From: Psychrobacter sp. 28M-43
GTDB lineage: Bacteria > Pseudomonadota > Gammaproteobacteria > Pseudomonadales > Moraxellaceae
Assembly: GCF_014770435.1 (NCBI RefSeq)
Contig: NZ_CP061739.1
Coordinates: 496,001 to 560,000, forward strand
Direction of reading: 5' to 3'
Length of the DNA stretch: 64,000 nucleotides
Position 1 is the stretch's first letter. Every line of letters begins with the position of its first letter. Shown piece after piece: positions 1 through 64,000 of this stretch. The notes beneath the pieces were generated by a model. That model saw only the letters and a program-made list of their open reading frames with translations, did not search any database and was not told the origin of the DNA. Position numbers and translations under genes: made by a program.

Positions 1-534
1 CAAAGTGCGTTCCAACGGGTGTGCTTGGTATGGCGTGATCTACCAGTACCTGTCATAGCGGTGTTAGAGGGATACTGTATCGGCGCTGGGTTACAGTTGG
101 CGTTGGCTTGTGACATACGTGTCAGTCACCCTGATTGTCAGTTATCTATTATGGAAGCTAAATGGGGGTTAGTGCCAGACATGGGGCTGACCCAATCAGC
201 ATTTGGGGTCCTACGAGAAGATACTCTAAAAGAGCTCGCCATGAGCGCTCGTATCATCGATGCTAATGAAGGCAAAGAGTTAGGCTTGATTAGTCATTGT
301 AGTGAAGCGCCTCTTGAACAAGCACAAAAACTTGCTGCCGAATTCGCAGAGCGCTCTCCTGATGCGGTACTAGCAAGTAAACGCGTGATAAATGCGATGT
401 ATGATCAACCTGCCAAGACTTTGTATAAAGAAAAAGCATGGCAGCTTAAAATGATGCTTGGTCGTAATCGTAAGCTTGCCCTCAGAAAAGCCAAGCAGGC
501 CAGCACCTTATTTGGCAAACGTCAATTCCGTTAA
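1..534 (+). CDS. Enoyl-CoA hydratase/isomerase (crotonase) family protein, 5' end outside window
   Basis: The reading frame is open from the first base, so the gene begins upstream of the window; the GTG at 19 is internal. The visible 177 residues hold the crotonase oxyanion-hole segment (GYCIGAGLQLALACDI) followed by MEAKWGLVPDMG, where a family acid/base residue normally lies, and a typical helical C-terminus. Crotonases act on acyl-CoA thioesters (hydration, isomerisation or hydrolysis); the missing N-terminus prevents a narrower call. The MEAKWGLVPD variant resembles poorly characterised crotonases more than the main beta-oxidation hydratases, but this is a weak judgement. A terminator-like hairpin follows the stop. 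Confidence 0.85.
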   Translation, partial: QSAFQRVCLVWRDLPVPVIAVLEGYCIGAGLQLALACDIRVSHPDCQLSIMEAKWGLVPDMGLTQSAFGVLREDTLKELAMSARIIDANEGKELGLISHCSEAPLEQAQKLAAEFAERSPDAVLASKRVINAMYDQPAKTLYKEKAWQLKMMLGRNRKLALRKAKQASTLFGKRQFR

Positions 535-543
535 ATTTTTTCC

Positions 544-571
544 ACTAGCAACTTTGCTAGTTCTGTTTTTT
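544..571 (+). terminator. Rho-independent terminator of the crotonase gene
   Basis: The perfect inverted repeat ACTAGCAA/TTGCTAGT (544-551 and 554-561) is followed by a T-rich tract. It starts ten bases after the stop codon. The stem is AT-rich, so it may be weak. Confidence 0.6.
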
Positions 572-889
572 ATTTGACTCGCTTTAATAGAAGAGGTTGC
601 TACCTAAGAAAACCAGACATATTTTGATAAGTTCTTTTGACAAGTTTAATTATTAGCGGTTGTTTCGCTATTATCTTATAGCCATTGAAATGCAAGCAGA
701 TAGCACGATATAGCATTGTCTGCTTGCACCGATGTGGGTAAAGATGCACTATTGTTGTTAAAGGTATCTGTTTTGATTACTGGATAAGCCAGTAAAATGA
801 CGAAAGCCTACCTAACAACACGTGCAAGTAATTAAATGTCGAAAAATAAAATATCAAAAATAATAGCCACTATATAAAACGGTCTAAAT
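562..889 (+). other. Spacer with a 10-bp inverted repeat upstream of the drug exporter
   Basis: No gene is seen. The spacer holds a TTGACA hexamer at 637-642 without a convincing -10 partner, and a perfect 10-bp inverted repeat (TGCAAGCAGA at 691-700, TCTGCTTGCA at 719-728). The repeat could be an operator or a leader hairpin for the transporter at 890. Confidence 0.4.
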
Positions 890-2149
890 ATGTCTGCTTC
901 AAAACCCTCCCTTCCAAACAAACCTATCGCTTCTGAGCGAGTGCGCTCTGCTGATTTGCCTGTTGCATGGATTATGATGCTTGGGCTGATGGTTGCGGTA
1001 GGCCCATTATCAATTGATATGTATCTGCCAGCATTGCCATCGATGGCCGATGATTTCGGTGTTTCAACGGCCTTTATGGCCAACTCTGTCCCTGCATACT
1101 TTTTAGGCTTGGTATTTGGACAGCTATTTTACGGACCATTCAGTGATCGTGTCGGCCGTGTCAAACCTTTATATATAGGTATGACGCTGTATGTTATCGC
1201 TTCTATCCTTTGTGCGACTACTGATAATGAGTACGTACTGTTTGCAGGCCGTACTTTACAAGCATTGGGCGCGTGCGTCGGTGCAGTAGTTACTCGTGCA
1301 GCAATTCGAGATCGCCTCACTGCCAAACAAACGGCAAAAGCTTTTTCCATCATGATTTTAGTGATGGGCTTAGCACCCATATTAGCACCATCGCTTGGCG
1401 CGCTATTCTTACAGTTTTTTGATTGGCACTCTATCTTTTGGTTCTTAGCCGCATTTGGCGCTCTAAACTTGCTACTTACCAAGTTTTTCTTTTTCGAAAC
1501 TTTGACCGAAGAAAATCGTAACGTACGTCCTGCAAGGGAAGTGCTCAGTCAATATTGGGACTTATTAAAAGACCCGACTTTTAACTATCCAGCAATTGGT
1601 GGCGGATTGTTAATGGGAGCGATGTTTGTCTATATCAGCTCGGCTTCAGAGCTAATCATGGATACTTATGGCGTCTCAGCAACACATTTCGCTTGGTTGT
1701 TCGGAATGAATGCGGCGGGTTTCGTAGGTTTGACTCAGTTAAACCAATGGCTTACCAATCGCTTTCGAATACTAAGTATTTTACGCTTTGGGGCGATGAT
1801 GCAGGTTATCTCTGCGGGTTTGCTATTCGTGATTGGTTTACTTTTAGGGACAGATGCTTGGTTGCCACTGGTGCTGGCTTGTATTTTCTTTTGTATCGCA
1901 GGATTAGGTCTGACCCAGCCCAATGCTTCTGCAATTGCGCTCGCTTTTCAGAAACGCCGTGCTGGTATGGCAAGCGCACTACAAGGCTCGCTAATGTTTT
2001 CAGTCGGTATCTTTGGCGGTTTGTTATTGAACTTGTTTCCAGTCAACCCTGTCCTCAAGGTCGGTATTGCCCTGTTTTCACTAATGAGTTTCGGTTCTTT
2101 CCTGATTTGGAAAATTGATCGTAACCTTAATTTGGACGACGCAGAGTAA
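890..2149 (+). CDS. Bcr/CflA family multidrug efflux MFS transporter
   Basis: A 419-residue inner-membrane protein with about 12 hydrophobic segments, the usual size for the Bcr/CflA (DHA1) family of proton-driven exporters, whose members extrude bicyclomycin, chloramphenicol or sulfonamides. The N-terminal half has the signature PLSIDMYLPALPSMADDFG and MFS motif A in the loop after TM2 (GPFSDRVGRVKP); the TM4-5 region has RAAIRDR followed by a glycine/proline-rich TM5. The ATG at 890 has no strong ribosome site. The gene stands alone between terminators, with an inverted repeat in its leader. The substrate cannot be told from sequence. Confidence 0.9.
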   Translation: MSASKPSLPNKPIASERVRSADLPVAWIMMLGLMVAVGPLSIDMYLPALPSMADDFGVSTAFMANSVPAYFLGLVFGQLFYGPFSDRVGRVKPLYIGMTLYVIASILCATTDNEYVLFAGRTLQALGACVGAVVTRAAIRDRLTAKQTAKAFSIMILVMGLAPILAPSLGALFLQFFDWHSIFWFLAAFGALNLLLTKFFFFETLTEENRNVRPAREVLSQYWDLLKDPTFNYPAIGGGLLMGAMFVYISSASELIMDTYGVSATHFAWLFGMNAAGFVGLTQLNQWLTNRFRILSILRFGAMMQVISAGLLFVIGLLLGTDAWLPLVLACIFFCIAGLGLTQPNASAIALAFQKRRAGMASALQGSLMFSVGIFGGLLLNLFPVNPVLKVGIALFSLMSFGSFLIWKIDRNLNLDDAE

Positions 2150-2180
2150 CAGCGTCTCTATTTTAAGTTAACTGTATTTT

Positions 2181-2222
2181 AAAAAAGCACTCATATGTTC
2201 ACAGCGTATGAGTGCTTTTTTG
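2181..2222 (+). terminator. Rho-independent terminator of the Bcr/CflA gene
   Basis: An 11-bp stem (AAGCACTCATA / TATGAGTGCTT) with T6 follows the exporter gene. It separates that gene from the signalling unit downstream. Confidence 0.9.
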
Positions 2223-2506
2223 TGCGCTCTATTTATTTTTATTCAGAGCAAAATTAGATTTTATAGACATTTTATATGATGGAATTTATTGATTATAAAC
2301 GAGTATATATTATTTATGGTTATATGCAGCCTTTGCTATATATAGCTTACCTTAAATAATGTCCAAACATAATTATTGCAAACGTAAAATTAGGTAAGTA
2401 TTATCTAACGTAACTTTCTGTAAGTGAATATGTATATACATTGCTAAACCTTGCTAGATTGTCATTCATTAAAATGTAAAACAACGTGAAGTTTCAAGGA
2501 TAGATT
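2223..2506 (+). other. AT-rich promoter region of the signalling operon
   Basis: No open frame or RNA gene is recognised in this very AT-rich stretch. As the only sizeable spacer before five same-strand genes, it should contain their promoter, but no -35/-10 pair stands out. Confidence 0.35.
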
Positions 2507-3370
2507 ATGATGCAGTTATATCGAGCGTTACCGATTCTTTTGGGTATTGGCCTATTCGGCTGCGGTAATTCTACTACTCAAGAAAGTGTAAGCACACCAG
2601 TAAAGGAAGACACAGATAGCTTTGTAAGTAATTTGCCTGATACGGCTCCAGTTATTAAGGTCGGTACTGAAGCTAATTATGCTCCTTATGAATTTAAAGA
2701 TGAATATGGAAATGTAACAGGCTTCGATATAGAACTGATGCAATATATTGGTGAAAATCAAGGTTTTAAAGTTGAAGTTTATAATGATCCTTGGGAAGGA
2801 TTGTTTGATAACTTGGACAATAAAAGTCGAGACATGGTAGCAGCAGGTCTTACTTACAGTAGCGAGCGTGCTAGCAAATATTTGCTTTCAGATGCTTATG
2901 CGCCTCTTCCTACTAGCCTTGTATATTTAGACGAGTCATTAAATATTAAGTCATTAGATGATTTAGGTACTTTAAGAGTAGGTGTATTGACCAGTTCAGA
3001 ACCTTATGAATACTTCGCACAAGGTAAATATAAATTAGGTTCTTTAGAGCAATATCCGACTACATTTGCAGCGGTAGAAGCGATGGCACAAGACAAGGTC
3101 GATGCTGTCGTAGATGATTCTGGTGTACTCCGTTATACATTGAATGATCTACCCAGTTTGCAGCCACAATACTTTGACTATGAAAGCATTAGAGCGGACG
3201 GTGCTCGCAAAGTATTTCTAGTAGATAAAGCTCAGCCTGACCTGCTGAAAAAAGTGAATACAGGGTTAAAAGGGTTAAAAGAAGACGGTACTTACGCAAA
3301 GTTAACGACTAAATGGTTTGGTACAGATTTGACAAAAGCATCTTTGCAGCAACAGGAAATGTTGCAGTAA
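2507..3370 (+). CDS. Family 3 solute-binding lipoprotein (amino-acid-binding type), probable sensor component
   Basis: A 287-residue periplasmic binding protein of the family 3 (polar amino acid) type. It begins with a lipoprotein signal whose lipobox LFGC puts the lipidated Cys at residue 19, so the protein should be anchored to a membrane facing the periplasm. Family features are the N-terminal IKVGTEANYAPYEFKDEYGNVTGFD type motif, the second-lobe LRVGVLTSSEPYEYF and the C-terminal LKEDGTYAKLTTKWFG. Such proteins usually serve ABC importers, but no permease or ATPase gene is present. Instead a membrane kinase gene follows after 82 bp, which suggests a dedicated sensory role. ATGs at 2507 and 2510 are both possible starts. 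Confidence 0.85.
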   Translation: MMQLYRALPILLGIGLFGCGNSTTQESVSTPVKEDTDSFVSNLPDTAPVIKVGTEANYAPYEFKDEYGNVTGFDIELMQYIGENQGFKVEVYNDPWEGLFDNLDNKSRDMVAAGLTYSSERASKYLLSDAYAPLPTSLVYLDESLNIKSLDDLGTLRVGVLTSSEPYEYFAQGKYKLGSLEQYPTTFAAVEAMAQDKVDAVVDDSGVLRYTLNDLPSLQPQYFDYESIRADGARKVFLVDKAQPDLLKKVNTGLKGLKEDGTYAKLTTKWFGTDLTKASLQQQEMLQ

Positions 3371-3452
3371 CCCTAAGCGTAGTAGTTATGGAACGTATTA
3401 TTTTTAAACAACCATAAATATAAATTTATCTATACATTGAAAGGACTATGCT

Positions 3453-5636
3453 ATGACTATATCAACTCAAAACGGTAACTCGCGTTATCGTGGTTTGATC
3501 TTGTCGATTGCTGCCTTCTTGGCATTGATTGGGATACTGCTTGCATTTACGTTTTATACTTCAAGTGTTCTTGAACGCAACACCACATTGGTAAATATAT
3601 CTAATAAAACAGCTAATAATGCTCAAGCTATCATCAAAGACTTGTTCGACTTACAAGGTAGTATTGGTGAACATATTAATTCTCCTCACCAGAAGCGTGT
3701 AAGAGAGAGACTAGACAATAATACCCAAGGTATTGATCAATTGCTTTCTAGTATGCGCGAAGGTTCGGAGTACATTGACGATTCTGGAAATGCTCATAAA
3801 ATTCCAAGTATTAAAACATCAACTGAATTGGCAGCCTTAGAAAGAGCGCAGCAAGATTGGAGTGAGCTAAAACCACTAATTGCAAATTACCTTGAAGGTG
3901 CTGGTGATATTCGGATAGATTCTTCAGACGAGTTGGCATTAGCATATGAACAGGCAAAAACTTCTAGCTTGAGTATGAACGATGCGCTTGATGAGCTGAC
4001 TAATGAAGTTTACGAAGAAACAAAGCGTCAAGCAACTACCATTCGTCTTATTCAGGTACTTGGTGTTGCCGCTATCTTTACCTACTTCCTAATCTTCGTA
4101 TTCTTCTTTGTACGTCGTCTACGTGAAACGGATGCTGAAGCACTTGCCGCTCGCCAAGAAACGCAAGAAATTATGGAAACAGTAAACACGGGTCTTTTCC
4201 TACTTGATAAGGACTTGAATATTGGTCAACAGCATTCTCGCGCGCTGAACAATATCATCGGCTCTGATAGCTTGGCAGGGGAAAACTTTACCAATGTCTT
4301 GCGTGGTCGTATCTCTGATAAAGACCTCAAGACCACACAGCAGTTTATTGAACAGCTCTATAACCCTCGCGTTAAAGAAAAGCTGGTAGATTCACTTAAC
4401 CCGTTAAACAAGGTCATGCTACATAACTTATCTGACGACAAGAGTCTTGATAATCGCTTCTTGGATTTTAAATTCTCACGTGTTTATGACAATAAAGACA
4501 TTGCTCGTATCTTGGTCAACGTTAACGATGTATCAGATGCAGTCTACTTAGAACAGCGCCTAGAAAAAGAGCGTTCACAAAACGATATGCAGATTGAGAT
4601 GTTAACGACTATCTTGAATGTAAATCCAAAGATTATTAATGAGTTTATTGGTAATACCCAAGCGCATATCGAGAAGATGAATAATATCTTGAAAAATCCT
4701 GGTAGCTCGCAGTATGAGCTTGAAGGCAAATTGAAAGCTATTTATCGTGAAATGCACAGTTTAAAAGGTGAAGCCTCAGCACTAAAACTACACAGCTTTA
4801 CTAAGATTGCTTCTGATGCTGAAGACAAGTTGCATGCATTACAAAACCAAGGTCAGTTGTCTGGTAATGATTTCTTACCATTGGCGGTACATTTGGATGA
4901 CTTACTCAGCTTATCGAACACGATTGCGACGTTGGGTGAGCGTATCAACCGCTCAGCACCGACAGCAGCTAAGTCGTCAACCGTACAAGCACCAGTCGCT
5001 ACTCAAAATCCAGTAGCAGACCATGCAGCTAGCAATGCTGATTTTGATGGTGGGCTAGATATCGACTTAGACAATGAAGCAGATGACGATTTATTGTCTT
5101 TTTACAATGGATTCACAAAAGAGATTGCTGCAAGACAAGGCAAGCGAGTACAGCTAAAAAGTACGACGCTAACCCAAACCAGTATTCCAGCGCATCTTGC
5201 AAAGCCAATCAAAGAAATCAGTATCCAGTTGTTACGTAATGCGGTGGTCCATGGTATCGAGTCGCCAAGTGTGCGTCACACTGCTGGCAAAACTGACGTT
5301 GGGACCATAGATTTGGAAGTGCAAGACAACGGTTCAAACTTTATGTTGGTTGTGCAAGACGACGGACAAGGCGTCAACTATGACAGCATCCGTAATAAAC
5401 TGATTCAAGAAGGTCGTTTCGGTACGGAAGAGGCAAATCAGCTTAGTAAAGGTGACTTGCTCAAACAGCTGTTCTCTTCTGGATTCTCTACTAAAGAGCA
5501 CGCAGATGAAGACGGTGGTCGCGGTGTTGGACTTGATATCATCAAGGCAAAAGTAAAAGAGTATGATGGCAAGCTTAATGTAAATAGCGAGCTAGGTCAG
5601 ATGACACGGTTTGTCATTACTTTACCTAAAGCTTAA
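3453..5636 (+). CDS. Membrane-bound CheA-like hybrid kinase: periplasmic sensor, PAS-like, Hpt and HATPase, no CheW domain
   Basis: A 727-residue sensor kinase. TM1 lies near residues 13-35, a periplasmic region of about 160 residues follows, then TM2 near 199-221. Next come a PAS-like stretch (about 240-350), a helical Hpt domain with phospho-acceptor motif MHSLKGEA (His435), and a CheA-type ATPase: N box LLRNAVVHGIE (Asn596), G1 box DDGQGV (636-641) and G2 box GGRGVGLDI (688-696). It ends straight after the ATPase, so the CheA P5/CheW-coupling domain is absent and receptor-array assembly is unlikely. No classical H-box is seen. The start at 3453 has an AAGGAC site seven bases upstream. The neighbours make it the probable kinase for the receiver at 5698. 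Confidence 0.85.
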   Translation: MTISTQNGNSRYRGLILSIAAFLALIGILLAFTFYTSSVLERNTTLVNISNKTANNAQAIIKDLFDLQGSIGEHINSPHQKRVRERLDNNTQGIDQLLSSMREGSEYIDDSGNAHKIPSIKTSTELAALERAQQDWSELKPLIANYLEGAGDIRIDSSDELALAYEQAKTSSLSMNDALDELTNEVYEETKRQATTIRLIQVLGVAAIFTYFLIFVFFFVRRLRETDAEALAARQETQEIMETVNTGLFLLDKDLNIGQQHSRALNNIIGSDSLAGENFTNVLRGRISDKDLKTTQQFIEQLYNPRVKEKLVDSLNPLNKVMLHNLSDDKSLDNRFLDFKFSRVYDNKDIARILVNVNDVSDAVYLEQRLEKERSQNDMQIEMLTTILNVNPKIINEFIGNTQAHIEKMNNILKNPGSSQYELEGKLKAIYREMHSLKGEASALKLHSFTKIASDAEDKLHALQNQGQLSGNDFLPLAVHLDDLLSLSNTIATLGERINRSAPTAAKSSTVQAPVATQNPVADHAASNADFDGGLDIDLDNEADDDLLSFYNGFTKEIAARQGKRVQLKSTTLTQTSIPAHLAKPIKEISIQLLRNAVVHGIESPSVRHTAGKTDVGTIDLEVQDNGSNFMLVVQDDGQGVNYDSIRNKLIQEGRFGTEEANQLSKGDLLKQLFSSGFSTKEHADEDGGRGVGLDIIKAKVKEYDGKLNVNSELGQMTRFVITLPKA

Positions 5637-5697
5637 TTAAAATAGTAATTATATTGTCAGGGACGACAAGCACTTCATTAAAGGTAGTAGATAAGTT

Positions 5698-6060
5698 ATG
5701 CATAAGTTAATGATTGTTGATGATTCAAATATTATTAGAAACCGTATTCAGCGCGCATACGATTCAGGAAAGTTCATGTTGGTTGCGACAGCGACTAGCG
5801 GTGTTCAAGCCATCGAAAAGTTTAACGTCCATCGTCCTGATGTGATCACCATGGACCTAACCATGCCACAGATGGATGGGCTAGAGTGTATTGAAAAAAT
5901 CATCGCGATTGATCCTGAAGTACGCATTTTAGTGGTATCAGCGTTATCTGACAAAGCCACCGGCATTGAAGCACTGTCGTTAGGTGCTAGCGGATTTTTG
6001 TGCAAGCCTTTTTCGGAAGAGGAGCTTGTAGAGTCTTTGTATGAGCTGATGCAAGACTAA
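5698..6060 (+). CDS. Single-domain CheY-like response regulator
   Basis: A 120-residue stand-alone receiver domain. The acidic pocket is Asp8-Asp9, the phospho-acceptor is Asp53 (TMDLTMP), and the switch residues are Ser81 (VVSALS) and Lys103 (CKPF), so all catalytic positions are intact. There is no DNA-binding or enzymatic output domain; it must act by binding a partner. It lies 61 bp after the CheA-like kinase and 30 bp before the first CheX gene. The obvious reading is that His435 of the kinase feeds Asp53 and that the CheX proteins remove the phosphate; this is inference from gene order. Confidence 0.92.
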   Translation: MHKLMIVDDSNIIRNRIQRAYDSGKFMLVATATSGVQAIEKFNVHRPDVITMDLTMPQMDGLECIEKIIAIDPEVRILVVSALSDKATGIEALSLGASGFLCKPFSEEELVESLYELMQD

Positions 6061-6090
6061 TACCATTCATCGACCAAAGCAGATGTCATT

Positions 6091-6540
6091 ATGAAAGAGC
6101 AAAAGCTACAGATTTTTTTAAGTATTATTAGTAATTATTTTGACCAGTTTGGGGGAGAAGAGCTTATTGCTGATACCCCTTACTTACTAGAAAACAAACA
6201 GCCAAAAGTCCACGATTATACGGGCGTGATTGGTATATCTGGTGGCCAAAAAGGGGTGGTGTATTTTTCGGCGACGCGTGACTTGCTGTCTTCAATATTA
6301 GACAGCATGGGCGAAACCGATAAAAGTGAAGAGAACTATGTAGATCTGGCTGGGGAAGTGGCCAATACAATTGCAGGCAATGCACGCAAAGAGTTTGGCT
6401 CAGAGTTTCATATCTCTGTACCATTTGTGTTCAAAGGTGCGCCGCAAAGTATTGTGTTGCCGAACGATGAGCGTTCTTTTATCATCCCCATCACTTGGCA
6501 TTCTCAAGTAGGCGAGATTGTGGTTTGTTTGCAAGACTAA
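6091..6540 (+). CDS. CheX-like phosphatase, first copy
   Basis: A 149-residue protein of the CheX family, which in Thermotoga and Borrelia dephosphorylates CheY-P. The key helix is DLAGEVANTIAGNARKEFG, with the catalytic-type Glu89 and Asn92 (ExxN) and the conserved GNAR at 96-99. The fold is predicted as one CheX domain with no fused partner. The gene sits 30 bp after the receiver and 35 bp before a second paralogue. The copies share the ExxN helix, a DTPYL segment and a DY(T/S)GVI segment, so they look like an old tandem duplication. Confidence 0.85.
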   Translation: MKEQKLQIFLSIISNYFDQFGGEELIADTPYLLENKQPKVHDYTGVIGISGGQKGVVYFSATRDLLSSILDSMGETDKSEENYVDLAGEVANTIAGNARKEFGSEFHISVPFVFKGAPQSIVLPNDERSFIIPITWHSQVGEIVVCLQD

Positions 6541-6575
6541 TGCTGCCACGTAATACAGATGGATATTAATATATT

Positions 6576-7025
6576 ATGGTTAAAGTAGAAAAATTGGGTG
6601 TGTTTCTAAGCTCGATTAATGCGTTTTTTGCGCAAATCGATGGCTCAGAAGTGTCAATTGATACCCCTTACTTGAACAACAACAAAAGCGCGATTGGCTT
6701 TGATTATAGCGGTGTTATCAAGATATCAGGGCCTTTAGAGGGCTGCGTCTATGTCAGTGCACCAAGCGTTATGTTGCGAGAAGTCATCAAAGTGATGGGC
6801 GAGCCTGACTCTTCAATCACCATGATGAAAGATTTGTTGGGTGAAATGGCCAATACAATCTCAGGTAATGCTCGTACAGAGTTTGGTTCAGAGTTTATTA
6901 TCTCTCCGCCGCACATTGTGGAGAGTGCGCCAAGCGTGTCTTATTTGCCTAAAGATCGTCAAAGTTATATCACACCATTTACGTGGCGTGGTTACAAAGC
7001 GGTCATCGGTATTTGCATTGCATAA
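6576..7025 (+). CDS. CheX-like phosphatase, second copy
   Basis: A 149-residue paralogue of the preceding protein, equal in length. It keeps the phosphatase helix DLLGEMANTISGNARTEFG with Glu90 and Asn93, and has diverged elsewhere, mostly in the first 60 residues and the C-terminus. CheX proteins studied elsewhere are homodimers; two co-encoded variants could form a heterodimer, or one could act on a different receiver. It is the last gene of the unit and is followed by a terminator. Confidence 0.85.
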   Translation: MVKVEKLGVFLSSINAFFAQIDGSEVSIDTPYLNNNKSAIGFDYSGVIKISGPLEGCVYVSAPSVMLREVIKVMGEPDSSITMMKDLLGEMANTISGNARTEFGSEFIISPPHIVESAPSVSYLPKDRQSYITPFTWRGYKAVIGICIA

Positions 7026-7114
7026 GTTATAGTCAATCCTCTAAACGAGTGATAACTATAAAAGAGCGACAGCATTAACCTTGCTTGAAAGTAGCTATTA
7101 AAAAGATAATTATG

Positions 7115-7147
7115 AAAAAAGCGATGCAATTGCGTCGCTTTTTTTTG
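7115..7147 (+). terminator. Terminator closing the five-gene signalling operon
   Basis: A GCGA...TCGC stem with a near-palindromic interior (7121-7138) is preceded by A6 and followed by T7. Together with the hairpin at 2181-2222 it brackets the genes from 2507 to 7025 as one transcription unit. Confidence 0.85.
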
Positions 7148-7202
7148 TTTTATTATCGCCATATTTTGTTTTTATCTTATTGATACACTACGAATAAACT
7201 GC

Positions 7203-7232
7203 TGGAGATTTCAAGACGTTATGTGATAAAAT
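7203..7232 (+). promoter_or_regulatory. Likely rpsB promoter with extended -10
   Basis: TGGAGA at 7203-7208 (4 of 6 matches to the -35 consensus), an 18-bp spacer, and TAAAAT at 7227-7232 preceded by TGA, which makes an extended -10. Transcription from here gives a leader of about 250 bases before rpsB. Confidence 0.5.
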
Positions 7233-7487
7233 ACAGCGCAGCTATTTTTTATAATTCACTTTATAGTTTAGATTCGGGCATTTGCTTCAATCTAGCGATA
7301 GCTTCTTTTTTTAAACCAACCAATGACACACACATCATGGCAAAAAATTGCTGGGTGTTTGGCGACTTGATTAATTTGTGATCTGTTAGTGCTTTACTAA
7401 TGAAAACTAACCGGTAGCAGATGCGTGTCGCTAAATAGGCTGTTTTTGTGATGTGGAGGCATAACCCAACCAATAGGATATATTCTC
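7233..7487 (+). promoter_or_regulatory. rpsB: Long rpsB 5' leader, probable site of S2 autoregulation
   Basis: About 250 bases without a convincing gene separate the likely promoter from the rpsB start. rpsB leaders in proteobacteria carry structured elements through which ribosomal protein S2 represses its own synthesis. I could not fold this leader reliably, so the role is inferred from position and length. Confidence 0.4.
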
Positions 7488-8279
7488 ATGGCTACAAAGA
7501 ATCCAACCAAAATCGAAATGCGCGACTTACTACAAGCAGGCGCTCACTTTGGTCACCAAACACGTTTTTGGAACCCAAAAATGGGTCCATACATCTTTGG
7601 CGCACGTAACAAAATCCATATCATCAACTTAGAGCACACCGTAAAAGCGTTCAACGAAGCGTTGACTTACGTAAACGGCCTAGCTGCTAAGAAAAACAAA
7701 GTATTATTTGTTGGTACTAAACGCGCTGCAAGCGGTATCGTACGTGAGCAAGCAGCTCGCGCTGGCATGCCATACGTTGACCATCGCTGGTTAGGTGGTA
7801 TGTTGACTAACTGGAAAACTCTACGTCAGTCAATCAACCGTCTAAAAGAGCTAGAAAAGCAAGCAGAAGATGGTACTTTCGCTAAGCTGACTAAGCGTGA
7901 AGCGCTAGAGCGTACTCGCGATATGGAAAAACTTGAGCGTTCACTAGGTGGTATCAAAGATATGGGCGGCCTACCTGACGCTATCTTTGTAGTAGACGTA
8001 GATCACGAAGCTATCGCTATTAAAGAAGCCAAGAACTTGGGTATCCCAGTTATCGGTATCGTTGATACTAACTCTAGCCCAGACAACGTTGATTACATCA
8101 TCCCAGCTAACGATGATGCTATCCGTGCTGTGACTTTGTACGTAACTTCTATGGCTGATGCTATCATCGCTGGTAAAGAATACGCACAAACTCAAGCTGG
8201 TGGTAAAGCTGAGCAAGCACCTGCTGCAACTGAAGAAGCGCCAGCTGCAGAAGAAGCTGCAGCAACTCCAGCAGAATAA
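7488..8279 (+). CDS. rpsB: 30S ribosomal protein S2
   Basis: A 263-residue S2. The conserved opening [22 protein letters not shown], the [13 protein letters not shown] segment and the central [20 protein letters not shown] and [12 protein letters not shown] blocks are all present. It binds the head-body junction of the small subunit and is needed for S1 binding. Compared with E. coli S2 (241 residues) it has a longer C-terminal tail, very rich in Ala and Glu. It is followed by tsf, the universal partner gene, after a 374-bp spacer with two hairpins. Confidence 0.98.
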
Positions 8280-8309
8280 GTAGCTGACTTGAAAAGTTTA
8301 ACTTTGTAA

Positions 8310-8340
8310 GGATGTCTTGATAGTGTATCTATCAGCATCC
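8310..8340 (+). terminator. rpsB-tsf intergenic hairpin 1 (attenuator-like)
   Basis: The stem is GGATG...CATCC enclosing TGATAG/CTATCA, with a small bulge. No T tract follows, so it may be an RNA-processing or stability element, or a partial attenuator that lowers tsf expression relative to rpsB. Confidence 0.45.
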
Positions 8341-8375
8341 ATATAATGTTTTGAACAGCGTATAAGCTCATAATA

Positions 8376-8403
8376 GGCATGATGTAGTTTTACTCGTCAT
8401 GCC
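8376..8403 (+). terminator. rpsB-tsf intergenic hairpin 2 (attenuator-like)
   Basis: A perfect 7-bp stem, GGCATGA/TCATGCC, with a 14-base loop is followed by TTGTTATTG, a poor T tract. With hairpin 1 it fits incomplete termination between rpsB and tsf. The remaining spacer up to tsf is AT-rich and holds no gene. Confidence 0.45.
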
Positions 8404-8653
8404 TTGTTATTGAATAAAGCCTTATTAATAATGCCATTCGTAGAGCGAGTAGCTATTGGGCGAGTATTATCGTTCCTACTGGTCATATCGCTATATTGTA
8501 GAGATGTTATTTGTTTGACATCATCTATGGCTATATTAGTAATCGTTCAAAACGAGCTGTCTGCTAGATTTTAAGTAATACTAAGATATCGAATAGAAAT
8601 ACAGCATTTAGAAATATAGCACTCCTATACATAACTATACTAAGGTGACTCTT

Positions 8654-9535
8654 ATGACAGAAGTAAAAGTATCTGCCAAAATGGTAAAAGAATTGCGTGA
8701 CCGTACTGGTCTTGGCATGATGGAATGTAAAAAAGCGTTAGAAGAATCAAACGGTGATGTTGAAGTTGCCATTGATAACCTACGTAAATCTGGTCAAGCT
8801 AAAGCAGCTAAAAAAGCGGGTAACATCGCAGCTGACGGCGCTATCATCATCGCTCAAGGCGAAAACAAAGCATTCTTGTTAGAAGTTAACTGCCAGACTG
8901 ATTTCGTTGCAAAAGATGACAGCTTCACTGCATTTGCAGAAAAAGTTGCTAACCTTGCATTAGAAAACAACGTAACTGACGTTGCTGCTATCTCTGAATT
9001 GTCTTATGGCGAAGGTCAGACTGTTGAAGAAGCACGTGTATCACTAGTACAGAAAATCGGTGAAAACATCCAGATTCGCCGTGTTGAAACTCTTGAAGGT
9101 GCTAACATCGCTGCATACCGTCATGGTCTGCGCATCGGTGTAGTTGTATCTTTTGAAGGTGGCGACGCTGACACTGGTAAAAACCTTGCTATGCATATCG
9201 CTGCATTCAACCCTGTTGCTGTAGATGACGAAGATGTTGCTGCTGACGTATTGGCACGCGAAAAAGACATCATCGAAGCAAAAGCTCGTGAGTCTGGCAA
9301 GCCTGACAATATCGTTGAAAAAATGATCGAAGGTGGCCTACGTAAGTACCTAGACGAAGTAACTTTACTACGTCAGCCATACGTTATGGACAACGACAAG
9401 AAAGTTGGCGAAGTCCTAAAAGCTGAAGGCGTAAAAGTACTTGGCTTCAAACGTCTAGAAGTTGGTGAAGGCATCGAGAAGAAGCAAGAAGACTTCGCTG
9501 CTGAAGTTGCTGCAACTCAGGCTGCTAACAAGTAA
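8654..9535 (+). CDS. tsf: Translation elongation factor Ts
   Basis: A 293-residue EF-Ts, the guanine-nucleotide exchange factor for EF-Tu (encoded here at 48989). The N-terminal module has [18 protein letters not shown], followed by the [14 protein letters not shown] motif that contacts EF-Tu, then the core and coiled-coil domains. A GTG at 8645 would extend the frame by three codons, but the AAGGTGA ribosome site at 8642-8648 lies just upstream of the ATG at 8654 and overlaps that GTG, so 8654 is chosen. It ends in a strong hairpin terminator. Confidence 0.98.
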
Positions 9536-9623
9536 GTACCAAATAATGTTGGATCAGGCTGTGAGTCCTTAATTGTGGCTCATAGTTTGGCTTTATTAAT
9601 CTTAATGCCTCACGATATAAAGC

Positions 9624-9680
9624 AGCCAGACATAAAAAGGCCCATTAATTTGTTAATGGGCTTTTTTATGTCTGGCTTTT
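9624..9680. terminator. Long bidirectional terminator between tsf and the transglycosylase gene
   Basis: Two 25-base arms with one mismatched position enclose a 4-base loop; the core is GCCCATTAA/TTAATGGGC, flanked by A and T runs in both directions. It serves tsf on the plus strand and the convergent gene on the minus strand. Confidence 0.9.
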
Positions 9681-9691
9681 AGGTAACTGGC

Positions 9692-10498
9692 TTAGCGTAA
9701 AGCTGCATAGGCTGAGTTGGCATAGCTGGCACTATTCACATTGCTGCTGGTGCCATAACTGACATTTTGTAAGCCACTACTTGTACTGGTGCTACTGGTT
9801 TGATTGTTAGCACTGATACTCGCACCAAACAGTCCTGCATCGTTCTTATACAAGCTATGATAACGGCTCATCACTCTTTGAACATAGTTGCGTGTTTCTT
9901 TGAACGGAGGGATGCCACCATATTTATCGACATTGCCTTCGCCCGCATTGTAGCCTGCGACAGCATGTTCGACATTATTGTTGAAGCGGCGCATAAGCCA
10001 CGCGATATATTTGGCTGATCCTTCGATATTATCTGCAGGGTTCCAAGGATTGCTGACATTGAAACGGCGCGCAGTCGCTGGCATCAACTGCATAAGGCCT
10101 TGTGCGCCTACTGGTGAGCGTGCGTTTGGATTAAAAGCTGATTCGGTATGCATCATCGCTTTCATTAGGGCAGGGTCCACACCGTTGCGCTCAGCGGACG
10201 CACGAATGTAGCTGTCGTAAGAGTTGCGACTTCCGCTGTTGCTAGCGGCACTGCTACCATAGCTATCGCTGCTTCCGTCATACATCTTAGAGTCTTTATA
10301 ATAAGTTACTTTTACTTTTTTCGTAAACTTATCAAAATTTCCACTAGGATTGACGTTGGTCAACAGTACTTGTCCACCTTTGTCTTTATAAATATACATG
10401 TTGCCTGCATTGGCAGCGACAGAAAAGGTCGAAAGAGCAATGGCACTTAGTAAAAGGGGAGATAAGCAGCGAGTCATCAAAGTAGCCGTATTTATCAT
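9692..10498 (-). CDS. Secreted lytic transglycosylase, SLT domain (family 1)
   Basis: A 268-residue periplasmic murein hydrolase. A Sec signal peptide ends near residue 31 (ANA-GN). A short DUF4124-like segment (MYIYKDKGGQVLLTNV) follows, then a Ser/Gly/Tyr-rich linker, and the SLT domain from about residue 95. Catalytic Glu119 lies in MMHTESAFNPNA, followed by GAQGLMQLMPATA and AVAGYNAGEGNV, the standard family motifs. Such enzymes cleave the MurNAc-GlcNAc bond to leave 1,6-anhydro ends. The Ser/Asn/Thr-rich tail of about 45 residues has no recognised domain. The gene is monocistronic and convergent with tsf. Confidence 0.93.
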   Translation of the reverse strand: MINTATLMTRCLSPLLLSAIALSTFSVAANAGNMYIYKDKGGQVLLTNVNPSGNFDKFTKKVKVTYYKDSKMYDGSSDSYGSSAASNSGSRNSYDSYIRASAERNGVDPALMKAMMHTESAFNPNARSPVGAQGLMQLMPATARRFNVSNPWNPADNIEGSAKYIAWLMRRFNNNVEHAVAGYNAGEGNVDKYGGIPPFKETRNYVQRVMSRYHSLYKNDAGLFGASISANNQTSSTSTSSGLQNVSYGTSSNVNSASYANSAYAALR

Positions 10499-10984
10499 AG
10501 TAAAATCACTTTTTATCGAATAACAGCAAATTATTTTGCCTACATATGCGTTGATTTAGGCGCTTAAGCGGTTACTGATTTTGCAGAATTATTTAGCCTA
10601 CTGTGAGGACAGCAGCTGAGCAATTATCACTTTCAATAAGGAACCACTTGCAATAGATACAAAAAATAATAGTTGCTTACTATAACATATAATAACTTTT
10701 TGGCGCATCAGATTGACAAACTAAGTTGTAAAATCAGATTTTTATTATTAAATAATCGTAGATAAATCAATATACTAACTTTTCTAAATGACTTAATGAG
10801 CCATTTGTAGTGGGCTTTTTGAGTTTGTAGGTTTAGACAAATAAAGTGTCTCAATTTTTTAAGAAATAATAATGACATTTGAATAGTCGAGGTAATCTTT
10901 AATCTGAAATCAACAGTAGATAAGCCTATTAATGGTTAGGTTTTTAAAAATATAAGAATAGTTTAGGTAGACTTTTAGTGATGA
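10499..10984. other. AT-rich spacer with no recognised gene
   Basis: This holds the promoter side of the transglycosylase gene and the downstream side of lrgB. A weak hairpin (AGCC...GGCT followed by T5) near 10799-10823 has no plus-strand gene before it. Nothing else is seen. Confidence 0.4.
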
Positions 10985-11674
10985 CTAGATACCGATAACA
11001 CTGATAAAGATAGGTACCCAAACTGCAGTAACCAACCCATTCACTGCCAAGCCAAATGCGGCATAACGTCCTGCTGTATGACTGATCTGCCATGCCTCTA
11101 CAGTACCAAACGCATGAGCTGCTAAACCTAGTGCTAGACCTTTGGCACGGTCATCATTGATACCGCGGAACAAAAAGCGAGCGACCGTACCACCTATCAA
11201 TCCTGAGACGATGATAATTAGGTTAGCCATTGCCAATGGTGCTTTGATTAAATCTGCGACACTCAGGCCAATCGGCGTTGTAACAGAGCGGGTAGCGAAG
11301 GCCAATAGGGTCTCATGGCTGAGCGAAAATAAGTAAGCTAATGACATAGGCAGTAATGCGCCAACGACGCTAGCGATAGCGACAATTAAGGTGAGTTTTT
11401 TAACTGGTAAGCCTTTGAAATTCATCGCCGCCAATGGCACAGCCAGAAGTACTGTCACATATCCCAACAGATGGTCAAATACAGGTTTTGCCGCGCTGTA
11501 ATAGTTGTTGTAATCCCACTGCAGTACAAATAGGAAAACAAGTACTAGAACAAGTGCGGTAATGACCATCGGTAGCCATGATAGTTTACGTGCCAATACA
11601 CGTGCAATTACATGTGCTGCTAATGTCAATAATATTGCGGCTAGGGTTGCCATAAATACGCTGTCAAAAGTCAT
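10985..11674 (-). CDS. lrgB: LrgB/CidB family membrane protein
   Basis: A 229-residue inner-membrane protein with about six to seven hydrophobic segments. It has the LrgB hallmarks: RSVTTPIGLSVAD in the middle, a second membrane pair beginning GLIGGTVAR, and the C-terminal GLAAHAFGTVEAW. LrgA/LrgB pairs are described as holin/antiholin-like or as carriers of pyruvate and other small metabolites in different bacteria; the role here cannot be decided. The start codon is preceded by GGAGA, and the gene lies 16 bp after lrgA, so the pair is one operon. Confidence 0.92.
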   Translation of the reverse strand: MTFDSVFMATLAAILLTLAAHVIARVLARKLSWLPMVITALVLVLVFLFVLQWDYNNYYSAAKPVFDHLLGYVTVLLAVPLAAMNFKGLPVKKLTLIVAIASVVGALLPMSLAYLFSLSHETLLAFATRSVTTPIGLSVADLIKAPLAMANLIIIVSGLIGGTVARFLFRGINDDRAKGLALGLAAHAFGTVEAWQISHTAGRYAAFGLAVNGLVTAVWVPIFISVIGI

Positions 11675-11690
11675 AATATCTCTCCGCAGC

Positions 11691-12125
11691 TCACGGCTGT
11701 CCCTTTTGCTCAGTGGTAGTCGTACTATCAGTATTTGCAGCGTGATTGAGCCAACGATTGGCCAATAATGCTAGTCCCCACAGTGGTATGAGCGTACTAA
11801 CGATCATCGTTATCATCACACCCAATAGCTCATCTCCTAGAGCAAATAGCAACAAGCCTGCACCAGCGGAAACTGGTAAGAAGGCAAAACCACTATCGAC
11901 TAGTAACGTATTACTGGCCTGTGTGAGCCAGCTCGGTAACCCCTTGAGCAGTCGCCACGCCATCAAAATGACAAACATCGCAACCAAGCCGACAATATTG
12001 GCCGCTTTTTCGATGCCTGCCATTTGACAGAGAACAACCGCCGTTTCTCGAACAACGATGACCATGGTCAACGTTAGAATTAACGCAAGCCATAGTGGGA
12101 GATGGGGAGAGTGAGCAGGCTTCAT
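11691..12125 (-). CDS. lrgA: LrgA/CidA family membrane protein
   Basis: A 144-residue protein with four membrane segments, typical of the small LrgA/CidA partner, and the family segment DSGFAFLPVSAGAGLL. The open frame can be extended to a TTG at 12167, but the ATG at 12125 gives the usual family length and N-terminus. It is transcribed just ahead of lrgB and probably forms a complex with it. No LysR- or LytR-type regulator gene is adjacent. Confidence 0.88.
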   Translation of the reverse strand: MKPAHSPHLPLWLALILTLTMVIVVRETAVVLCQMAGIEKAANIVGLVAMFVILMAWRLLKGLPSWLTQASNTLLVDSGFAFLPVSAGAGLLLFALGDELLGVMITMIVSTLIPLWGLALLANRWLNHAANTDSTTTTEQKGQP

Positions 12126-12501
12126 AAGCAATTCTGGCCAAGTCAGATATAAATGGATGGTGTACAAAACAAAATATATGATCGCACCAAGAACACAACG
12201 TAGAAAATGATGCTATACATACTGATGGTAGCAATGATTCACTTTCGAGAGATTAACGCTATCTATCAATATTTGTTGAATGTATAACAGGCGATTATAT
12301 AGAGAGTGAGGCAACTAATAAAGCCTATGCACCGTGACTGGTCATATCCAAAAAAAATAGACGATATCAATGGATATCGTCTATTCTATTTTAACGTACT
12401 ATACAAGGGTCTGTGGTCGAACAGTATGAATCAAACGTTCATTCAATTACTGCCGCAAATGACTCACTTTAACAATAGCTCTTATTATACAGAAACAACG
12501 A
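12126..12501. other. lrgAB promoter region and hflX 3' spacer
   Basis: No gene is supported. The region includes the hflX terminator at 12351-12385 and, downstream of it on the minus strand, presumably the lrgAB promoter. An open frame on the plus strand here merely reads through the terminator hairpin. Confidence 0.4.
12351..12385 (-). terminator. hflX terminator with a 13-bp perfect stem
   Basis: AATAGACGATATC and its exact complement flank a 4-base loop (12356-12385). On the minus strand T7 follows, so it terminates hflX transcription. Confidence 0.85.
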
Positions 12502-13929
12502 TTATTTTTCTGAATCAGCTGTTTCTGAATGTAATGCATCAAACTCGTCAAATGCTTTTTCTTCAGCCTCTGTCATAGTCGGCTCTTCAACGTCATCAAC
12601 TTTCTCAAACTCTTCGAGTACCGGGATAAGCAGTGTTGCTTGTGCAAGTGGCAACACATCGATAGGTTTCAAATTGGCTTGACCTAGTAGCTGTCTTAGA
12701 CGGTCACTTGGCAAACGAATCGTCAGACATTCACGACCAGTATCGTCGTAGCTTTCTTCTTCAATAACACCCAGTTCATATAGAGTGTTTTTGAACTGTC
12801 CAGCATCATACGGCAAGGTCAAATCAAACGTCGTCAGTTTACCTGTCAGCAATTGCTGTACGGCAAGCGTTAGCTCTTCCATGCCGAGACTCTGTCTAGA
12901 AGAAACATAGACGCGGTTTGGCTGACCTTCGCTAGCATAGCCGATATGTGCAGGCTCATCAGTCAAATCAATCTTGTTGTAGACATTGAGCACAGGTACA
13001 TCGTTATCGATTTCTGCCAATACTTCTTTGACCGCCTGTATCTGCTCGTGCATGTCTTCGCTAGAGGAATCGATGACATGCAATAACAAGTCTGCTTCTA
13101 GCGTTTCCTCTAAGGTTGCATGAAAAGACTCAACTAACTCATGCGGCAGATGACGGACAAAACCAACCGTATCGACTAAGACGACACGACCAACTCCCTG
13201 CCAGTCTAGACGGCGTAGAGTAGGGTCTAGCGTCGCAAATAGTTTGTCAGCAGCGTAGATGTTCTCATCGACCAAACGATTGAACAAAGTAGACTTGCCC
13301 GCATTGGTATAGCCGACCAATGAGATTGTCGGTACGTCTGATTTTTGGCGACGAGCGCGGCCTTGCGCACGGGTCTGACGGACTTTTTCTAGCTTGCTCT
13401 TTAGCTGATTGACGCGAGTCTGTAGTAGACGGCGATCGGTCTCAAGCTGAGTCTCACCCGGTCCACGCAGACCAATACCACCTTTTTGACGTTCCAAATG
13501 CGTCCAACCACGTACCAGACGCGTTGATAGATGGTTAAGCTGAGCCAGCTCTACTTGCAGCTTACCTTCGTAAGTACGAGCGCGCTGCGCAAAAATGTCC
13601 AAAATTAAACCAGTACGATCCAACACGCGGCACTTCACTAGCGCTTCGATATTACGCTCTTGTGACGGCGACAAGCTGTGGTTAAACAGTACGATATCGG
13701 CTTCGTGTTCGCGCACTAGTTCTGCGATTTCTTCTGCTTTTCCGCTACCAACGAAGTATTTGGCGTCAGGGCGCGAGCGTGATCCAGTGACTAGTGCCAA
13801 ACGATCGGCACCTGCTGAATCAGCCAACAGCTCAAATTCACTAAGATCGTCAGGATCTTGAATTTGGCGGATGTCTAAATGTACTAAAATGGCGCGTTCG
13901 CCACCTTCATGTCTTTCAAAATAATCCAA
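12502..13929 (-). CDS. hflX: GTPase HflX (ribosome-splitting factor)
   Basis: A 475-residue HflX. The N-terminal nucleotide-binding HflX domain has the LRGPGETQLETDRR helical linker. The G domain has G1 GYTNAGKST (206-214), G3 DTVGF and G4 NKID. HflX binds the 50S E site and splits stalled 70S ribosomes, especially after heat or antibiotic stress. The start is TTG at 13929, preceded by a GGTGA site; the opening DYFERHEGGERA fits family N-termini, so TTG seems genuine. The last ~40 residues are acidic and absent from the family core. In E. coli hflX follows hfq, which is not adjacent here. Confidence 0.93.
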   Translation of the reverse strand: MDYFERHEGGERAILVHLDIRQIQDPDDLSEFELLADSAGADRLALVTGSRSRPDAKYFVGSGKAEEIAELVREHEADIVLFNHSLSPSQERNIEALVKCRVLDRTGLILDIFAQRARTYEGKLQVELAQLNHLSTRLVRGWTHLERQKGGIGLRGPGETQLETDRRLLQTRVNQLKSKLEKVRQTRAQGRARRQKSDVPTISLVGYTNAGKSTLFNRLVDENIYAADKLFATLDPTLRRLDWQGVGRVVLVDTVGFVRHLPHELVESFHATLEETLEADLLLHVIDSSSEDMHEQIQAVKEVLAEIDNDVPVLNVYNKIDLTDEPAHIGYASEGQPNRVYVSSRQSLGMEELTLAVQQLLTGKLTTFDLTLPYDAGQFKNTLYELGVIEEESYDDTGRECLTIRLPSDRLRQLLGQANLKPIDVLPLAQATLLIPVLEEFEKVDDVEEPTMTEAEEKAFDEFDALHSETADSEK

Positions 13930-14138
13930 AGAGTATCACCTATTTAATAAAGTAAATGTCTCGCCATAATCAGCTCAAGAAGCTTCAACGTAGCGTTCAT
14001 ATGATTATCTATATATGGCCTTATCACTTGATATTAAAGCGTATTAGCATAATTAGCGATGGTTTTATGTTACAGCATTTGCTACGGATAATTTTTTATA
14101 AATCTGCTTTATTACCCGTTTGTATAAAAGTCAGCACT

Positions 14139-14184
14139 CACTGAGTGAACAAGCTATCACTGAGTGTGCGAACTTTGTTATACT
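14139..14184 (+). promoter_or_regulatory. Candidate promoter with two palindromic operator half-sites for the acyltransferase gene
   Basis: The 9-bp palindrome CACTGAGTG occurs at 14139-14147 and again at 14158-14166, exactly 19 bp apart. A -10-like TATACT lies at 14179-14184, so the second copy falls over the -35 region. The layout fits a repressor operator. The rest of the spacer from 13930 holds no gene. Confidence 0.4.
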
Positions 14185-14235
14185 GAGCTCGTTTTTTGAC
14201 TATTAAACACCCGTTATTTAATCATGAGGGCGAAG

Positions 14236-15036
14236 ATGAGCCAAGCTAAATCAAGCTTTTCACTCAGACGACAGTTGAGCCGAGGTAGACAGGTTGCTGG
14301 TATGACCACGACCATGGTCGGCGGCATACGCGCGGCAAAGCGTATCGGTGCATTTAAGCAGCCACCACGCGAAACCCTACCACGTTATATCCAGACATTC
14401 TGCCGCAAGATGGCAGGCTCTTTTGGGGTAAAAGTGGTAGAAGTGGAACCTGTAGAGCAGTTCCATGGCTTATGGGTATCGAATCACGTGTCATGGATGG
14501 ATATTCCTGTCGTTGGTACTGTGAGCCCAGCGTTCTTTTTATCCAAGGCTGAGATCGGTGAATGGCCTGTATTTGGCAAACTTGCTCATGCCGCAGGGAC
14601 GCTTTTCATTGAGCGCGGCTCCGGTGATGCAAGTTCAGTATCGGCGCAGATTGCTGACTTTTTAGCCAAAGGATTTTCGATTATCTTCTTCCCTGAGGCA
14701 ACCACCACCAGTGGTAAAAAAGTAAAGCGCATTCATGGAACATTGCTGCAAGCAGCCATAGATGCTGATGTGCCTATCAGACCGATTATCATCGCTTATG
14801 TCAATAAAGACGGCACATTAAGCGACGCATTGCCATACTATGGTAAGCTGACGATGAAAGAAAGCATGAAGAAAGTGCTCGATAGCAAAAACGTGACCGC
14901 TTATGTGTTGCCACTTGCGCCGATAGATCCAGAAGGTCGTAACAAAAGCGAGCTGACCAATTTATTGCAAGCACGCATGAACGAAGGATTAGCCGATCTA
15001 CATTCAAGAGTTCTTAGCACACCAGTTGAAGACTGA
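14236..15036 (+). CDS. PlsC-type 1-acyl-sn-glycerol-3-phosphate acyltransferase
   Basis: A 266-residue membrane-associated acyltransferase. It has motif I NHVSWMD (HX4D, His84 and Asp89), motif II-like GTLFIERGSG, motif III FFPEAT (Pro153-Glu154) and motif IV VPIRPIII. The family transfers fatty acyl groups to lysophosphatidate or related lyso-lipids in phospholipid synthesis. Motif III has Ala where FPEGT is usual. An ATG at 14224 precedes it, but GAGG at 14226-14229 is well placed for the ATG at 14236. Whether this is the main PlsC or a lyso-ornithine-lipid type paralogue is not decidable here. Confidence 0.85.
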   Translation: MSQAKSSFSLRRQLSRGRQVAGMTTTMVGGIRAAKRIGAFKQPPRETLPRYIQTFCRKMAGSFGVKVVEVEPVEQFHGLWVSNHVSWMDIPVVGTVSPAFFLSKAEIGEWPVFGKLAHAAGTLFIERGSGDASSVSAQIADFLAKGFSIIFFPEATTTSGKKVKRIHGTLLQAAIDADVPIRPIIIAYVNKDGTLSDALPYYGKLTMKESMKKVLDSKNVTAYVLPLAPIDPEGRNKSELTNLLQARMNEGLADLHSRVLSTPVED

Positions 15037-15095
15037 TTAACTTAGAGTTGAACTATTTAGAGTTGAGCTAGTGTAGCTAATCTCAGCCAGTCAAT

Positions 15096-15130
15096 AAAAG
15101 GGCGCAAATCGAAACGATTTGCGCCCTTTT
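15096..15130. terminator. Bidirectional terminator between the acyltransferase and aldo-keto reductase genes
   Basis: A 16-bp perfect stem (AAAAGGGCGCAAATCG and its complement) with a 3-base loop and T/A runs on both sides, placed between convergent genes. Confidence 0.92.
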
Positions 15131-15210
15131 CTATAGGAAATTTAATAGAGCACACATAATATTATTTATTCAGCAGGCTCTATTAACATCAAGTCTCCAT
15201 AAAAGACCAA

Positions 15211-16251
15211 CTATGGCGATGGATTAGGCTGCTGTGTGTGCACCGCTTCAATGGCTTCTAATACATCTGCTGTTAGCTCTACATTGACACTGTCGATGTT
15301 TGATTTGAGTTGCTCGGTCGTCGTTGCCCCAATGATGTTACTGGTGACAAAGTGACGAGAGTTTACAAAAGCTAATGACATCTGCGCCATGTCCAAACCT
15401 GCATCAGCAGCTATCTTGGCATATTGTTCAGTCGCTGATTTGGCTTGCTCATTCACATAACGACCGAAACGATCATACATGGTGAGGCGTGCGCCAGTTG
15501 GACGTTTACCATCAAGGTATTTGCCAGACAATACACCAAAACCAAGCGGAGAATACGCCAGTAGACCAACGTTTTCACGATGGGCAATTTCAGCCATACC
15601 GACTTCGTATAAACGATTCAATAGGCTATATGGGTTTTGCACGGTAAGTGGTGGAATTAGGCCGTTTTTATCTGCTTCCCATAGATAGCGCATGAGTCCC
15701 CACGCGGTATCATTCGATAGGCCATAAGCACGAATACGGCCTTTTTTGATTTCATCGTTCAACGCTTGAATGGTCTCTAAAAATGGCGTTAAATCGTATA
15801 ATGACTGTGAAGCCATCTCTTCATCATAGCCGCGCTGACCAAAGAAGTTGGCTTGGCGTTCAGGCCAATGCAGCTGATAGATATCGATATAGTCTGTCTG
15901 TAGACGTTCCAAATTACCATCGATAGCACTGCTGATGTGATCGGCATTAAAGCGCGTTTGTCCGTCACGCAAAAAGTTCATTGGCGATATTTTACTAGCG
16001 AGAATGACTTTATCACGCTGTTTGGTTTTATTAAACCAAGTGCCCATAAAGCGCTCGGTATCACCTTGTTTGTCTTTATCTGGCGGTGACGGGTACATCT
16101 CGGCGGTATCCCAAAAATTCACACCTTCACTGAGCGCCATGTCCATTTGCTCATGTGCTTCGGACTCAGTATTTTGCTGTCCCCATGTCATCGTGCCTAG
16201 ACAGATTTTAGATACTTTTTCATTGAGTTGCGGTAACGTTTGATACTGCAT
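15211..16251 (-). CDS. tas: Tas-like NADP-dependent aldo/keto reductase
   Basis: A 346-residue soluble TIM-barrel oxidoreductase, the same length as E. coli Tas, sharing the opening MQYQTLPQ...V..ICLGTMTWG. The catalytic tetrad is visible: Asp48, Tyr53 (WDTAEMYP), Lys87 (ASKIS) and His128 (LHWP). The C-terminal NADP-binding part includes ATTTEQLKSNI. Physiological substrates are unknown; E. coli tas was found as a multicopy suppressor of tyrosine auxotrophy. It is probably monocistronic. Confidence 0.88.
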   Translation of the reverse strand: MQYQTLPQLNEKVSKICLGTMTWGQQNTESEAHEQMDMALSEGVNFWDTAEMYPSPPDKDKQGDTERFMGTWFNKTKQRDKVILASKISPMNFLRDGQTRFNADHISSAIDGNLERLQTDYIDIYQLHWPERQANFFGQRGYDEEMASQSLYDLTPFLETIQALNDEIKKGRIRAYGLSNDTAWGLMRYLWEADKNGLIPPLTVQNPYSLLNRLYEVGMAEIAHRENVGLLAYSPLGFGVLSGKYLDGKRPTGARLTMYDRFGRYVNEQAKSATEQYAKIAADAGLDMAQMSLAFVNSRHFVTSNIIGATTTEQLKSNIDSVNVELTADVLEAIEAVHTQQPNPSP

Positions 16252-16367
16252 ATAAGTCTCCCTTTTGACTGTTTTTATCGATATTAACTTTTATCAATAT
16301 CAAATTTTATCGTTGCTAGCTTTTATCTTAGTTAATGTATAACGAGTTTTTGTTAGTTTTTAAACGG

Positions 16368-16865
16368 CTACATCAATTTGATACCTGTGACGCCAGGTGG
16401 TGTGACTTTAAAGATTTTCACTTTGAATAATACGTCTTGTCCTGCCAGTGGGTGGTTAAAGTCTACTTCGACTTGGTCTTCATCGATGGCACTGATCGTA
16501 CCGGGCAGCGTGTTTTTACCTTTGTCTTCGAACTCAACCATCATGCCAATCTCTGGATTGTCAGCGACTAGCGCAAACTGAGTACGGCTAAAGTGTTGGA
16601 TGTTTTCAGGATTCCACTCACCAAATGCTTGCTCTGGCTCAAGGTGTGCGGTACGAGTGTCACCGGCGCGTAGATTCATCAGTACTTGCTCAAAACCAGG
16701 TAACAAGCTCTCATCACCAATAGTCAAAGACACAGGTGTATCACGATTAAAAGTTGAGTCGATGATGGTGCCGTTCTCTAGTGAAACTTCAAAGTGTAGC
16801 TTAACAAGGCTGCCGTGAGCGATACGAGTGTCTTCGTTTGGGTTAATAAATTGAGATTGAGTCAT
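16368..16865 (-). CDS. fkpB: FKBP-type peptidyl-prolyl cis-trans isomerase, FkpB/SlpA-like
   Basis: A 165-residue cytoplasmic prolyl isomerase of the SlyD/FkpB group: HGSLVKLHFEVSLENGTIIDSTF, the LPGFEQVLMNLRAGD motif, and an inserted IF (chaperone) domain ending in the HPLAGQDVLFKVKI motif. It lacks the His-rich metal-binding tail of SlyD, which favours FkpB. In E. coli fkpB directly follows ileS-lspA; here lspA is on the same strand but two plus-strand genes intervene, so the order survives with an interruption. Confidence 0.85.
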   Translation of the reverse strand: MTQSQFINPNEDTRIAHGSLVKLHFEVSLENGTIIDSTFNRDTPVSLTIGDESLLPGFEQVLMNLRAGDTRTAHLEPEQAFGEWNPENIQHFSRTQFALVADNPEIGMMVEFEDKGKNTLPGTISAIDEDQVEVDFNHPLAGQDVLFKVKIFKVTPPGVTGIKLM

Positions 16866-17011
16866 AATAAAAAGCCATCGGTTGCTAGAATAAAAGAATA
16901 GAAAATAATGCGTTTGATTACAGTCTCTTTAATTGCAGTACTATAGTGTAAGAAATAATAAGCCATCTAAGGCCAGATGTAAGCGTCAATAATGTAACGC
17001 AGATGGTGTAC

Positions 17012-17017
17012 TATAAT
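17012..17017 (+). promoter_or_regulatory. -10 element of the cold-shock/DUF1294 gene
   Basis: A consensus TATAAT lies 32 bases before the chosen start codon. No good -35 hexamer is seen, so activity may depend on another factor. The predicted leader is only about 25 bases. Confidence 0.4.
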
Positions 17018-17048
17018 TGGCAATTCTAAAAGATATGAGGTGTCGATA

Positions 17049-17705
17049 GTGAATAAACAACAAGGCACTGTCAAAAAATGGCAGGACGATAAAGGGTTTG
17101 GCTTTATTGAAACTGAAGCGGGCGAGTCTATTTTCTTTCATGTGAGTGAGTTTAAGGCTCAGCGCCGTCCTAATATCGGTGAGGCAGTGGTCTTTAGCAT
17201 TGGACAGGATGCGGAGGGACGCAAGCGAGCCAAGCAAGTACAAGAGCTTGGGTTTGTGCAGCAAAAAATGGCACAAAAAAATCAGCAGATCCGTCAGCGC
17301 AATCAGAAACGTAGCCATCAGGCAGAGTTTGAAGCGGGCCAAAAGAAACGCTCGTTTCTTGGACTGGCTTTTTATGGTGTCTTAGTTTTATTAGCAGCGA
17401 CAGATAAACTGAGCTGGCTAGTGGTCGGCTGGTACGTCTTGCTAGGGATTATTACTTATGGCATGTATGCCAAAGACAAGGCTGCTGCGCAAAGTGGCGA
17501 CTGGCGTACGCCTGAGTCTACACTGCATATACTAAGCGCGCTTGGCGGTTGGGTAGGCGCGCTATTGGCTCAGACGCATCTGCGTCACAAATCACAAAAA
17601 CCCGAGTTTCGAGTGACTTATTATTTGACGGTTGTTGTGAACATGGCAGGATTACTGTTTTTATTGGCAGGTGGTGGGTTAGAGACTTTGAAAGGATTTC
17701 TCTAA
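17049..17705 (+). CDS. Cold-shock domain plus DUF1294 membrane protein
   Basis: About 218 residues. The N-terminal cold-shock domain (about residues 1-65) has RNP1 KGFGFI and RNP2 IFFHVS, the nucleic-acid-binding motifs. A basic Lys/Gln-rich helix follows, then the C-terminal DUF1294 region with three to four hydrophobic segments and the typical RTPESTLHILSALGGWVGA..AQ..LRHKS signature. The fusion should tether an RNA-binding domain to the inner membrane. The GTG at 17049 lies eight bases after AGG; a GTG at 17040 is also possible. The fusion is a known architecture of unknown function. Confidence 0.85.
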   Translation: MNKQQGTVKKWQDDKGFGFIETEAGESIFFHVSEFKAQRRPNIGEAVVFSIGQDAEGRKRAKQVQELGFVQQKMAQKNQQIRQRNQKRSHQAEFEAGQKKRSFLGLAFYGVLVLLAATDKLSWLVVGWYVLLGIITYGMYAKDKAAAQSGDWRTPESTLHILSALGGWVGALLAQTHLRHKSQKPEFRVTYYLTVVVNMAGLLFLLAGGGLETLKGFL

Positions 17706-17743
17706 AAATGGGTTTTACGGAAATAAAATTAACGGAGATATAA

Positions 17744-18433
17744 GTGTCTAAACTATTTACTAGTATCGAAGACATTAGACGCGAGAACGTCAGAAGACTT
17801 ATGCAGCAATATAAAACAAAAAGGATGGATCTATCACAAGGCACAAAGATCAATTATGCATTACTAGGCCACTATATAGGTAAGAATCCTATCAAAGCTA
17901 TTGGTGACGAAACTGCAAGTAAGATAGAAGCGTTTTTTAATAAACCTCCTAACTGGTTAGACCATGAACACAATAGCTTAGTTCAGGAAACAGTGAGTAA
18001 TTTTTCTAAAGAAATAGTTGATGGTTTAATTGAGATACCAGTTTACAAGTCCTTTTTCTTTAATGAAGAAAACAATAGTTGTGATTTTGAAGACATTAAG
18101 GATATACATTTTTTCCAAGCTAACTACTTTAAAAGCAAAGGTATAAGCGTTGATTGTTTTAGAATGACTTTTGCGATTGATGATAGTATGCAGCCATATA
18201 TAAACATTAAAGATAGAGTGGGAATTGCCACAGATGATACCGTCATAAGAGATGGTGATATATACGCCGTAATATTGAATGGCAAGTATTCTATGTTTAA
18301 ACAGATATTTATAGAAACAGGTAACATGCTGCGACTACACAGCTTAAATAAAGACTATCCAGATAAATTAGTCGACTCAGATGAAAAGGTAAATCTAATC
18401 ATTGTTGGTAAACAAATATACAGGGCTGGATAA
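17744..18433 (+). CDS. Orphan phage-type repressor: XRE-like N-terminus and S24 (LexA-like) peptidase
   Basis: 229 residues. The first ~75 residues look like an XRE/CI helix-turn-helix region (ALLGHYIGKNP..IGDETASKIEAFF). The C-terminal half is an S24 peptidase domain with nucleophile Ser148 (DDSMQP) and catalytic Lys186 (MFKQIF). Such repressors self-cleave when RecA filaments form, releasing SOS or prophage genes. I see no clear Ala-Gly cleavage site in the hinge. The start is GTG with GGAGAT upstream. The gene looks more AT-rich than its neighbours and has no phage genes around it, which suggests acquisition or a prophage remnant. Confidence 0.85.
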   Translation: MSKLFTSIEDIRRENVRRLMQQYKTKRMDLSQGTKINYALLGHYIGKNPIKAIGDETASKIEAFFNKPPNWLDHEHNSLVQETVSNFSKEIVDGLIEIPVYKSFFFNEENNSCDFEDIKDIHFFQANYFKSKGISVDCFRMTFAIDDSMQPYINIKDRVGIATDDTVIRDGDIYAVILNGKYSMFKQIFIETGNMLRLHSLNKDYPDKLVDSDEKVNLIIVGKQIYRAG

Positions 18434-18489
18434 CTTATCAAATCATAAATAATGAGAGTGATTTTGGTACTTTATAATATAGATAAATC

Positions 18490-18527
18490 AAAAGTTCCAC
18501 TATAGATAGCTATAGTGGGACTTTTTT
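18490..18527. terminator. Bidirectional terminator between the S24 repressor gene and lspA
   Basis: A 14-bp stem (AAGTTCCACTATAG / CTATAGTGGGACTT, one G-U pair) with loop ATAG, flanked by A and T runs, between convergent genes. Confidence 0.9.
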
Positions 18528-18555
18528 ATGATGGCATATTTTAGTTTAGATACTG

Positions 18556-19206
18556 CTATCTAGCTTCACGCTTTTTTTCCAAAAACAGCATATCGATGAC
18601 AATCAATAATACACCAATAGAAATACCGATATCCGCGATATTAAAAATCGGATAATGCCAAACATCGGCATAATGCACATGGATAAAATCAATCACATGA
18701 CCATGTAATAAGCGGTCGATTAAATTACCAACTGCACCGCCCAATACTAAGGCTAGGCCGAAAGATAACAGTGTGGCTTTGCGAGGTGCTTTAATCAGAT
18801 AAATGATTAGAAACAGCGACATGAGCAATGCCAGTCCTGAAAAAAACCACTTCTGCCAACCGCCAGCATCTGCCAAAAAGCTAAATGCCGCGCCGTAGTT
18901 ATAAGCCAATGTCCAATTGAGAAATGGCTCAATCACAGGCACTGGATCATGAAAGGTCAGCTTAGTTTCTGCCAACCATTTAGTCCACTGATCGATAACG
19001 ACGATAACCAATGCCAATATATACCATACAAAAGCACGACTACCATTGGCCACCAGCTTTGGTGTCCTATTTGTTGACTTGGTCAGGCGACTTCTAGGTG
19101 TAGTCGAGCTACCCGTGGTTGCATGAGCAGGCTTAGGTGAATGGTCAATCTCAACCTGCGGCTGCTGGTCATGCTGGCTTTCAGACGAATCAGTTGGGTT
19201 AGGCAT
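18556..19206 (-). CDS. lspA: Lipoprotein signal peptidase (signal peptidase II)
   Basis: A 216-residue inner-membrane aspartyl protease that removes signal peptides from lipidated prolipoproteins, such as those encoded at 2507 and 40573. Four membrane segments follow a hydrophilic N-terminus. Conserved blocks are DQWTKW, the NYGAAFSFL turn, GNLIDR and FNIADIGI with the catalytic Asp pair. The ATG at 19206 overlaps the 3' end of ileS by 8 bp, implying translational coupling. LspA is usually about 160-170 residues; here about 55 extra Ser/Thr/Pro/Gln-rich residues precede TM1. Confidence 0.95.
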
Positions 19207-22060
19207 AGTGACGTACCTCGCCATCGCCACTGACATTGGTCACGCAGCGCGCGCATAGTTCAGGGTGTGCGCTATCTGTACCGATGTCATCACGAATGTG
19301 CCAGCAGCGTACGCACTTAGTACCAGTAGCCGCGCTTACTTGTACTACTAAATCTACAGATTCTTCGGTATTGGTGTCGGTCGCTTCATCTGTCTGTGTG
19401 ATGCTATCAGCAGGCGCTTCGCTCATTGGCTTTAGCGCAGCGTTACTAGTAATTAGTACAAAACGAAGCTCTTCACCTAGTTTAGCTAAGCTCTCATGCA
19501 TCGCACCGTCAGCGTATAGGCTCACGTCTGCAGACAAGTTGGCATTGATGATTTTTTCGCCACGTGCAGTTTCGATATGTTTGTTCACCATGTCTTTTGC
19601 GAACATAATACGCTGCCAGTCATCGTTGCTTATAGCACTTAGCTCAAACGCTGGGAACTCATACCATTCTTGAGTAAATACATAGCCGCCTTTATCCGCA
19701 TCACGTTGGTTCAGCACTTCCCAAGCCTCTTGCGCCGTGAATGATAGGATTGGTGTAATCCAGCGAATCAGCGCATGAGTAATATGGTAAATAGCCGTCT
19801 GCGCAGAGCGACGAGGCTGACCATCTGCCTGCGTGGTGTACTGGCGATCCTTGATGATATCTAGATAGAAGCTACCCAAATCTTGCGAGCAAAATGCTGT
19901 CACGTGCTGAGTGACTTGGTGAAAGTCCATTGCATCGTAAGCGCTAATGATTTGCGCTTGTACGGTTTGCGCACGTTCAATAATGAATTTATCAAGGCTA
20001 ACCAATTCGTTGATATCAATGCTGTCGGTCGCTGGATTGAAGTCATCGGTATTGGCAAGCAAGAAACGTAAGGTATTACGGATACGGCGATACATATCGA
20101 TCGCACCTTTAAAGACCGTCTTACCTGCGCTCATCTCATAACGATAGTCACTCGATGCAATCCATAGACGCAGCATATCCGCGCCTGTTTTATTGATTTC
20201 TTCTTGCGGGGTGATGATATTGCCAAGTGACTTACTCATCTTGCGACCGTTCTCATCAACCACAAAACCATGCGTCAATACTTGCTTAAACGGTGGACGC
20301 TCATACATCGCTTCCGACGTCAGCAGTGAAGTCTGGAACCAACCGCGATGCTGATCAGAACCTTCTAGATACATATCAGCTGGATTGGTCAATTCATCAC
20401 GTTGATCCAGTACCGCAAAATGCGTCGTGCCTGAGTCAAACCAAACGTCTAACGTATCAGTTGCTTTGTCATAGTCAGCGGCTTCACTACCTAAGAAGTC
20501 TTCACAGCTAGCATCAAACCAAGCTTCTACGCCGCCTTCATTGATTTTTTGCGCTGCAGTTTCCATTAACTCAAGTGTGTTTGGATGCAGCTCGCCTGTT
20601 TCTTTGTGCGTAAAGAAAGTAATCGGCACGCCCCACGTACGCTGACGCGAGATACACCAATCAGGACGACCTGTCATCATTGATTCGATACGGTTTTGTC
20701 CCCACGCTGGCGTCCAACTTACCGATGGAATATCAGCAAGCGCGCGAGCACGTAAGCCTTTGGTTTCCATATTGATAAACCATTGAGGCGTAGCACGGAA
20801 AATAATTGGTGACTTATGACGCCAGCAATGCGGATAGCTGTGCTCAATTTTGGTATGGCTGATTAGATGGCCATTGTCATGTAGTGCAGCGATGATTTTT
20901 GGATTGGCTTTATAGATGTGCTCGCCGGCAAATACAGCAGCGCTATCTAAATAAACGCCTGTACCGCTTACTGGATTTTCTACTGGTAAGTTGTATTTTA
21001 GACCAACGATATAATCGTCTAAACCGTGACCAGGTGCAGTATGTACCAGACCAGTACCACTATCAGTAGTTACATGGTCGCCCAAGATGAGTGGCACTTG
21101 ACGGTCTGCAATTAGTGGATGCTGGGCATGTAGGCCTTCAAGCTCGCTGCCTGATACAGTTGCTAAGATGCCGTTATTTTCTAATTTAAGTTCGTTTAGA
21201 GCAGTTTCTACAAGATCCGCTGCGAGTAGTAGGTTGCCTTTTTCAGTAGCGACCACGCTATAGTTATGCTCTGGATGTACTGAAATAGCTTGGTTAGCAG
21301 GTAGCGTCCACGGCGTGGTAGTCCAAATAACAGCAGCGATGTTATCTGCGATATCTGCCAATGCGGCTACTTTGTCCGTACCGAGCACATCAAAGCTGAC
21401 ATAGATCGCGTCAGAGACTTTGTCTTGATATTCTACTTCAGCTTCTGCTAGGGCAGAACTACAGTCCAAGCACCAGTTGACCGGCTTCATACCGCGAGTC
21501 ACATGACCATTGTCATAGATTTTGGCAAGTGCACGCACGATGTTGGCTTCTTGATGGAAGTTCATGGTCAGATAAGGGTTGTCCCAATCACCAAACACAC
21601 CTAAGCGCTTGAAGTCTGCCTTTTGCAGTTCAATCTGAGTACTCGCATATTCGCGGCATAGACCACGGAATTCAGTAGCAGAAACCTTTTGACCAACTTT
21701 ACCGACCTTGGCTTCGACTTTTTGTTCGATTGGCAGACCATGACAATCCCAACCAGGGACATAAGGCGCATCAAATCCTGACAAGGTTTTTGATTTTACA
21801 ATAATATCTTTTAGTACTTTATTGACTGCGTGACCCAAGTGAATCTGACCGTTGGCGTATGGAGGGCCATCGTGCAAAATATATTTGGTTGCACCAGCAC
21901 GCGCCTGACGAATTTTACCGTACACGTCATCCGCTTCCCAAGCAGCTAACCAATCTGGCTCGCGTTTGGCAAGGTTTGCGCGCATTGCAAATGGCGTATC
22001 CGCAAGGTTCAGCGTGTCTTTGTAATCTTGGCTTGGTGTGTCAGTGCTTTTATCAGTCAT
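19199..22060 (-). CDS. ileS: Isoleucyl-tRNA synthetase
   Basis: A 953-residue class Ia synthetase. The HIGH-type motif is HLGH in [17 protein letters not shown] lies in [12 protein letters not shown]; the CP1 editing domain includes the [11 protein letters not shown] segment; the C-terminal zinc-binding motif is CVRCWH...CARC. The frame extends to 22138, but the family N-terminus fits the ATG at 22060. A Thr/Asp/Glu-rich insert (around 19370-19430) precedes the zinc domain. It is co-transcribed with lspA, as in E. coli. Confidence 0.97.
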
Positions 22061-22510
22061 AGAAGGTATCTTTTTAAAAGGTAGGTTTGTGTGTCGGTTC
22101 AAAACCGGATACAAGGCTCGATGTTCAGTGTATTTCAATATAGTACTGAGGGTTACGCGGTATTGATAATGCTTAATTACTAATAGTAGGTATATTGCTC
22201 ATCATAGTCGGTTTATCAACCATCATGTCAATAAATACCCATTATCGCTCATTAGTCGGTAAATAGTTACGTCAATAATAAATGGTAACGAGACGATTGC
22301 AACACAAAATATGCTAGCAAAAATAATTCAAAAAAAGATTTAGATCGGCAGCTATTATATGACAAAAAGGGTAGGGTAAAAAGAGCTGTGCGAGGTCAGC
22401 CCAATTTTGTCCAATATCAATCGTTTATCTGTGTCATATATCATTGGTGAAGACATAGCTATAAGCTCTTTAAATAATGATTTATTGAAACATAAAGTAC
22501 GGCTCAACTG
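22061..22510. other. Spacer upstream of ileS, no recognised feature
   Basis: AT-rich DNA between two minus-strand genes. It should hold the ileS-lspA promoter. No tRNA or T-box-like element and no convincing small gene is seen. Confidence 0.35.
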
Positions 22511-23059
22511 CTAAAAAACAGATGCTAACCATAAGCGCAGTTTCAATGACCATAATGGTTGAATCCCTGTTAGCCCTTGTGTCATCTCACCATTCTCTAA
22601 TACCACATAAGACGGTGTGACTTGTCCTTGCCAATCCGCAAAGATATCACCTTGTTGATCATTTATGGTGGTGAAATCAAACTGATGTTGATCGAGGTAG
22701 CTGCGTAGCTCTTGGTTTGAGCCTGACTGTACGGCAACAGTGACCACGAGATAGTTATCTGCTGCTAGTTTATTGATGGTGGGCGAGGTAAAGCTGCAGA
22801 CTGAACACCACGTACCCCAAAAGTATACCAGCGTAGGCTGCTCATGACTCATCGCTGCTAGATCGATAGTTTGTCCTTGGTAATCGATCAGTTGCAACTG
22901 AGGATTGGCAGGCATGACAGGCTGTCGCCACCAATTGACCACGCTATAGATCACGACAAACATGAGACCGTATAACATTATCGTTTTAATTATCGAAACT
23001 ATCTTCGGCTTCGGCTGCTTCTTTGGTTTTACTTCTGTTTGCTCAATATCAGTCGTCAT
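22511..23059 (-). CDS. Membrane-anchored thioredoxin-like protein, ScsD/TlpA type
   Basis: 182 residues. A basic cytoplasmic N-terminus (Lys/Pro-rich) precedes one membrane segment (about 22-41), and the rest is a periplasmic thioredoxin-like domain with active site WGTWCSVC (Cys85, Cys88). The cis-Pro loop is QVTPSYVV. Such proteins pass reducing equivalents to periplasmic targets or support cytochrome c maturation or copper tolerance (ScsD). No scsB/dsbD gene is adjacent, so the electron donor is unknown. Confidence 0.85.
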   Translation of the reverse strand: MTTDIEQTEVKPKKQPKPKIVSIIKTIMLYGLMFVVIYSVVNWWRQPVMPANPQLQLIDYQGQTIDLAAMSHEQPTLVYFWGTWCSVCSFTSPTINKLAADNYLVVTVAVQSGSNQELRSYLDQHQFDFTTINDQQGDIFADWQGQVTPSYVVLENGEMTQGLTGIQPLWSLKLRLWLASVF

Positions 23060-23245
23060 GACATCCGCTTTTTGGTTTGCATATTGTTTTCAGTTATTTT
23101 CAAATAATGGCTTATCGTTACTACTTATCTTATCGTGATTGCCTATATGATCATTGCACAAAGAGTAGACAGTAGATAAAAATAAACGGCTGAAAATCAG
23201 CCGTATTATTTATAAAGTCTACTATAAGTGTACTACGTCAACCTA

Positions 23246-24883
23246 TTATGGCTTTTGTGCTCGGTTTTGTAATGGGTCGCCAATCAGCACGCTGCCTGAA
23301 TTTTCGCGGCGCTGCTCATCACTCAACTTACTCGCTGGCACTTTAGCTTTGCGCTTCCATTTTAAGCTGAACAAATCATCACGGCGGTCGATTAAGTTAT
23401 GTACTGAGCCTTCATGACGAACGTGAGTGAGCTTGTCTAAGTTTACATCAGAGAAGAATACCATCTCCGTGTTGGCAGTGGTTTCTGCCATGATCGCATC
23501 ATGCGGGAACGCAAAATCTGACGGTGAAAAAATCGATGACTGAGCGTATTGAATATCTAAGCTCTCAACTTGCGGTAAGTTGCCCACTGAACCACAAATC
23601 ATCACATAGCATTCGTTTTCGATAGCACGGGCTTGTGCACAATGGCGGACACGTAGATAGCCGTTTTTGGTGTCAGTCCAGAAGGGCACGAATAAGATAT
23701 CCATGTCATCAAGTGCCATTAAACGTGCAAGCTCAGGGAACTCAACATCATAGCAGACCAAGATGCCGATACGACCCGCATCTGTGTCGAATACTTTGAC
23801 TTCATCGCCACCTTCGATTACCCAAGCGCTACGCTCATGCGGAGTAATATGAATTTTGCGTTGCTCTTCAACGGTACCATCGCGGCGGCATAAATAGCTG
23901 ACGTTATACAAGGTATCGTCTTCGTCCAGTAACGGCATCGAACCGGTAATGACGTTGACGTTATAACTGACGGCTAAATGCGAGATTTCATTTTTGAACC
24001 ACTCGGTATAACCCGCCAAAAATCGAATGGCAATATTTTGATCGGTTTCTTCGCACAGACCCATCAATGGCGCATTGAAAAACTCAGGTAAGCAAGCAAA
24101 GTCTGAGTTGTAGTCAGCCATGATATCGACAAAGAACTCAACCTGTTGCAGTAATTCTTCAGGTGATTCGACTTCACGCATCTGCCACTGAATACCACCG
24201 ATACGCACTTCAGACTTGCGAGTGTTAGGCTTATAGTCTTTAGGCTCATAATAGATGTTTGCCCACTCAAGCAAGGTAGCAAAGCCCTTTGATTGCTTAT
24301 CATCTGGTAGATAAGCAGTCAAAATACGTTTAACGATAAAGCCATTAGATAGCTGGAACGACAAAGCCGAATCGTGAATTTCACGGCTTTCAACGGCATC
24401 AATATATTCGCCTGGAGTCAGATCTTTATGGTTATGGTAATTAGGTATGCGTCCGCCGGCTAAGATAGCGCGGAAATTTAACTGTCGGCATAACTCCTTG
24501 CGTGCATCATACAGACGACGACCGAGACGGTAGCCGCGATAATCAGGGTCGATGAGTGCATCCAAACCATAAATGGCATCACCTTCTGGATTGTCTCTGA
24601 TGATTTCTTTTTGCCCAATCAAATCGTCATAAGTGTGCGGGTTCGAAAATTTGGCATAGTCAACGCGCATAGAGAGCACGATACCAATCAGCTGATCATG
24701 ATCAAACAAGGCAATCTGGCCTTCTGGAAAAGCGTCAATCAAAGTATGAATGGTTGTCTTTGACCACGCGCCACCCAAGTTTACATAGACACGATCCATC
24801 AAGGCTTTTAATTGTGGGTAATCTTTTTTCTTAATCTCAGCAATCGTGAGGTGAAAGTCATCTAGTTTTTCCATCTTACTCAT
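23246..24883 (-). CDS. GNAT acetyltransferase-carbon-nitrogen hydrolase (nitrilase) fusion
   Basis: 545 residues. The first ~215 form a GNAT domain with the acetyl-CoA loop RGYRLGRRLYDAR (116-128). From about 225 on is a CN-hydrolase domain with the full Glu-Lys-Cys triad: Glu267 (CLPEFF), Lys343 (RKIHITPHER) and Cys377 (LVCYDVEFPE). Nitrilase-superfamily enzymes of this branch cleave amides. The fusion recurs in proteobacteria but its substrate is not established. AGGAAA precedes the ATG. The gene stands alone. Confidence 0.9.
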   Translation of the reverse strand: MSKMEKLDDFHLTIAEIKKKDYPQLKALMDRVYVNLGGAWSKTTIHTLIDAFPEGQIALFDHDQLIGIVLSMRVDYAKFSNPHTYDDLIGQKEIIRDNPEGDAIYGLDALIDPDYRGYRLGRRLYDARKELCRQLNFRAILAGGRIPNYHNHKDLTPGEYIDAVESREIHDSALSFQLSNGFIVKRILTAYLPDDKQSKGFATLLEWANIYYEPKDYKPNTRKSEVRIGGIQWQMREVESPEELLQQVEFFVDIMADYNSDFACLPEFFNAPLMGLCEETDQNIAIRFLAGYTEWFKNEISHLAVSYNVNVITGSMPLLDEDDTLYNVSYLCRRDGTVEEQRKIHITPHERSAWVIEGGDEVKVFDTDAGRIGILVCYDVEFPELARLMALDDMDILFVPFWTDTKNGYLRVRHCAQARAIENECYVMICGSVGNLPQVESLDIQYAQSSIFSPSDFAFPHDAIMAETTANTEMVFFSDVNLDKLTHVRHEGSVHNLIDRRDDLFSLKWKRKAKVPASKLSDEQRRENSGSVLIGDPLQNRAQKP

Positions 24884-25420
24884 AAGTTTCCTGTTTTAAA
24901 TAGCTATTGAATGTAGTGTGATCAAATAATGGGGTAATAGCACATTGGTGTGCCGATTTTTGTGCAAAAAAGTAATAAAAACATTCCAATAGGAAGATAT
25001 TGTCGTTACAATAATTTATTGCCGTATTTACAATAGGTTATGTTGATATCTTAGACCGTTTTACTCATTATATTTAGTACTGTTTTTGGCTAACTTAGAG
25101 GGCTAAAGGATAGCGAACGCCGCATTCTATATCGCTTTATATCTATTAGGTTTGTGAATACCGATAAGCGCATAACTTTGCATTATCATTGTAACTACGA
25201 CTGTCTTGCTATTTATTATCTCAATATAGAATCTAAATAATATCTATCAGCACCTTTTGTTTTGCTTGTTATCATAGCAAGCTGTAACGGTAATAACAGT
25301 CTCACGTAGTAAATATTTGCTACGTTTTTGTGAGTCAATTTTTTGGTTCAACTCAGGCATAGTATTGTGTTGCTTGTTTCGTTTAGCCGTATCTCATCGG
25401 CTTCTTAGGATTATTTTATT
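24884..25420. other. Spacer upstream of the BLUF gene with an 11-bp inverted repeat
   Basis: No gene is seen in 537 bp. At 25304-25325 a near-perfect palindrome (ACGTAGTAAAT / ATTTGCTACGT, one G-T) is followed by T5, looking like either a terminator of an unannotated short transcript or an operator/attenuator for the BLUF gene about 95 bp downstream. A smaller hairpin (GCTTG/CAAGC) lies at 25264-25282. Confidence 0.4.
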
Positions 25421-26050
25421 ATGCCTTTAAATCATACCAATAGAATCATGAAGTGGGATGACATAGATGACTCCGCTTTGGTTCAATTGGTTTATGTCAG
25501 TACGCTGACTCTTGGCTCGCGTCTGAGCACCTCTATTTTTGATGAAGTAGAAGGTCACGCACGTAACTACAATCAGCAGCATAACATCACAGGCACGCTA
25601 TGCTACGGCAATGGTCACTTCCTGCAATGTATCGAAGGTAAAAAGTCAGACGTATTTAATCTGCAAGAGCGTATCTTTGTCGATAGTCGTCATAAGAATG
25701 TAGAAGTGTTGCTATTACAAGTCATCAATCATCGCAGCTTTGCCGACTGGCGTATGCGCTTGCTGTTTTTGGAGCGTTGGTTATGGTCACCCGCGACCAA
25801 GAAACAGGCCGTACAATTATCTCCATTTTTACCATTTGCGCCGCACGGCTGGTCATCTGATCGGACCGAGCAGTTCTTGCAGATCATCAAAACTTTTGAT
25901 AGTCCACCCCATATTAAGGCGGCAGGTATTACTTATAATGCATTGGGTAATATGGTGCGTCATATCGCGGCACCGCATCAGGCGTTTCTGATTATTCAAG
26001 GGTTTTTGAGCATACTACTGGTCGTCGCATTGATACTGTTATATTTATAA
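25421..26050 (+). CDS. BLUF-domain blue-light photoreceptor with C-terminal membrane anchor
   Basis: 209 residues. The BLUF domain (about 20-115) binds FAD; visible positions are Tyr25 (LVYVST), Asn51, the switching Gln69 (FLQCIEG), the RHKNV turn, and Trp110/Met112 (FADWRM). Light rearranges hydrogen bonds around the flavin through Tyr and Gln. The C-terminal ~90 residues include a capping region and a final hydrophobic helix (about 186-209), predicting a tail-anchored membrane protein. The short Acinetobacter BLUF protein BlsA (about 156 residues) is soluble. No cyclase, EAL or regulator gene is nearby, so it probably signals by protein contact. Confidence 0.87.
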   Translation: MPLNHTNRIMKWDDIDDSALVQLVYVSTLTLGSRLSTSIFDEVEGHARNYNQQHNITGTLCYGNGHFLQCIEGKKSDVFNLQERIFVDSRHKNVEVLLLQVINHRSFADWRMRLLFLERWLWSPATKKQAVQLSPFLPFAPHGWSSDRTEQFLQIIKTFDSPPHIKAAGITYNALGNMVRHIAAPHQAFLIIQGFLSILLVVALILLYL

Positions 26051-26080
26051 ATCGTAGTTTTTGCGAATTATAAAGCAATA

Positions 26081-26115
26081 AAAAAGACGCTAGCCTTTCG
26101 GTTTAGCGTCTTTTT
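26081..26115. terminator. Bidirectional terminator after the BLUF gene
   Basis: A 12-bp stem AAAAAGACGCTA/TAGCGTCTTTTT with an 11-base loop lies between convergent genes. Confidence 0.92.
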
Positions 26116-26142
26116 ATTTGGGTTAAGCGTTTAGAGTGCTCA

Positions 26143-27579
26143 TCACATATCAAAAATCTTACCGCGGTTCATGATATTGTTTGGATCGAAGACCTTTTTA
26201 ACTTCTTTTAAGTATTCAATCTCAGTCTCACTGCGGCTATAGTGCAGATACGGCTTCTTCGTCATACCAACCCCATGCTCAGCAGACACCGAACCGCCAT
26301 ATTTTTGTACCGTCTCAAACACATATTTATTGACAACCTGACACTCAGCAAAGAAATCATCTTTGCTCATATTCTCAGGCTTTAAGATGTTGAGATGCAA
26401 ATTACCATCGCCGATATGACCGAACCAACAGACTTCAAAGTCAGGATAGTTACTGCTGACAATATGATCAATCTCTTCGATAAAGGTCGGTACATGGCTG
26501 ATAAGCACAGACACATCGTTTTTATAAGGCGTGAATACTGAGATAGTCTCTGAGATATACTCACGTAGCTTCCACAGCTCTTCGGCCTGTGCCAAGCTCT
26601 GACTCATGACACCATCGACGACCCAACCTTGCTCCATACAATGCTCAAATATGGCCATGGCTTTGTCCATGATTGGCTCATAAGGCGCTTCAAACTCTAG
26701 TAATGTATAGAACTTGGTACGTGATTCAAACGGCTCTTGTACTTGACCATGTGCCATTAGCTTATCAATCGCTACATCGTCAAAGAACTCAAAAGCGGTC
26801 AAATCAATTTGTGCTTGAAAGGCAGAGAGTACATTCATCACATCGTTAAAGCTGTCCATGCCAAGCACCATGACGTTTAAGTCTTGTGGCTGACGTTCAA
26901 GTTTGATTTGCGCATGAGTGACAAGGCCAAGTGTGCCTTCACTACCGATGAACAATTGGCGCAAGTCATAACCAGTAGCATTCTTTACCATGCCGCGATT
27001 CAGCTGCAAGATGTCACCTTTACCAGTGACGACAGTCAGACCCATGATCCACTGACGAGTCATGCCATAGCGAATGACTTTGATACCGCCTGCGTTGGTG
27101 CCGATGTTGCCGCCGATTTGACTAGAGCCTGCTGAGGCAAAGTCGACAGGGTAGTATAGGTCTTTTGATTCAGCGAATTCTTGCAACTGCTGAGTGACCA
27201 CACCGGCTTCGACTTCAACTATTCGATCGGCAGGATAGAACTGTCCAATTTGATTCATTTTATCCATGCTGACCACGATTTCGCCATTAGCAGCCACGGC
27301 ACCAGCAGATAAACCAGTACGACCACCGCTTGGGGTTAGGACGACGTTGTGCTCATTGGCCAGGAGGACGATAGTCTGTACTTGTTCAGTGGTCTTTGGA
27401 AAGACGATGGCAGCAGCAGCAGGGGCAAAATGCTTGGTCCAGTCTTTACCCCAATGCTCTAGACTCTCAGCATCGGTTTTGATTTGGGTTGGGTCGAAAT
27501 TATGGGTATCAGTAAGCGTGCTCAAGATGGTTTGCACGGTATTGGTTTCGGATGTGTTCTGAGCGGTAGTTGGCGTCAT
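26143..27579 (-). CDS. FAD-linked D-2-hydroxyacid dehydrogenase, probably D-2-hydroxyglutarate dehydrogenase
   Basis: 478 residues. An N-terminal PCMH-type FAD-binding domain (about 40-220; PSGGRTGLSAGAVA, SSQIGGNIGTNAGGIKVIRYG, LFIGSEGTLG) is followed by the FAD-oxidase C-terminal domain with the metal-site motifs CWFGHIGDGNLHLN and SAEHGVGMTKK. This family covers GlcD, D-lactate and D-2-hydroxyglutarate dehydrogenases. It is divergent from serA, and SerA reduces 2-oxoglutarate to D-2-hydroxyglutarate as a side reaction; the pairing described in Pseudomonas makes that substrate likely here. The ATG at 27579 is preferred over a TTG two codons upstream. Confidence 0.85.
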   Translation of the reverse strand: MTPTTAQNTSETNTVQTILSTLTDTHNFDPTQIKTDAESLEHWGKDWTKHFAPAAAAIVFPKTTEQVQTIVLLANEHNVVLTPSGGRTGLSAGAVAANGEIVVSMDKMNQIGQFYPADRIVEVEAGVVTQQLQEFAESKDLYYPVDFASAGSSQIGGNIGTNAGGIKVIRYGMTRQWIMGLTVVTGKGDILQLNRGMVKNATGYDLRQLFIGSEGTLGLVTHAQIKLERQPQDLNVMVLGMDSFNDVMNVLSAFQAQIDLTAFEFFDDVAIDKLMAHGQVQEPFESRTKFYTLLEFEAPYEPIMDKAMAIFEHCMEQGWVVDGVMSQSLAQAEELWKLREYISETISVFTPYKNDVSVLISHVPTFIEEIDHIVSSNYPDFEVCWFGHIGDGNLHLNILKPENMSKDDFFAECQVVNKYVFETVQKYGGSVSAEHGVGMTKKPYLHYSRSETEIEYLKEVKKVFDPNNIMNRGKIFDM

Positions 27580-27915
27580 GGTCAAATCTCAATATTGGCG
27601 TAAGCACGATGCTGGGACTGCTTATTATATAGTGAAATAACTATAAATTCAGTGATGAGTCAGCTCGTAGAGGTAATAAGTAGATGATAATTTTTACCTA
27701 TAAGAAGAGGTAAGTAATAAATAATTGATTTGAGCGGTTTCAAACAGAATAATTCACTATAGCATAAAAAATTTTCAGGCTTGATAACCAATAATTCATC
27801 TAATCTGCTAACATCGACCTCAAATTTTGTGTAAGATATCGGGACTGTTTTCGTTTCATCCATCATAGATTATCCAACAGGTAATCTTATAAAACAATTA
27901 TAGGACAGTTCTCAT
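27580..27915. other. Divergent promoter region between the hydroxyacid dehydrogenase gene and serA
   Basis: No gene is supported in about 336 AT-rich bases; a 68-codon minus-strand frame here lacks family features or a good ribosome site. The region must carry promoters in both directions. Confidence 0.4.
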
Positions 27916-29142
27916 ATGGCGTTATCACTACAAAAAGACAAAATCCGGTTTTTATTGCTTGAAGGTCTACATGACAATGCCCTAAAAGTACTAGAAGGCG
28001 CTGGTTACCACAACATCGAGAATATCAGTCACGCTTTAGATCAAGACGAGCTGATCGAAAAGATCAAAGATGCGCACTTTATCGGTATTCGTTCGCGCAC
28101 TCAGTTGACGCGTGAAGTACTTGAGCACGCGCACAAGCTTATCGGCATTGGTTGCTTTTGTATTGGTACCAACCAAGTAGATCTAGACGCCGCTCGTGAT
28201 CTTGGTATTCCTGTCTTTAACGCGCCATTCTCGAACACCCGTTCGGTAGCTGAGCTAGTATTGGCAGAAGCCATCATGCTGTATCGCGGTATTCCTGAAA
28301 AGAATGCAACTGTACATCGCGGCGGCTGGGGCAAGTCTGCGACTAACTCACACGAAGTGCGTGGCAAGACTATCGGTATCGTCGGTTATGGTTCTATCGG
28401 GTCGCAACTGTCTGTCTTAGCAGAAAGCTTCGGTATGAAAGTCATTTATCATGATGCTGTGACCAAATTGCCACTAGGCAACGCGGTACAAGTTGGTAGC
28501 TTAGAAGAGCTACTGTCAACGGCTGATATCGTGACATTGCATGTACCTGATGTACCAAGCACTCGCTATATGATGAAAGCTGAGCAGTTCGCTCAGATGA
28601 AAGAAGGCAGTTACTTTATCAATGCGGCTCGCGGTACGTGTGTTGAGATTGATGATCTAGCGGATGCGCTTGAGTCTGGTAAAATCTTGGGCGCAGCTAT
28701 CGATGTGTTCCCGAAAGAGCCAAAATCAGCTGACGAAGAATTTGAGTCCCCACTACGTAAGTTTGATAATGTGATTTTGACGCCGCATATCGGTGGTTCA
28801 ACACAAGAAGCACAGGCCAATATCGGACTGGAAGTAGCAGATAAGTTTGTTAGATACTCTGACCAAGGTGATACGGCGACGGCTGTGAACTTCCCAGAAG
28901 TTTCTATTCCGTTCAAAGAAAACTCGCATCGTCTGCTACATATTCACAAAAACGTGCCAGGCGTACTGTCTCAGATTAACCGCCTATTTGCTGAAGCTGG
29001 CATCAACATCCTAGCACAGAGCCTGATGACAGAAGGTGATGTTGGTTATCTAGTGATGGATGTCGATTACAATGATTCGACCGCTGCACTAGACCAATTA
29101 AAAGATGTAGAAGAGACTATCCGCGTACGTATCTTATTCTAA
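27916..29142 (+). CDS. serA: D-3-phosphoglycerate dehydrogenase
   Basis: A 408-residue enzyme for the first step of serine synthesis (3-phosphoglycerate to 3-phosphohydroxypyruvate). Substrate and NAD domains are present, with GIVGYGSIGSQL (Gly157, Gly159, Gly162), the IIGIRSRTQL-type opening, and the catalytic His in LTPHIGGST. A C-terminal ACT domain (about 335-408; NVPGVLSQINRLFAEAGINI) is the serine-feedback site in E. coli SerA (410 residues), so the regulated short form is predicted. The divergent dehydrogenase may recycle its D-2-hydroxyglutarate by-product. Confidence 0.97.
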   Translation: MALSLQKDKIRFLLLEGLHDNALKVLEGAGYHNIENISHALDQDELIEKIKDAHFIGIRSRTQLTREVLEHAHKLIGIGCFCIGTNQVDLDAARDLGIPVFNAPFSNTRSVAELVLAEAIMLYRGIPEKNATVHRGGWGKSATNSHEVRGKTIGIVGYGSIGSQLSVLAESFGMKVIYHDAVTKLPLGNAVQVGSLEELLSTADIVTLHVPDVPSTRYMMKAEQFAQMKEGSYFINAARGTCVEIDDLADALESGKILGAAIDVFPKEPKSADEEFESPLRKFDNVILTPHIGGSTQEAQANIGLEVADKFVRYSDQGDTATAVNFPEVSIPFKENSHRLLHIHKNVPGVLSQINRLFAEAGINILAQSLMTEGDVGYLVMDVDYNDSTAALDQLKDVEETIRVRILF

Positions 29143-29218
29143 TATAGTCAATCCGCTTTCAAATTGGATTAACTATATCGGTGCTATTAGTTTTGATACG
29201 CATTGAAGATTTGTCATA

Positions 29219-29260
29219 AAAAAAGAGAGGTTCTATTGATTAGAGCCTCTCTTTTTTATT
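29219..29260. terminator. Bidirectional terminator between serA and trhO
   Basis: A 14-bp stem (AAAAGAGAGGTTCT / AGAGCCTCTCTTTT, one G-U) with a 7-base loop and T/A runs on both sides. Confidence 0.9.
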
Positions 29261-29291
29261 TCACTTCTTTTTTATTGTACTAATACTAAGT

Positions 29292-30350
29292 TTAGTTCGC
29301 TTTAGTATTGTTTGCAGCTTCCGCTTGTAAACGAGCTTCCGTCTTAGCGGCTTTACGCTTTTCGATTACATCCATTACATCACTACCAATATGGGCTTCA
29401 CCACGCTTCTTGGCTAGCTGCATTTGGTGCTCACGCTCACGGAAACGGGCTTTTTGCTCGTCGGTCGCTTTGTCGATACAGTGTGGGCATGACTCGCCTT
29501 TGATATAGGCAGGGCTTTGCATCTCATCGACAGTAATCGGCATACGGCAAGCAAAACACTGCTCGTAGCTGCCTTTTTCTAAGTTATGGTTTACTGACAC
29601 ACGGTTGTCAAAAACAAAGCAGTCGCCTTGCCACATAGAGTCACTGGCAGGGACTTCTTCAAGGTATTTTAGGATGCCGCCTTCTAAATGATAGACCTCT
29701 TCAAACCCTTGCTCGCGTAAATAGGCAGTAGATTTTTCGCAGCGGATACCACCTGTACAGAACATCGCCACTTTTTTATGCTTGGTTGGATCAAGCTCTT
29801 TTGAGACGTATTCTGGAAACTCGCGGAACGTTTCAGTGTTCGGATTGACCGCGTTTTGGAAAGTACCAATTTGCACTTCATAGTCGTTACGCGTGTCGAT
29901 CAAGGTGACTTCGGGATCTGAGATCAACGCATTCCACTCGCTTGGTTTTACATAGCGACCAACGGATTCCAATGGATCGATATTCTCGACACCCATGGTA
30001 ACGATTTCTTTTTTTAGCTTTACCTTAGTGCGATAAAAAGGCTGTGCGTCAGTATAGGACTCTTTGAAGGTAAACGTACCAATCGCCTCAATACTGCGCA
30101 GGTAGTCAAGTACGGTATCGATAGCTTGACGCGTACCAGAAATCGTACCGTTAATGCCTTCGCTGGCAAGTAACAACGTGCCTTTTACATCGTTATCGAG
30201 CATAGTGTTTAGGATAGACTCACGATATTGCTCAAAATCAGCAAAGCGCGTGAACTTATATAGTGCGGCAACGACGATATTATTAGTCACACTATCGTAT
30301 ACAGGGGCTGAATTGTTGTCAGTTATCGCGGTTTCTTTGTTGATGCTCAT
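29292..30350 (-). CDS. trhO: tRNA uridine(34) hydroxylase TrhO (YceA), rhodanese family
   Basis: 352 residues. An N-terminal acylphosphatase-like domain ([13 protein letters not shown]), a central rhodanese domain with active-site loop [12 protein letters not shown], and a C-terminal Cys-rich segment (CFACRMPI...ESCPHC) follow the TrhO layout. TrhO makes 5-hydroxyuridine at the wobble position of tRNAs, an O2-dependent route to cmo5U/mo5U. An upstream ATG at 30377 exists, but GGAG six bases before the ATG at 30350 marks the better start. Confidence 0.93.
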
Positions 30351-30516
30351 GTCTTTCTCCTGCTGGCTAGGTCGCAAACCTAGTGCAATGATAATAAAAA
30401 AGTAGATAGGCGTATAACATTATCTCAATTGTGGAATTGATTAATGCGCGCGTAGTGTAGCAAATTTTGCTAGAGTTTTGAATAGTTTGTATTGCTTGGC
30501 TTGCTGTTATAGAAAA

Positions 30517-30549
30517 CAAAAAAGCCCAGTAAAATACTGAGCTTTTTTT
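30517..30549 (-). terminator. Terminator of the Sel1-repeat gene
   Basis: An AAAAAGC..CAGTA / TACTG..GCTTTTT stem with one mismatch lies between the Sel1-repeat gene and trhO; T runs exist on both strands. Confidence 0.8.
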
Positions 30550-30579
30550 ATATTCAATTCGTAATACGAAAACTAGATA

Positions 30580-31161
30580 TTACTTACTCTGAAACCAAGT
30601 ATCCGCTTTGCTACGAGCACTGGCGATGTCATCACTTGATAAGTTTAATGCCAACTGACCAATTTTACCACGTGCCTTGTTACGGACTTTTTCGTCTAGC
30701 ATGCCATCACGGGCAGCCAAGTCATACCATTTATAGGCATCAACCAGATTTTTTTGCTTTTCATCTAATAGCGCAAGCGTGTAGCTGGCACGGTTATCGC
30801 CACGCATTGCAGCTTTTTCTAACCACAAACGGGCTTGCTGTAAGTTAGGCTGTACACCTTCACCGCGCAAATACATGATGGCAAGGTTCAACTGAGCAGG
30901 GGCAACGCCTTGCTGAGCGGCTTTGGTATACCACTGGATTGCTTGTTGGGTATTTTGCGCAATACCTTCACCTTTTTGCAAACGCTTGGCCAAATAGAAC
31001 TGAGCGTGATCGTTACCTTGGGCGGCACGACTAGACAACTCGCTCACAGGCATAAGCTCAAAACGTGAGGTATCAAGCGGTACGTTTGATATTAACTCAG
31101 CATTGGCTAAACCAGCACAAGAAAATAATGCAGTAAACAACGCAGCTTTTAATAATTTCAT
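30580..31161 (-). CDS. Secreted Sel1-repeat (TPR-like) protein
   Basis: 193 residues. A Sec signal peptide (cleavage after LANA near residue 21) is followed by three Sel1-like repeats of about 36 residues, e.g. AQFYLAKRLQKGEGIAQN and QQAIQWYTKAAQQGVAPAQLNLAIMY..GEGV. Sel1 repeats form helical solenoids that bind other proteins; in bacteria they occur in envelope assembly and stress proteins. The partner is unknown. GGAG precedes the ATG. Confidence 0.85.
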   Translation of the reverse strand: MKLLKAALFTALFSCAGLANAELISNVPLDTSRFELMPVSELSSRAAQGNDHAQFYLAKRLQKGEGIAQNTQQAIQWYTKAAQQGVAPAQLNLAIMYLRGEGVQPNLQQARLWLEKAAMRGDNRASYTLALLDEKQKNLVDAYKWYDLAARDGMLDEKVRNKARGKIGQLALNLSSDDIASARSKADTWFQSK

Positions 31162-31574
31162 AGCAGCTCCAAAATTAGGCAGTTAATAAGCAAAAAAAAT
31201 TGTACCGCTAAACATTGTCTCGCTAAAGACAGTCAGACGGCGATAACAATTAGGTGAAATCTTGCGATATGAACTTACCTAATCATTAGCAAAAGGGGGT
31301 TGTCATCTCTAAATCAGAGATTTCACCCTAACCGATTAGACAAACGGTTGTAATAGTGGGGTGGCTGACAATATTTTGCTAGCTTAACACCCAAACTTAC
31401 GAAACTCAAATACTAATTACAAGGTCTCATAGACGTTTGTACCTGATTGTCCTTAACAAAATCAGGCAGTTACTAAAAAATTATATTAAGTTAACAATCT
31501 ATTAAGGTTAATACCAACACGTACAGCACTGTTTAGCAGTCTCTAAGATCTCAAGACAGCTGATAATTTAACGG
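31162..31574. other. Spacer between metW and the Sel1-repeat gene
   Basis: No gene is seen. A small hairpin (ATCTCT/AGAGAT) lies at 31304-31320. The stretch next to 31575 should contain the metXW 3' end, but no strong terminator is evident. Confidence 0.35.
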
Positions 31575-32183
31575 TTATTTTTTGGTCACTCGGTAGATAG
31601 CGACGTCTGCTAACAAGTTCGGCGCTTGCCTAATTAATGCCTTCATCAAAGGTGTATGACCTTTTTCAGAATCACTAACCGCAAAACGATTAATAATATG
31701 AATATCATGCTGCGCACATAACAGTTCAAAATCTTTGAAAGTACATAGATGAATGTTTGGTGTGTTGTACCATTCGTAAGGCAGTGCTTCAGAGACAGGC
31801 ATCATACCTTTAAGCCCTAAATGAATGCGGTTTTGCCAATGCGCAAAGTTAGGAAAGGTGATGACTGCTTCACGGGCAACTCTCAGCATATCAAGCAACA
31901 ACTCGTCAGGTGCTTTTACTGCTTGTAGGGCACGTGCCATGACAACCGTGTCAAAGCTGTTATCAGCAAAACGCGCTAAACCATCGTTGAGATCCTGCTC
32001 GACAATCGATAGACCATTACCAATCGCCTCATTGATTTTGTCTTCATCAATCTCTAGTCCGTAACCTGTCACGCCTAGTTTTTGCTGTAAGTGGGCAAGC
32101 AGCTCGCCATTACCACAACCTAAGTCCAGTACATGTGCTTGCGGCGCAATCCAGCGCTCTGCCAATTGGTGATCCATTCTCAT
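31575..32183 (-). CDS. metW: Methionine biosynthesis protein MetW
   Basis: A 202-residue SAM-binding Rossmann-fold protein with [12 protein letters not shown] and the MetW signatures [23 protein letters not shown] and [11 protein letters not shown]. MetW always travels with MetX and helps homoserine acylation in some bacteria. Its ATG overlaps the metX stop (ATGA, 4 bp), so the two genes are translationally coupled. Confidence 0.95.
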
Positions 32184-33622
32184 GAGCGTTCTCCTATGGC
32201 TGAGCGGCTAGGGGTAATAAATGGCGCAGTCAAAAACCCTTTAACCGCACCCATGTAGCGAGGAATATCAAACAAGAATGAGTCATGTCCGTGCGGCGCG
32301 TCAATATTGATATAGCTGACTGGTTTGCCAGTGGCCATCAGTGCATCGACAATCTCTTGCGAGCGCTCAGGTGCAAAGCGCCAGTCAGTGGTAAATGACA
32401 CGACTAGATACTGGCATTGTGTATGAGCAAAGGCAGCTTTAAGCGCAGAAAGCTCTTGTTGACGATCAGATTCAATATCTTCAATCGTCGTGACCGCATC
32501 TTCTAACTCACTCTGTGCACTGGCTTTGCTAGACTCAACTGACGCCGCGATTGAGTCTTCTATTTGTACTGCCGACTCTGTAGTATCTTTTGCTACCGTT
32601 GATGGATAGTCGCGCGTCGGATCAAAGTAATCTAAGGCTTTGGTCATAAGCAGATAGGTATTAGCATCGAAATTTTCACTAAAGCGCTCGCCTTGATAGC
32701 GTAGGTAGCTTTCGACCTGAAACTCGACATCGTAGCCATACATGAATTTACCTGATTTTAAATCACGGCCAAACTTGGCTTTCATCGCGTCATCAGTTAA
32801 ATAGGTAATATGGCCAACCATACGCGCCAATATCAGCCCGCGACGAGGGTAAGTGCCTTCTTGTATATAGCGCCCGTCTTTAAAGTCAGGATCGGATAAT
32901 ATAGATTGACGCGCCACTTCGTTAAAGGCGATATTTTGAGCAGATAGCTTTGGCGTACTGGCGATGACCACACAGCGCTTTAATCGCTCTGGATAATCAA
33001 CAGACCATTGTAGCGCTTGCATACCGCCCATTGAGCCACCGACAATGGCGTGCCAAACATCGATCCCTAAACGATCTGAGAGCATTGCTTGGGTTTTTAC
33101 CCAGTCTTTGATGGTGATCAGCGGGAAATCAGGGCCATACACTTGTGGCTCATCGCTGCTATTTGCATCAAGGCTGTCCGAACCAACATTATCCGAACCA
33201 ACGCTATCAGGGTTAATAGTGGTAGGCCCTGTTGAACCAAAACAGCTGCCGATATTATTGACACAGACCACATAGAACTGATTGGTATCAATCGCTTTAT
33301 TAGGGCCAATCATATTGTCCCACCAGCCTGCTTTTTTGTCATCAGCGCTATGGAAGCCAGCTGCATGGTGATTACCCGATAACGCGTGGCAAATCAGAAT
33401 CGCATTTGATTTTTCGCTATTGAGCGTACCGTAAGTCTCTACCATCAAGTCAAACGAGGGCAGGGTACGGTTGCATTCTAACGTTAAGGGCTCAGCAAAA
33501 TGAAAATTCTGGGGCGTAACGACACCCACAGACCCTACAGCACTGTCGGTATTGGCTGAGCTATTAGGGTGAGGTTGTGAATCAGGATGCTGGTCATTGG
33601 TATTATCAGAGCGTGCGTTCAA
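32180..33622 (-). CDS. metX: Homoserine O-acyltransferase MetX, with polar insertions
   Basis: An alpha/beta-hydrolase that acylates homoserine for methionine synthesis. Core motifs are [31 protein letters not shown], the nucleophile Ser197 in [10 protein letters not shown], the FTTDWRF Asp and HGHDSFL (His446). At 480 residues it is about 100 longer than usual: a polar N-terminal tail, an insert around 135-160 ([10 protein letters not shown]) and an acidic one around 345-395. MetX proteins may use acetyl- or succinyl-CoA, and sequence alone does not settle which. The frame opens with TTG at 33622; a GTG at codon 32 would give a family-like N-terminus, so the start is uncertain. Confidence 0.93.
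33175..33204. repeat. 15-bp tandem repeat inside metX
   Basis: Two adjacent 15-bp units (t[g/a]tccgaaccaac.., 33175-33189 and 33190-33204, a few differences) encode the repeated Val-Gly-Ser-Asp in the MetX insert. Confidence 0.7.
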
Positions 33623-34018
33623 AGCTACCTCGCAAGACTACAATCATCAATAAAATAAAAGCAAAATGGCACGTTGCTAACAGGCTATTTTACCTACACG
33701 GTTTTTATAAACTGGGCCTGCCTATTGTATGGTGATGCGCGTTGGAGTACAACCATCGAGCGCGCCTTTCGAGCGCATCGATCATAGTTTTTATAGAAGG
33801 TGCGCTAGAAATGAATAACGAGTAAGCCGCCAGCATCAAGTAATCAAGAGTTAATAAATAGCAACTGCGTATCAAATTGTATAGGTGCGCTTTTAGCCCG
33901 CGTCATTAATAGATAAAATGCTACACTAATGAGGTGTCTATTCAACTGTGTCTTAACAGTATCGTCTCTTATTATTTTGACCTCACCCTTAATAACTTAC
34001 TGCTAATAAAGTGCTGCT
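33623..34018. other. Divergent metX/hemH promoter region
   Basis: No gene is seen. A TAAAAT -10-like element at 33914-33919 could serve hemH. No recognisable methionine riboswitch (SAM) structure was identified for metX, although I cannot fold the region. Confidence 0.35.
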
Positions 34019-35038
34019 ATGAAACCTAAATTGCCCCCACGTATTGCCGTTTTGTTAGTGAATCTTGGTACCCCAGATGAGCCAACGGCCCCTGCCGTAC
34101 GTCGCTACCTCAAACAGTTTTTGTCAGACCCACGAGTGATTGAGATTCCCAAATTTCTATGGGCTATTATTCTGAATCTATTTGTCTTACCCAGTCGTCC
34201 TAAGCGCGTAGCAAAGGCTTACGCGAGCATTTGGGAAGGTGATTCACCGATTCGTAAGATACTAAAAAGCCAAGTTGAGCTATTGGAACCACGTTTGACT
34301 GATAGTGTGGCGCCATTTCGTGTCTCTGTGCATCCTGCGATGAGCTATGGTAATCCTGGTTTACCTGATGTGATGGATGCGCTACGTGGAGAAGGGGTCG
34401 ATCACTTTGTCATTCTGCCGTTGTTTCCGCAGTATTCGGCTTCTTCAGGCGGTGCGGTATATGATGCGCTGACGAAGTGGACGCTCAAGCAACGTAACTT
34501 GCCAAATTATACGATTGTTAAAGACTACTTTGCCCATCCACTATATATTCAAGCATTGGCCAACTCTATTCGCCGTTTTCAAGAGAAACATGGCAAGCCT
34601 GAAAAGTTGATGTTTAGTTTTCATGGTATCCCGCAGCCTTATGCTGATAAAGGCGATCCTTATCCTAAACGCTGTAAATGTACGGCTGCGCAAGTGGCGC
34701 ATGAGCTTGGCCTGACAGAAGATGAGTGGATTATTAGTTTCCAATCACGCTTTGGCAAGCAAGAGTGGGTCAAGCCGTATACCGATGTGGTGTTGGAAGA
34801 TTGGGGTCAGTCAGGTGTGCGCTCGGTACAGGTAATTAGTCCGGCGTTTTCAGCAGATTGTCTAGAGACACTAGAGGAGCTAGCCATTGAAAACCGTGAT
34901 AACTTCCTTAATGCTGGCGGGCAAGAGTATCATTATATTCCTGCACTAAACCTTGATGAGACACATATTGAGTTGCTCGAAGCGTTGAGCTTGCCTCTAG
35001 TAAAAGGTTGGGCTGGCACGCTAGATGGCTGGGTTTAG
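34019..35038 (+). CDS. hemH: Ferrochelatase
   Basis: A 339-residue enzyme inserting Fe2+ into protoporphyrin IX, the last step of protohaem synthesis. The N-terminal [13 protein letters not shown], the [14 protein letters not shown] segment, SFHGIPQ with metal-binding His202, and [14 protein letters not shown] with the conserved Glu are present. The RCKCTAAQ cysteines (219, 221) are typical of proteobacterial forms and need not bind a cluster. It is monocistronic with its own terminator. Confidence 0.97.
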
Positions 35039-35090
35039 ACAGTCGAAAGTCGCTGTTTCAGTAAGTTGAATAGTAGAATAGTAGAATAAA

Positions 35091-35125
35091 AAAAGCACGC
35101 TTAATATAGTTAAGCGTGCTTTTTT
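35091..35125. terminator. Bidirectional terminator between hemH and the acidic protein gene
   Basis: A 14-bp perfect stem AAAAGCACGCTTAA / TTAAGCGTGCTTTT with a 5-base loop, followed by T runs on both strands. Confidence 0.92.
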
Positions 35126-35160
35126 ATGACTAAAAATTGTATTAACAGTTATGTTAAGTT

Positions 35161-35535
35161 CTAAAAATCATCATCGTTGCTACGTTCGGCCGCTTCTCTA
35201 TCAACAATATCCATGGCATCTGGATAATCGCTGTCATCAAGGTTGTCCTGAACCAAAATCTCATCGACACGTGACTCATCGATATTTTGACGATGCGCAG
35301 GTGTCAGCCCTTGGGTCGCATCACTACCGACTTCTGAGTTATTAAATCCCGCACTATTATCAATCACATCATCGTTATCAATAGTATGCAGCATAGGATT
35401 GTCCAAATCGACCAATTGGTTGTCTTGCTCATCCTGATTATTGTTATCTAAGTTATCGACGTTGTTATTATTGTCACGACGATTACCGTCAATATGATCC
35501 ATCTCTTCTGGTAGTGGGTTTTTTGAGTTTTCCAT
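35161..35535 (-). CDS. Small, extremely acidic hypothetical protein
   Basis: 124 residues with no recognised family. It is dominated by Asp, Asn and Glu, with runs such as NRRDNNNNVDNLDNNNQDEQ and a SNDDDF C-terminus, lacks signal peptide or membrane segment, and is probably disordered. The ATG at 35535 is preceded by AAGGA at good spacing; a longer frame starts at 35574. Possible roles (acidic chaperone-like or DNA-mimic protein) are speculation. It has its own spacer and a shared terminator, so expression is plausible. Confidence 0.65.
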   Translation of the reverse strand: MENSKNPLPEEMDHIDGNRRDNNNNVDNLDNNNQDEQDNQLVDLDNPMLHTIDNDDVIDNSAGFNNSEVGSDATQGLTPAHRQNIDESRVDEILVQDNLDDSDYPDAMDIVDREAAERSNDDDF

Positions 35536-35725
35536 GAATAATTCCTTGTTGTAGTTATTAGATGTCGCCATCATTAGAAGTAAAAATATCGCGCTGGCTT
35601 GTCAAAGCATTGCTCATTGCAATGTAGATAATATGCTTCTCAGTTTGTACGCTTATTCAACTTTTCACTAGTAGTAAGGTGTGACAGGATGTTCAAAAAA
35701 TGTAAGACGATGACTAGAACGCAAA

Positions 35726-35750
35726 ACGGCTACTCAAGATGAGTAGCCGT
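35726..35750 (-). terminator. Hairpin after the membrane-protein gene
   Basis: A perfect 10-bp stem ACGGCTACTC / GAGTAGCCGT with loop AAGAT; on the minus strand a short T4 tract follows. It lies about 75 bp past the stop of the gene ending at 35824. Confidence 0.6.
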
Positions 35751-35823
35751 AATTGTTTATAAAATTCGTGCTAAGTCTCTATAAGGTAGCCAGATTGCTA
35801 CATAAAAAATTAAACTTATAGTG

Positions 35824-36360
35824 TTAATTATTGGCGTGGTCAAACTTATAATTTAACTTCTGAACCAGATACGACTGATAGTTAGCCAGTTTAAATTGCC
35901 ATAAATAGGTCAAGGCGATACCATAAATGGCAGTCTCAGCCAGCTCTTCGACAATTTCACCAAATGTATGCGGGAACATAATAGCGTTCTCGCCCATGTA
36001 TTGCACGATAGCCAGTACAGTAACGCTAAGATAGAGCGAAACTGGCACGTTTTTTAGCACTGCCCATAGGTAATGCCTTGAGTAGACCAGCAAACCAAGC
36101 GCGACGAGATAGATAACGGTAAGGACGCTGTCCTCCCACCAGTCATAAGACTGACCAAGCATCGAAAAGTCGCTTGGAACCAGTAAGTCTGGTAGATAGT
36201 TCAACTCTCGACGAATGACAGAGACAAATATAAGTACGGCTGCTAGCCAAAAAGCCTTAATTTGTTTGACATGACTTTTCATAACATATTGTGAACTGCG
36301 CAATAGGCATATTATCAAAAGTATAATGCCAGGGATTTCAATGATGCCATCTGAACTCAA
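35824..36360 (-). CDS. Hypothetical polytopic membrane protein
   Basis: 178 residues with about five hydrophobic segments (near 8-22, 36-52, 80-95, 106-122 and 140-155) and no recognised family. The start is a TTG at 36360 with AGGAG nine bases upstream; no better ATG is available. It stands alone between the polA terminator and its own hairpin. No function can be assigned. Confidence 0.65.
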   Translation of the reverse strand: MSSDGIIEIPGIILLIICLLRSSQYVMKSHVKQIKAFWLAAVLIFVSVIRRELNYLPDLLVPSDFSMLGQSYDWWEDSVLTVIYLVALGLLVYSRHYLWAVLKNVPVSLYLSVTVLAIVQYMGENAIMFPHTFGEIVEELAETAIYGIALTYLWQFKLANYQSYLVQKLNYKFDHANN

Positions 36361-36401
36361 AATAACTGGCTCCTGCGTATCAAAAAGAATGTGTTAAAAA
36401 C

Positions 36402-36428
36402 AAAAAAGTGAGCCCAAAGGCTCACTTT
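36402..36428 (-). terminator. polA terminator
   Basis: A 10-bp perfect stem AAAGTGAGCC/GGCTCACTTT with a 4-base loop, followed by T residues on the minus strand; it lies downstream of polA. Confidence 0.8.
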
Positions 36429-36646
36429 AAAGCAAAAATATCGAATAGTTAGGGTTTAACAGATGAGCTATTATAAACCCCGCACCTAGATATTACTGTT
36501 ATGAAATATAACTAACTGGTCATAAGTGATTGTTAATATAAACAATATATAATGACTTATTGTAGTATTGGTTATTAAAAACTGTCATATCTGTAAGGTA
36601 CATGAATAATCATATCTTACATGCTTGATTAAATGGCAGTGAGTGA
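36429..36646. other. AT-rich polA 3' spacer
   Basis: About 220 bases between the polA stop and its likely terminator with no gene or motif recognised. Confidence 0.3.
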
Positions 36647-39625
36647 TTAATGCGCTTCATCCCAGTTTTGACCACTATCAGTCTCGACTAATAAAGGCAC
36701 TGCAAAGTCGACATTCCAGCCTTTATCTACTGCCGTAGTCGTCAAGACATCTTGCATAGCATCAGTAATTAGCTGGCTAACTTCGTCTACTTTATCGGCA
36801 TCCACTTCGAACACCAGTTCATCGTGAACCTGTAGCAGCATTTTGGCTTGTTCTTTTGGCAGCACTTTATCAACGGCAATCATAGCAAGCTTGATTAGAT
36901 CAGCAGCAGAGCCTTGTAGTGGGGCGTTAATCGCCGCGCGCTCAGCACCTTGCTTGACCATACGATTGCTGTGATTGATATCAGGCGTATAGAGCTTACG
37001 GCCCAATATCGTCTCGACATAACCTTGCTCATAAGCGCTTGCACGCGTATTGATCATATAGTTTTTGACGCCTGGATAACGCTCAAAGTACATATCGATA
37101 TAGTCTTGTGCCTCGCCGCGGCTCATCTGTAGCTGCTTAGCAAGTCCAAAGGCACTCATCCCGTATAACAGACCAAAGTTAATAGCTTTAGCATTACGAC
37201 GTTCGGTCGAGGTGACGTCTGCGACATCCTTATCAAGTACTTCAGCAGCGGTAGCCGCATGAATATCTAATCCTTCGTTAAAGGCGTAGGTTAGGTTTTT
37301 ATCACCTGAGAAGTGCGCCATTAAACGTAATTCAATTTGTGAATAATCCGCAGCCAAAATAACGCGACCTTCTGGTGCGATAAAGGCTTGACGAATGAGG
37401 CGACCAGTCGCAGTACGAATCGGGATGTTTTGTAAGTTAGGATCTGTTGAGGACAAACGCCCAGTGCTCGTTAATGCCTGATGGTAGCTAGTGTGCACAC
37501 GATCGGTTTCGCTATCTGCGACATTATCCAGCGCATCGGTATAAGTACTTTTGAGCTTAGATAATCCACGATACTCTAGCGTAATATCGACCAATGGATG
37601 ATCGATTTTTGATAGTACCGCCTCACCAGTCGAGTATTGACCAGACTTGGTTTTTTTGCCACCAGCAACGCCTAGCTTTTCAAACAGCATCTCACCGAGC
37701 TGCTTAGGAGAGCCTAAGTTAAATTCTTCACCTGCCACTTCATAAGCACGTTTTTCTAGGGCGATAATTTCTTCATCAAAGCGTTTTGACAGCTCGTTTA
37801 AGAATGAACGTTTAATCAAAATACCATGCGCTTCCATTTGGCAAAGTATCTCTGCCGTTGGAATCTCTAGCTCGTGTAGTAATTTGGCATTATTGGCATC
37901 GTTAGCCAGCTCAACGCTGAACACGTCAAATAATTGATAGGTGATGTCGGCATCTTCACAAGCATAGTCGCTTGCGATATCGATAGCCACTTGGTCAAAG
38001 GTAACTTGCTTAGCGCCTTTACCTGCTACATCTTCAAAGCTGATGGTTTGCGTTTGCAAATAATGACGTGCCAAATCATCCATACCATGGCGAGTAGCTG
38101 CCGCATTGATAACGTAGCTGGCAAGCATGGTGTCCATTGCCCAGTTATTTGGCTGCTCATGTATGGCGCCAACTAGATCGATATCATAGTGAGCGAGGAT
38201 ATGCGCATCGTACTTTAGATGCTGACCGATTTTACCGATATTTGGATTCTCTAGTATAGGTTTCAAGCGAGCTAATACCGTATCGCGATCAAGCTGCTTG
38301 GTTATTAGCTCATCACCTTCTAGGCTATGCGTAAGCGGAATGTAATACGCCTCATGTGCTTGCAACGCGAAAGATAAACCAACGATTTGTGCATCACGCC
38401 AATGAACGCTCGTAGTTTCGGTATCAATGACAAAATGCGGAGCAGCTTCTAACAATTCGACCAAGCTATCAAACGCTGGCTCATCGAGTACAGTGTGCCA
38501 CGCTTTATCATGGTTAGTGCTGTCTTTGATGTTGTCGCTCTTGGTTGATTGGAGCGATTTTGCCACCTGTGCCTGTGACTCCGTATCGGCTTGGCTATCA
38601 GCAACACTTTTAGAGCCATTGGCAGGGTGGTTTGGATGATCAAGCGATGCCAGCTCATTTCTAAACTCAAGCTCATTATATAAGTCACGCAATTCATTTA
38701 TATGAGCACAAGGGTCAGTATTGATTTTTAGGTCATTCCAATCTTGACCGATGGCTAAGTTAGTGACGATGGTGGCTAGCTTTCTGTTAAAAGGAATATC
38801 GTCGGCGTGTTCAATCAGACCTTTCGCCCCGCGACCTTTGATAAAGCCAATATGTTTGAGCATATTTTCGATATCACCATACTCAACGAGTAGGTCTTTA
38901 GCGGTCTTTTTACCGATACCAGGTACGCCTTTAATACCGTCAGAGGCATCACCCATTAGCGTTAAGAAATCGATCATTTGGTTTGGGTTAATACCGAATT
39001 TATCGATTACCGCTGGTGTATCCGTGACTTTGCCCGTAAAGCTGTCTTCCAGTATCACGCAGTCGTTGACCAGCTGCATCATGTCTTTATCACCCGTCGA
39101 GATGACCACATGATGACCTTGCTCGACAGCGCGATGGGCAAGTGTACCGATAATATCATCCGCTTCTGCACCCTCAATACGCAACAGTGGAATGCCTAAT
39201 GCGGTGACTAAACGATGAATATAAGGAATTTGCTCTACCAGCTCGACATCGATGGGTGGACGAGCAGCCTTATAGTCAGCAGACATATGATGGCGAAAAG
39301 TCGGTGATTTGGTATCGAAGCAGACAGCCATATGGGTAGGGTGATAGCGACGCATCAGCTTGAGTAGCGCGTTGAGTGTACCGCGTATCGCATTGGTGAT
39401 TAGGCCCTGCGAGTTTTGCATGGTTTTTGGTAGGGCGTGATAAGTGCGGAACAGATAATAGGAGCCATCAACCAAAATAAAAGGCGGCTGATCTTTGTCT
39501 ACATGACTGGTATCCATCAGCGCCACGTTAGGCATGGTATCGAAGTTCGGTAATGCTTTTGGGTCAAGCGCTTGGTGAGAGTTGTGGTCATTATCGGTGG
39601 TATTGTCAGCTATGTCATCAGTCAT
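36647..39625 (-). CDS. polA: DNA polymerase I
   Basis: A 992-residue enzyme for Okazaki-fragment processing and repair. The 5' nuclease domain (FILVDGSYYLFRTYHALP; GEADDIIGTLA-like block; GVPGIGKKTA) is followed by a 3'-5' exonuclease domain with an intact FVIDTETT site, so proofreading is predicted, then the polymerase with ADYSQIELRLMAHFSGD (motif A), RRNAKAINFGLLYGMSAFGL (motif B) and VHDELVFEV (motif C). A Ser/Asp/Gln-rich linker of about 45 residues separates nuclease and exonuclease parts. The frame reaches a GTG at 39634; the ATG at 39625 is preferred. Confidence 0.97.
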   Translation of the reverse strand: MTDDIADNTTDNDHNSHQALDPKALPNFDTMPNVALMDTSHVDKDQPPFILVDGSYYLFRTYHALPKTMQNSQGLITNAIRGTLNALLKLMRRYHPTHMAVCFDTKSPTFRHHMSADYKAARPPIDVELVEQIPYIHRLVTALGIPLLRIEGAEADDIIGTLAHRAVEQGHHVVISTGDKDMMQLVNDCVILEDSFTGKVTDTPAVIDKFGINPNQMIDFLTLMGDASDGIKGVPGIGKKTAKDLLVEYGDIENMLKHIGFIKGRGAKGLIEHADDIPFNRKLATIVTNLAIGQDWNDLKINTDPCAHINELRDLYNELEFRNELASLDHPNHPANGSKSVADSQADTESQAQVAKSLQSTKSDNIKDSTNHDKAWHTVLDEPAFDSLVELLEAAPHFVIDTETTSVHWRDAQIVGLSFALQAHEAYYIPLTHSLEGDELITKQLDRDTVLARLKPILENPNIGKIGQHLKYDAHILAHYDIDLVGAIHEQPNNWAMDTMLASYVINAAATRHGMDDLARHYLQTQTISFEDVAGKGAKQVTFDQVAIDIASDYACEDADITYQLFDVFSVELANDANNAKLLHELEIPTAEILCQMEAHGILIKRSFLNELSKRFDEEIIALEKRAYEVAGEEFNLGSPKQLGEMLFEKLGVAGGKKTKSGQYSTGEAVLSKIDHPLVDITLEYRGLSKLKSTYTDALDNVADSETDRVHTSYHQALTSTGRLSSTDPNLQNIPIRTATGRLIRQAFIAPEGRVILAADYSQIELRLMAHFSGDKNLTYAFNEGLDIHAATAAEVLDKDVADVTSTERRNAKAINFGLLYGMSAFGLAKQLQMSRGEAQDYIDMYFERYPGVKNYMINTRASAYEQGYVETILGRKLYTPDINHSNRMVKQGAERAAINAPLQGSAADLIKLAMIAVDKVLPKEQAKMLLQVHDELVFEVDADKVDEVSQLITDAMQDVLTTTAVDKGWNVDFAVPLLVETDSGQNWDEAH

Positions 39626-39795
39626 AAAAGTCACTTATCAGCTATTAGATAAAAATATATACGCTTATTATAACGATAAAATCAGCGCATGCCGAACTGC
39701 TTAACCGTTACGAGATGTTCTATCGTGTTCTTTCTTATTGAAATCTATATTGGAGTTTTCGATATCTCATGTCTAGGACAAATAAATTGCTAAAG

Positions 39796-39830
39796 ACAAA
39801 AAAAAGAACCCAGATAATCTGAGTTCTTTT
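39796..39830 (-). terminator. ohr terminator
   Basis: An AAAAGAAC..CAGA / TCTG..GTTCTTTT stem with one mismatch is followed on the minus strand by T8; it lies 60 bp beyond the ohr stop. Confidence 0.85.
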
Positions 39831-39890
39831 AATGTCTGATGACTATCAATTATTTGTTATTAAATAGTTGATAAGGAATCTCTGAATGCA

Positions 39891-40304
39891 TTACTTTACT
39901 TCTGAAGAGACTTCGACATCGATGTTACCGCTGGTTGCTTTCGAATATGGGCATACTTCATGCGCTTTTTCGACCAATTTTTGAATCTCGTCAGCAGATA
40001 GGTCTGTATTATCAGCGATGACGTGAATTTTTACGGCAAGCTTATATTCGTGATTGTCACCTTGTAATAGGTCTACAGAGGTCTCAACAGTTGAGCCAAA
40101 TGTTGCGCTTTCCATTTTTTTGACTACGCCTAAAGCGCCATCAAAACAAGCACCATAACCCATAGCGAGTAATTGCTCAGGGTTATTACCTTTTTCATTA
40201 GCGCCTGGTGGTACCATGTTGATTTCAAGATCACTATCGCTTAAGGTTGCTGTACCCATGCGGCCGCCAGTAACAGTAGATTTGGTAGAGTATAGAGATT
40301 TCAT
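39891..40304 (-). CDS. ohr: Organic hydroperoxide reductase Ohr (OsmC family)
   Basis: A 137-residue thiol peroxidase that reduces organic hydroperoxides using lipoylated donors. Active-site Cys53 (GACFDGAL) and resolving Cys118 (VCPYSKAT) are present, with Arg15 and Glu43 in the usual positions, giving the Ohr rather than OsmC pattern. AAAGGA precedes the ATG. The usual regulator OhrR is not adjacent. Confidence 0.93.
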   Translation of the reverse strand: MKSLYSTKSTVTGGRMGTATLSDSDLEINMVPPGANEKGNNPEQLLAMGYGACFDGALGVVKKMESATFGSTVETSVDLLQGDNHEYKLAVKIHVIADNTDLSADEIQKLVEKAHEVCPYSKATSGNIDVEVSSEVK

Positions 40305-40572
40305 GACATATCCTTTGTTGTAAGTTTTTATGTTTATATTTAAGTGGTAAATCTTAATATGAAACCTAGCATAACAAATCGCTCACGCAGCTCAGTGCAT
40401 AGAGAGTAAATATATACTGCTAGTTTGTAAATGAGATTTCGAGCACAGTTTTATTCGTTTTTATATTTACAAGCTTATCGTACAGTCGTCAAAGAGGTAC
40501 AATAGCGGTAATGAGCCATATATACGTTATCAGTATAGATAACAGAGATCTGAATCATAAGGACATTGTTTG

Positions 40573-41475
40573 ATGAATAGATGGATTGCGATACCTAGTG
40601 TTTGCTTTTTGACGACGCTTGCTTTGATAGGATGCGAGGAAGAAGACGGCGCTTATGGGACGGCTAGTAGCGAGATTACATTGACAAGCTTTGCTAATAG
40701 TTATGATAGCAAAGCCAATGCTACAGCAATTGCACGAATTGATGAAACGTATCGTACTGGTGCGCGCGAGATCAAAACAACCAATCTCATCAACAGTTAT
40801 AGCAACCAAAGCCTGAACGATTTAGACAGAACTGTGCTGGCAGATGACTTCGAGGGTCGACTTGAAAATAAAGACATCGAGGTTAATAATCGGACGGTCA
40901 AACGCCCCATCTATGAAAAAAACACCAATAATCAGCTAGACTACCAAACCACTTATAAGACGCTTAACTTATCAGGGCTGCGTGCTAACAGCTATGTTGC
41001 TAGTACAAACGTGAACAATAAATACGGTATTATTACCGACTTAAACAATTATTCTGAAATTCCGACCAATGTTGCTTTTCCTGAAGGGTCGGTTTGTTAT
41101 ATCCCTGTGGTAACCAGTGAGCGCTCGTTTTTGGCATTTAATGAGAAAAACAAGACTGGATATGCCTCAATAGAGAGGTGGATTGAAGTGGCCAAAACCC
41201 GCTTTAGTGCGGATAGAGATCATAGAACCTCTCAGTTCGGAGTGGGCATAGGCAATCAGCAGCAAGCCGCACAAGTCATGTTTTTTGAGTACGATGATCA
41301 GCCTGCTTATGAATATAGCGGTGTTGAGTACGGAAAGGACGTTTATGAAGCAAACTATGTCGCCAAAGGTAGCACCGACCCAAACACAGACAGCCGTTTT
41401 GACGTAGTTGATTGTACAATCGTCAATGAGGTGGCTGGCGACTTCTTGGCTGAGCAAATCGAACGCTACTATTGA
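40573..41475 (+). CDS. Hypothetical lipoprotein
   Basis: About 300 residues of unknown family. The N-terminus is a lipoprotein signal with lipobox ALIGC, followed by a Glu/Asp cluster (EEEDG). The acidic +2 residue favours inner-membrane retention by E. coli rules, if these apply. The mature part is Asn/Tyr/Thr-rich and probably globular, without recognised motifs. ATG 40573 follows AAGGAC; the frame could also open at a TTG at 40570. It is monocistronic, with a terminator. Confidence 0.75.
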   Translation: MNRWIAIPSVCFLTTLALIGCEEEDGAYGTASSEITLTSFANSYDSKANATAIARIDETYRTGAREIKTTNLINSYSNQSLNDLDRTVLADDFEGRLENKDIEVNNRTVKRPIYEKNTNNQLDYQTTYKTLNLSGLRANSYVASTNVNNKYGIITDLNNYSEIPTNVAFPEGSVCYIPVVTSERSFLAFNEKNKTGYASIERWIEVAKTRFSADRDHRTSQFGVGIGNQQQAAQVMFFEYDDQPAYEYSGVEYGKDVYEANYVAKGSTDPNTDSRFDVVDCTIVNEVAGDFLAEQIERYY

Positions 41476-41533
41476 GATGGATTGGTGGCTATTAGTCGTG
41501 CTACTCAAGCATGATAATCGCAATTAGAAAGCC

Positions 41534-41573
41534 AAAAAACACGCTTCGTTTAAATAACGGGGCGTGTTTTTTT
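41534..41573 (+). terminator. Terminator of the hypothetical lipoprotein gene
   Basis: An AAAACACGC..CGTT / AACG..GCGTGTTTT stem with a 5-base loop and T7. Confidence 0.9.
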
Positions 41574-41680
41574 ATACGCTAATTCTGCACCCTGATGCTA
41601 AATCCGCTACAATACGCCCATTATTTATTTTATTTATTTAGAGTCACTTCTAAATCACATAACTGTTGAAGCTGAAAATT

Positions 41681-43276
41681 ATGAGCGTAGATCCAAAGAA
41701 ATTAAACAAAGAAGTTGCTAAGCGCCGCACCTTTGCCATTATCTCGCATCCCGATGCTGGTAAAACCACCATGACCGAAAAACTCCTGTTATGGGGTCAA
41801 GCGATTCAGGTAGTGGGCGAAGTAAAAGGCCGTAAGACGGATCGTCATGCAACCTCAGATTGGATGAGCATGGAGCAAGAGCGTGGTATCTCGATCACGA
41901 CGTCTGTCATGCAGTTTCCGTATAAAGACCATATGGTCAACCTACTAGATACCCCAGGTCACGCCGACTTTAGTGAAGATACCTACCGCACTTTGACCGC
42001 AGTGGATAGTGCGCTGATGATGGTCGATGGTGCAAAAGGTGTAGAGGAACGAACCATCAAGCTGATGGAAGTATGTCGTATGCGCGATACGCCTATCATC
42101 TCATTCGTCAACAAGCTAGATCGTCAGATTCGTGAGCCGCTTGAGTTACTTAGCGAAATCGAAGCAGTGTTGAAAATCAAATGTATCCCAGTGACTTGGC
42201 CTATCGGTATGGGTCAAGACTTCATCGGTGTCTATCATTTGACTGAAAATAAAACTTACTTTTATGAAAAAGGCAACGGCGGTAAGATGACGGTCTCTGA
42301 GACCAGAGAAGGCTACGATTATCCAGATATCCGTGAGCGTCTAGGACAACTGATGTTTGACGCTTTCGAAGAGTCACTTGAGCTGGTACAGATGGCACTA
42401 GAAGAGTTCAGCGTTGACGCGTTTTTAGCGGGTGAGATGACGCCAGTATTGTTTGGCACGGCATTGGGTAACTTTGGGGTAAACATGGTACTTGATACCT
42501 TGGTCAAATATGCACCGCCGCCAAAAGCCCATCCAACGACTGAGCGTGAAGTATCAGCCACCGAGACAGATTTTACGGGCTTCGTCTTTAAGATTCAGGC
42601 CAATATGGACCCGCGTCACCGTGACCGTATTGCGTTCTTGCGAGTGTGCTCTGGTAAGTACGAAAAGGGCATGAAAATGAAGCACGTGCGTCTGGGGAAA
42701 GACGTACGTATTGCTGATGCTCTGACCTTTTTAGCAGGTGACCGTGAGGCGCTAGAAGAAGCTTATCCGGGTGATATCATTGGCTTGCACAACCATGGCA
42801 CCATCTCTATCGGTGACAGCTTCACTGAAGGCGAAGAGTTAAGCTTTACAGGTATTCCGCATTTCGCCCCTGAACTGTTCCGCCGTGTAGTTCTAAAAGA
42901 TCCGCTTAAATCAAAAGCATTGCAAAAAGGTCTTCAACAGTTAAGCGAAGAGGGTGCAACGCAGGTCTTTATGCCGCAGATTAATAATGACTTGGTATTG
43001 GGTGCGGTCGGTGTCCTACAGTTCGAAGTAGTCGCGCATCGTCTAAAAGAAGAGTACAAAGTTCAATGTACCTTTGAGCCAGTATCGATAGCTACGGTAC
43101 GCTGGATTCATTGCGATGATGAAGTAGCATTGGCGAAGTTCAAGAAAAAAGCCCATGACCAATTATCATTAGATGGGGGCGGTTATCTAACCTATCTTGC
43201 GCCATCACGTGTCAATCTACAGCTGATGCAAGACCGCTATCCAGAAGTGACTTTTAGTAGCACTCGCGAACATTAA
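41681..43276 (+). CDS. prfC: Peptide chain release factor 3
   Basis: A 531-residue translational GTPase that recycles RF1/RF2 from the ribosome after termination. G1 is [10 protein letters not shown]2/switch lies in [28 protein letters not shown]3 is DTPGHADF and G4 is NKLDR. The C-terminus has the RF3-specific domain ending in the [13 protein letters not shown] segment. The frame could begin at a TTG at 41666; the ATG at 41681 matches the family. Confidence 0.97.
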
Positions 43277-43308
43277 ATTTATTTATACGCTTATATCGTT
43301 TATTGATT

Positions 43309-43333
43309 AAGACACGCCAGCCGTGTCTTTTTT
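43309..43333 (+). terminator. prfC terminator
   Basis: A perfect 8-bp stem AAGACACG/CGTGTCTT with a 5-base loop and a T tract. Confidence 0.88.
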
Positions 43334-43478
43334 ATTGCCTGTATTTATGACTCAAATAGTAAGAGTTAGATAATCGTTTGCTTACATCACCTCAAAAACG
43401 TGAACAGTCTTCCTACAATACATTGCAATTGTTACGGTAGAATATTGAATGGCATTTTATATTTGTAGAAGAGGACAT

Positions 43479-44330
43479 ATGCACACTACGACTCAAACTG
43501 ATGATAAATCTATATCGGCTGATCTATTTTCGATAAAGATAAGCCAGAGACGTTCAATTGCTATGTTGACTGGCAGCCTATTGTTAAGTGTCGTTAGTAT
43601 GTCGGTCAATGCAGGAAGTTTCATTAGCAGCACGGAATATCTACCGTATCAGCTACCCAGTAATATACAAGAGACGTGTGACAAGCGTGATAACTGTCCA
43701 GAGATTGAGGTTAAGTATCTCAAAAGCAGTCAAAACTGGATAGATGAGATTGCCAATGCCCGTATCGATAACTTAGTCGTCAATAGTCAGATGACAGAGT
43801 CAGCACCTATCAAGGGTAAAAGCAGTGGAAAAGAAGTTACGGCTGCTCTTGATAGCTTTGTGAGTTCGCAATTCCAAGATATGCCTGATGATGTGTCATG
43901 GGGTTATAATCTGATGGTAGCGCCCAATTATCTAGGTCATGTCGATGATTTTGAACTGTTTGAGATTAGCTCCTATGTCTATACTGGCGGTGCACATGGC
44001 ATGCCTTATAGCGAGTACCTAGTATTTGACCCAAGTACCAAAAAGCAGGTCACGCTTGACGACATGCTTATCTCAGGTAAAAAACCTCGTTTTGAGGCGC
44101 TGGCCTATGATGCTTATAAAGGATGGGTTAAAACGGTTGCCGAAGACGTGAGTAGTTATGAGAAAAACTGGCCATTTACGTTAAGCGATAATGTGACCTT
44201 AACAGACACGGGCGTTAGCATTCGTTATCAGCATTATTCTATTGGTCCATATGCTTACGGTATGCCTGTCCTTAATATCCCCTATAGCAAGCTTGATAAA
44301 GTTATAAAACCTCACTTTATACCAAAGTAA
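43479..44330 (+). CDS. Secreted DUF3298 (RsiV-like) domain protein
   Basis: About 283 residues. A hydrophobic segment near residues 26-45 ending in VNA is a likely signal peptide with a long basic n-region. The mature protein holds a DUF4163/DUF3298-type fold: YVYTGGAHGMPYSEYLVFD, KKQVTLDDML and the C-terminal YSIGPYAYGMPVLNIPYSKL. These domains occur in RsiV (lysozyme-sensing anti-sigma factor) and in PdaC-type proteins; without a sigma-factor gene nearby the role is open. Start at 43479, with AGAGGA upstream. Confidence 0.8.
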   Translation: MHTTTQTDDKSISADLFSIKISQRRSIAMLTGSLLLSVVSMSVNAGSFISSTEYLPYQLPSNIQETCDKRDNCPEIEVKYLKSSQNWIDEIANARIDNLVVNSQMTESAPIKGKSSGKEVTAALDSFVSSQFQDMPDDVSWGYNLMVAPNYLGHVDDFELFEISSYVYTGGAHGMPYSEYLVFDPSTKKQVTLDDMLISGKKPRFEALAYDAYKGWVKTVAEDVSSYEKNWPFTLSDNVTLTDTGVSIRYQHYSIGPYAYGMPVLNIPYSKLDKVIKPHFIPK

Positions 44331-44487
44331 ATACTGTATGGTGTTTGAGGAAAGTACTTAATAAACTGTACTAGGCAAATTCTATTAAAGAAATAGCGAC
44401 AATACTTATCATGAAGTGGCAGTAATATTTTAGAGTTATTATTTTTAGCATCATTGGATATTCAATAGAAAAATAAGGAGTTATAAC

Positions 44488-45756
44488 ATGACAAACGAGA
44501 CAGATAGTATGAATACGGCAGCAAGTACAACTTGGCAGCTAAATGCATTGACCGAAGCGCTAGGTGACCTAACACTGACAGTTAGTGATAGCTTATCTAT
44601 AGGTCGTGGTAGTGATAACGACGTAGTGCTAGGTAGCAAACAGGTTTCTCGCAATCACGCGGTGCTCAGTGTGTTAGATGGTCAGCTGTATGTGAAGGAC
44701 TTAGACTCTTCTAATGGTACGTTTATCAATGAGCAACGTATTGCAGGTAATGAATCTAGTCATTTAAAGGCAGACGATATGCTTGGCTTTGCAAGCTTTA
44801 GCTTTCAAGTACAGGCAACTACTGCACCTGTGACGACGTCAGAGAGTGAAACGCTAGCGCCAGTGACCACAGAAGAGCCAGTAGCAGATACACATGAGAA
44901 TGCTGACATGGCTACTGTGCTAGAAAATCCTGCTAGTGAGCCTGTGACTGAAGAGCAAATAGTTGAAGAAAGCGTTCTTGAAGAAAGTCCGAGCAAAGAA
45001 GCTCTGATTGAAGAAGATCCGATCATAGAGCAAACAGTCAATGAGCCAGTGATCAAAGAAACTGGTATCGAAGAAATGTTACCTGCTACGGATGATACTG
45101 TACCTGTAGAACCTTCACCTGTAGATACCGGCTCAGATATGATCGAAGACTCAGTCACTTCTACGTATGAAACCGTTGAACCAGTTGTTGAAGAACCGGC
45201 TACTGAACAAGCCGTTGCTACAGAGCCAGTTGTCAAAAAAACAGGGATTGATGAAGTACTGTCTGACGCGGATGCGGCATCGCCTACGCCAGTAGAAGAA
45301 ACGCCAGTTGCTACAGAAGTAGTAGCTGACGCATCTGTACCTACGGCAACTGAAACAGAAGCTGTGACAACTACAGAGTCATCACAGACAGCATCTGCTG
45401 ATAGCGCGCCAGTGGTAGAAGAGCCAGCAGTGCATGAAGAGCCAGCAGTGCATGAAGAGCCAGCAGTCCAAGACGAACACGACAAAACTACAAAAACAGA
45501 GTTACAAGAAGAAGCTGACCCTGAAGTTTTAAAAGCCAAACAAGCAGCTAGTGCACAGTTTTCAGGCACGGCTAATTTAGGGCAGCCGCGCGATCTTGGT
45601 ACCGAAGGCAATAATGCGATGGATCAAGAAATCAGCAACCCTGCTCATGCAGGTCATGTAGAGAAAAAAGCGAGCGGCGGCTGGTTTATATGGGTATTTG
45701 TGACCATTCTAATTATCGGTTTGGCCTTATGGTTGTTTAATATGGGCGGTGCATAA
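44488..45756 (+). CDS. Tail-anchored FHA-domain protein with a long acidic repeat linker
   Basis: 422 residues. The N-terminal FHA domain (about 25-110) has the phosphothreonine-binding residues Arg40 (IGRGSDND), Ser54-Arg55-Asn56-His57 and Asn76-Gly77. About 280 residues follow that are rich in Glu, Pro, Val and Thr, with internal repeats (ETGIEEMLPATDD / KTGIDEVLSDADA; EEPAVH three times). A C-terminal hydrophobic helix (about 397-419) should anchor it to the membrane with the FHA domain in the cytoplasm. FHA domains dock phosphorylated partners, but no Ser/Thr kinase or phosphatase gene lies in this window. Confidence 0.87.
   Translation: MTNETDSMNTAASTTWQLNALTEALGDLTLTVSDSLSIGRGSDNDVVLGSKQVSRNHAVLSVLDGQLYVKDLDSSNGTFINEQRIAGNESSHLKADDMLGFASFSFQVQATTAPVTTSESETLAPVTTEEPVADTHENADMATVLENPASEPVTEEQIVEESVLEESPSKEALIEEDPIIEQTVNEPVIKETGIEEMLPATDDTVPVEPSPVDTGSDMIEDSVTSTYETVEPVVEEPATEQAVATEPVVKKTGIDEVLSDADAASPTPVEETPVATEVVADASVPTATETEAVTTTESSQTASADSAPVVEEPAVHEEPAVHEEPAVQDEHDKTTKTELQEEADPEVLKAKQAASAQFSGTANLGQPRDLGTEGNNAMDQEISNPAHAGHVEKKASGGWFIWVFVTILIIGLALWLFNMGGA
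45418..45471 (+). repeat. 18-bp tandem repeat in the FHA gene (three copies)
   Basis: The unit gaagagccagcagtgcat occurs at 45418-45435, 45436-45453 and, with changes at its end, 45454-45471. It encodes Glu-Glu-Pro-Ala-Val-His. The near identity of the copies implies recent expansion and possible length variation between strains. Confidence 0.85.
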
Positions 45757-45881
45757 TTCAAATACACACTAGGTCTTTGTCGTAATTTTTGATAGAGAGC
45801 CTTGTTGTGCTTACCATTTTTTAAACAAATGACTCATTATAGCGTCGATATTTTAGCGAATATTGGCGCTATATTTTATAG

Positions 45882-45917
45882 AGCAGCTTATAGTTTTATT
45901 ATTGCCTATAAGCTGCT
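45882..45917 (+). promoter_or_regulatory. 12-bp perfect inverted repeat just upstream of trpE
   Basis: AGCAGCTTATAG (45882-45893) and its exact complement (45906-45917) are separated by 12 bases and end 14 bases before the trpE ATG. As RNA this hairpin would abut the ribosome site; as DNA it could be an operator. No leader peptide with Trp codons is apparent, so classical attenuation is not supported. Confidence 0.5.
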
Positions 45918-45931
45918 TAGAGAGCGCTATT

Positions 45932-47428
45932 ATGATGACTTTTGAAGAATACCAAGCTTTTAGAGATAGGGGCTTTAGTCACGCACCGCTAGTAAAAAAG
46001 CGTCTGATGGATGCGCAGACTCCCGTATCTGTATTCTCCAAAGTACGTGATCTAAATGGCTCTGCCTATCTGTTTGAGTCTGTGGTAGGCGGTGAGCGCT
46101 GGGCGCGATACTCCATGATTGGATTGGGTAGTGATCTGATTTTGCAGTACGCTGATGGCAATATGACGACCAAACGAAACGATCATATCGATACAGAGGC
46201 AGTAGAGAATCCTTTTGATTACCTGCGTGAGCTGATGGAGCAGTATCAAATGCCAACTGCTGAAGATGTGCTGACCATGCCGAGCTTTAGCGGCGGTCTA
46301 GTCGGTTACTTTGGCTACGATATGGTACGTGTTATTGAGCCAAGTGTCGGCTTATCTGATGCGCCCAATCCAATGTCGATGCCAGATATGTGGCTGATGC
46401 TTTCGATGAGCGTTATTGTATTTGATAATTTAGAGAATACGCTGTCAATCATCGTCTATGCTGATTGCCAGTCTGAGGATGGCTACAGTTCAGCTATTCG
46501 TGAGCTAGAACAAATCGAGGAAAAGCTAGCAGAGCCATCAAACCTGCGAGCACCTGTAATGCCTACGCCTAAATTTATATCGCAAACAGGTGCCGAAAAA
46601 TACTGTAGCGATGTCAATAAAATAAAGGATTACATTGCCGCAGGTGACGTCATGCAGGTAGTGCCAGCGCAGCGTTTGACAGCGGACTATACAGGCGACT
46701 CTCTAGCCGTCTATCGTGCGCTTCGCTACCTAAACCCATCACCATATCTGTTTTTGGTGCATGGCTATACACTCGATGATCACAAACGCTTTGATATTAT
46801 CGGTGCTTCTCCTGAAATCCTATCCCGTATCGAAAATGGCAAGGTGACGGTAAGGCCGCTGGCAGGGACGCGGCAACGTGGCCGAGATGAGGCTGAAGAC
46901 CTAGCGCTTGAGCAAGAGCTGCTAAATGATGAGAAGGAAACGGCCGAGCATCTGATGCTCATTGATTTGGGTCGCAATGATATTGGCCGCGTTTGCGAGT
47001 ATGGCAGTGTCAAAGTCACAGAAAAGATGTTTATAGAGCGCTACTCACAAGTGATGCATATCGCATCTAATGTTGAGGGTACGATACGAGCTGACAAAGA
47101 TGCACTAGATGTATTTTGTGCCACTTTCCCAGCTGGTACGCTATCGGGCACACCCAAAATCCGCGCCATGCAAATTATCGATGAGATAGAACCAGTACGT
47201 CGAACGGTATTTGGTGGCTCAGTTGGTTATTTAGGTTGGAATGGTAATATGGACACGGCCATTGCTATCCGTACTGCGGTGATGCGCCGTGCTGAGATAC
47301 ATATTCAAGCCGGAGCAGGGGTTGTTGCTGATTCTGTACCAGAAAAAGAATGGGATGAAACCAATAAAAAAGCATTGGCCCTAATAAAAGCGGTAGAAAT
47401 GGCCTGTAATGGCTTGCGTATTCGCTAA
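45932..47428 (+). CDS. trpE: Anthranilate synthase component I
   Basis: A 498-residue enzyme that makes anthranilate from chorismate with ammonia from TrpG. The N-terminal regulatory part has TPVSVFSKVR and a SYLFESV-like Trp-feedback region (AYLFESVVGGERWARYS). The catalytic part has the GDVMQVVPAQR, IIGASPEIL, RPLAGTRQRG and LIDLGRNDIGRV blocks and the C-terminal GAGVVADSVPEKEWDET. The frame is open to 45863 but family N-termini fit the ATG at 45932 (or 45935). trpG, trpD and trpC are not adjacent, so the pathway is split. Confidence 0.96.
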   Translation: MMTFEEYQAFRDRGFSHAPLVKKRLMDAQTPVSVFSKVRDLNGSAYLFESVVGGERWARYSMIGLGSDLILQYADGNMTTKRNDHIDTEAVENPFDYLRELMEQYQMPTAEDVLTMPSFSGGLVGYFGYDMVRVIEPSVGLSDAPNPMSMPDMWLMLSMSVIVFDNLENTLSIIVYADCQSEDGYSSAIRELEQIEEKLAEPSNLRAPVMPTPKFISQTGAEKYCSDVNKIKDYIAAGDVMQVVPAQRLTADYTGDSLAVYRALRYLNPSPYLFLVHGYTLDDHKRFDIIGASPEILSRIENGKVTVRPLAGTRQRGRDEAEDLALEQELLNDEKETAEHLMLIDLGRNDIGRVCEYGSVKVTEKMFIERYSQVMHIASNVEGTIRADKDALDVFCATFPAGTLSGTPKIRAMQIIDEIEPVRRTVFGGSVGYLGWNGNMDTAIAIRTAVMRRAEIHIQAGAGVVADSVPEKEWDETNKKALALIKAVEMACNGLRIR

Positions 47429-47445
47429 TTAAATAGCCAGTGATG

Positions 47446-47496
47446 TGGCAAAAATAAAGGCTGCAAGTAAAAAGCCAATTTATTGCCATATTTTTA
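47446..47496 (+). terminator. Probable trpE terminator
   Basis: An interrupted stem TGGC..AATAAA.GGCT / AGCC..TTTATT.GCCA is followed by a T-rich tract. It separates trpE from the tRNA promoter. Confidence 0.6.
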
Positions 47497-47570
47497 TTTA
47501 TAAAAAAACCAGCTTAATCAGTGACTTAAATATTTATATCAAATTAATTTAAAAAAAGATGAAAAAGTAC

Positions 47571-47598
47571 TTGCGCATCTCAAAAAATTTGATAGAAT
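47571..47598 (+). promoter_or_regulatory. Promoter of the tRNA-tuf cluster
   Basis: TTGCGC at 47571-47576, a 16-bp spacer and TAGAAT at 47593-47598, followed by the C/G-containing discriminator AGCCACC. The short spacer and this discriminator are typical of strong, stringently controlled stable-RNA promoters. Confidence 0.75.
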
Positions 47599-47620
47599 AG
47601 CCACCACTTTAAGAGAACAA

Positions 47621-47696
<76 letters not shown>

Positions 47697-47763
47697 TCTC
47701 TCTTAAAGTAGCTTTTTATGAATTTGTCTTAAATGTAAGTCATTTTTGTTCAAAGCAACCTAA

Positions 47764-47847
47764 GGTGGGGTTGGGGAGCGGTCAAACCCAACAGACTGTA
47801 AATCTGTCGCGAAAGCTTCGAAGGTTCGAATCCTTCCCCCACCACCA
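47764..47847 (+). tRNA. tRNA-Tyr (anticodon GTA)
   Basis: 84 bases with a long variable arm, as expected for tRNA-Tyr, and encoded CCA. The acceptor GGTGGGG pairs with CCCCACC; the anticodon GTA is at 47798-47800. Confidence 0.97.
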
Positions 47848-47931
47848 TATTTTCTAAAGTTTGTCATAGCGCCAAGCATACTCTCTATATCTCATAACTC
47901 TCGATTAGAGTTATCCTGAATAAGAGTAAAT

Positions 47932-48005
47932 GCGGGTGTGGTATAATGGTAACACCTTAGCCTTCCAAGCTAATGACGCGGGTTCGATTCCCGCCACCCG
48001 CTCCA
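47932..48005 (+). tRNA. tRNA-Gly (anticodon TCC)
   Basis: 74 bases with encoded CCA. The acceptor GCGGGTG pairs with CACCCGC; the anticodon TCC is at 47964-47966. Confidence 0.97.
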
Positions 48006-48108
48006 TATATACACCATCGCAAAGCATAACAATAAATCATCACGAGAGTCAGTAATTATTGCTGCATCGTGATATTTTTTTTAGTGCAGTTCAAAGGTTT
48101 CAATATAC

Positions 48109-48183
<75 letters not shown>

Positions 48184-48392
48184 TTTATTGTTTATGCCTT
48201 TTATGCTTGTTTTGCTATTTATATAACTTTGCGTCGATATCGAAATTATAGAATATTGAAATATATAACAGTAGTGCGGTAGACAATGATTCAAAGGTGA
48301 CACTGAGGTGTTGCCTTTTAGTGCTGTCAGTATATTAATAAATATTGGTTTTGATGGTCTTATATAGAGAAGACTAAAACTAATAGGTCAGT

Positions 48393-48710
48393 ATGCAGAC
48401 GTTAATACATTATTTTTTGCATTTTGGTTTTCCTCTTTTTATCGCGATTGCGTTTTTTAGAAAAGAGTGGAAAAAAGCATATCTGATTTTGCTTGCGACC
48501 ATGTTGGTTGATATAGATCATCTGGTAGCAAACCCAATATTTCAGGCAAATAGATGTAGCATTAATTTTCATCCGTTACATACTTATTATGCGATGCTAG
48601 TGTATTTTATTTTGCTCTTTCTTCGTAAGCCTTTTAATATCATTGGAGCTGGATTGCTGTTCCATATGTTAACGGATTTTACGGATTGTTTGATGATGTC
48701 GGTCAGCTAA
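48393..48710 (+). CDS. Small DUF6122-like membrane protein inserted between thrT and tuf
   Basis: 105 residues with about three hydrophobic segments. The motif DIDHLVANPIFQANRCSINFHPLHTY, rich in potential metal ligands (Asp, His, Cys), and a later LFHMLTDFTDC resemble DUF6122 proteins (metal-dependent hydrolase-like, function unknown). In E. coli nothing lies between thrT and tufB except the leader, so this gene is an insertion in a highly expressed unit. No strong ribosome site is obvious, so translation may be weak. Confidence 0.7.
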   Translation: MQTLIHYFLHFGFPLFIAIAFFRKEWKKAYLILLATMLVDIDHLVANPIFQANRCSINFHPLHTYYAMLVYFILLFLRKPFNIIGAGLLFHMLTDFTDCLMMSVS

Positions 48711-48988
48711 TATCGCGACCTTGCATATCAAGATAATTATACGGTTATAAGAAAGGTTATAATCAATCGAGCTTTGTATCTACTAGTTAGAGAGAAATTG
48801 ATTTCGATTGAGAGATGTATGACTATTTAAGACAAGTCAGCGTATAATAACGGATACAAGAATTAGTTCGGAGCATTGTTTAAGCAGTGGTTCGTGCGGT
48901 TGATAGCTAGGTTTATGATGATTTAATTCTATTATGAGCCATTAAACAGCTTTTTATTGATCATTCACCAAAAAAAGAGGAAATACCC
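48711..48988 (+). promoter_or_regulatory. tuf: tuf leader region
   Basis: 278 bases without a gene. A consensus TATAAT lies at 48758-48763 but its -35 region (48735-48740) is poor, so tuf may be transcribed both from here and from the tRNA promoter. The tuf ribosome site is AGAGGAAA just before the ATG. Confidence 0.4.
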
Positions 48989-50179
48989 ATGGCAAAGGCC
49001 AAGTTTGAACGTAACAAGCCACACGTCAACGTCGGTACAATCGGACACGTTGACCATGGTAAAACAACCCTTACCGCTGCAATCGCAACCGTAGCTGCAA
49101 TCACCTCTGGTGGCGAAGCCAAAGACTACGCGTCTATTGACTCAGCACCAGAAGAAAAAGCACGTGGTATCACAATCAACACCTCACACGTAGAATATGA
49201 CACAGACAGCCGTCACTACGCACACGTAGATTGCCCAGGTCACGCCGATTATGTTAAAAACATGATCACTGGTGCGGCACAGATGGACGGCGCAATCCTA
49301 GTCGTATCTGCAACTGACGGCCCAATGCCACAGACTCGTGAGCACATCTTGCTTTCACGTCAGGTTGGCGTACCGTACATCATCGTATTCATGAACAAAT
49401 GTGACATGGTTGATGACGAAGAATTGTTAGAGCTAGTAGAAATGGAAGTTCGTGAATTATTGAACGACTATGACTTCCCAGGCGATGACACTCCTATCGT
49501 TAAAGGTTCTGCTACTGAAGCCCTAAAAGGCTCAGAAGAAAAATACGGCCAACCAGCTGTTGTAGAACTACTAAACGTACTAGACACTTATATCCCAGAG
49601 CCAGAGCGTGACATCGACAAAGCATTCCTAATGCCAATCGAAGACGTATTCTCAATCTCAGGTCGTGGTACTGTAGTAACAGGCCGTGTTGAATCTGGTA
49701 TCGTTAAAGTTGGCGACGAGATCGAAATCGTTGGTATCCGTGACACTCAAAAAACCACCTGTACTGGTGTAGAGATGTTCCGTAAACTGCTTGACGAAGG
49801 TCGTGCAGGCGAAAACTGTGGCGTACTACTACGTGGTACTAAGCGTGAAGACGTACAACGTGGTCAAGTACTAGCTAAGCCAGGTTCAATCACTCCTCAC
49901 ACCAAGTTTGACGCTGAAGTATATGTATTGTCAAAAGAAGAGGGTGGTCGTCACACACCATTCCTAAACGGCTATCGTCCACAGTTCTACTTCCGTACTA
50001 CTGACGTAACTGGCGCAATCCAATTACAAGACGGTACTGAAATGGTAATGCCTGGTGATAACGTTGAGATGGGCGTAGAGCTTATCCATCCAATCGCTAT
50101 GGACAAAGGTCTTCGCTTCGCAATTCGTGAAGGCGGCCGTACTGTAGGCGCTGGTGTTGTTGCTAACGTATTGAACTAA
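48989..50179 (+). CDS. tuf: Translation elongation factor Tu
   Basis: A 396-residue EF-Tu, the GTPase that delivers aminoacyl-tRNA to the ribosome and is recycled by EF-Ts (encoded at 8654). G1 GHVDHGKTT, switch [18 protein letters not shown]3 DCPGHADY, G4 NKCD and the domain II/III blocks are complete. Its position after Thr-Tyr-Gly-Thr tRNAs matches E. coli tufB; a second tuf copy in an rpsG-fusA operon elsewhere is likely but not visible here. Confidence 0.98.
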
Positions 50180-50216
50180 GACTTAAGTCTCAGCAATGAG
50201 CTTATGAATTAGTCAT

Positions 50217-50251
50217 AAAAAAGGCCATCCTATTTAGGGTGGCCTTTTTTT
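50217..50251 (+). terminator. tuf terminator
   Basis: A strong 14-bp stem AAAAAAGGCCATCC / GGGTGGCCTTTTTT with one G-U-type pair and a 6-base loop, ending in T7. Confidence 0.93.
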
Positions 50252-50375
50252 GTGGAGGAAAGTTGATTGTATAAGTACAGGACTACATAAATAAGCGTGT
50301 GGCAAGCTCTACATGTATTATCTAAGCGTAATATAATAATAAAAACAGCCTAACAATAAGCGTAAAAGGAACATC

Positions 50376-50870
50376 ATGTTTGCGATAGAAGCACTACCAA
50401 CGAATGCAGTAGAACTCGAAAATGTCATTCAAACTGTTGCCAATATAGAAACCATAGTGCAACCAGATGATGCTTGGAATCAGAGAGCATTGACTGAATT
50501 ACTTGAACAAGACAGTATTCGTCTGCTGATTGCTTACGATCAAGCGAAAGAGGAGGATGTCTCTCATCGTGAGATAGTTGGCTATTGCTTATATCAAATG
50601 ACTTTTGAGCAAGCAGAGGTGTTGCGTATCGGAACTGATCCAGAGCACCAACGACAAGGCATTGCTTCGCAGGTATTGAATAAACTGCATGAACTGTTAC
50701 AGCTCAATCAGGTAGAGAGTCTTTTGTTAGAAGTACGTGCAGACAATACAGCGGCGATAGCGTTATACGAGCAACAGGCATTCAATATTATTCATAAGCG
50801 CAAAGGCTATTATAAAATGCCACATAAACCAGCAGTCGATGCATTAATCATGCAGCATACTTATATTTAA
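50376..50870 (+). CDS. rimI: Ribosomal-protein-alanine N-acetyltransferase RimI-like (GNAT)
   Basis: A 164-residue GNAT enzyme. The acetyl-CoA loop is DPEHQRQGIASQVLNKL, followed by LLEVRADNTAAIALYEQQAF and the RKGYYKMP motif, all close to RimI, which acetylates the N-terminal Ala of ribosomal protein S18. It is somewhat longer than E. coli RimI (148). AAAGGA precedes the ATG. The typical neighbours (tsaB, holD) are absent, so another protein N-acetyltransferase remains possible. Confidence 0.8.
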   Translation: MFAIEALPTNAVELENVIQTVANIETIVQPDDAWNQRALTELLEQDSIRLLIAYDQAKEEDVSHREIVGYCLYQMTFEQAEVLRIGTDPEHQRQGIASQVLNKLHELLQLNQVESLLLEVRADNTAAIALYEQQAFNIIHKRKGYYKMPHKPAVDALIMQHTYI

Positions 50871-50971
50871 CGAAGAAAATAAATCTTAATAAAAAATAAG
50901 TAATTCTAGTTAAGGTGGCTATAACGGCTACGATATAAAAACAGAATTAACTAAGATTTAAGATTTAAGCT

Positions 50972-51406
50972 TTATTGCAAAGGAATTTTCTTTTTACAGA
51001 CTTCTACATCAAGCTGATAATCACTATCTGCTTTCATTCGACCTAAAATATCCAAGCGTTCGCTCAGTAGCTCAACCATTATGCTGATATTAGCTTGTTG
51101 TTTTTTAACTTGTTCTAATTTTTGCTGAGTGAGTAAAAGCTGCGAATCAATATCCAAGTGACCATCATAATAATCATTTAAGCTGTTTTTGATTTCAGTA
51201 AGGGTGAAGCCAATAGCTTGCGCACTTTTGATCAGCTCTATGCGTTCGATACACTCTGGATGAAATTCGGTATATAAACGTGAGCCTGCCTGACGCTTGC
51301 GAGATTTTAGCAGGCCTAATTGCTCGTAATGGCGAACCGTATCTTTGGTCGTATTGGCCTTTGCTGCTAGCTCTCCAATCAATAGAAACGATGTATCAAG
51401 TGCCAT
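50972..51406 (-). CDS. MerR-family transcriptional regulator
   Basis: 144 residues. The N-terminal winged helix-turn-helix (IGELAAKANTTKDTVRHYEQLGLL) is followed by a dimerisation coiled coil (about 85-125). The C-terminus has a single Cys (VCKKK) and no SoxR-type cluster or CueR-type metal-loop pattern, so its signal is unknown. It lies 29 bp downstream of aat on the same strand and may be the third gene of trxB-aat-merR. Confidence 0.88.
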   Translation of the reverse strand: MALDTSFLLIGELAAKANTTKDTVRHYEQLGLLKSRKRQAGSRLYTEFHPECIERIELIKSAQAIGFTLTEIKNSLNDYYDGHLDIDSQLLLTQQKLEQVKKQQANISIMVELLSERLDILGRMKADSDYQLDVEVCKKKIPLQ

Positions 51407-51435
51407 AATAACCTCTTATTTTTTCGCTATGATAA

Positions 51436-52242
51436 TCATAACTCTAGTTGCCACGGCGATTCGCTATCCAGTAGCGATACGGCTAACGGTTTATGAGAGT
51501 GCTTTTGCCATGGCACAGACTGGCTGCCTATCAAGTTGTCTAACTGAGTTAGAAAGTCAGCACGCGGTAAGGTAGTCGCACCTAAGCTCATCAAATGATC
51601 ATTCGGTAGCTGACAGTCAACGAGTGCGACATCACTTTGCTCACATAGGCGCATCAGACCCCAAAACGCTAGCTTTGATGCATTAGACGCTCGATGAAAC
51701 ATTGATTCACCAAAATAGATGCCGTTTATTTTTAACCCGTACAATCCGCCAATCAGTTGACCTGCTTCGTCCCAAACTTCTATGCTATGAGCAAAGCCTT
51801 GCGCATGCAGTTTGGTATAAGCTTCGATCATCTCATCATGAATCCAAGTATGCTCACCTTCAGGCTGATTGTCATTAAGGCCATCGCTACGCGGTAAGCT
51901 ACAGGCATGTATGACATCGTCAAAAGCTTGATTAAGCGTCACTTGCCAACGTTCGCGATTTGCTTGCTTGCGTAGAGACTTGCTTGGTTGATAGGCAGAG
52001 GGGATGATCACACAACGCGGCTCGGGACACCACCAAGCAATAGGCTCATCTTCGTTAAACCAAGGAAATAGCCCCTGAGCATAGGCTGATATTAGCGTTT
52101 CAGGTGCTAGGTCACCGCCAATAGCGACGATACCAATACCATCAGGATCGATAGAAATGGGATCAGGAAAGTCATAACGCCCAAGACTTTTTAAAGTCTC
52201 AGGCGTAATGTGTTTATTGTTCTGTTGAGTAAAGTTGCACAT
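51436..52242 (-). CDS. aat: Leucyl/phenylalanyl-tRNA-protein transferase
   Basis: 268 residues. The enzyme adds Leu or Phe to N-terminal Arg/Lys of proteins, marking them for ClpAP by the N-end rule. Family blocks present are the FPDP(I/S) start, GIVAIGGDLAPETLISAYAQGLFPWF, WWCPEPRCVI, the TWIHDEMIEAY segment, GGLYGLKINGIYFGESMFH and DCQLPNDHLMSLGA. Its ATG directly follows the trxB stop (TAAATG), implying coupling. Confidence 0.96.
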   Translation of the reverse strand: MCNFTQQNNKHITPETLKSLGRYDFPDPISIDPDGIGIVAIGGDLAPETLISAYAQGLFPWFNEDEPIAWWCPEPRCVIIPSAYQPSKSLRKQANRERWQVTLNQAFDDVIHACSLPRSDGLNDNQPEGEHTWIHDEMIEAYTKLHAQGFAHSIEVWDEAGQLIGGLYGLKINGIYFGESMFHRASNASKLAFWGLMRLCEQSDVALVDCQLPNDHLMSLGATTLPRADFLTQLDNLIGSQSVPWQKHSHKPLAVSLLDSESPWQLEL

Positions 52243-53812
<1,570 letters not shown>

Positions 53813-56800
53813 GTGATATCAGCACCGCTTATTGAGTATTTAAAAAAGGGAATGTTTACCCTCCTTGGGTTAATACTGGCCGTTTATCTGTTTGTCATTT
53901 TGATGACTTATACAGGCAACGATCCTAGCTGGTCGCACATCAGTAGTGATATGACCACGATTAATAATATGGGCGGCGAGGCAGGCGCATGGTTATCCGA
54001 TTTGCTTTATAGCTTTTTTGGGTTTGGTGCTTGGTGGTTTTTGGCATTTGTGGTTTATGAATCTATCTTGATTTGGTGGGAAAACAAGCCAACGTTTTGG
54101 CTCATGCGATTGGTCGCTTATGTGTTTTTGCTATTAAGTGCTAGCGCATTATTTGCACAATTGGTCTCTTTAGTTCAGCAAGTCACGAACCCTGACGCAA
54201 TCGGCCTCGAAGGTGTCGCTGGTGGTATCATCGGGCTAGAGTTACAGGCGCGTTTGGCACAGCTGCTATCGCAGTGGGGGAGTGTGGTTTTCTTGGCAGT
54301 ATTCGTTGTGATTACTGCTACGTTTGCCTTTAATATCCATTGGATGACGATATATCAAAAGGTTCGTGCACTATCATGGCTTGGCTCAGGTGTAAAAAGT
54401 CAGGATACTATCGACGCTACTGAACCGAGTATTGCATTACAAGGTGATAGCCAAAACTTAGATGAGTCGGTAGATAAAAAAGTAGAGCATGAGCAGCTGC
54501 CACTTGAGTTACAGTCTGCTGAAAATACTAGCGGTACTCAAGACGTCAGCAGTAGCGGACGTTTCGGTAGTGTATTGTCAGACTTTTTGGCAACATCAGG
54601 ATTGGCAGATAGTGTCAAAGCCTCCGTTATCGCAGCAAAAGCAGCGGCGACACCTAATAGCTCAAAAGGTGAGCAGGTAGATACCGATACAGGCTCGCTT
54701 AATAACTCTACTGATAATACGGTTAATAGTACAGTCCAGCCATTAGTTTCAAACTTGACCGCACCTGTTGCTCGCAAAGTTGAGCCAAGCTTTGCATGGA
54801 ATGATGCCAATACGGTCGATGACTTACTAGCAAGTGAGCAGATGGCTTACAGTGCCAATAGCACGGACAGTTCGGCTATGCCTGTACCTAACTATTCCCA
54901 AACGGGTACTAGTGCCACAGCATCGTTAGAGAAATCAGTGCCTACTACTGTGACGACTACAACGATGGAAGCGGTTGCTCAACCAGATATACATGATAAA
55001 GAATCATTAGCTCAGTCATCAATTTTTGAGTCAGTGCATAGCGATTTAGCCAGTCAGCCACTCATTGAACCTGCTGAGCCTAAAATCTCTGCGACAAATG
55101 AGACTGCAGAAGTAGATAAGTTGGCAGAAGCATGGTTGGCAGAGCATGCTGATATATCAGAACCTACAGAGTCTATCGTAGGAACGTCTGAAGACTCTAC
55201 GCCTATTCAGGAAACTGTAGCAGCTGAGCTGGTAGTGCAAGAGAAGACTCCAGAACCTATCGTAGAAGAGCCTATTAGTTTTGTACAGGATTCAGCCAAT
55301 CAACTGTCTGATACGCCTGTAGAGTTGCCACATACTGAAAAGACAGCAGTAGTCTCTGAGCCTGAAGTTGCTCCGGTAACAGTAGAGACTGAGCCTGCAT
55401 TGTCAGATTTGTCAGATTTGTCAGACGTTTCAGACATGACACCAACCAATACGCCTCCTGCCAATCCAAAAGCAGCACCTACTGTGGAGGCGGCCAGTCC
55501 TGTTGCTAGCATGCAACCTATAACGCCTGCCAAACCATCCGTCAGTTTTGCTGTTCCAGAAGGAGATAGCAGCAACCATATCACTGATATGATGCCAGAC
55601 GATGACAGTCTTTCTGACGATATGACTGTGCCAGTTATGCCGCATATCAGTGATGATGCAGCCTTTAGCCAAAAGTCACGCTCGATGCAAACCGCCGCTT
55701 ATCGCAGCAGTCTAACGCCTATTCCAGAGGTGTCGATATTAGACAAGCCTGATCCTGACCGCAAGCCCAGTTATACGATTGCTGAGCTTGAGCAATTGTC
55801 TGAGTTATTGGAAATTAAACTACAAGAATTCAATGTCAAAGCCTCGGTGGTCAATGCGATTCCAGGGCCTGTGGTCACTCGTTTTGAAGTGGAGCTGGCG
55901 GCTGGTGTCAAAGCCAGTAAGGTGACAGGGATTTCGCGTGACTTGGCGCGCTCACTCTCCATGGCGTCTTTGCGTGTGGTCGAAGTGATTCCGGGTAAAC
56001 CGTACATCGGTATCGAAGTGCCGAACAAGAAACGTGAAATGGTACGTTTGATTGAATTGCTCAATACTGAAACGTTCAAAGACCCGAAAGCGCAGATTAG
56101 CATGGCGATGGGTAAAGACATCGGTGGTAATCCAATCATTACTGACCTTGCACGTGCGCCGCATATGCTGGTTGCTGGTACCACGGGCTCTGGTAAGTCA
56201 GTATTGGTCAACTCGATGCTACTATCGATGCTACTCAAATATACGCCCAATGAGCTTCGTCTTATTTTGATTGATCCAAAGCAGTTAGAGCTTGCCAACT
56301 ATAACGATATTCCGCATTTACTAACGCCAGTAGTCACCGATATGACGGAAGCGGCCAGTGCCTTGTCATGGTGTGTGGCGGAGATGGAACGTCGCTATCA
56401 GCTAATGAGCTTGCTAAAGGTTCGTAAGCTCAATGAGTTCAACAAGAAGGTCATCGCGGCGGAAAAATCAGGTAATCCCATGCTCGATCCTCTATGGCGT
56501 CCAAATGACAGCGTAAGTATTAGCCAAGCACCCAAGCTAAAAACCTTACCAATGATTGTCATTGTCGCGGATGAGTTTGCTGATATGATTATGCAGGTTG
56601 GTAAACAGGCCGAAGAGCTCATCACACGTTTGGCGCAAAAATCGCGTGCTGCTGGTATTCATTTAATGCTAGCGACTCAGCGTCCATCAGTAGATGTTAT
56701 TACAGGCCTGATTAAAGCCAACATTCCAGTGCGTGCAGCACTACGAGTCAACTCAAAAGTCGATTCACGTACGATTCTAGATAGTGGCGGTGCTGAGGAC

Positions 56801-57190
56801 ATGCTGGGTAACGGCGATATGTTGTTCTTAGGGCCAGGGCAGATTGAGCCGGATCGTGTACATGGTGCCTACGTCAGTGACGAAGAAGTCAATCGTGTCT
56901 GTGATGCGTGGCGTGAGCGCGGCGCGCCTGATTATATTGATAATATGGCAGGCAACTTTGAATTGTCTAGCCCAGGCGGTGGTAGTACAGCCAATGCCTC
57001 TGGTGAAGATGATGATTTATATGATGATGCCGTGGCCTTTATCATGGAAACACGTAAGGTGTCTGCCTCAAGCATTCAGCGTAAATTTAGTATCGGCTAT
57101 AACCGTGCCGCTCGTATTGTCGACTCTATGGAAGAAGCTGGATTGGTCAGCTCGATGGGCAAAAGTGGCAAGCGTGAACTATTGATGTAG
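53813..57190 (+). CDS. ftsK: DNA translocase FtsK
   Basis: A 1125-residue septal DNA pump that links chromosome-dimer resolution to division. The N-terminal membrane domain (four segments, about 15-175) is followed by a linker of about 450 residues rich in Ser, Thr, Val, Pro and Glu, then the motor: Walker A GTTGSGKS (789-796), Walker B LILIDPK, and DVITGLIKANIPVRAA. The C-terminal gamma winged helix, which reads KOPS and activates XerD, ends in SIGYNRAARIVDSMEEAGLV. The start is a GTG at 53813; the ribosome site is weak. Confidence 0.95.
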   Translation: MISAPLIEYLKKGMFTLLGLILAVYLFVILMTYTGNDPSWSHISSDMTTINNMGGEAGAWLSDLLYSFFGFGAWWFLAFVVYESILIWWENKPTFWLMRLVAYVFLLLSASALFAQLVSLVQQVTNPDAIGLEGVAGGIIGLELQARLAQLLSQWGSVVFLAVFVVITATFAFNIHWMTIYQKVRALSWLGSGVKSQDTIDATEPSIALQGDSQNLDESVDKKVEHEQLPLELQSAENTSGTQDVSSSGRFGSVLSDFLATSGLADSVKASVIAAKAAATPNSSKGEQVDTDTGSLNNSTDNTVNSTVQPLVSNLTAPVARKVEPSFAWNDANTVDDLLASEQMAYSANSTDSSAMPVPNYSQTGTSATASLEKSVPTTVTTTTMEAVAQPDIHDKESLAQSSIFESVHSDLASQPLIEPAEPKISATNETAEVDKLAEAWLAEHADISEPTESIVGTSEDSTPIQETVAAELVVQEKTPEPIVEEPISFVQDSANQLSDTPVELPHTEKTAVVSEPEVAPVTVETEPALSDLSDLSDVSDMTPTNTPPANPKAAPTVEAASPVASMQPITPAKPSVSFAVPEGDSSNHITDMMPDDDSLSDDMTVPVMPHISDDAAFSQKSRSMQTAAYRSSLTPIPEVSILDKPDPDRKPSYTIAELEQLSELLEIKLQEFNVKASVVNAIPGPVVTRFEVELAAGVKASKVTGISRDLARSLSMASLRVVEVIPGKPYIGIEVPNKKREMVRLIELLNTETFKDPKAQISMAMGKDIGGNPIITDLARAPHMLVAGTTGSGKSVLVNSMLLSMLLKYTPNELRLILIDPKQLELANYNDIPHLLTPVVTDMTEAASALSWCVAEMERRYQLMSLLKVRKLNEFNKKVIAAEKSGNPMLDPLWRPNDSVSISQAPKLKTLPMIVIVADEFADMIMQVGKQAEELITRLAQKSRAAGIHLMLATQRPSVDVITGLIKANIPVRAALRVNSKVDSRTILDSGGAEDMLGNGDMLFLGPGQIEPDRVHGAYVSDEEVNRVCDAWRERGAPDYIDNMAGNFELSSPGGGSTANASGEDDDLYDDAVAFIMETRKVSASSIQRKFSIGYNRAARIVDSMEEAGLVSSMGKSGKRELLM
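55400..55435 (+). repeat. 9-bp tandem repeat in the ftsK linker
   Basis: ttgtcagat/ttgtcagat/ttgtcagac/gtttcagac encode four Leu/Val-Ser-Asp units. It lies in the disordered linker, where length changes should be tolerated. Confidence 0.8.
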
Positions 57191-57211
57191 GATTAATTGT
57201 TAAGTTGATAA

Positions 57212-57247
57212 CGAAAAAGCGAGTCATGAAATTGGCTCGTTTTTTTA
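57212..57247 (+). terminator. ftsK terminator
   Basis: A CGAGTC/GGCTCG stem with one G-U pair and an 8-base loop, extended by A/T pairing, followed by T7. The following 270 bases up to the amidase gene hold no supported gene. Confidence 0.8.
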
Positions 57248-57514
57248 TGGAAGAAACTTAATAATGCTTTTATAAATTGTGGGTTTAGAAGTAAGCTCTT
57301 ATTGTTCAATATGCTCTAGGGCGCGAAGTGTAGATTCGTATACTAGCTTACTAACTAGCGAAATCGACCAGATGACTAACGAGTCCGTTTATCAAATATC
57401 AGGCACGGTTTTTTATACTAAACTGACAGGAGTTTATGAAAAAATAGTCATTAGTTTTAGAAAGTATGCGTGCTACATAGTCTTAATAAAATTACTCTCC
57501 AAGGAAGGTTAGTT

Positions 57515-59008
57515 ATGTTTAAAGAATATACTCAGTATGATGGGCTCGGCTTAGCAGCATTAGTCAATTCAGGTGAGGTCAGCGCAAAGGAATTACTAGA
57601 CGCTGCTGTCCATCAAGCCAATCAAATCAACCCTAAGCTAAATGCCATTGTACATCGATTTGATGAGCGTGCTTACAATGCTGCGCAGGCAGGTTTACCT
57701 TCAGGTGTATTTACTGGCGTGCCGTATCTGCTAAAAGATTTATCATTTAGCTTCGCCGACGAACCCATTACGATGGGCAGTCGCAGCGTCAATATCATTT
57801 CGGAAAAAGACAGCGAAATCGTCAAACGGATGAAAGCGACAGGCGTTAATACCTTCGGCAAGACTAATACGCCTGAGTTTGGTCTGATTATCACCACTGA
57901 GCCAAAAGCGCATGGTGCTACTCACAATCCTTTTAAAAAAGGCTACAGTTCTGGCGGCTCGTCAGGTGGTAGTGCAGCAGCAGTTGCGAGCGGTATTGTA
58001 CCGATGGCAGGCGGCGGTGATGGTGGCGGCTCGATACGTTTTCCATCTGCTTGGTGCGGTACGTTTGGGTTAAAGCCAAGCCGTGGACGTAATCCAATGG
58101 GCCCTAATCTTGGTGAAGGCTGGGAGGGCGCAGTCGCTGACCATGTGATTACGCGTTCAGTACGCGATAGTGCAGCGATGCTAGATGCTATTAGTGGAGC
58201 AGAGATTGGAGCGCCTTATGTTATAGCTCCACCAGACGGTACTTTTTTGCAAGCGGCAATGCGTGCACCGCGAAAGCTAAAAATCGCTTTGCATCAGCAG
58301 CCTTTGATAGCCAATACGACAGTGGACAAAGAAGTGCTGGCGGTACTTGAGCAAACAGCTAAGCAATTAGAGTCTATGGGTCATGAAGTAGTACTAGCCG
58401 AGCCAAAAATCAATATCGAGCAGTTTTGGCATGACTTTATCGTTGTAGTCTGCGCGCATACAGCATTTACGATTGATAATATCGAGCGTGAGTTTGGTGC
58501 TGATCACGTCAAAAACTTAGAACCGCAAACTTATAATATGGCACTGCTTGGGCGCTCATTGTCAGCGGTTGATTTAGCACACGCCAAACATGGCTGGCAT
58601 CATAGCCAGTATCAGACGGGTCTATTGCTAGAAGACTACGATATGATTTTGTGCCCGACTGTACCTACGCCTGCGGTAAAGCATGGTGTACTACCGCCCA
58701 GTCGTATGGATGAGATGATGATGCGTAGCACCGAGGTGCTTAACAAGGGCTTTAATATGGGTAGATATGCCTTTAGCTCAGGCATGATAGAAAAGCTCAG
58801 CGCACCTGTATTAGGTAAGATGGGTTTTACGTTATTGGGTAATGTTACGGGGTTACCCGCGATGTCAGTACCCGTTGGTATGAGCAAAAAGGGTCTGCCA
58901 ATTGGTATGCAGTTAATCGGGCGTATGAATGATGAAGCGACATTATTCAGTGTGGCGGGCGAGATGGAGCGTGCAGGTTTATTTACCAAACACGCTTTTG
59001 AGAAGTAG
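57515..59008 (+). CDS. Amidase-signature family hydrolase
   Basis: 497 residues. The Ser-cisSer-Lys triad is visible: Lys74 (YLLKDLS), Ser149 (GYSSGGSSGGS) and nucleophile Ser173 (GGGDGGGSIRFPS). The family hydrolyses amides and includes GatA, nylon-oligomer hydrolases and indoleacetamide hydrolases. gatB/gatC are absent nearby and the C-terminal part differs from GatA, so an independent amidase is more likely; the substrate is unknown. AAGGAAGG six bases before the ATG at 57515 fixes the start, although the frame is open from 57470. Confidence 0.88.
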   Translation: MFKEYTQYDGLGLAALVNSGEVSAKELLDAAVHQANQINPKLNAIVHRFDERAYNAAQAGLPSGVFTGVPYLLKDLSFSFADEPITMGSRSVNIISEKDSEIVKRMKATGVNTFGKTNTPEFGLIITTEPKAHGATHNPFKKGYSSGGSSGGSAAAVASGIVPMAGGGDGGGSIRFPSAWCGTFGLKPSRGRNPMGPNLGEGWEGAVADHVITRSVRDSAAMLDAISGAEIGAPYVIAPPDGTFLQAAMRAPRKLKIALHQQPLIANTTVDKEVLAVLEQTAKQLESMGHEVVLAEPKINIEQFWHDFIVVVCAHTAFTIDNIEREFGADHVKNLEPQTYNMALLGRSLSAVDLAHAKHGWHHSQYQTGLLLEDYDMILCPTVPTPAVKHGVLPPSRMDEMMMRSTEVLNKGFNMGRYAFSSGMIEKLSAPVLGKMGFTLLGNVTGLPAMSVPVGMSKKGLPIGMQLIGRMNDEATLFSVAGEMERAGLFTKHAFEK

Positions 59009-59037
59009 GGTTAAGCTATAGTTTGGATTAATAACAC

Positions 59038-59928
59038 TCAATCAAAGCGATAAATATCCATACCCAAACTATGATGAGCCATACTTTGATGAACGACAGA
59101 GATGCGTTGACCAGTACCTAATGCAAAAAACAGCGGTAGCAAGTGCTCATCACTTGGATGAATGTCCTTATAATTTGGGTACTGCTGCCAGTCGAGCGCC
59201 GTGGGGATATCTATTTTGAGTTGCTGCAACAACCATTGTTTAAACGCTTTGGCTGCTTGATCGATGCTGTCGGCTTCCCAGCGCAATGCTTGCAAATTAT
59301 GCGTAATGTTACCTGAGCCAATGACGAGAATTTGCTCATCACGTAGATGTGCTAACTGTGCCCCTAACTGATAGCAGGCAATACTGTCATAATGCTGTGG
59401 TAGTGATATCTGTATGATAGGCACATCGGCTTCTGGATACAGATGTCTAAGCGGCGCCCACACACCATGATCACAGGCACGTACTGGGTTGACACTACAA
59501 GTAATGCCACGTGCGGTCAGCTGCTGAGCAAGTGTCTCAGCCAGTGCAGGCTGGCCTGTAGCAGGATACTGAATGTCATAAAGTTCAGGCGAAAATCCTG
59601 AAAAGTCATGCCACGTCTTTGGCTGTGGATTGCTGCTAATCTCTAGCTTTGCTGACTGCCAATGCGCTGACATAATGACAATGGCACGTGGCTTAGGTAA
59701 GTTTTGACCGATACGTGCCAGTGCACTGGTCGTCGCAGACTGCTCAATTGCAAGCGTAGGTGCGCCATGCGAGATAAAGAGCGCTGGTAGCTTAGATGTA
59801 TTCGTCGCTACATCAGATGTATTTCCCCATGCGGCAGCCGCTGTGATAGGCGTCTGCACACTATGATGGTCATCACGTTGATGAGAGGGCTTAGAGGCGT
59901 TGGGTGTCGCACGTTTTGGATATTTCAT
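59038..59928 (-). CDS. YgiD-like 4,5-DOPA extradiol dioxygenase family (LigB-type)
   Basis: 296 residues. Metal-binding segments of the LigB superfamily are present: FISHGAPT, SAHWQS, ACDHGVWAPLRHLYP and GSGNITHNL. E. coli YgiD is a zinc protein that opens L-DOPA in vitro; the natural substrate is unknown. The first ~45 residues are a polar extension not needed by the family, so an internal start cannot be excluded. It is convergent with the amidase gene, with only 29 bp between stops. Confidence 0.88.
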   Translation of the reverse strand: MKYPKRATPNASKPSHQRDDHHSVQTPITAAAAWGNTSDVATNTSKLPALFISHGAPTLAIEQSATTSALARIGQNLPKPRAIVIMSAHWQSAKLEISSNPQPKTWHDFSGFSPELYDIQYPATGQPALAETLAQQLTARGITCSVNPVRACDHGVWAPLRHLYPEADVPIIQISLPQHYDSIACYQLGAQLAHLRDEQILVIGSGNITHNLQALRWEADSIDQAAKAFKQWLLQQLKIDIPTALDWQQYPNYKDIHPSDEHLLPLFFALGTGQRISVVHQSMAHHSLGMDIYRFD

Positions 59929-60012
59929 GTTGCATTTATTAGGGCGTGCGCCAGTTTTTCAATCTACTTTAGGGTCAATGTTTTAAATCGAAAAAATAGC
60001 TCAGTATTTTAT

Positions 60013-60501
60013 TTAATTACCACGGTGATAAGGGTGGTTGTTGTTGATACTCATCGCGCGATACAATTGTTCCATAAGTACGACGCGCACTAGCGGATGC
60101 GGCAATGTCAGTGCTGATAGTGATAATTTTGCATCGGCCTTTGCCAATACTTCTGGCGAGACACCATCTGCACCGCCAATGACCAAGGCAATATCATCGC
60201 CTTGCAGCATGCCATCAGCGAGCTTATCAGCCAATCCTTCTGTCGAAATCATCTTGCCTTTGACATCTAATACCCATAATTGCTCGCGGCTCGATGCATT
60301 ATGAGCAGCTAATATAGCCTGACCTTCCTGCTCACGGTACTGCGCCAAATTGGCATCTGAAGGGTTTTTCGCCCGCTTGGCTGCCGCAATTTCGACAATT
60401 TCTGTGCTTAGCATTGGTTGAATGCGTTTGTAATATTCGTCAAAACCCGTCTGTACCCAGCTAGGCATTTTATTGCCAACGGTCAAAATCCTTACTTTCA
60501 T
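60013..60501 (-). CDS. rlmH: 23S rRNA (pseudouridine1915-N3)-methyltransferase
   Basis: A 162-residue SPOUT methyltransferase that modifies pseudouridine 1915 of 23S rRNA on whole 70S ribosomes. The trefoil-knot motifs are LWVLDVKGKMISTEGLA, ALVIGGADGVSPEV and LSLSALTLPHPLVRVVLMEQLYRA. The ATG at 60501 gives the family N-terminus (MKVRILTVGNKMP); a longer frame starts at 60531. The usual partner rsfS is not adjacent. Confidence 0.96.
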   Translation of the reverse strand: MKVRILTVGNKMPSWVQTGFDEYYKRIQPMLSTEIVEIAAAKRAKNPSDANLAQYREQEGQAILAAHNASSREQLWVLDVKGKMISTEGLADKLADGMLQGDDIALVIGGADGVSPEVLAKADAKLSLSALTLPHPLVRVVLMEQLYRAMSINNNHPYHRGN

Positions 60502-60586
60502 AATGCTTACCATCTCGATAATTGAATTCAAGCTTACTAGAGCGTGTTCTTAATAGTTGTATCGTTCGTTCTTTATTGTCTGCAAT

Positions 60587-61123
60587 TTACATCAGAGGGT
60601 TAATCGTCTCTGATACGTTGCTACTTGCGCTTTGATCGTCCGCTTGGCTTGGCTTTGGAATAACAGTCAATTTTGCATCAGACTCAAAAACAATAGCTTC
60701 GACATCATCAAAACTATTAATCCCTTCAGAACGCATGGCACATTCGATTTCTTGACGCGTCAAGCGCTCATCACGCATGGCATCTGGCAAAAACTGCCCT
60801 TGATAAAAAACGATACGCGGCTCTGATAAAATAAAGTTACTAAATTGCGGTGAAACAGACGCATATTTGGTCACCACAAATTGCAATAGGTACAGCACTA
60901 AAATCGACGACACCCCTTCAACAAAGGGAATGTCTTTGAGCAAAATTGTACTGGCACCCAACGAGCCGATCATGACCGTCACGATCCAATCGAAGTTGTT
61001 GAGCTGCGATGTTGAGCGTTTGCCAGAGACTTTGGTAACTGTCACGATCAACACGTAAACCATAACAGTCGTCAAAACAATACGACCAAGCTTGTCTATG
61101 TTGTCAAAAAAGATCATGTCCAT
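60587..61123 (-). CDS. DUF421 family membrane protein (YetF-like)
   Basis: 178 residues. Three membrane segments (about 14-32, 45-60 and 65-85) precede a cytoplasmic domain with the DUF421 pattern SEPRIVFYQGQFLPDAMRDERLTRQEIECAMRSEGI and DDVEAIVFESDAKLTVIP. The family is widespread, linked to membrane or spore-germination traits in Bacillus, and has no known activity. AGGAGC precedes the ATG at 61123. Confidence 0.85.
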   Translation of the reverse strand: MDMIFFDNIDKLGRIVLTTVMVYVLIVTVTKVSGKRSTSQLNNFDWIVTVMIGSLGASTILLKDIPFVEGVSSILVLYLLQFVVTKYASVSPQFSNFILSEPRIVFYQGQFLPDAMRDERLTRQEIECAMRSEGINSFDDVEAIVFESDAKLTVIPKPSQADDQSASSNVSETINPLM

Positions 61124-61308
61124 AATGTTCGCTCCTATTATAAAGGTAAAACAAGTCATCGCTAAAATACTACTTACTAGGGCGCGCCTTACTTTGTCTC
61201 ATTTTTAGTACTATTCTTAAAATAATGACACACCCTAAACTTAGCCTAACGGATTTTACGCATTAGCAGGGGAAAACTTTGTAGCACCTTGTAGATGATG
61301 GTTTGTAC

Positions 61309-61794
61309 TTACGTTGATTTGCGTATAGGGTCTAATAATCGATTGATAGACCATAGACTGATTCGCGCACTGACTAGAGTGAGAACCAGCATTAGCATTA
61401 GTGATGAAAGCAGGGGCAGTGGACGCTGCATTGCCATCTCAAACAATACCTCACGGCTTATCGTATCAAACAGCCAAAACCAGATGGCTGAAAAATAAAT
61501 GACCGTCAGCATCCAGACAATCACAACCCCACCAAACATCAACTTATTAATCTCATCTCGCGCTAATGCTCGCTTCTGATGTTTGATAAATTTACTGACA
61601 GCGATATAAGCACCCACGATAATAGAAACCACCATGACCAATTGTGGATTGAGCGCAAGTTTGGTCTGTATCATCATAAATATGGTACTGGCGAGCGTGT
61701 ATCCAATCGCAAAAAAACCGACATATCGTGCCAGTTTGGGCTGCACTTGTATAAGCGTCTGAGGTTTGTTGAGACTGGTTGTCTGGCGTGACAT
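61309..61794 (-). CDS. ABZJ_00895-like four-helix membrane protein
   Basis: 161 residues with four hydrophobic segments (about 25-45, 52-68, 88-108 and 132-150) and a polar loop KFIKHQKRALARDEINKLM. It resembles the ABZJ_00895 family named from Acinetobacter; no function is known. It follows the PBP4-like gene on the same strand with a gap of 69 bp. Confidence 0.75.
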   Translation of the reverse strand: MSRQTTSLNKPQTLIQVQPKLARYVGFFAIGYTLASTIFMMIQTKLALNPQLVMVVSIIVGAYIAVSKFIKHQKRALARDEINKLMFGGVVIVWMLTVIYFSAIWFWLFDTISREVLFEMAMQRPLPLLSSLMLMLVLTLVSARISLWSINRLLDPIRKST

Positions 61795-61863
61795 AAGCTA
61801 ACCTTTATAAAGGTAAAAAATAGATTATTGATAATAAGTCGACTTAAAGCGTTAATTAAAATA

Positions 61864-63912
61864 TCAACGCTGCGCTGTCCAGTCGAGCATGGCATCTAAC
61901 ACAGGTCGCGCGGCATAAGGATTTAATGCTTGATCGGTATTGATTATACCGACGACAACATAATCTTGTCCTGACAGCCCTTTGACGTAACCTGCCATTG
62001 AGGTGACGTTATTTAACGTGCCAGTCTTTATCCATGCGCGACCAGTTGCTGCTGATTCAGGCAAGCGATCGCTGTGGGCGGCAATAGTGCCACTAACCCC
62101 AGCGACCCCTAACGAGTCGACATAGGCTTCAAAATTTGGTCGACTATAAGCATAAGTCAGTAGCTCGCTTAGGTTGGCGGCGGTGATAGTACACTCACGG
62201 CAAAGTCCTGAGCCATTGGTCAAATGGGGCGGCGGCGTACTGAGATTGGTTTGCCACCATTGATTGATGGTTTGTAAGGCTGCAGGGTAATCTGTTGTAG
62301 CAGGTTTGCCAAACTGATATAAGCTATCAGCCTTTTTGCCACTAGATTTAACAGCCGCTACTTTATTATCCATCTCGTTACTAGCACTGGCTTCATGACT
62401 GCTTGGACTAGTCGCAGTTGTGCTAGCAGGTACTGCTTGAGTCAGCCTTTCTTTATCATAAGCGCCTATAGATAGCGCCACTTGCTCAGCCATGACATTG
62501 TTCGAAAAGTGATTAATGTCATGGATCTGCTCCGTTAAATTCAATGACGGATAGCTGACCATAGGTAGAGGCGACATCGCGATAGCCGTAAGTCCGTGCG
62601 CTCGTTTTATTGTCTTGATCATATCGTAAGGGGTTTCTTGCGAAATTACCTGCCCACTCAAAGTATTCCCCAGCGCTTGCCATTTGGCAGCGATAACGTG
62701 TGCGGCAAACTCTTTGGCATTGGGATATGCCACGTAAAAGACATGCTCACCGCAGCTCTCTGGCAGACTGGCATTTAACACAAGCTGCGTGTTTTGCCAC
62801 TGCGGCGCTAGGCTATAGCTTGCTTGCCCACAACTGGCTGCACGGGTATTGATTGTAGCAGGCAGCTGATAGTTGGCTAACCGCGGCTTATAGGTCACGC
62901 TTGCTTGACCATTATCTTGAGGGTGAGTTTTGATACCAATGGTGCTAAAGTTGACCAAAAACCCATCTGGGCTAGCGTTATAGGGACGTAGCGGTGAGTT
63001 ATCAAAGGCGGCAGGATCTTTACTAACATTGTTAAAAACTGCGCTGTCGATGATGATGTCACCATCGATATGACGAATACCTGATGCTTGCACTTTATAC
63101 AGTAACTGCTGTAAGCGCTCGTGGGTCATTTTCGGGTCGCCACTTCCTTGAATAATCAAGTCACCATGTAGACGGTTGCCGATGACAATACCTGTGTGAT
63201 AAACCCGTGTATGCCACACAAAATCTGCCCCTAAAGTGTCCAAAGCGATAAAGCTAGGCACGAGTTTCATGGTGCTGGCAGGCGTACGAGGGATGTCAGA
63301 CTGGTGATCTAGCAAAGGCGAAAATGAAATCTTTATAGAGGTTTTATTATTGCTTGCCGTATCTTGGGCTTTGGCATTCTGATCAAGTGTATGCTGAGGT
63401 TCGTCAGGGATAACCGTTGGAATGCTCTCTACGCTCTGATAAGTATAAGGGTCATCGGTATAAGCATGTATTTTTTGCTCGTGCTTCTCAATGGTGCGCT
63501 GCTCTATGGTAACTAAGGCGCTCTGATGGCTCGGATCGCTGGTACTTGTATCCGTAGAGGCGTTAGTAACTGGGTGTTCAGATACTATAGTAGATGCAGA
63601 TTGGCTGTCAGGTTCATCACTATCAATGACTTGAATAGGAGTAGGCAGACGGCTGGCAGTCTTGTTACCTACAGGTGTAATCACGATGCTGATATCCGCT
63701 TCTGTTAGGTCGGCACGTGCCAAGGCTTTTTGAATGGCTGCTGGCAACACGGCTTGTGCATGTATCGGTGCGACTATAACCGCTGCCAATAACGCTAACC
63801 TAGATAGACGTTTATTAGGTTGGTTTAGCGGTCGCAAATGACGACAAAGCGTGGTGATTTTGGTTGCAGCAGTAGAGTAATGACGGCGTTTAGAAGGGTA
63901 TCGCATGAGCAT
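61864..63912 (-). CDS. dacB: D-Ala-D-Ala carboxypeptidase/endopeptidase (PBP4, S13 family)
   Basis: 682 residues. After a basic N-terminus, a hydrophobic segment ending in HAQA (about 36-54) acts as signal. Active-site motifs are SxxK at Ser213-Lys216 (PASTMK), SxN in FSNNVMAEQ, and KTG in WIKTGTLNN. PBP4 cleaves cross-links and trims stem peptides. E. coli PBP4 is 477 residues; here about 120 extra polar residues precede SxxK and another ~50 (Ser/Ala/Lys-rich) follow SxN. ATGs at 63912 and 63906 are both possible. Confidence 0.9.
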   Translation of the reverse strand: MLMRYPSKRRHYSTAATKITTLCRHLRPLNQPNKRLSRLALLAAVIVAPIHAQAVLPAAIQKALARADLTEADISIVITPVGNKTASRLPTPIQVIDSDEPDSQSASTIVSEHPVTNASTDTSTSDPSHQSALVTIEQRTIEKHEQKIHAYTDDPYTYQSVESIPTVIPDEPQHTLDQNAKAQDTASNNKTSIKISFSPLLDHQSDIPRTPASTMKLVPSFIALDTLGADFVWHTRVYHTGIVIGNRLHGDLIIQGSGDPKMTHERLQQLLYKVQASGIRHIDGDIIIDSAVFNNVSKDPAAFDNSPLRPYNASPDGFLVNFSTIGIKTHPQDNGQASVTYKPRLANYQLPATINTRAASCGQASYSLAPQWQNTQLVLNASLPESCGEHVFYVAYPNAKEFAAHVIAAKWQALGNTLSGQVISQETPYDMIKTIKRAHGLTAIAMSPLPMVSYPSLNLTEQIHDINHFSNNVMAEQVALSIGAYDKERLTQAVPASTTATSPSSHEASASNEMDNKVAAVKSSGKKADSLYQFGKPATTDYPAALQTINQWWQTNLSTPPPHLTNGSGLCRECTITAANLSELLTYAYSRPNFEAYVDSLGVAGVSGTIAAHSDRLPESAATGRAWIKTGTLNNVTSMAGYVKGLSGQDYVVVGIINTDQALNPYAARPVLDAMLDWTAQR

Positions 63913-64000
63913 CTTTCATCAGGTGGCAAAAACAGCCTATGGTAACATGAGTTGCTGTTTTCGCACACGATGTCAGCAGTACAATTTTAGGGCATGTCAT

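Follow-up and report, generated by a model that had tools for sequence, protein, structure and literature searches.

A probable array-free chemosensory-type two-component system with an exchangeable recognition cassette in Psychrobacter

Introduction

Chemotaxis in Thermotoga and Borrelia uses CheA, CheY and CheX, and in the Pil-Chp system PilJ is an MCP that acts through the CheW-type PilI and ChpA. Among sensor kinases that work with binding proteins, LytS, TorS, LuxQ and HptS are ordinary DHp kinases, some of them hybrids. In the available text of the respective sources, the sensor of TorS is described as all-helical (PMC8534201) and that of LytS as a four-helix domain, with XylFII-LytS as a case of a four-helix sensor served by a binding protein (PMC9769921). 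The same portion of the latter source presents a model for GlnH-GlnX of Corynebacterium glutamicum, in which an SBP_bac_3 protein has a four-helix membrane partner (PMC9769921). A 2016 genome paper, in its available part, notes cheY and cheX in Psychrobacter without most other chemotaxis genes (PMC4754876). Our literature search, which mostly covered papers free of subscription, found no functional description of the gene set analysed here, and the portions available of PMC8789113 and PMC2577667 held nothing on it.

Here we analyse a five-gene operon in a window of 64,000 nucleotides from the genome of Psychrobacter sp. 28M-43. Judging from its sequence, the operon is probably an array-free chemosensory-type two-component system, in which a binding protein would signal through a kinase to a receiver, with reset by CheX and a swappable periplasmic cassette.

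Results

The five open reading frames of the operon are co-directional (Table 1) and separated by 82, 61, 30 and 35 bases in gene order, as in the original prediction, which gave gaps of 30-82 bp. It had also placed terminators on either side, and both hairpins indeed fold far better than shuffled sequences. A consensus terminator scan listed the downstream hairpin, with 14 pairs; at the upstream site it gave shorter stems only. The upstream hairpin is probably the terminator of the preceding MFS gene. SBP_bac_3, Hpt with HATPase_c, Response_reg and two CheX domains were all matched in Pfam, in agreement with the domains first read from the letters alone, and the predicted His435 and Asp53 are both in place.

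Table 1. Features of the operon and its flanks, in positions of the window.
Feature	Position	Strand	Details
Hairpin terminator before operon	2180..2222	+	RNA fold of 2176-2230, -24.4 kcal/mol; z -6.59; 0/200 shuffles as good
Family 3 solute-binding lipoprotein, 287 aa	2507..3370	+	PF00497 (SBP_bac_3) 3.6e-35; binding domain residues 50-272
Exchangeable recognition cassette	2640..4035	+	Binding domain, spacer, kinase N-terminus with TM1, periplasmic sensor
Sensor kinase, 727 aa	3453..5636	+	Two membrane helices, PAS-like domain, Hpt, HATPase, without P5
Periplasmic four-helix sensor of kinase	3564..4040	+	Residues 38-196
PAS-like domain of kinase	4182..4529	+	Residues 244-359; predicted alpha/beta fold
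Hpt domain of kinase	4626..4955	+	Residues 392-501; phosphosite His435 at 4755-4757
CheA P4-type ATPase domain of kinase	5079..5633	+	Residues 543-727
Stand-alone CheY-type receiver, 120 aa	5698..6060	+	PF00072 (Response_reg) 1.7e-28; Asp53 at 5854-5856
CheX phosphatase 1	6091..6540	+	PF13690 7.6e-21; motif Glu89-x-x-Asn92; predicted activity
CheX phosphatase 2	6576..7025	+	PF13690 5.6e-19; motif Glu90-x-x-Asn93; predicted activity
Terminator after operon	7114..7145 (about)	+	Fold of 7100-7155, -20.8 kcal/mol; z -6.03; 0/200 shuffles as good

Of the CheA hallmarks, the kinase has a P1 Hpt domain with its phosphohistidine (PF01627, residues 394-482, 4.3e-07) and a P4 ATPase domain (HATPase_c, 5.8e-15). 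His435 is kept in 94 of 95 kinases, the remaining one having an X at this position. The kinase ends with the ATPase domain and gave no match to the CheW-type P5 domain (PF01584) at E-values up to 1, bearing out the earlier claim that a CheW-like P5 is lacking. According to the available text of PMC10782961, P5 occurs in 100% of CheA. Between P1 and P4 there was no match to P3 (PF02895) at E-values up to 1, although HMMER often misses this domain; in the structure model the interval consists of a disordered stretch and one helix. A Pfam search matched no PAS domain in the window's own kinase, while that of a relative (L036) has a PAS_8 match (E-value of 0.006) under the curated cut-off of that family.

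The catalytic residues were kept throughout the compared kinases, receivers and CheX proteins. The CheY-type receiver signature (acidic pair, phospho-Asp, Ser/Thr, Lys) is complete in the window's receiver; D8, D9 and D53 are found in all 89 receivers, S81 in 88 (T in one) and K103 in 88 (gap in one). Both the Glu and the Asn of Glu-x-x-Asn, which we take to be the catalytic motif of CheX, are kept in 119/119 CheX proteins, and the solved chains nearest to the window's two are CheX or CheC-like. The second CheX, 47% identical to the first and forming a separate clade in the tree, is an old paralogue. In the binding protein, a lipobox-like LFGC, presumably a true lipobox, ends at Cys19. Its closest solved structures are reconstructed ancestral and amino-acid-type binding proteins, and our best guess is a small, amino-acid-like solute.

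The kinase, receiver and CheX recur as a module in beta- and gammaproteobacteria, one Verrucomicrobium and two spirochaetes. Within the genus, each of the 36 distinct loci that carry a full-length kinase also has a receiver and two CheX; the binding protein adjoined the kinase at 29 and was not found at seven. These counts leave out L018, which lies at a contig end, L023, where an insertion splits the kinase, L026, with a broken kinase and one CheX, 11 loci whose kinase duplicates another, and L134 and L135. By genome, the kinase was found in 27 of 36 members of the genus, every one of which has CheX over the cut-off (two in 26 genomes, one in G029). Among the nine genomes without the kinase, seven had no CheX match, one had a remnant below the cut-off, and in the last a CheX stands where a contig begins. 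An MFS search in these nine returned a stretch reaching rpsB in four and a less similar MFS copy (68-77% identity), uninformative on the site, in five.

Outside the genus set, 53 of 59 kinase loci have a receiver as neighbour and 47 have CheX. By our reading, eight of these 59 have a kinase-receiver pair and no nearby CheX despite room; paralogues L117, L120, L122, L125 and L130 also have this arrangement. CheX is therefore dispensable in the wider family. An adjacent family 3 binding protein is missing at most loci from other genera, and in some other lineages a binding protein of another family, Peripla_BP_4, adjoins the kinase. The recurring unit, as read from these loci, is the kinase-receiver-CheX module and not the five-gene set, with the binding protein as a variable part. 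The original prediction of a self-contained ligand-to-CheY relay thus stands for the kinase-CheY-CheX unit and for a binding protein as likely input, but not for the five genes as a unit, even though they are not rarely together in relatives (all five at 29/36 loci).

No CheW or MCP is encoded within the operon, as judged from its open reading frames and Pfam. The genome has one MCP and two CheW matches, all in a single cluster at 2.64 Mb of the 3.12-Mb contig that includes a 2294-aa ChpA-like frame, while the operon sits at 0.50 Mb; by these matches the genome has a separate Pil-Chp-like cluster. The chemosensory parts at first reported as missing are thus absent from the operon but present in the genome. 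Flagellin had no match in this genome, which agrees with the non-flagellate host that had been proposed.

The presence of this cluster raises the alternative that the operon works as an accessory branch of the Pil-Chp-like system, with ChpA also phosphorylating the receiver or the receiver competing with PilG/PilH. A PilT-family protein over the cut-off in 22/25 kinase-bearing genomes would fit such a role. Three of the 25 have none over the cut-off, however, and five have no match to CheW, among them the isolates L079 and L099, which bear the kinase, receiver and CheX. We consider this arrangement unlikely. Type IV pili are common in lineages bearing the kinase and the count was taken in kinase-bearing genomes only, so the association with pili is weak.

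Other outputs were considered for the module. Flagella as a necessary output were rejected, with flagellin in 12/25 kinase-bearing genomes. So was c-di-GMP, as a GGDEF match was missing in four of the 25 and below the cut-off in one; this applies to the module as a whole and not to the window's genome, which has three GGDEF matches. Clustering of neighbouring genes at 58 loci (57 outside Psychrobacter, and L029) revealed no output gene common to most. Besides the kinase, CheX and receiver, the largest groups included antisense frames over the receiver and CheX genes at 21 loci, an artefact that arises when the longest frame is chosen. The others were a TonB_C protein (nine loci), ABC-type ATPases (eight loci, by eye) and Peripla_BP_4 lipoproteins (eight proteins at five loci, with Pfam on one of them). 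In a sister genus, small GTPase and Roadblock genes adjoin a second kinase paralogue (L117, L125, L126), a pair that to our eyes resembles an MglA/MglB-type output. This was rejected for the operon, as its genome has no match to the sister-genus GTPase; in a family search the GTPase was found in 15 same-genus genomes and was missing in kinase-bearing ones such as G000, G018 and G130.

Within Psychrobacter, the binding domain and the periplasmic half of the kinase appear to vary together as a cassette on a near-constant core, with significantly conflicting trees. Between the window and L002, identity is 41% for the binding protein, 47% for the sensor and 99% for the core. It drops from 19-24 to 9-19 of 25 identical positions per bin at ~2640-2651 and climbs back at ~4033, from 13 to 20 of 20. 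In L063, a cassette of the window's type sits on the L011 core, with junctions at matching places. Binding-protein and sensor distances were correlated (r 0.88; partial 0.87 given the core; 0/2000 permutations as high), while their correlations with core distances were low (0.19 and 0.25). Within the commoner cassette type alone the partial r was 0.44 (0/2000 permutations). AU tests rejected the core relationships for both the sensor and the binding protein, with p values that differ from those of a preset test in that the clades were chosen after the identities were known; the trees comprised 23 of the 29 binding-protein loci (quick search, LG+G4).

Physically linked genes can travel together without interacting, and the binding protein might be a bystander: it would belong to an ABC transporter whose genes lie elsewhere and vary along with the sensor only through a shared recombination tract. 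For adjacent sbp and kinase genes in P. aeruginosa, the available part of PMC11113362 reports no binding. Within the commoner cassette type, some neighbours (L002, L006, L008) differ between the binding-protein and sensor trees, where several forks are weakly supported, which indicates that the two are separable. The window's type occurs at only 3/29 loci, so the absence of mixed types carries little weight. Against a bystander, each of the two exchanges examined has one tract end close to where the binding domain begins and the other shortly before TM2, and 22/29 binding-protein genes stop 12 bases ahead of the kinase gene. All seven loci without a binding protein have a sensor of another kind, 9-18% identical to the others on a core that is 67-91% identical, and the Peripla_BP_4 proteins place a different family beside the kinase elsewhere. 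We find the bystander reading improbable; the joint variation favours the binding protein as the likely input of the kinase.

Discussion

In the mechanism that we propose, the lipid-anchored family 3 binding protein would capture a small solute and dock on the kinase's helical domain in the periplasm. Relayed by TM2 and then the PAS-like domain, this signal would set the rate at which His435, in the kinase's own Hpt domain, is phosphorylated by the CheA-type ATPase. From there the phosphoryl group would pass to Asp53 of the lone receiver. The phosphorylated receiver may then act by binding a target protein, and the two CheX proteins would strip the phosphoryl group, making the signal short-lived. 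Exchange of the binding domain and the sensor half of the kinase between strains would shift which ligand is recognised, while the relay stays as it is. The sequence-based parts of this proposal are the gene set, the domains, the conserved catalytic residues, the mosaic history of the cassette and the occurrence in CheW-less genomes.

A phosphate sink, in which the receiver and CheX pair quench the kinase without output, would account for a lone receiver that is accompanied by two phosphatases but has no output gene linked to it; yet it is very improbable given that the kinase owns an input domain, that no other phosphorylation substrate was found in the operon and that receiver conservation (85-100% identity among 36 same-genus loci) fits partner binding, though the kinase and CheX are also partners. 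For a relay with output, we tentatively suggest type IV pili or another surface behaviour as the receiver's target.

The co-variation of the cassette is the most novel element of these findings. On balance we lean slightly towards a distinct array-free class of kinase, receiver and CheX that spans at least three phyla and has an exchangeable cassette in Psychrobacter; if true, strains change what is sensed while their way of responding stays the same. As the Hpt, ATPase, receiver and phosphatase parts are also present in genomes where CheW gave no match, the chemotaxis phosphorelay would be separable from the receptor array, and the role of a CheY-like receiver can be asked cleanly in such genomes. 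The natural mosaics (the window and L002; L063 and L011) are ready-made swaps that combine near-identical relays with different recognition halves; with them the ligand can be tested directly, as can any contact of the binding protein with the sensor.

Compared to CheA-CheY-CheX chemotaxis, the window's unit is without CheW, receptors, P5 and adaptation enzymes, and its kinase doubles as a transmembrane sensor. With the Pil-Chp system its family shares a PilJ-type sensor domain, borne by the kinase relatives L036 and L048, whereas the window's kinase has its own sensor and no CheW-like domain. A periplasmic binding protein joined to a sensor kinase, as proposed here, is also the arrangement of XylFII-LytS, TorT-TorS, LuxP-LuxQ and HptA-HptS, and the binding protein is encoded beside the kinase as in binding-protein-dependent sensor kinase systems; unlike these four, the window has an Hpt-P4 kinase and CheX. 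GlnH-GlnX likewise pairs an SBP_bac_3 protein with a four-helix membrane protein, but its downstream kinase, in the available text, is PknG, whereas the operon described here would combine such a pair with a chemotaxis-type relay.

Operon organisation and its fate in the genus

Gene coordinates, gaps (82, 61, 30 and 35 bases along the operon) and hairpin shuffles agree with the original prediction of five same-strand genes separated by 30–82 bp, with terminators on both sides. Promoter-like matches in the operon region were at chance level, with 16 seen against 15.4 expected. The operon is flanked by an MFS transporter gene on one side and rpsB-tsf on the other. Phosphorylation, ligand and co-transcription are, for this operon, predictions. 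Elsewhere in the window, four clustered tRNA genes (Thr, Tyr, Gly, Thr; 47621–48183) lie upstream of an ORF at 48989 that by eye resembles elongation factor Tu.

Features of the operon in the window
Feature	Position	Strand	Basis
Lipid-anchored family 3 binding protein	first of five genes, 2507–7025	+	gene calls, domain matches
Membrane kinase, 727 residues	second of five genes, 2507–7025	+	gene calls, domain matches
Receiver, 120 residues	third of five genes, 2507–7025	+	gene calls, domain matches
Two CheX proteins, 149 residues each	fourth and fifth genes, 2507–7025	+	gene calls, domain matches
Hairpin then T run	2180–2222		0/200 shuffles fold as well
Hairpin then T run	7114–7145		0/200 shuffles fold as well

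In 11 same-genus loci the kinase is the same as in named Psychrobacter records, so the genus is taken as Psychrobacter. Co-occurrence in relatives, proposed earlier as a check, was found for kinase and CheX: the kinase is present in 27 of 36 same-genus genomes, and CheX exceeded the cut-off in all 27, with two copies in 26 and one in genome G029. Seven of the nine kinase-less genomes had no CheX match; of the other two, G020 has a sub-cut-off match and G021 a CheX at a contig start. In three operon-less genomes (G016, G011 and G030), rpsB comes about 310–370 bases after the MFS gene, and all that G020 retains is a 3' stretch of the second CheX gene. The set is thus, in most cases, either retained or lost whole. 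Decay was also seen in two cases, as an insertion splitting the kinase in G002 and as a broken kinase with one CheX in G029. At the split-kinase locus L023 of the genus (4023–8148), the insertion carries two ORFs that look transposase-like by eye, and the receiver and both CheX are full length. Four loci without a binding protein (L022, L024, L025 and L027) have an MFS-to-kinase interval of about 580–920 bases with no ORF of at least 100 amino acids.

A published survey of Psychrobacter reported cheY and cheX from 16 strains and cheR from four, and no further chemotaxis or flagella genes; its account of cheY and cheX leaves the kinase and the binding protein unnamed (PMC4754876). Among the papers listed by our literature searches, none gives a functional account of the kinase-receiver-CheX module.

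Active sites and the second CheX

CheX acts as a CheY-P phosphatase in Thermotoga and Borrelia chemotaxis. In the fetched loci, the Hpt histidine was found in 94 of 95 kinases (the remaining one, from L046, reads X there), the phospho-aspartate in all 89 receivers, and the Glu and Asn in all 119 CheX proteins. Because each retains this Glu/Asn pair, both CheX proteins in the window are probably active.

In a quick tree of 79 proteins, first and second CheX formed separate groups (SH-aLRT 97 and 98). The lone CheX of Neisseria (L075, L079) and Cardiobacteriaceae (L098) clusters with the first. Among single-CheX loci of sister genera, three kept the second (L116, L124, L127) and one the first (L128). 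These separate groups, with members outside the genus, point to a duplication older than the genus; how old is unsure, since deep branches are poorly fixed and some are long.

Distribution of the module outside the genus

An alignment of six kinases, scanned against named genomes, gave 576 confirmed matches; the best 80 were taken as loci, 23 of them from Psychrobacter. With L028 and L029 added, the non-Psychrobacter set comprised 59 loci, the head of a ranked list and not a fair sample, in which the kinase neighboured a receiver in 53 and CheX in 47. Six loci had no scored receiver: L074 and L077 run off contigs, L048 and L111 have a receiver match under another frame or threshold, and L109 and L112 had no match beside the kinase by either scan. 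Twelve loci had no CheX: in four of them (L028, L074, L077, L080) the contig ends there or close by, and the other eight leave enough sequence for one. The usual order among fetched loci is kinase-receiver-CheX; in spirochaete loci L111 and L113 it is receiver-CheX-kinase. The kinase is widely scattered but not common, because an even draw from the class contained it in only 13 of 369 genomes. Four beta- and gammaproteobacterial stretches (L037, L041, L042, L050) hold solute-binding proteins that are NMT1-like by eye, some several kb from the kinase.

Chemotaxis arrays and possible output

In 25 kinase-bearing genomes hand-picked for spread, receiver and CheX adjoin the kinase in 23; L090 (Conchiformibius) lacks an adjacent CheX and L109 (Calditrichaeota) lacks both. 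No CheW match was found in five: Neisseria L075 and L079, Conchiformibius L090, Cardiobacteriaceae L098 and Rubritalea L099. Three of these (L075, L090, L098) are metagenome assemblies that may be incomplete, and L079 and L099 are isolates according to their record titles. Flagellin matches were absent from 13 of the 25, including all five CheW-less genomes, and GGDEF matches from four of these five, L098 having one sub-cut-off match. PilT-family proteins exceeded the cut-off in all five and in 22 of the 25, a count from kinase-bearing genomes alone, and on this basis type IV pili are our guess for the output.

The claim that MCP and CheW are missing holds for the operon genes but not for the genome around them: an MCP search, run on the source genome only, gave one match, and that genome has a Pil-Chp-like cluster whose members we infer from domain content to be PilJ, PilI and ChpA.

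Three sister-genus loci (L117:5067–8600, L125, L126) carry a second kinase-receiver pair without CheX beside Roadblock/LC7 and GTPase-like proteins. The L117 pair also adjoins a Peripla_BP_4 lipoprotein, and in L126 an ORF resembling an insertion sequence by eye separates kinase and receiver. L128 (4059–12178) has two tandem kinase-receiver pairs, one CheX and one Peripla_BP_4 lipoprotein.

Probable exchange of the outward-facing parts

Parts were compared separately across 36 distinct same-genus loci with a full-length kinase. Between the window and L002, the relay is nearly identical (kinase core, residues 223–727, 99%; receiver 100%; CheX1 100%; CheX2 99%), and the periplasmic sensor and binding protein are only 47% and 41% identical. 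L063 shares 84% (sensor) and 85% (binding protein) with the window, and its core matches the L011 core at about 100% identity; the sensor and binding protein of L011 itself are different, at 48% and 44%. In both comparisons, identity shifts sharply near binding-protein codons 45–55 and kinase codon 194, the latter just before TM2.

Trees of 23 loci pair L063 with L011 in the core (support 98) and with the window in the sensor (95) and binding protein (94). For groupings named after the identities had been seen, AU tests rejected window plus L063 in the core (p 7e-10) and L063 plus L011 in the sensor (3e-98) and binding protein (2e-44). The sensor (99) and binding-protein (100) trees also join L019 with L067 as sisters, which the core tree does not; the same holds for L071 and L073, with a sensor-tree support of only 49. 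The spacer before the kinase is 68–82 bases in the three loci of the window type versus 5–14 in others. Two loci (L014:2244–4273, L135:5387–7949) carry two tandem binding-protein genes ahead of the kinase, and such unequal copies may represent one stage of cassette exchange.

The straightforward reading is that the outward-facing parts recombine as a unit, and we infer that binding protein and sensor would have to match each other. They could instead be mere neighbours travelling together: in a published case, an sbp and a kinase encoded side by side show no binding (PMC11113362), and within one cassette type the sensor and binding-protein trees disagree in places. Against mere co-travel, and in favour of matching, the junctions fall at domain borders. 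Moreover, all seven loci without an adjacent binding protein carry a different sensor (9–18% identical to the others, with cores at 67–91%), and the kinase pairs elsewhere with another binding-protein family, Peripla_BP_4, in Cardiobacteriaceae (L098) and sister genera (L117, L128). The nearest precedents for pairing a binding protein with a four-helix sensor are XylFII-LytS and GlnH-GlnX (PMC9769921).
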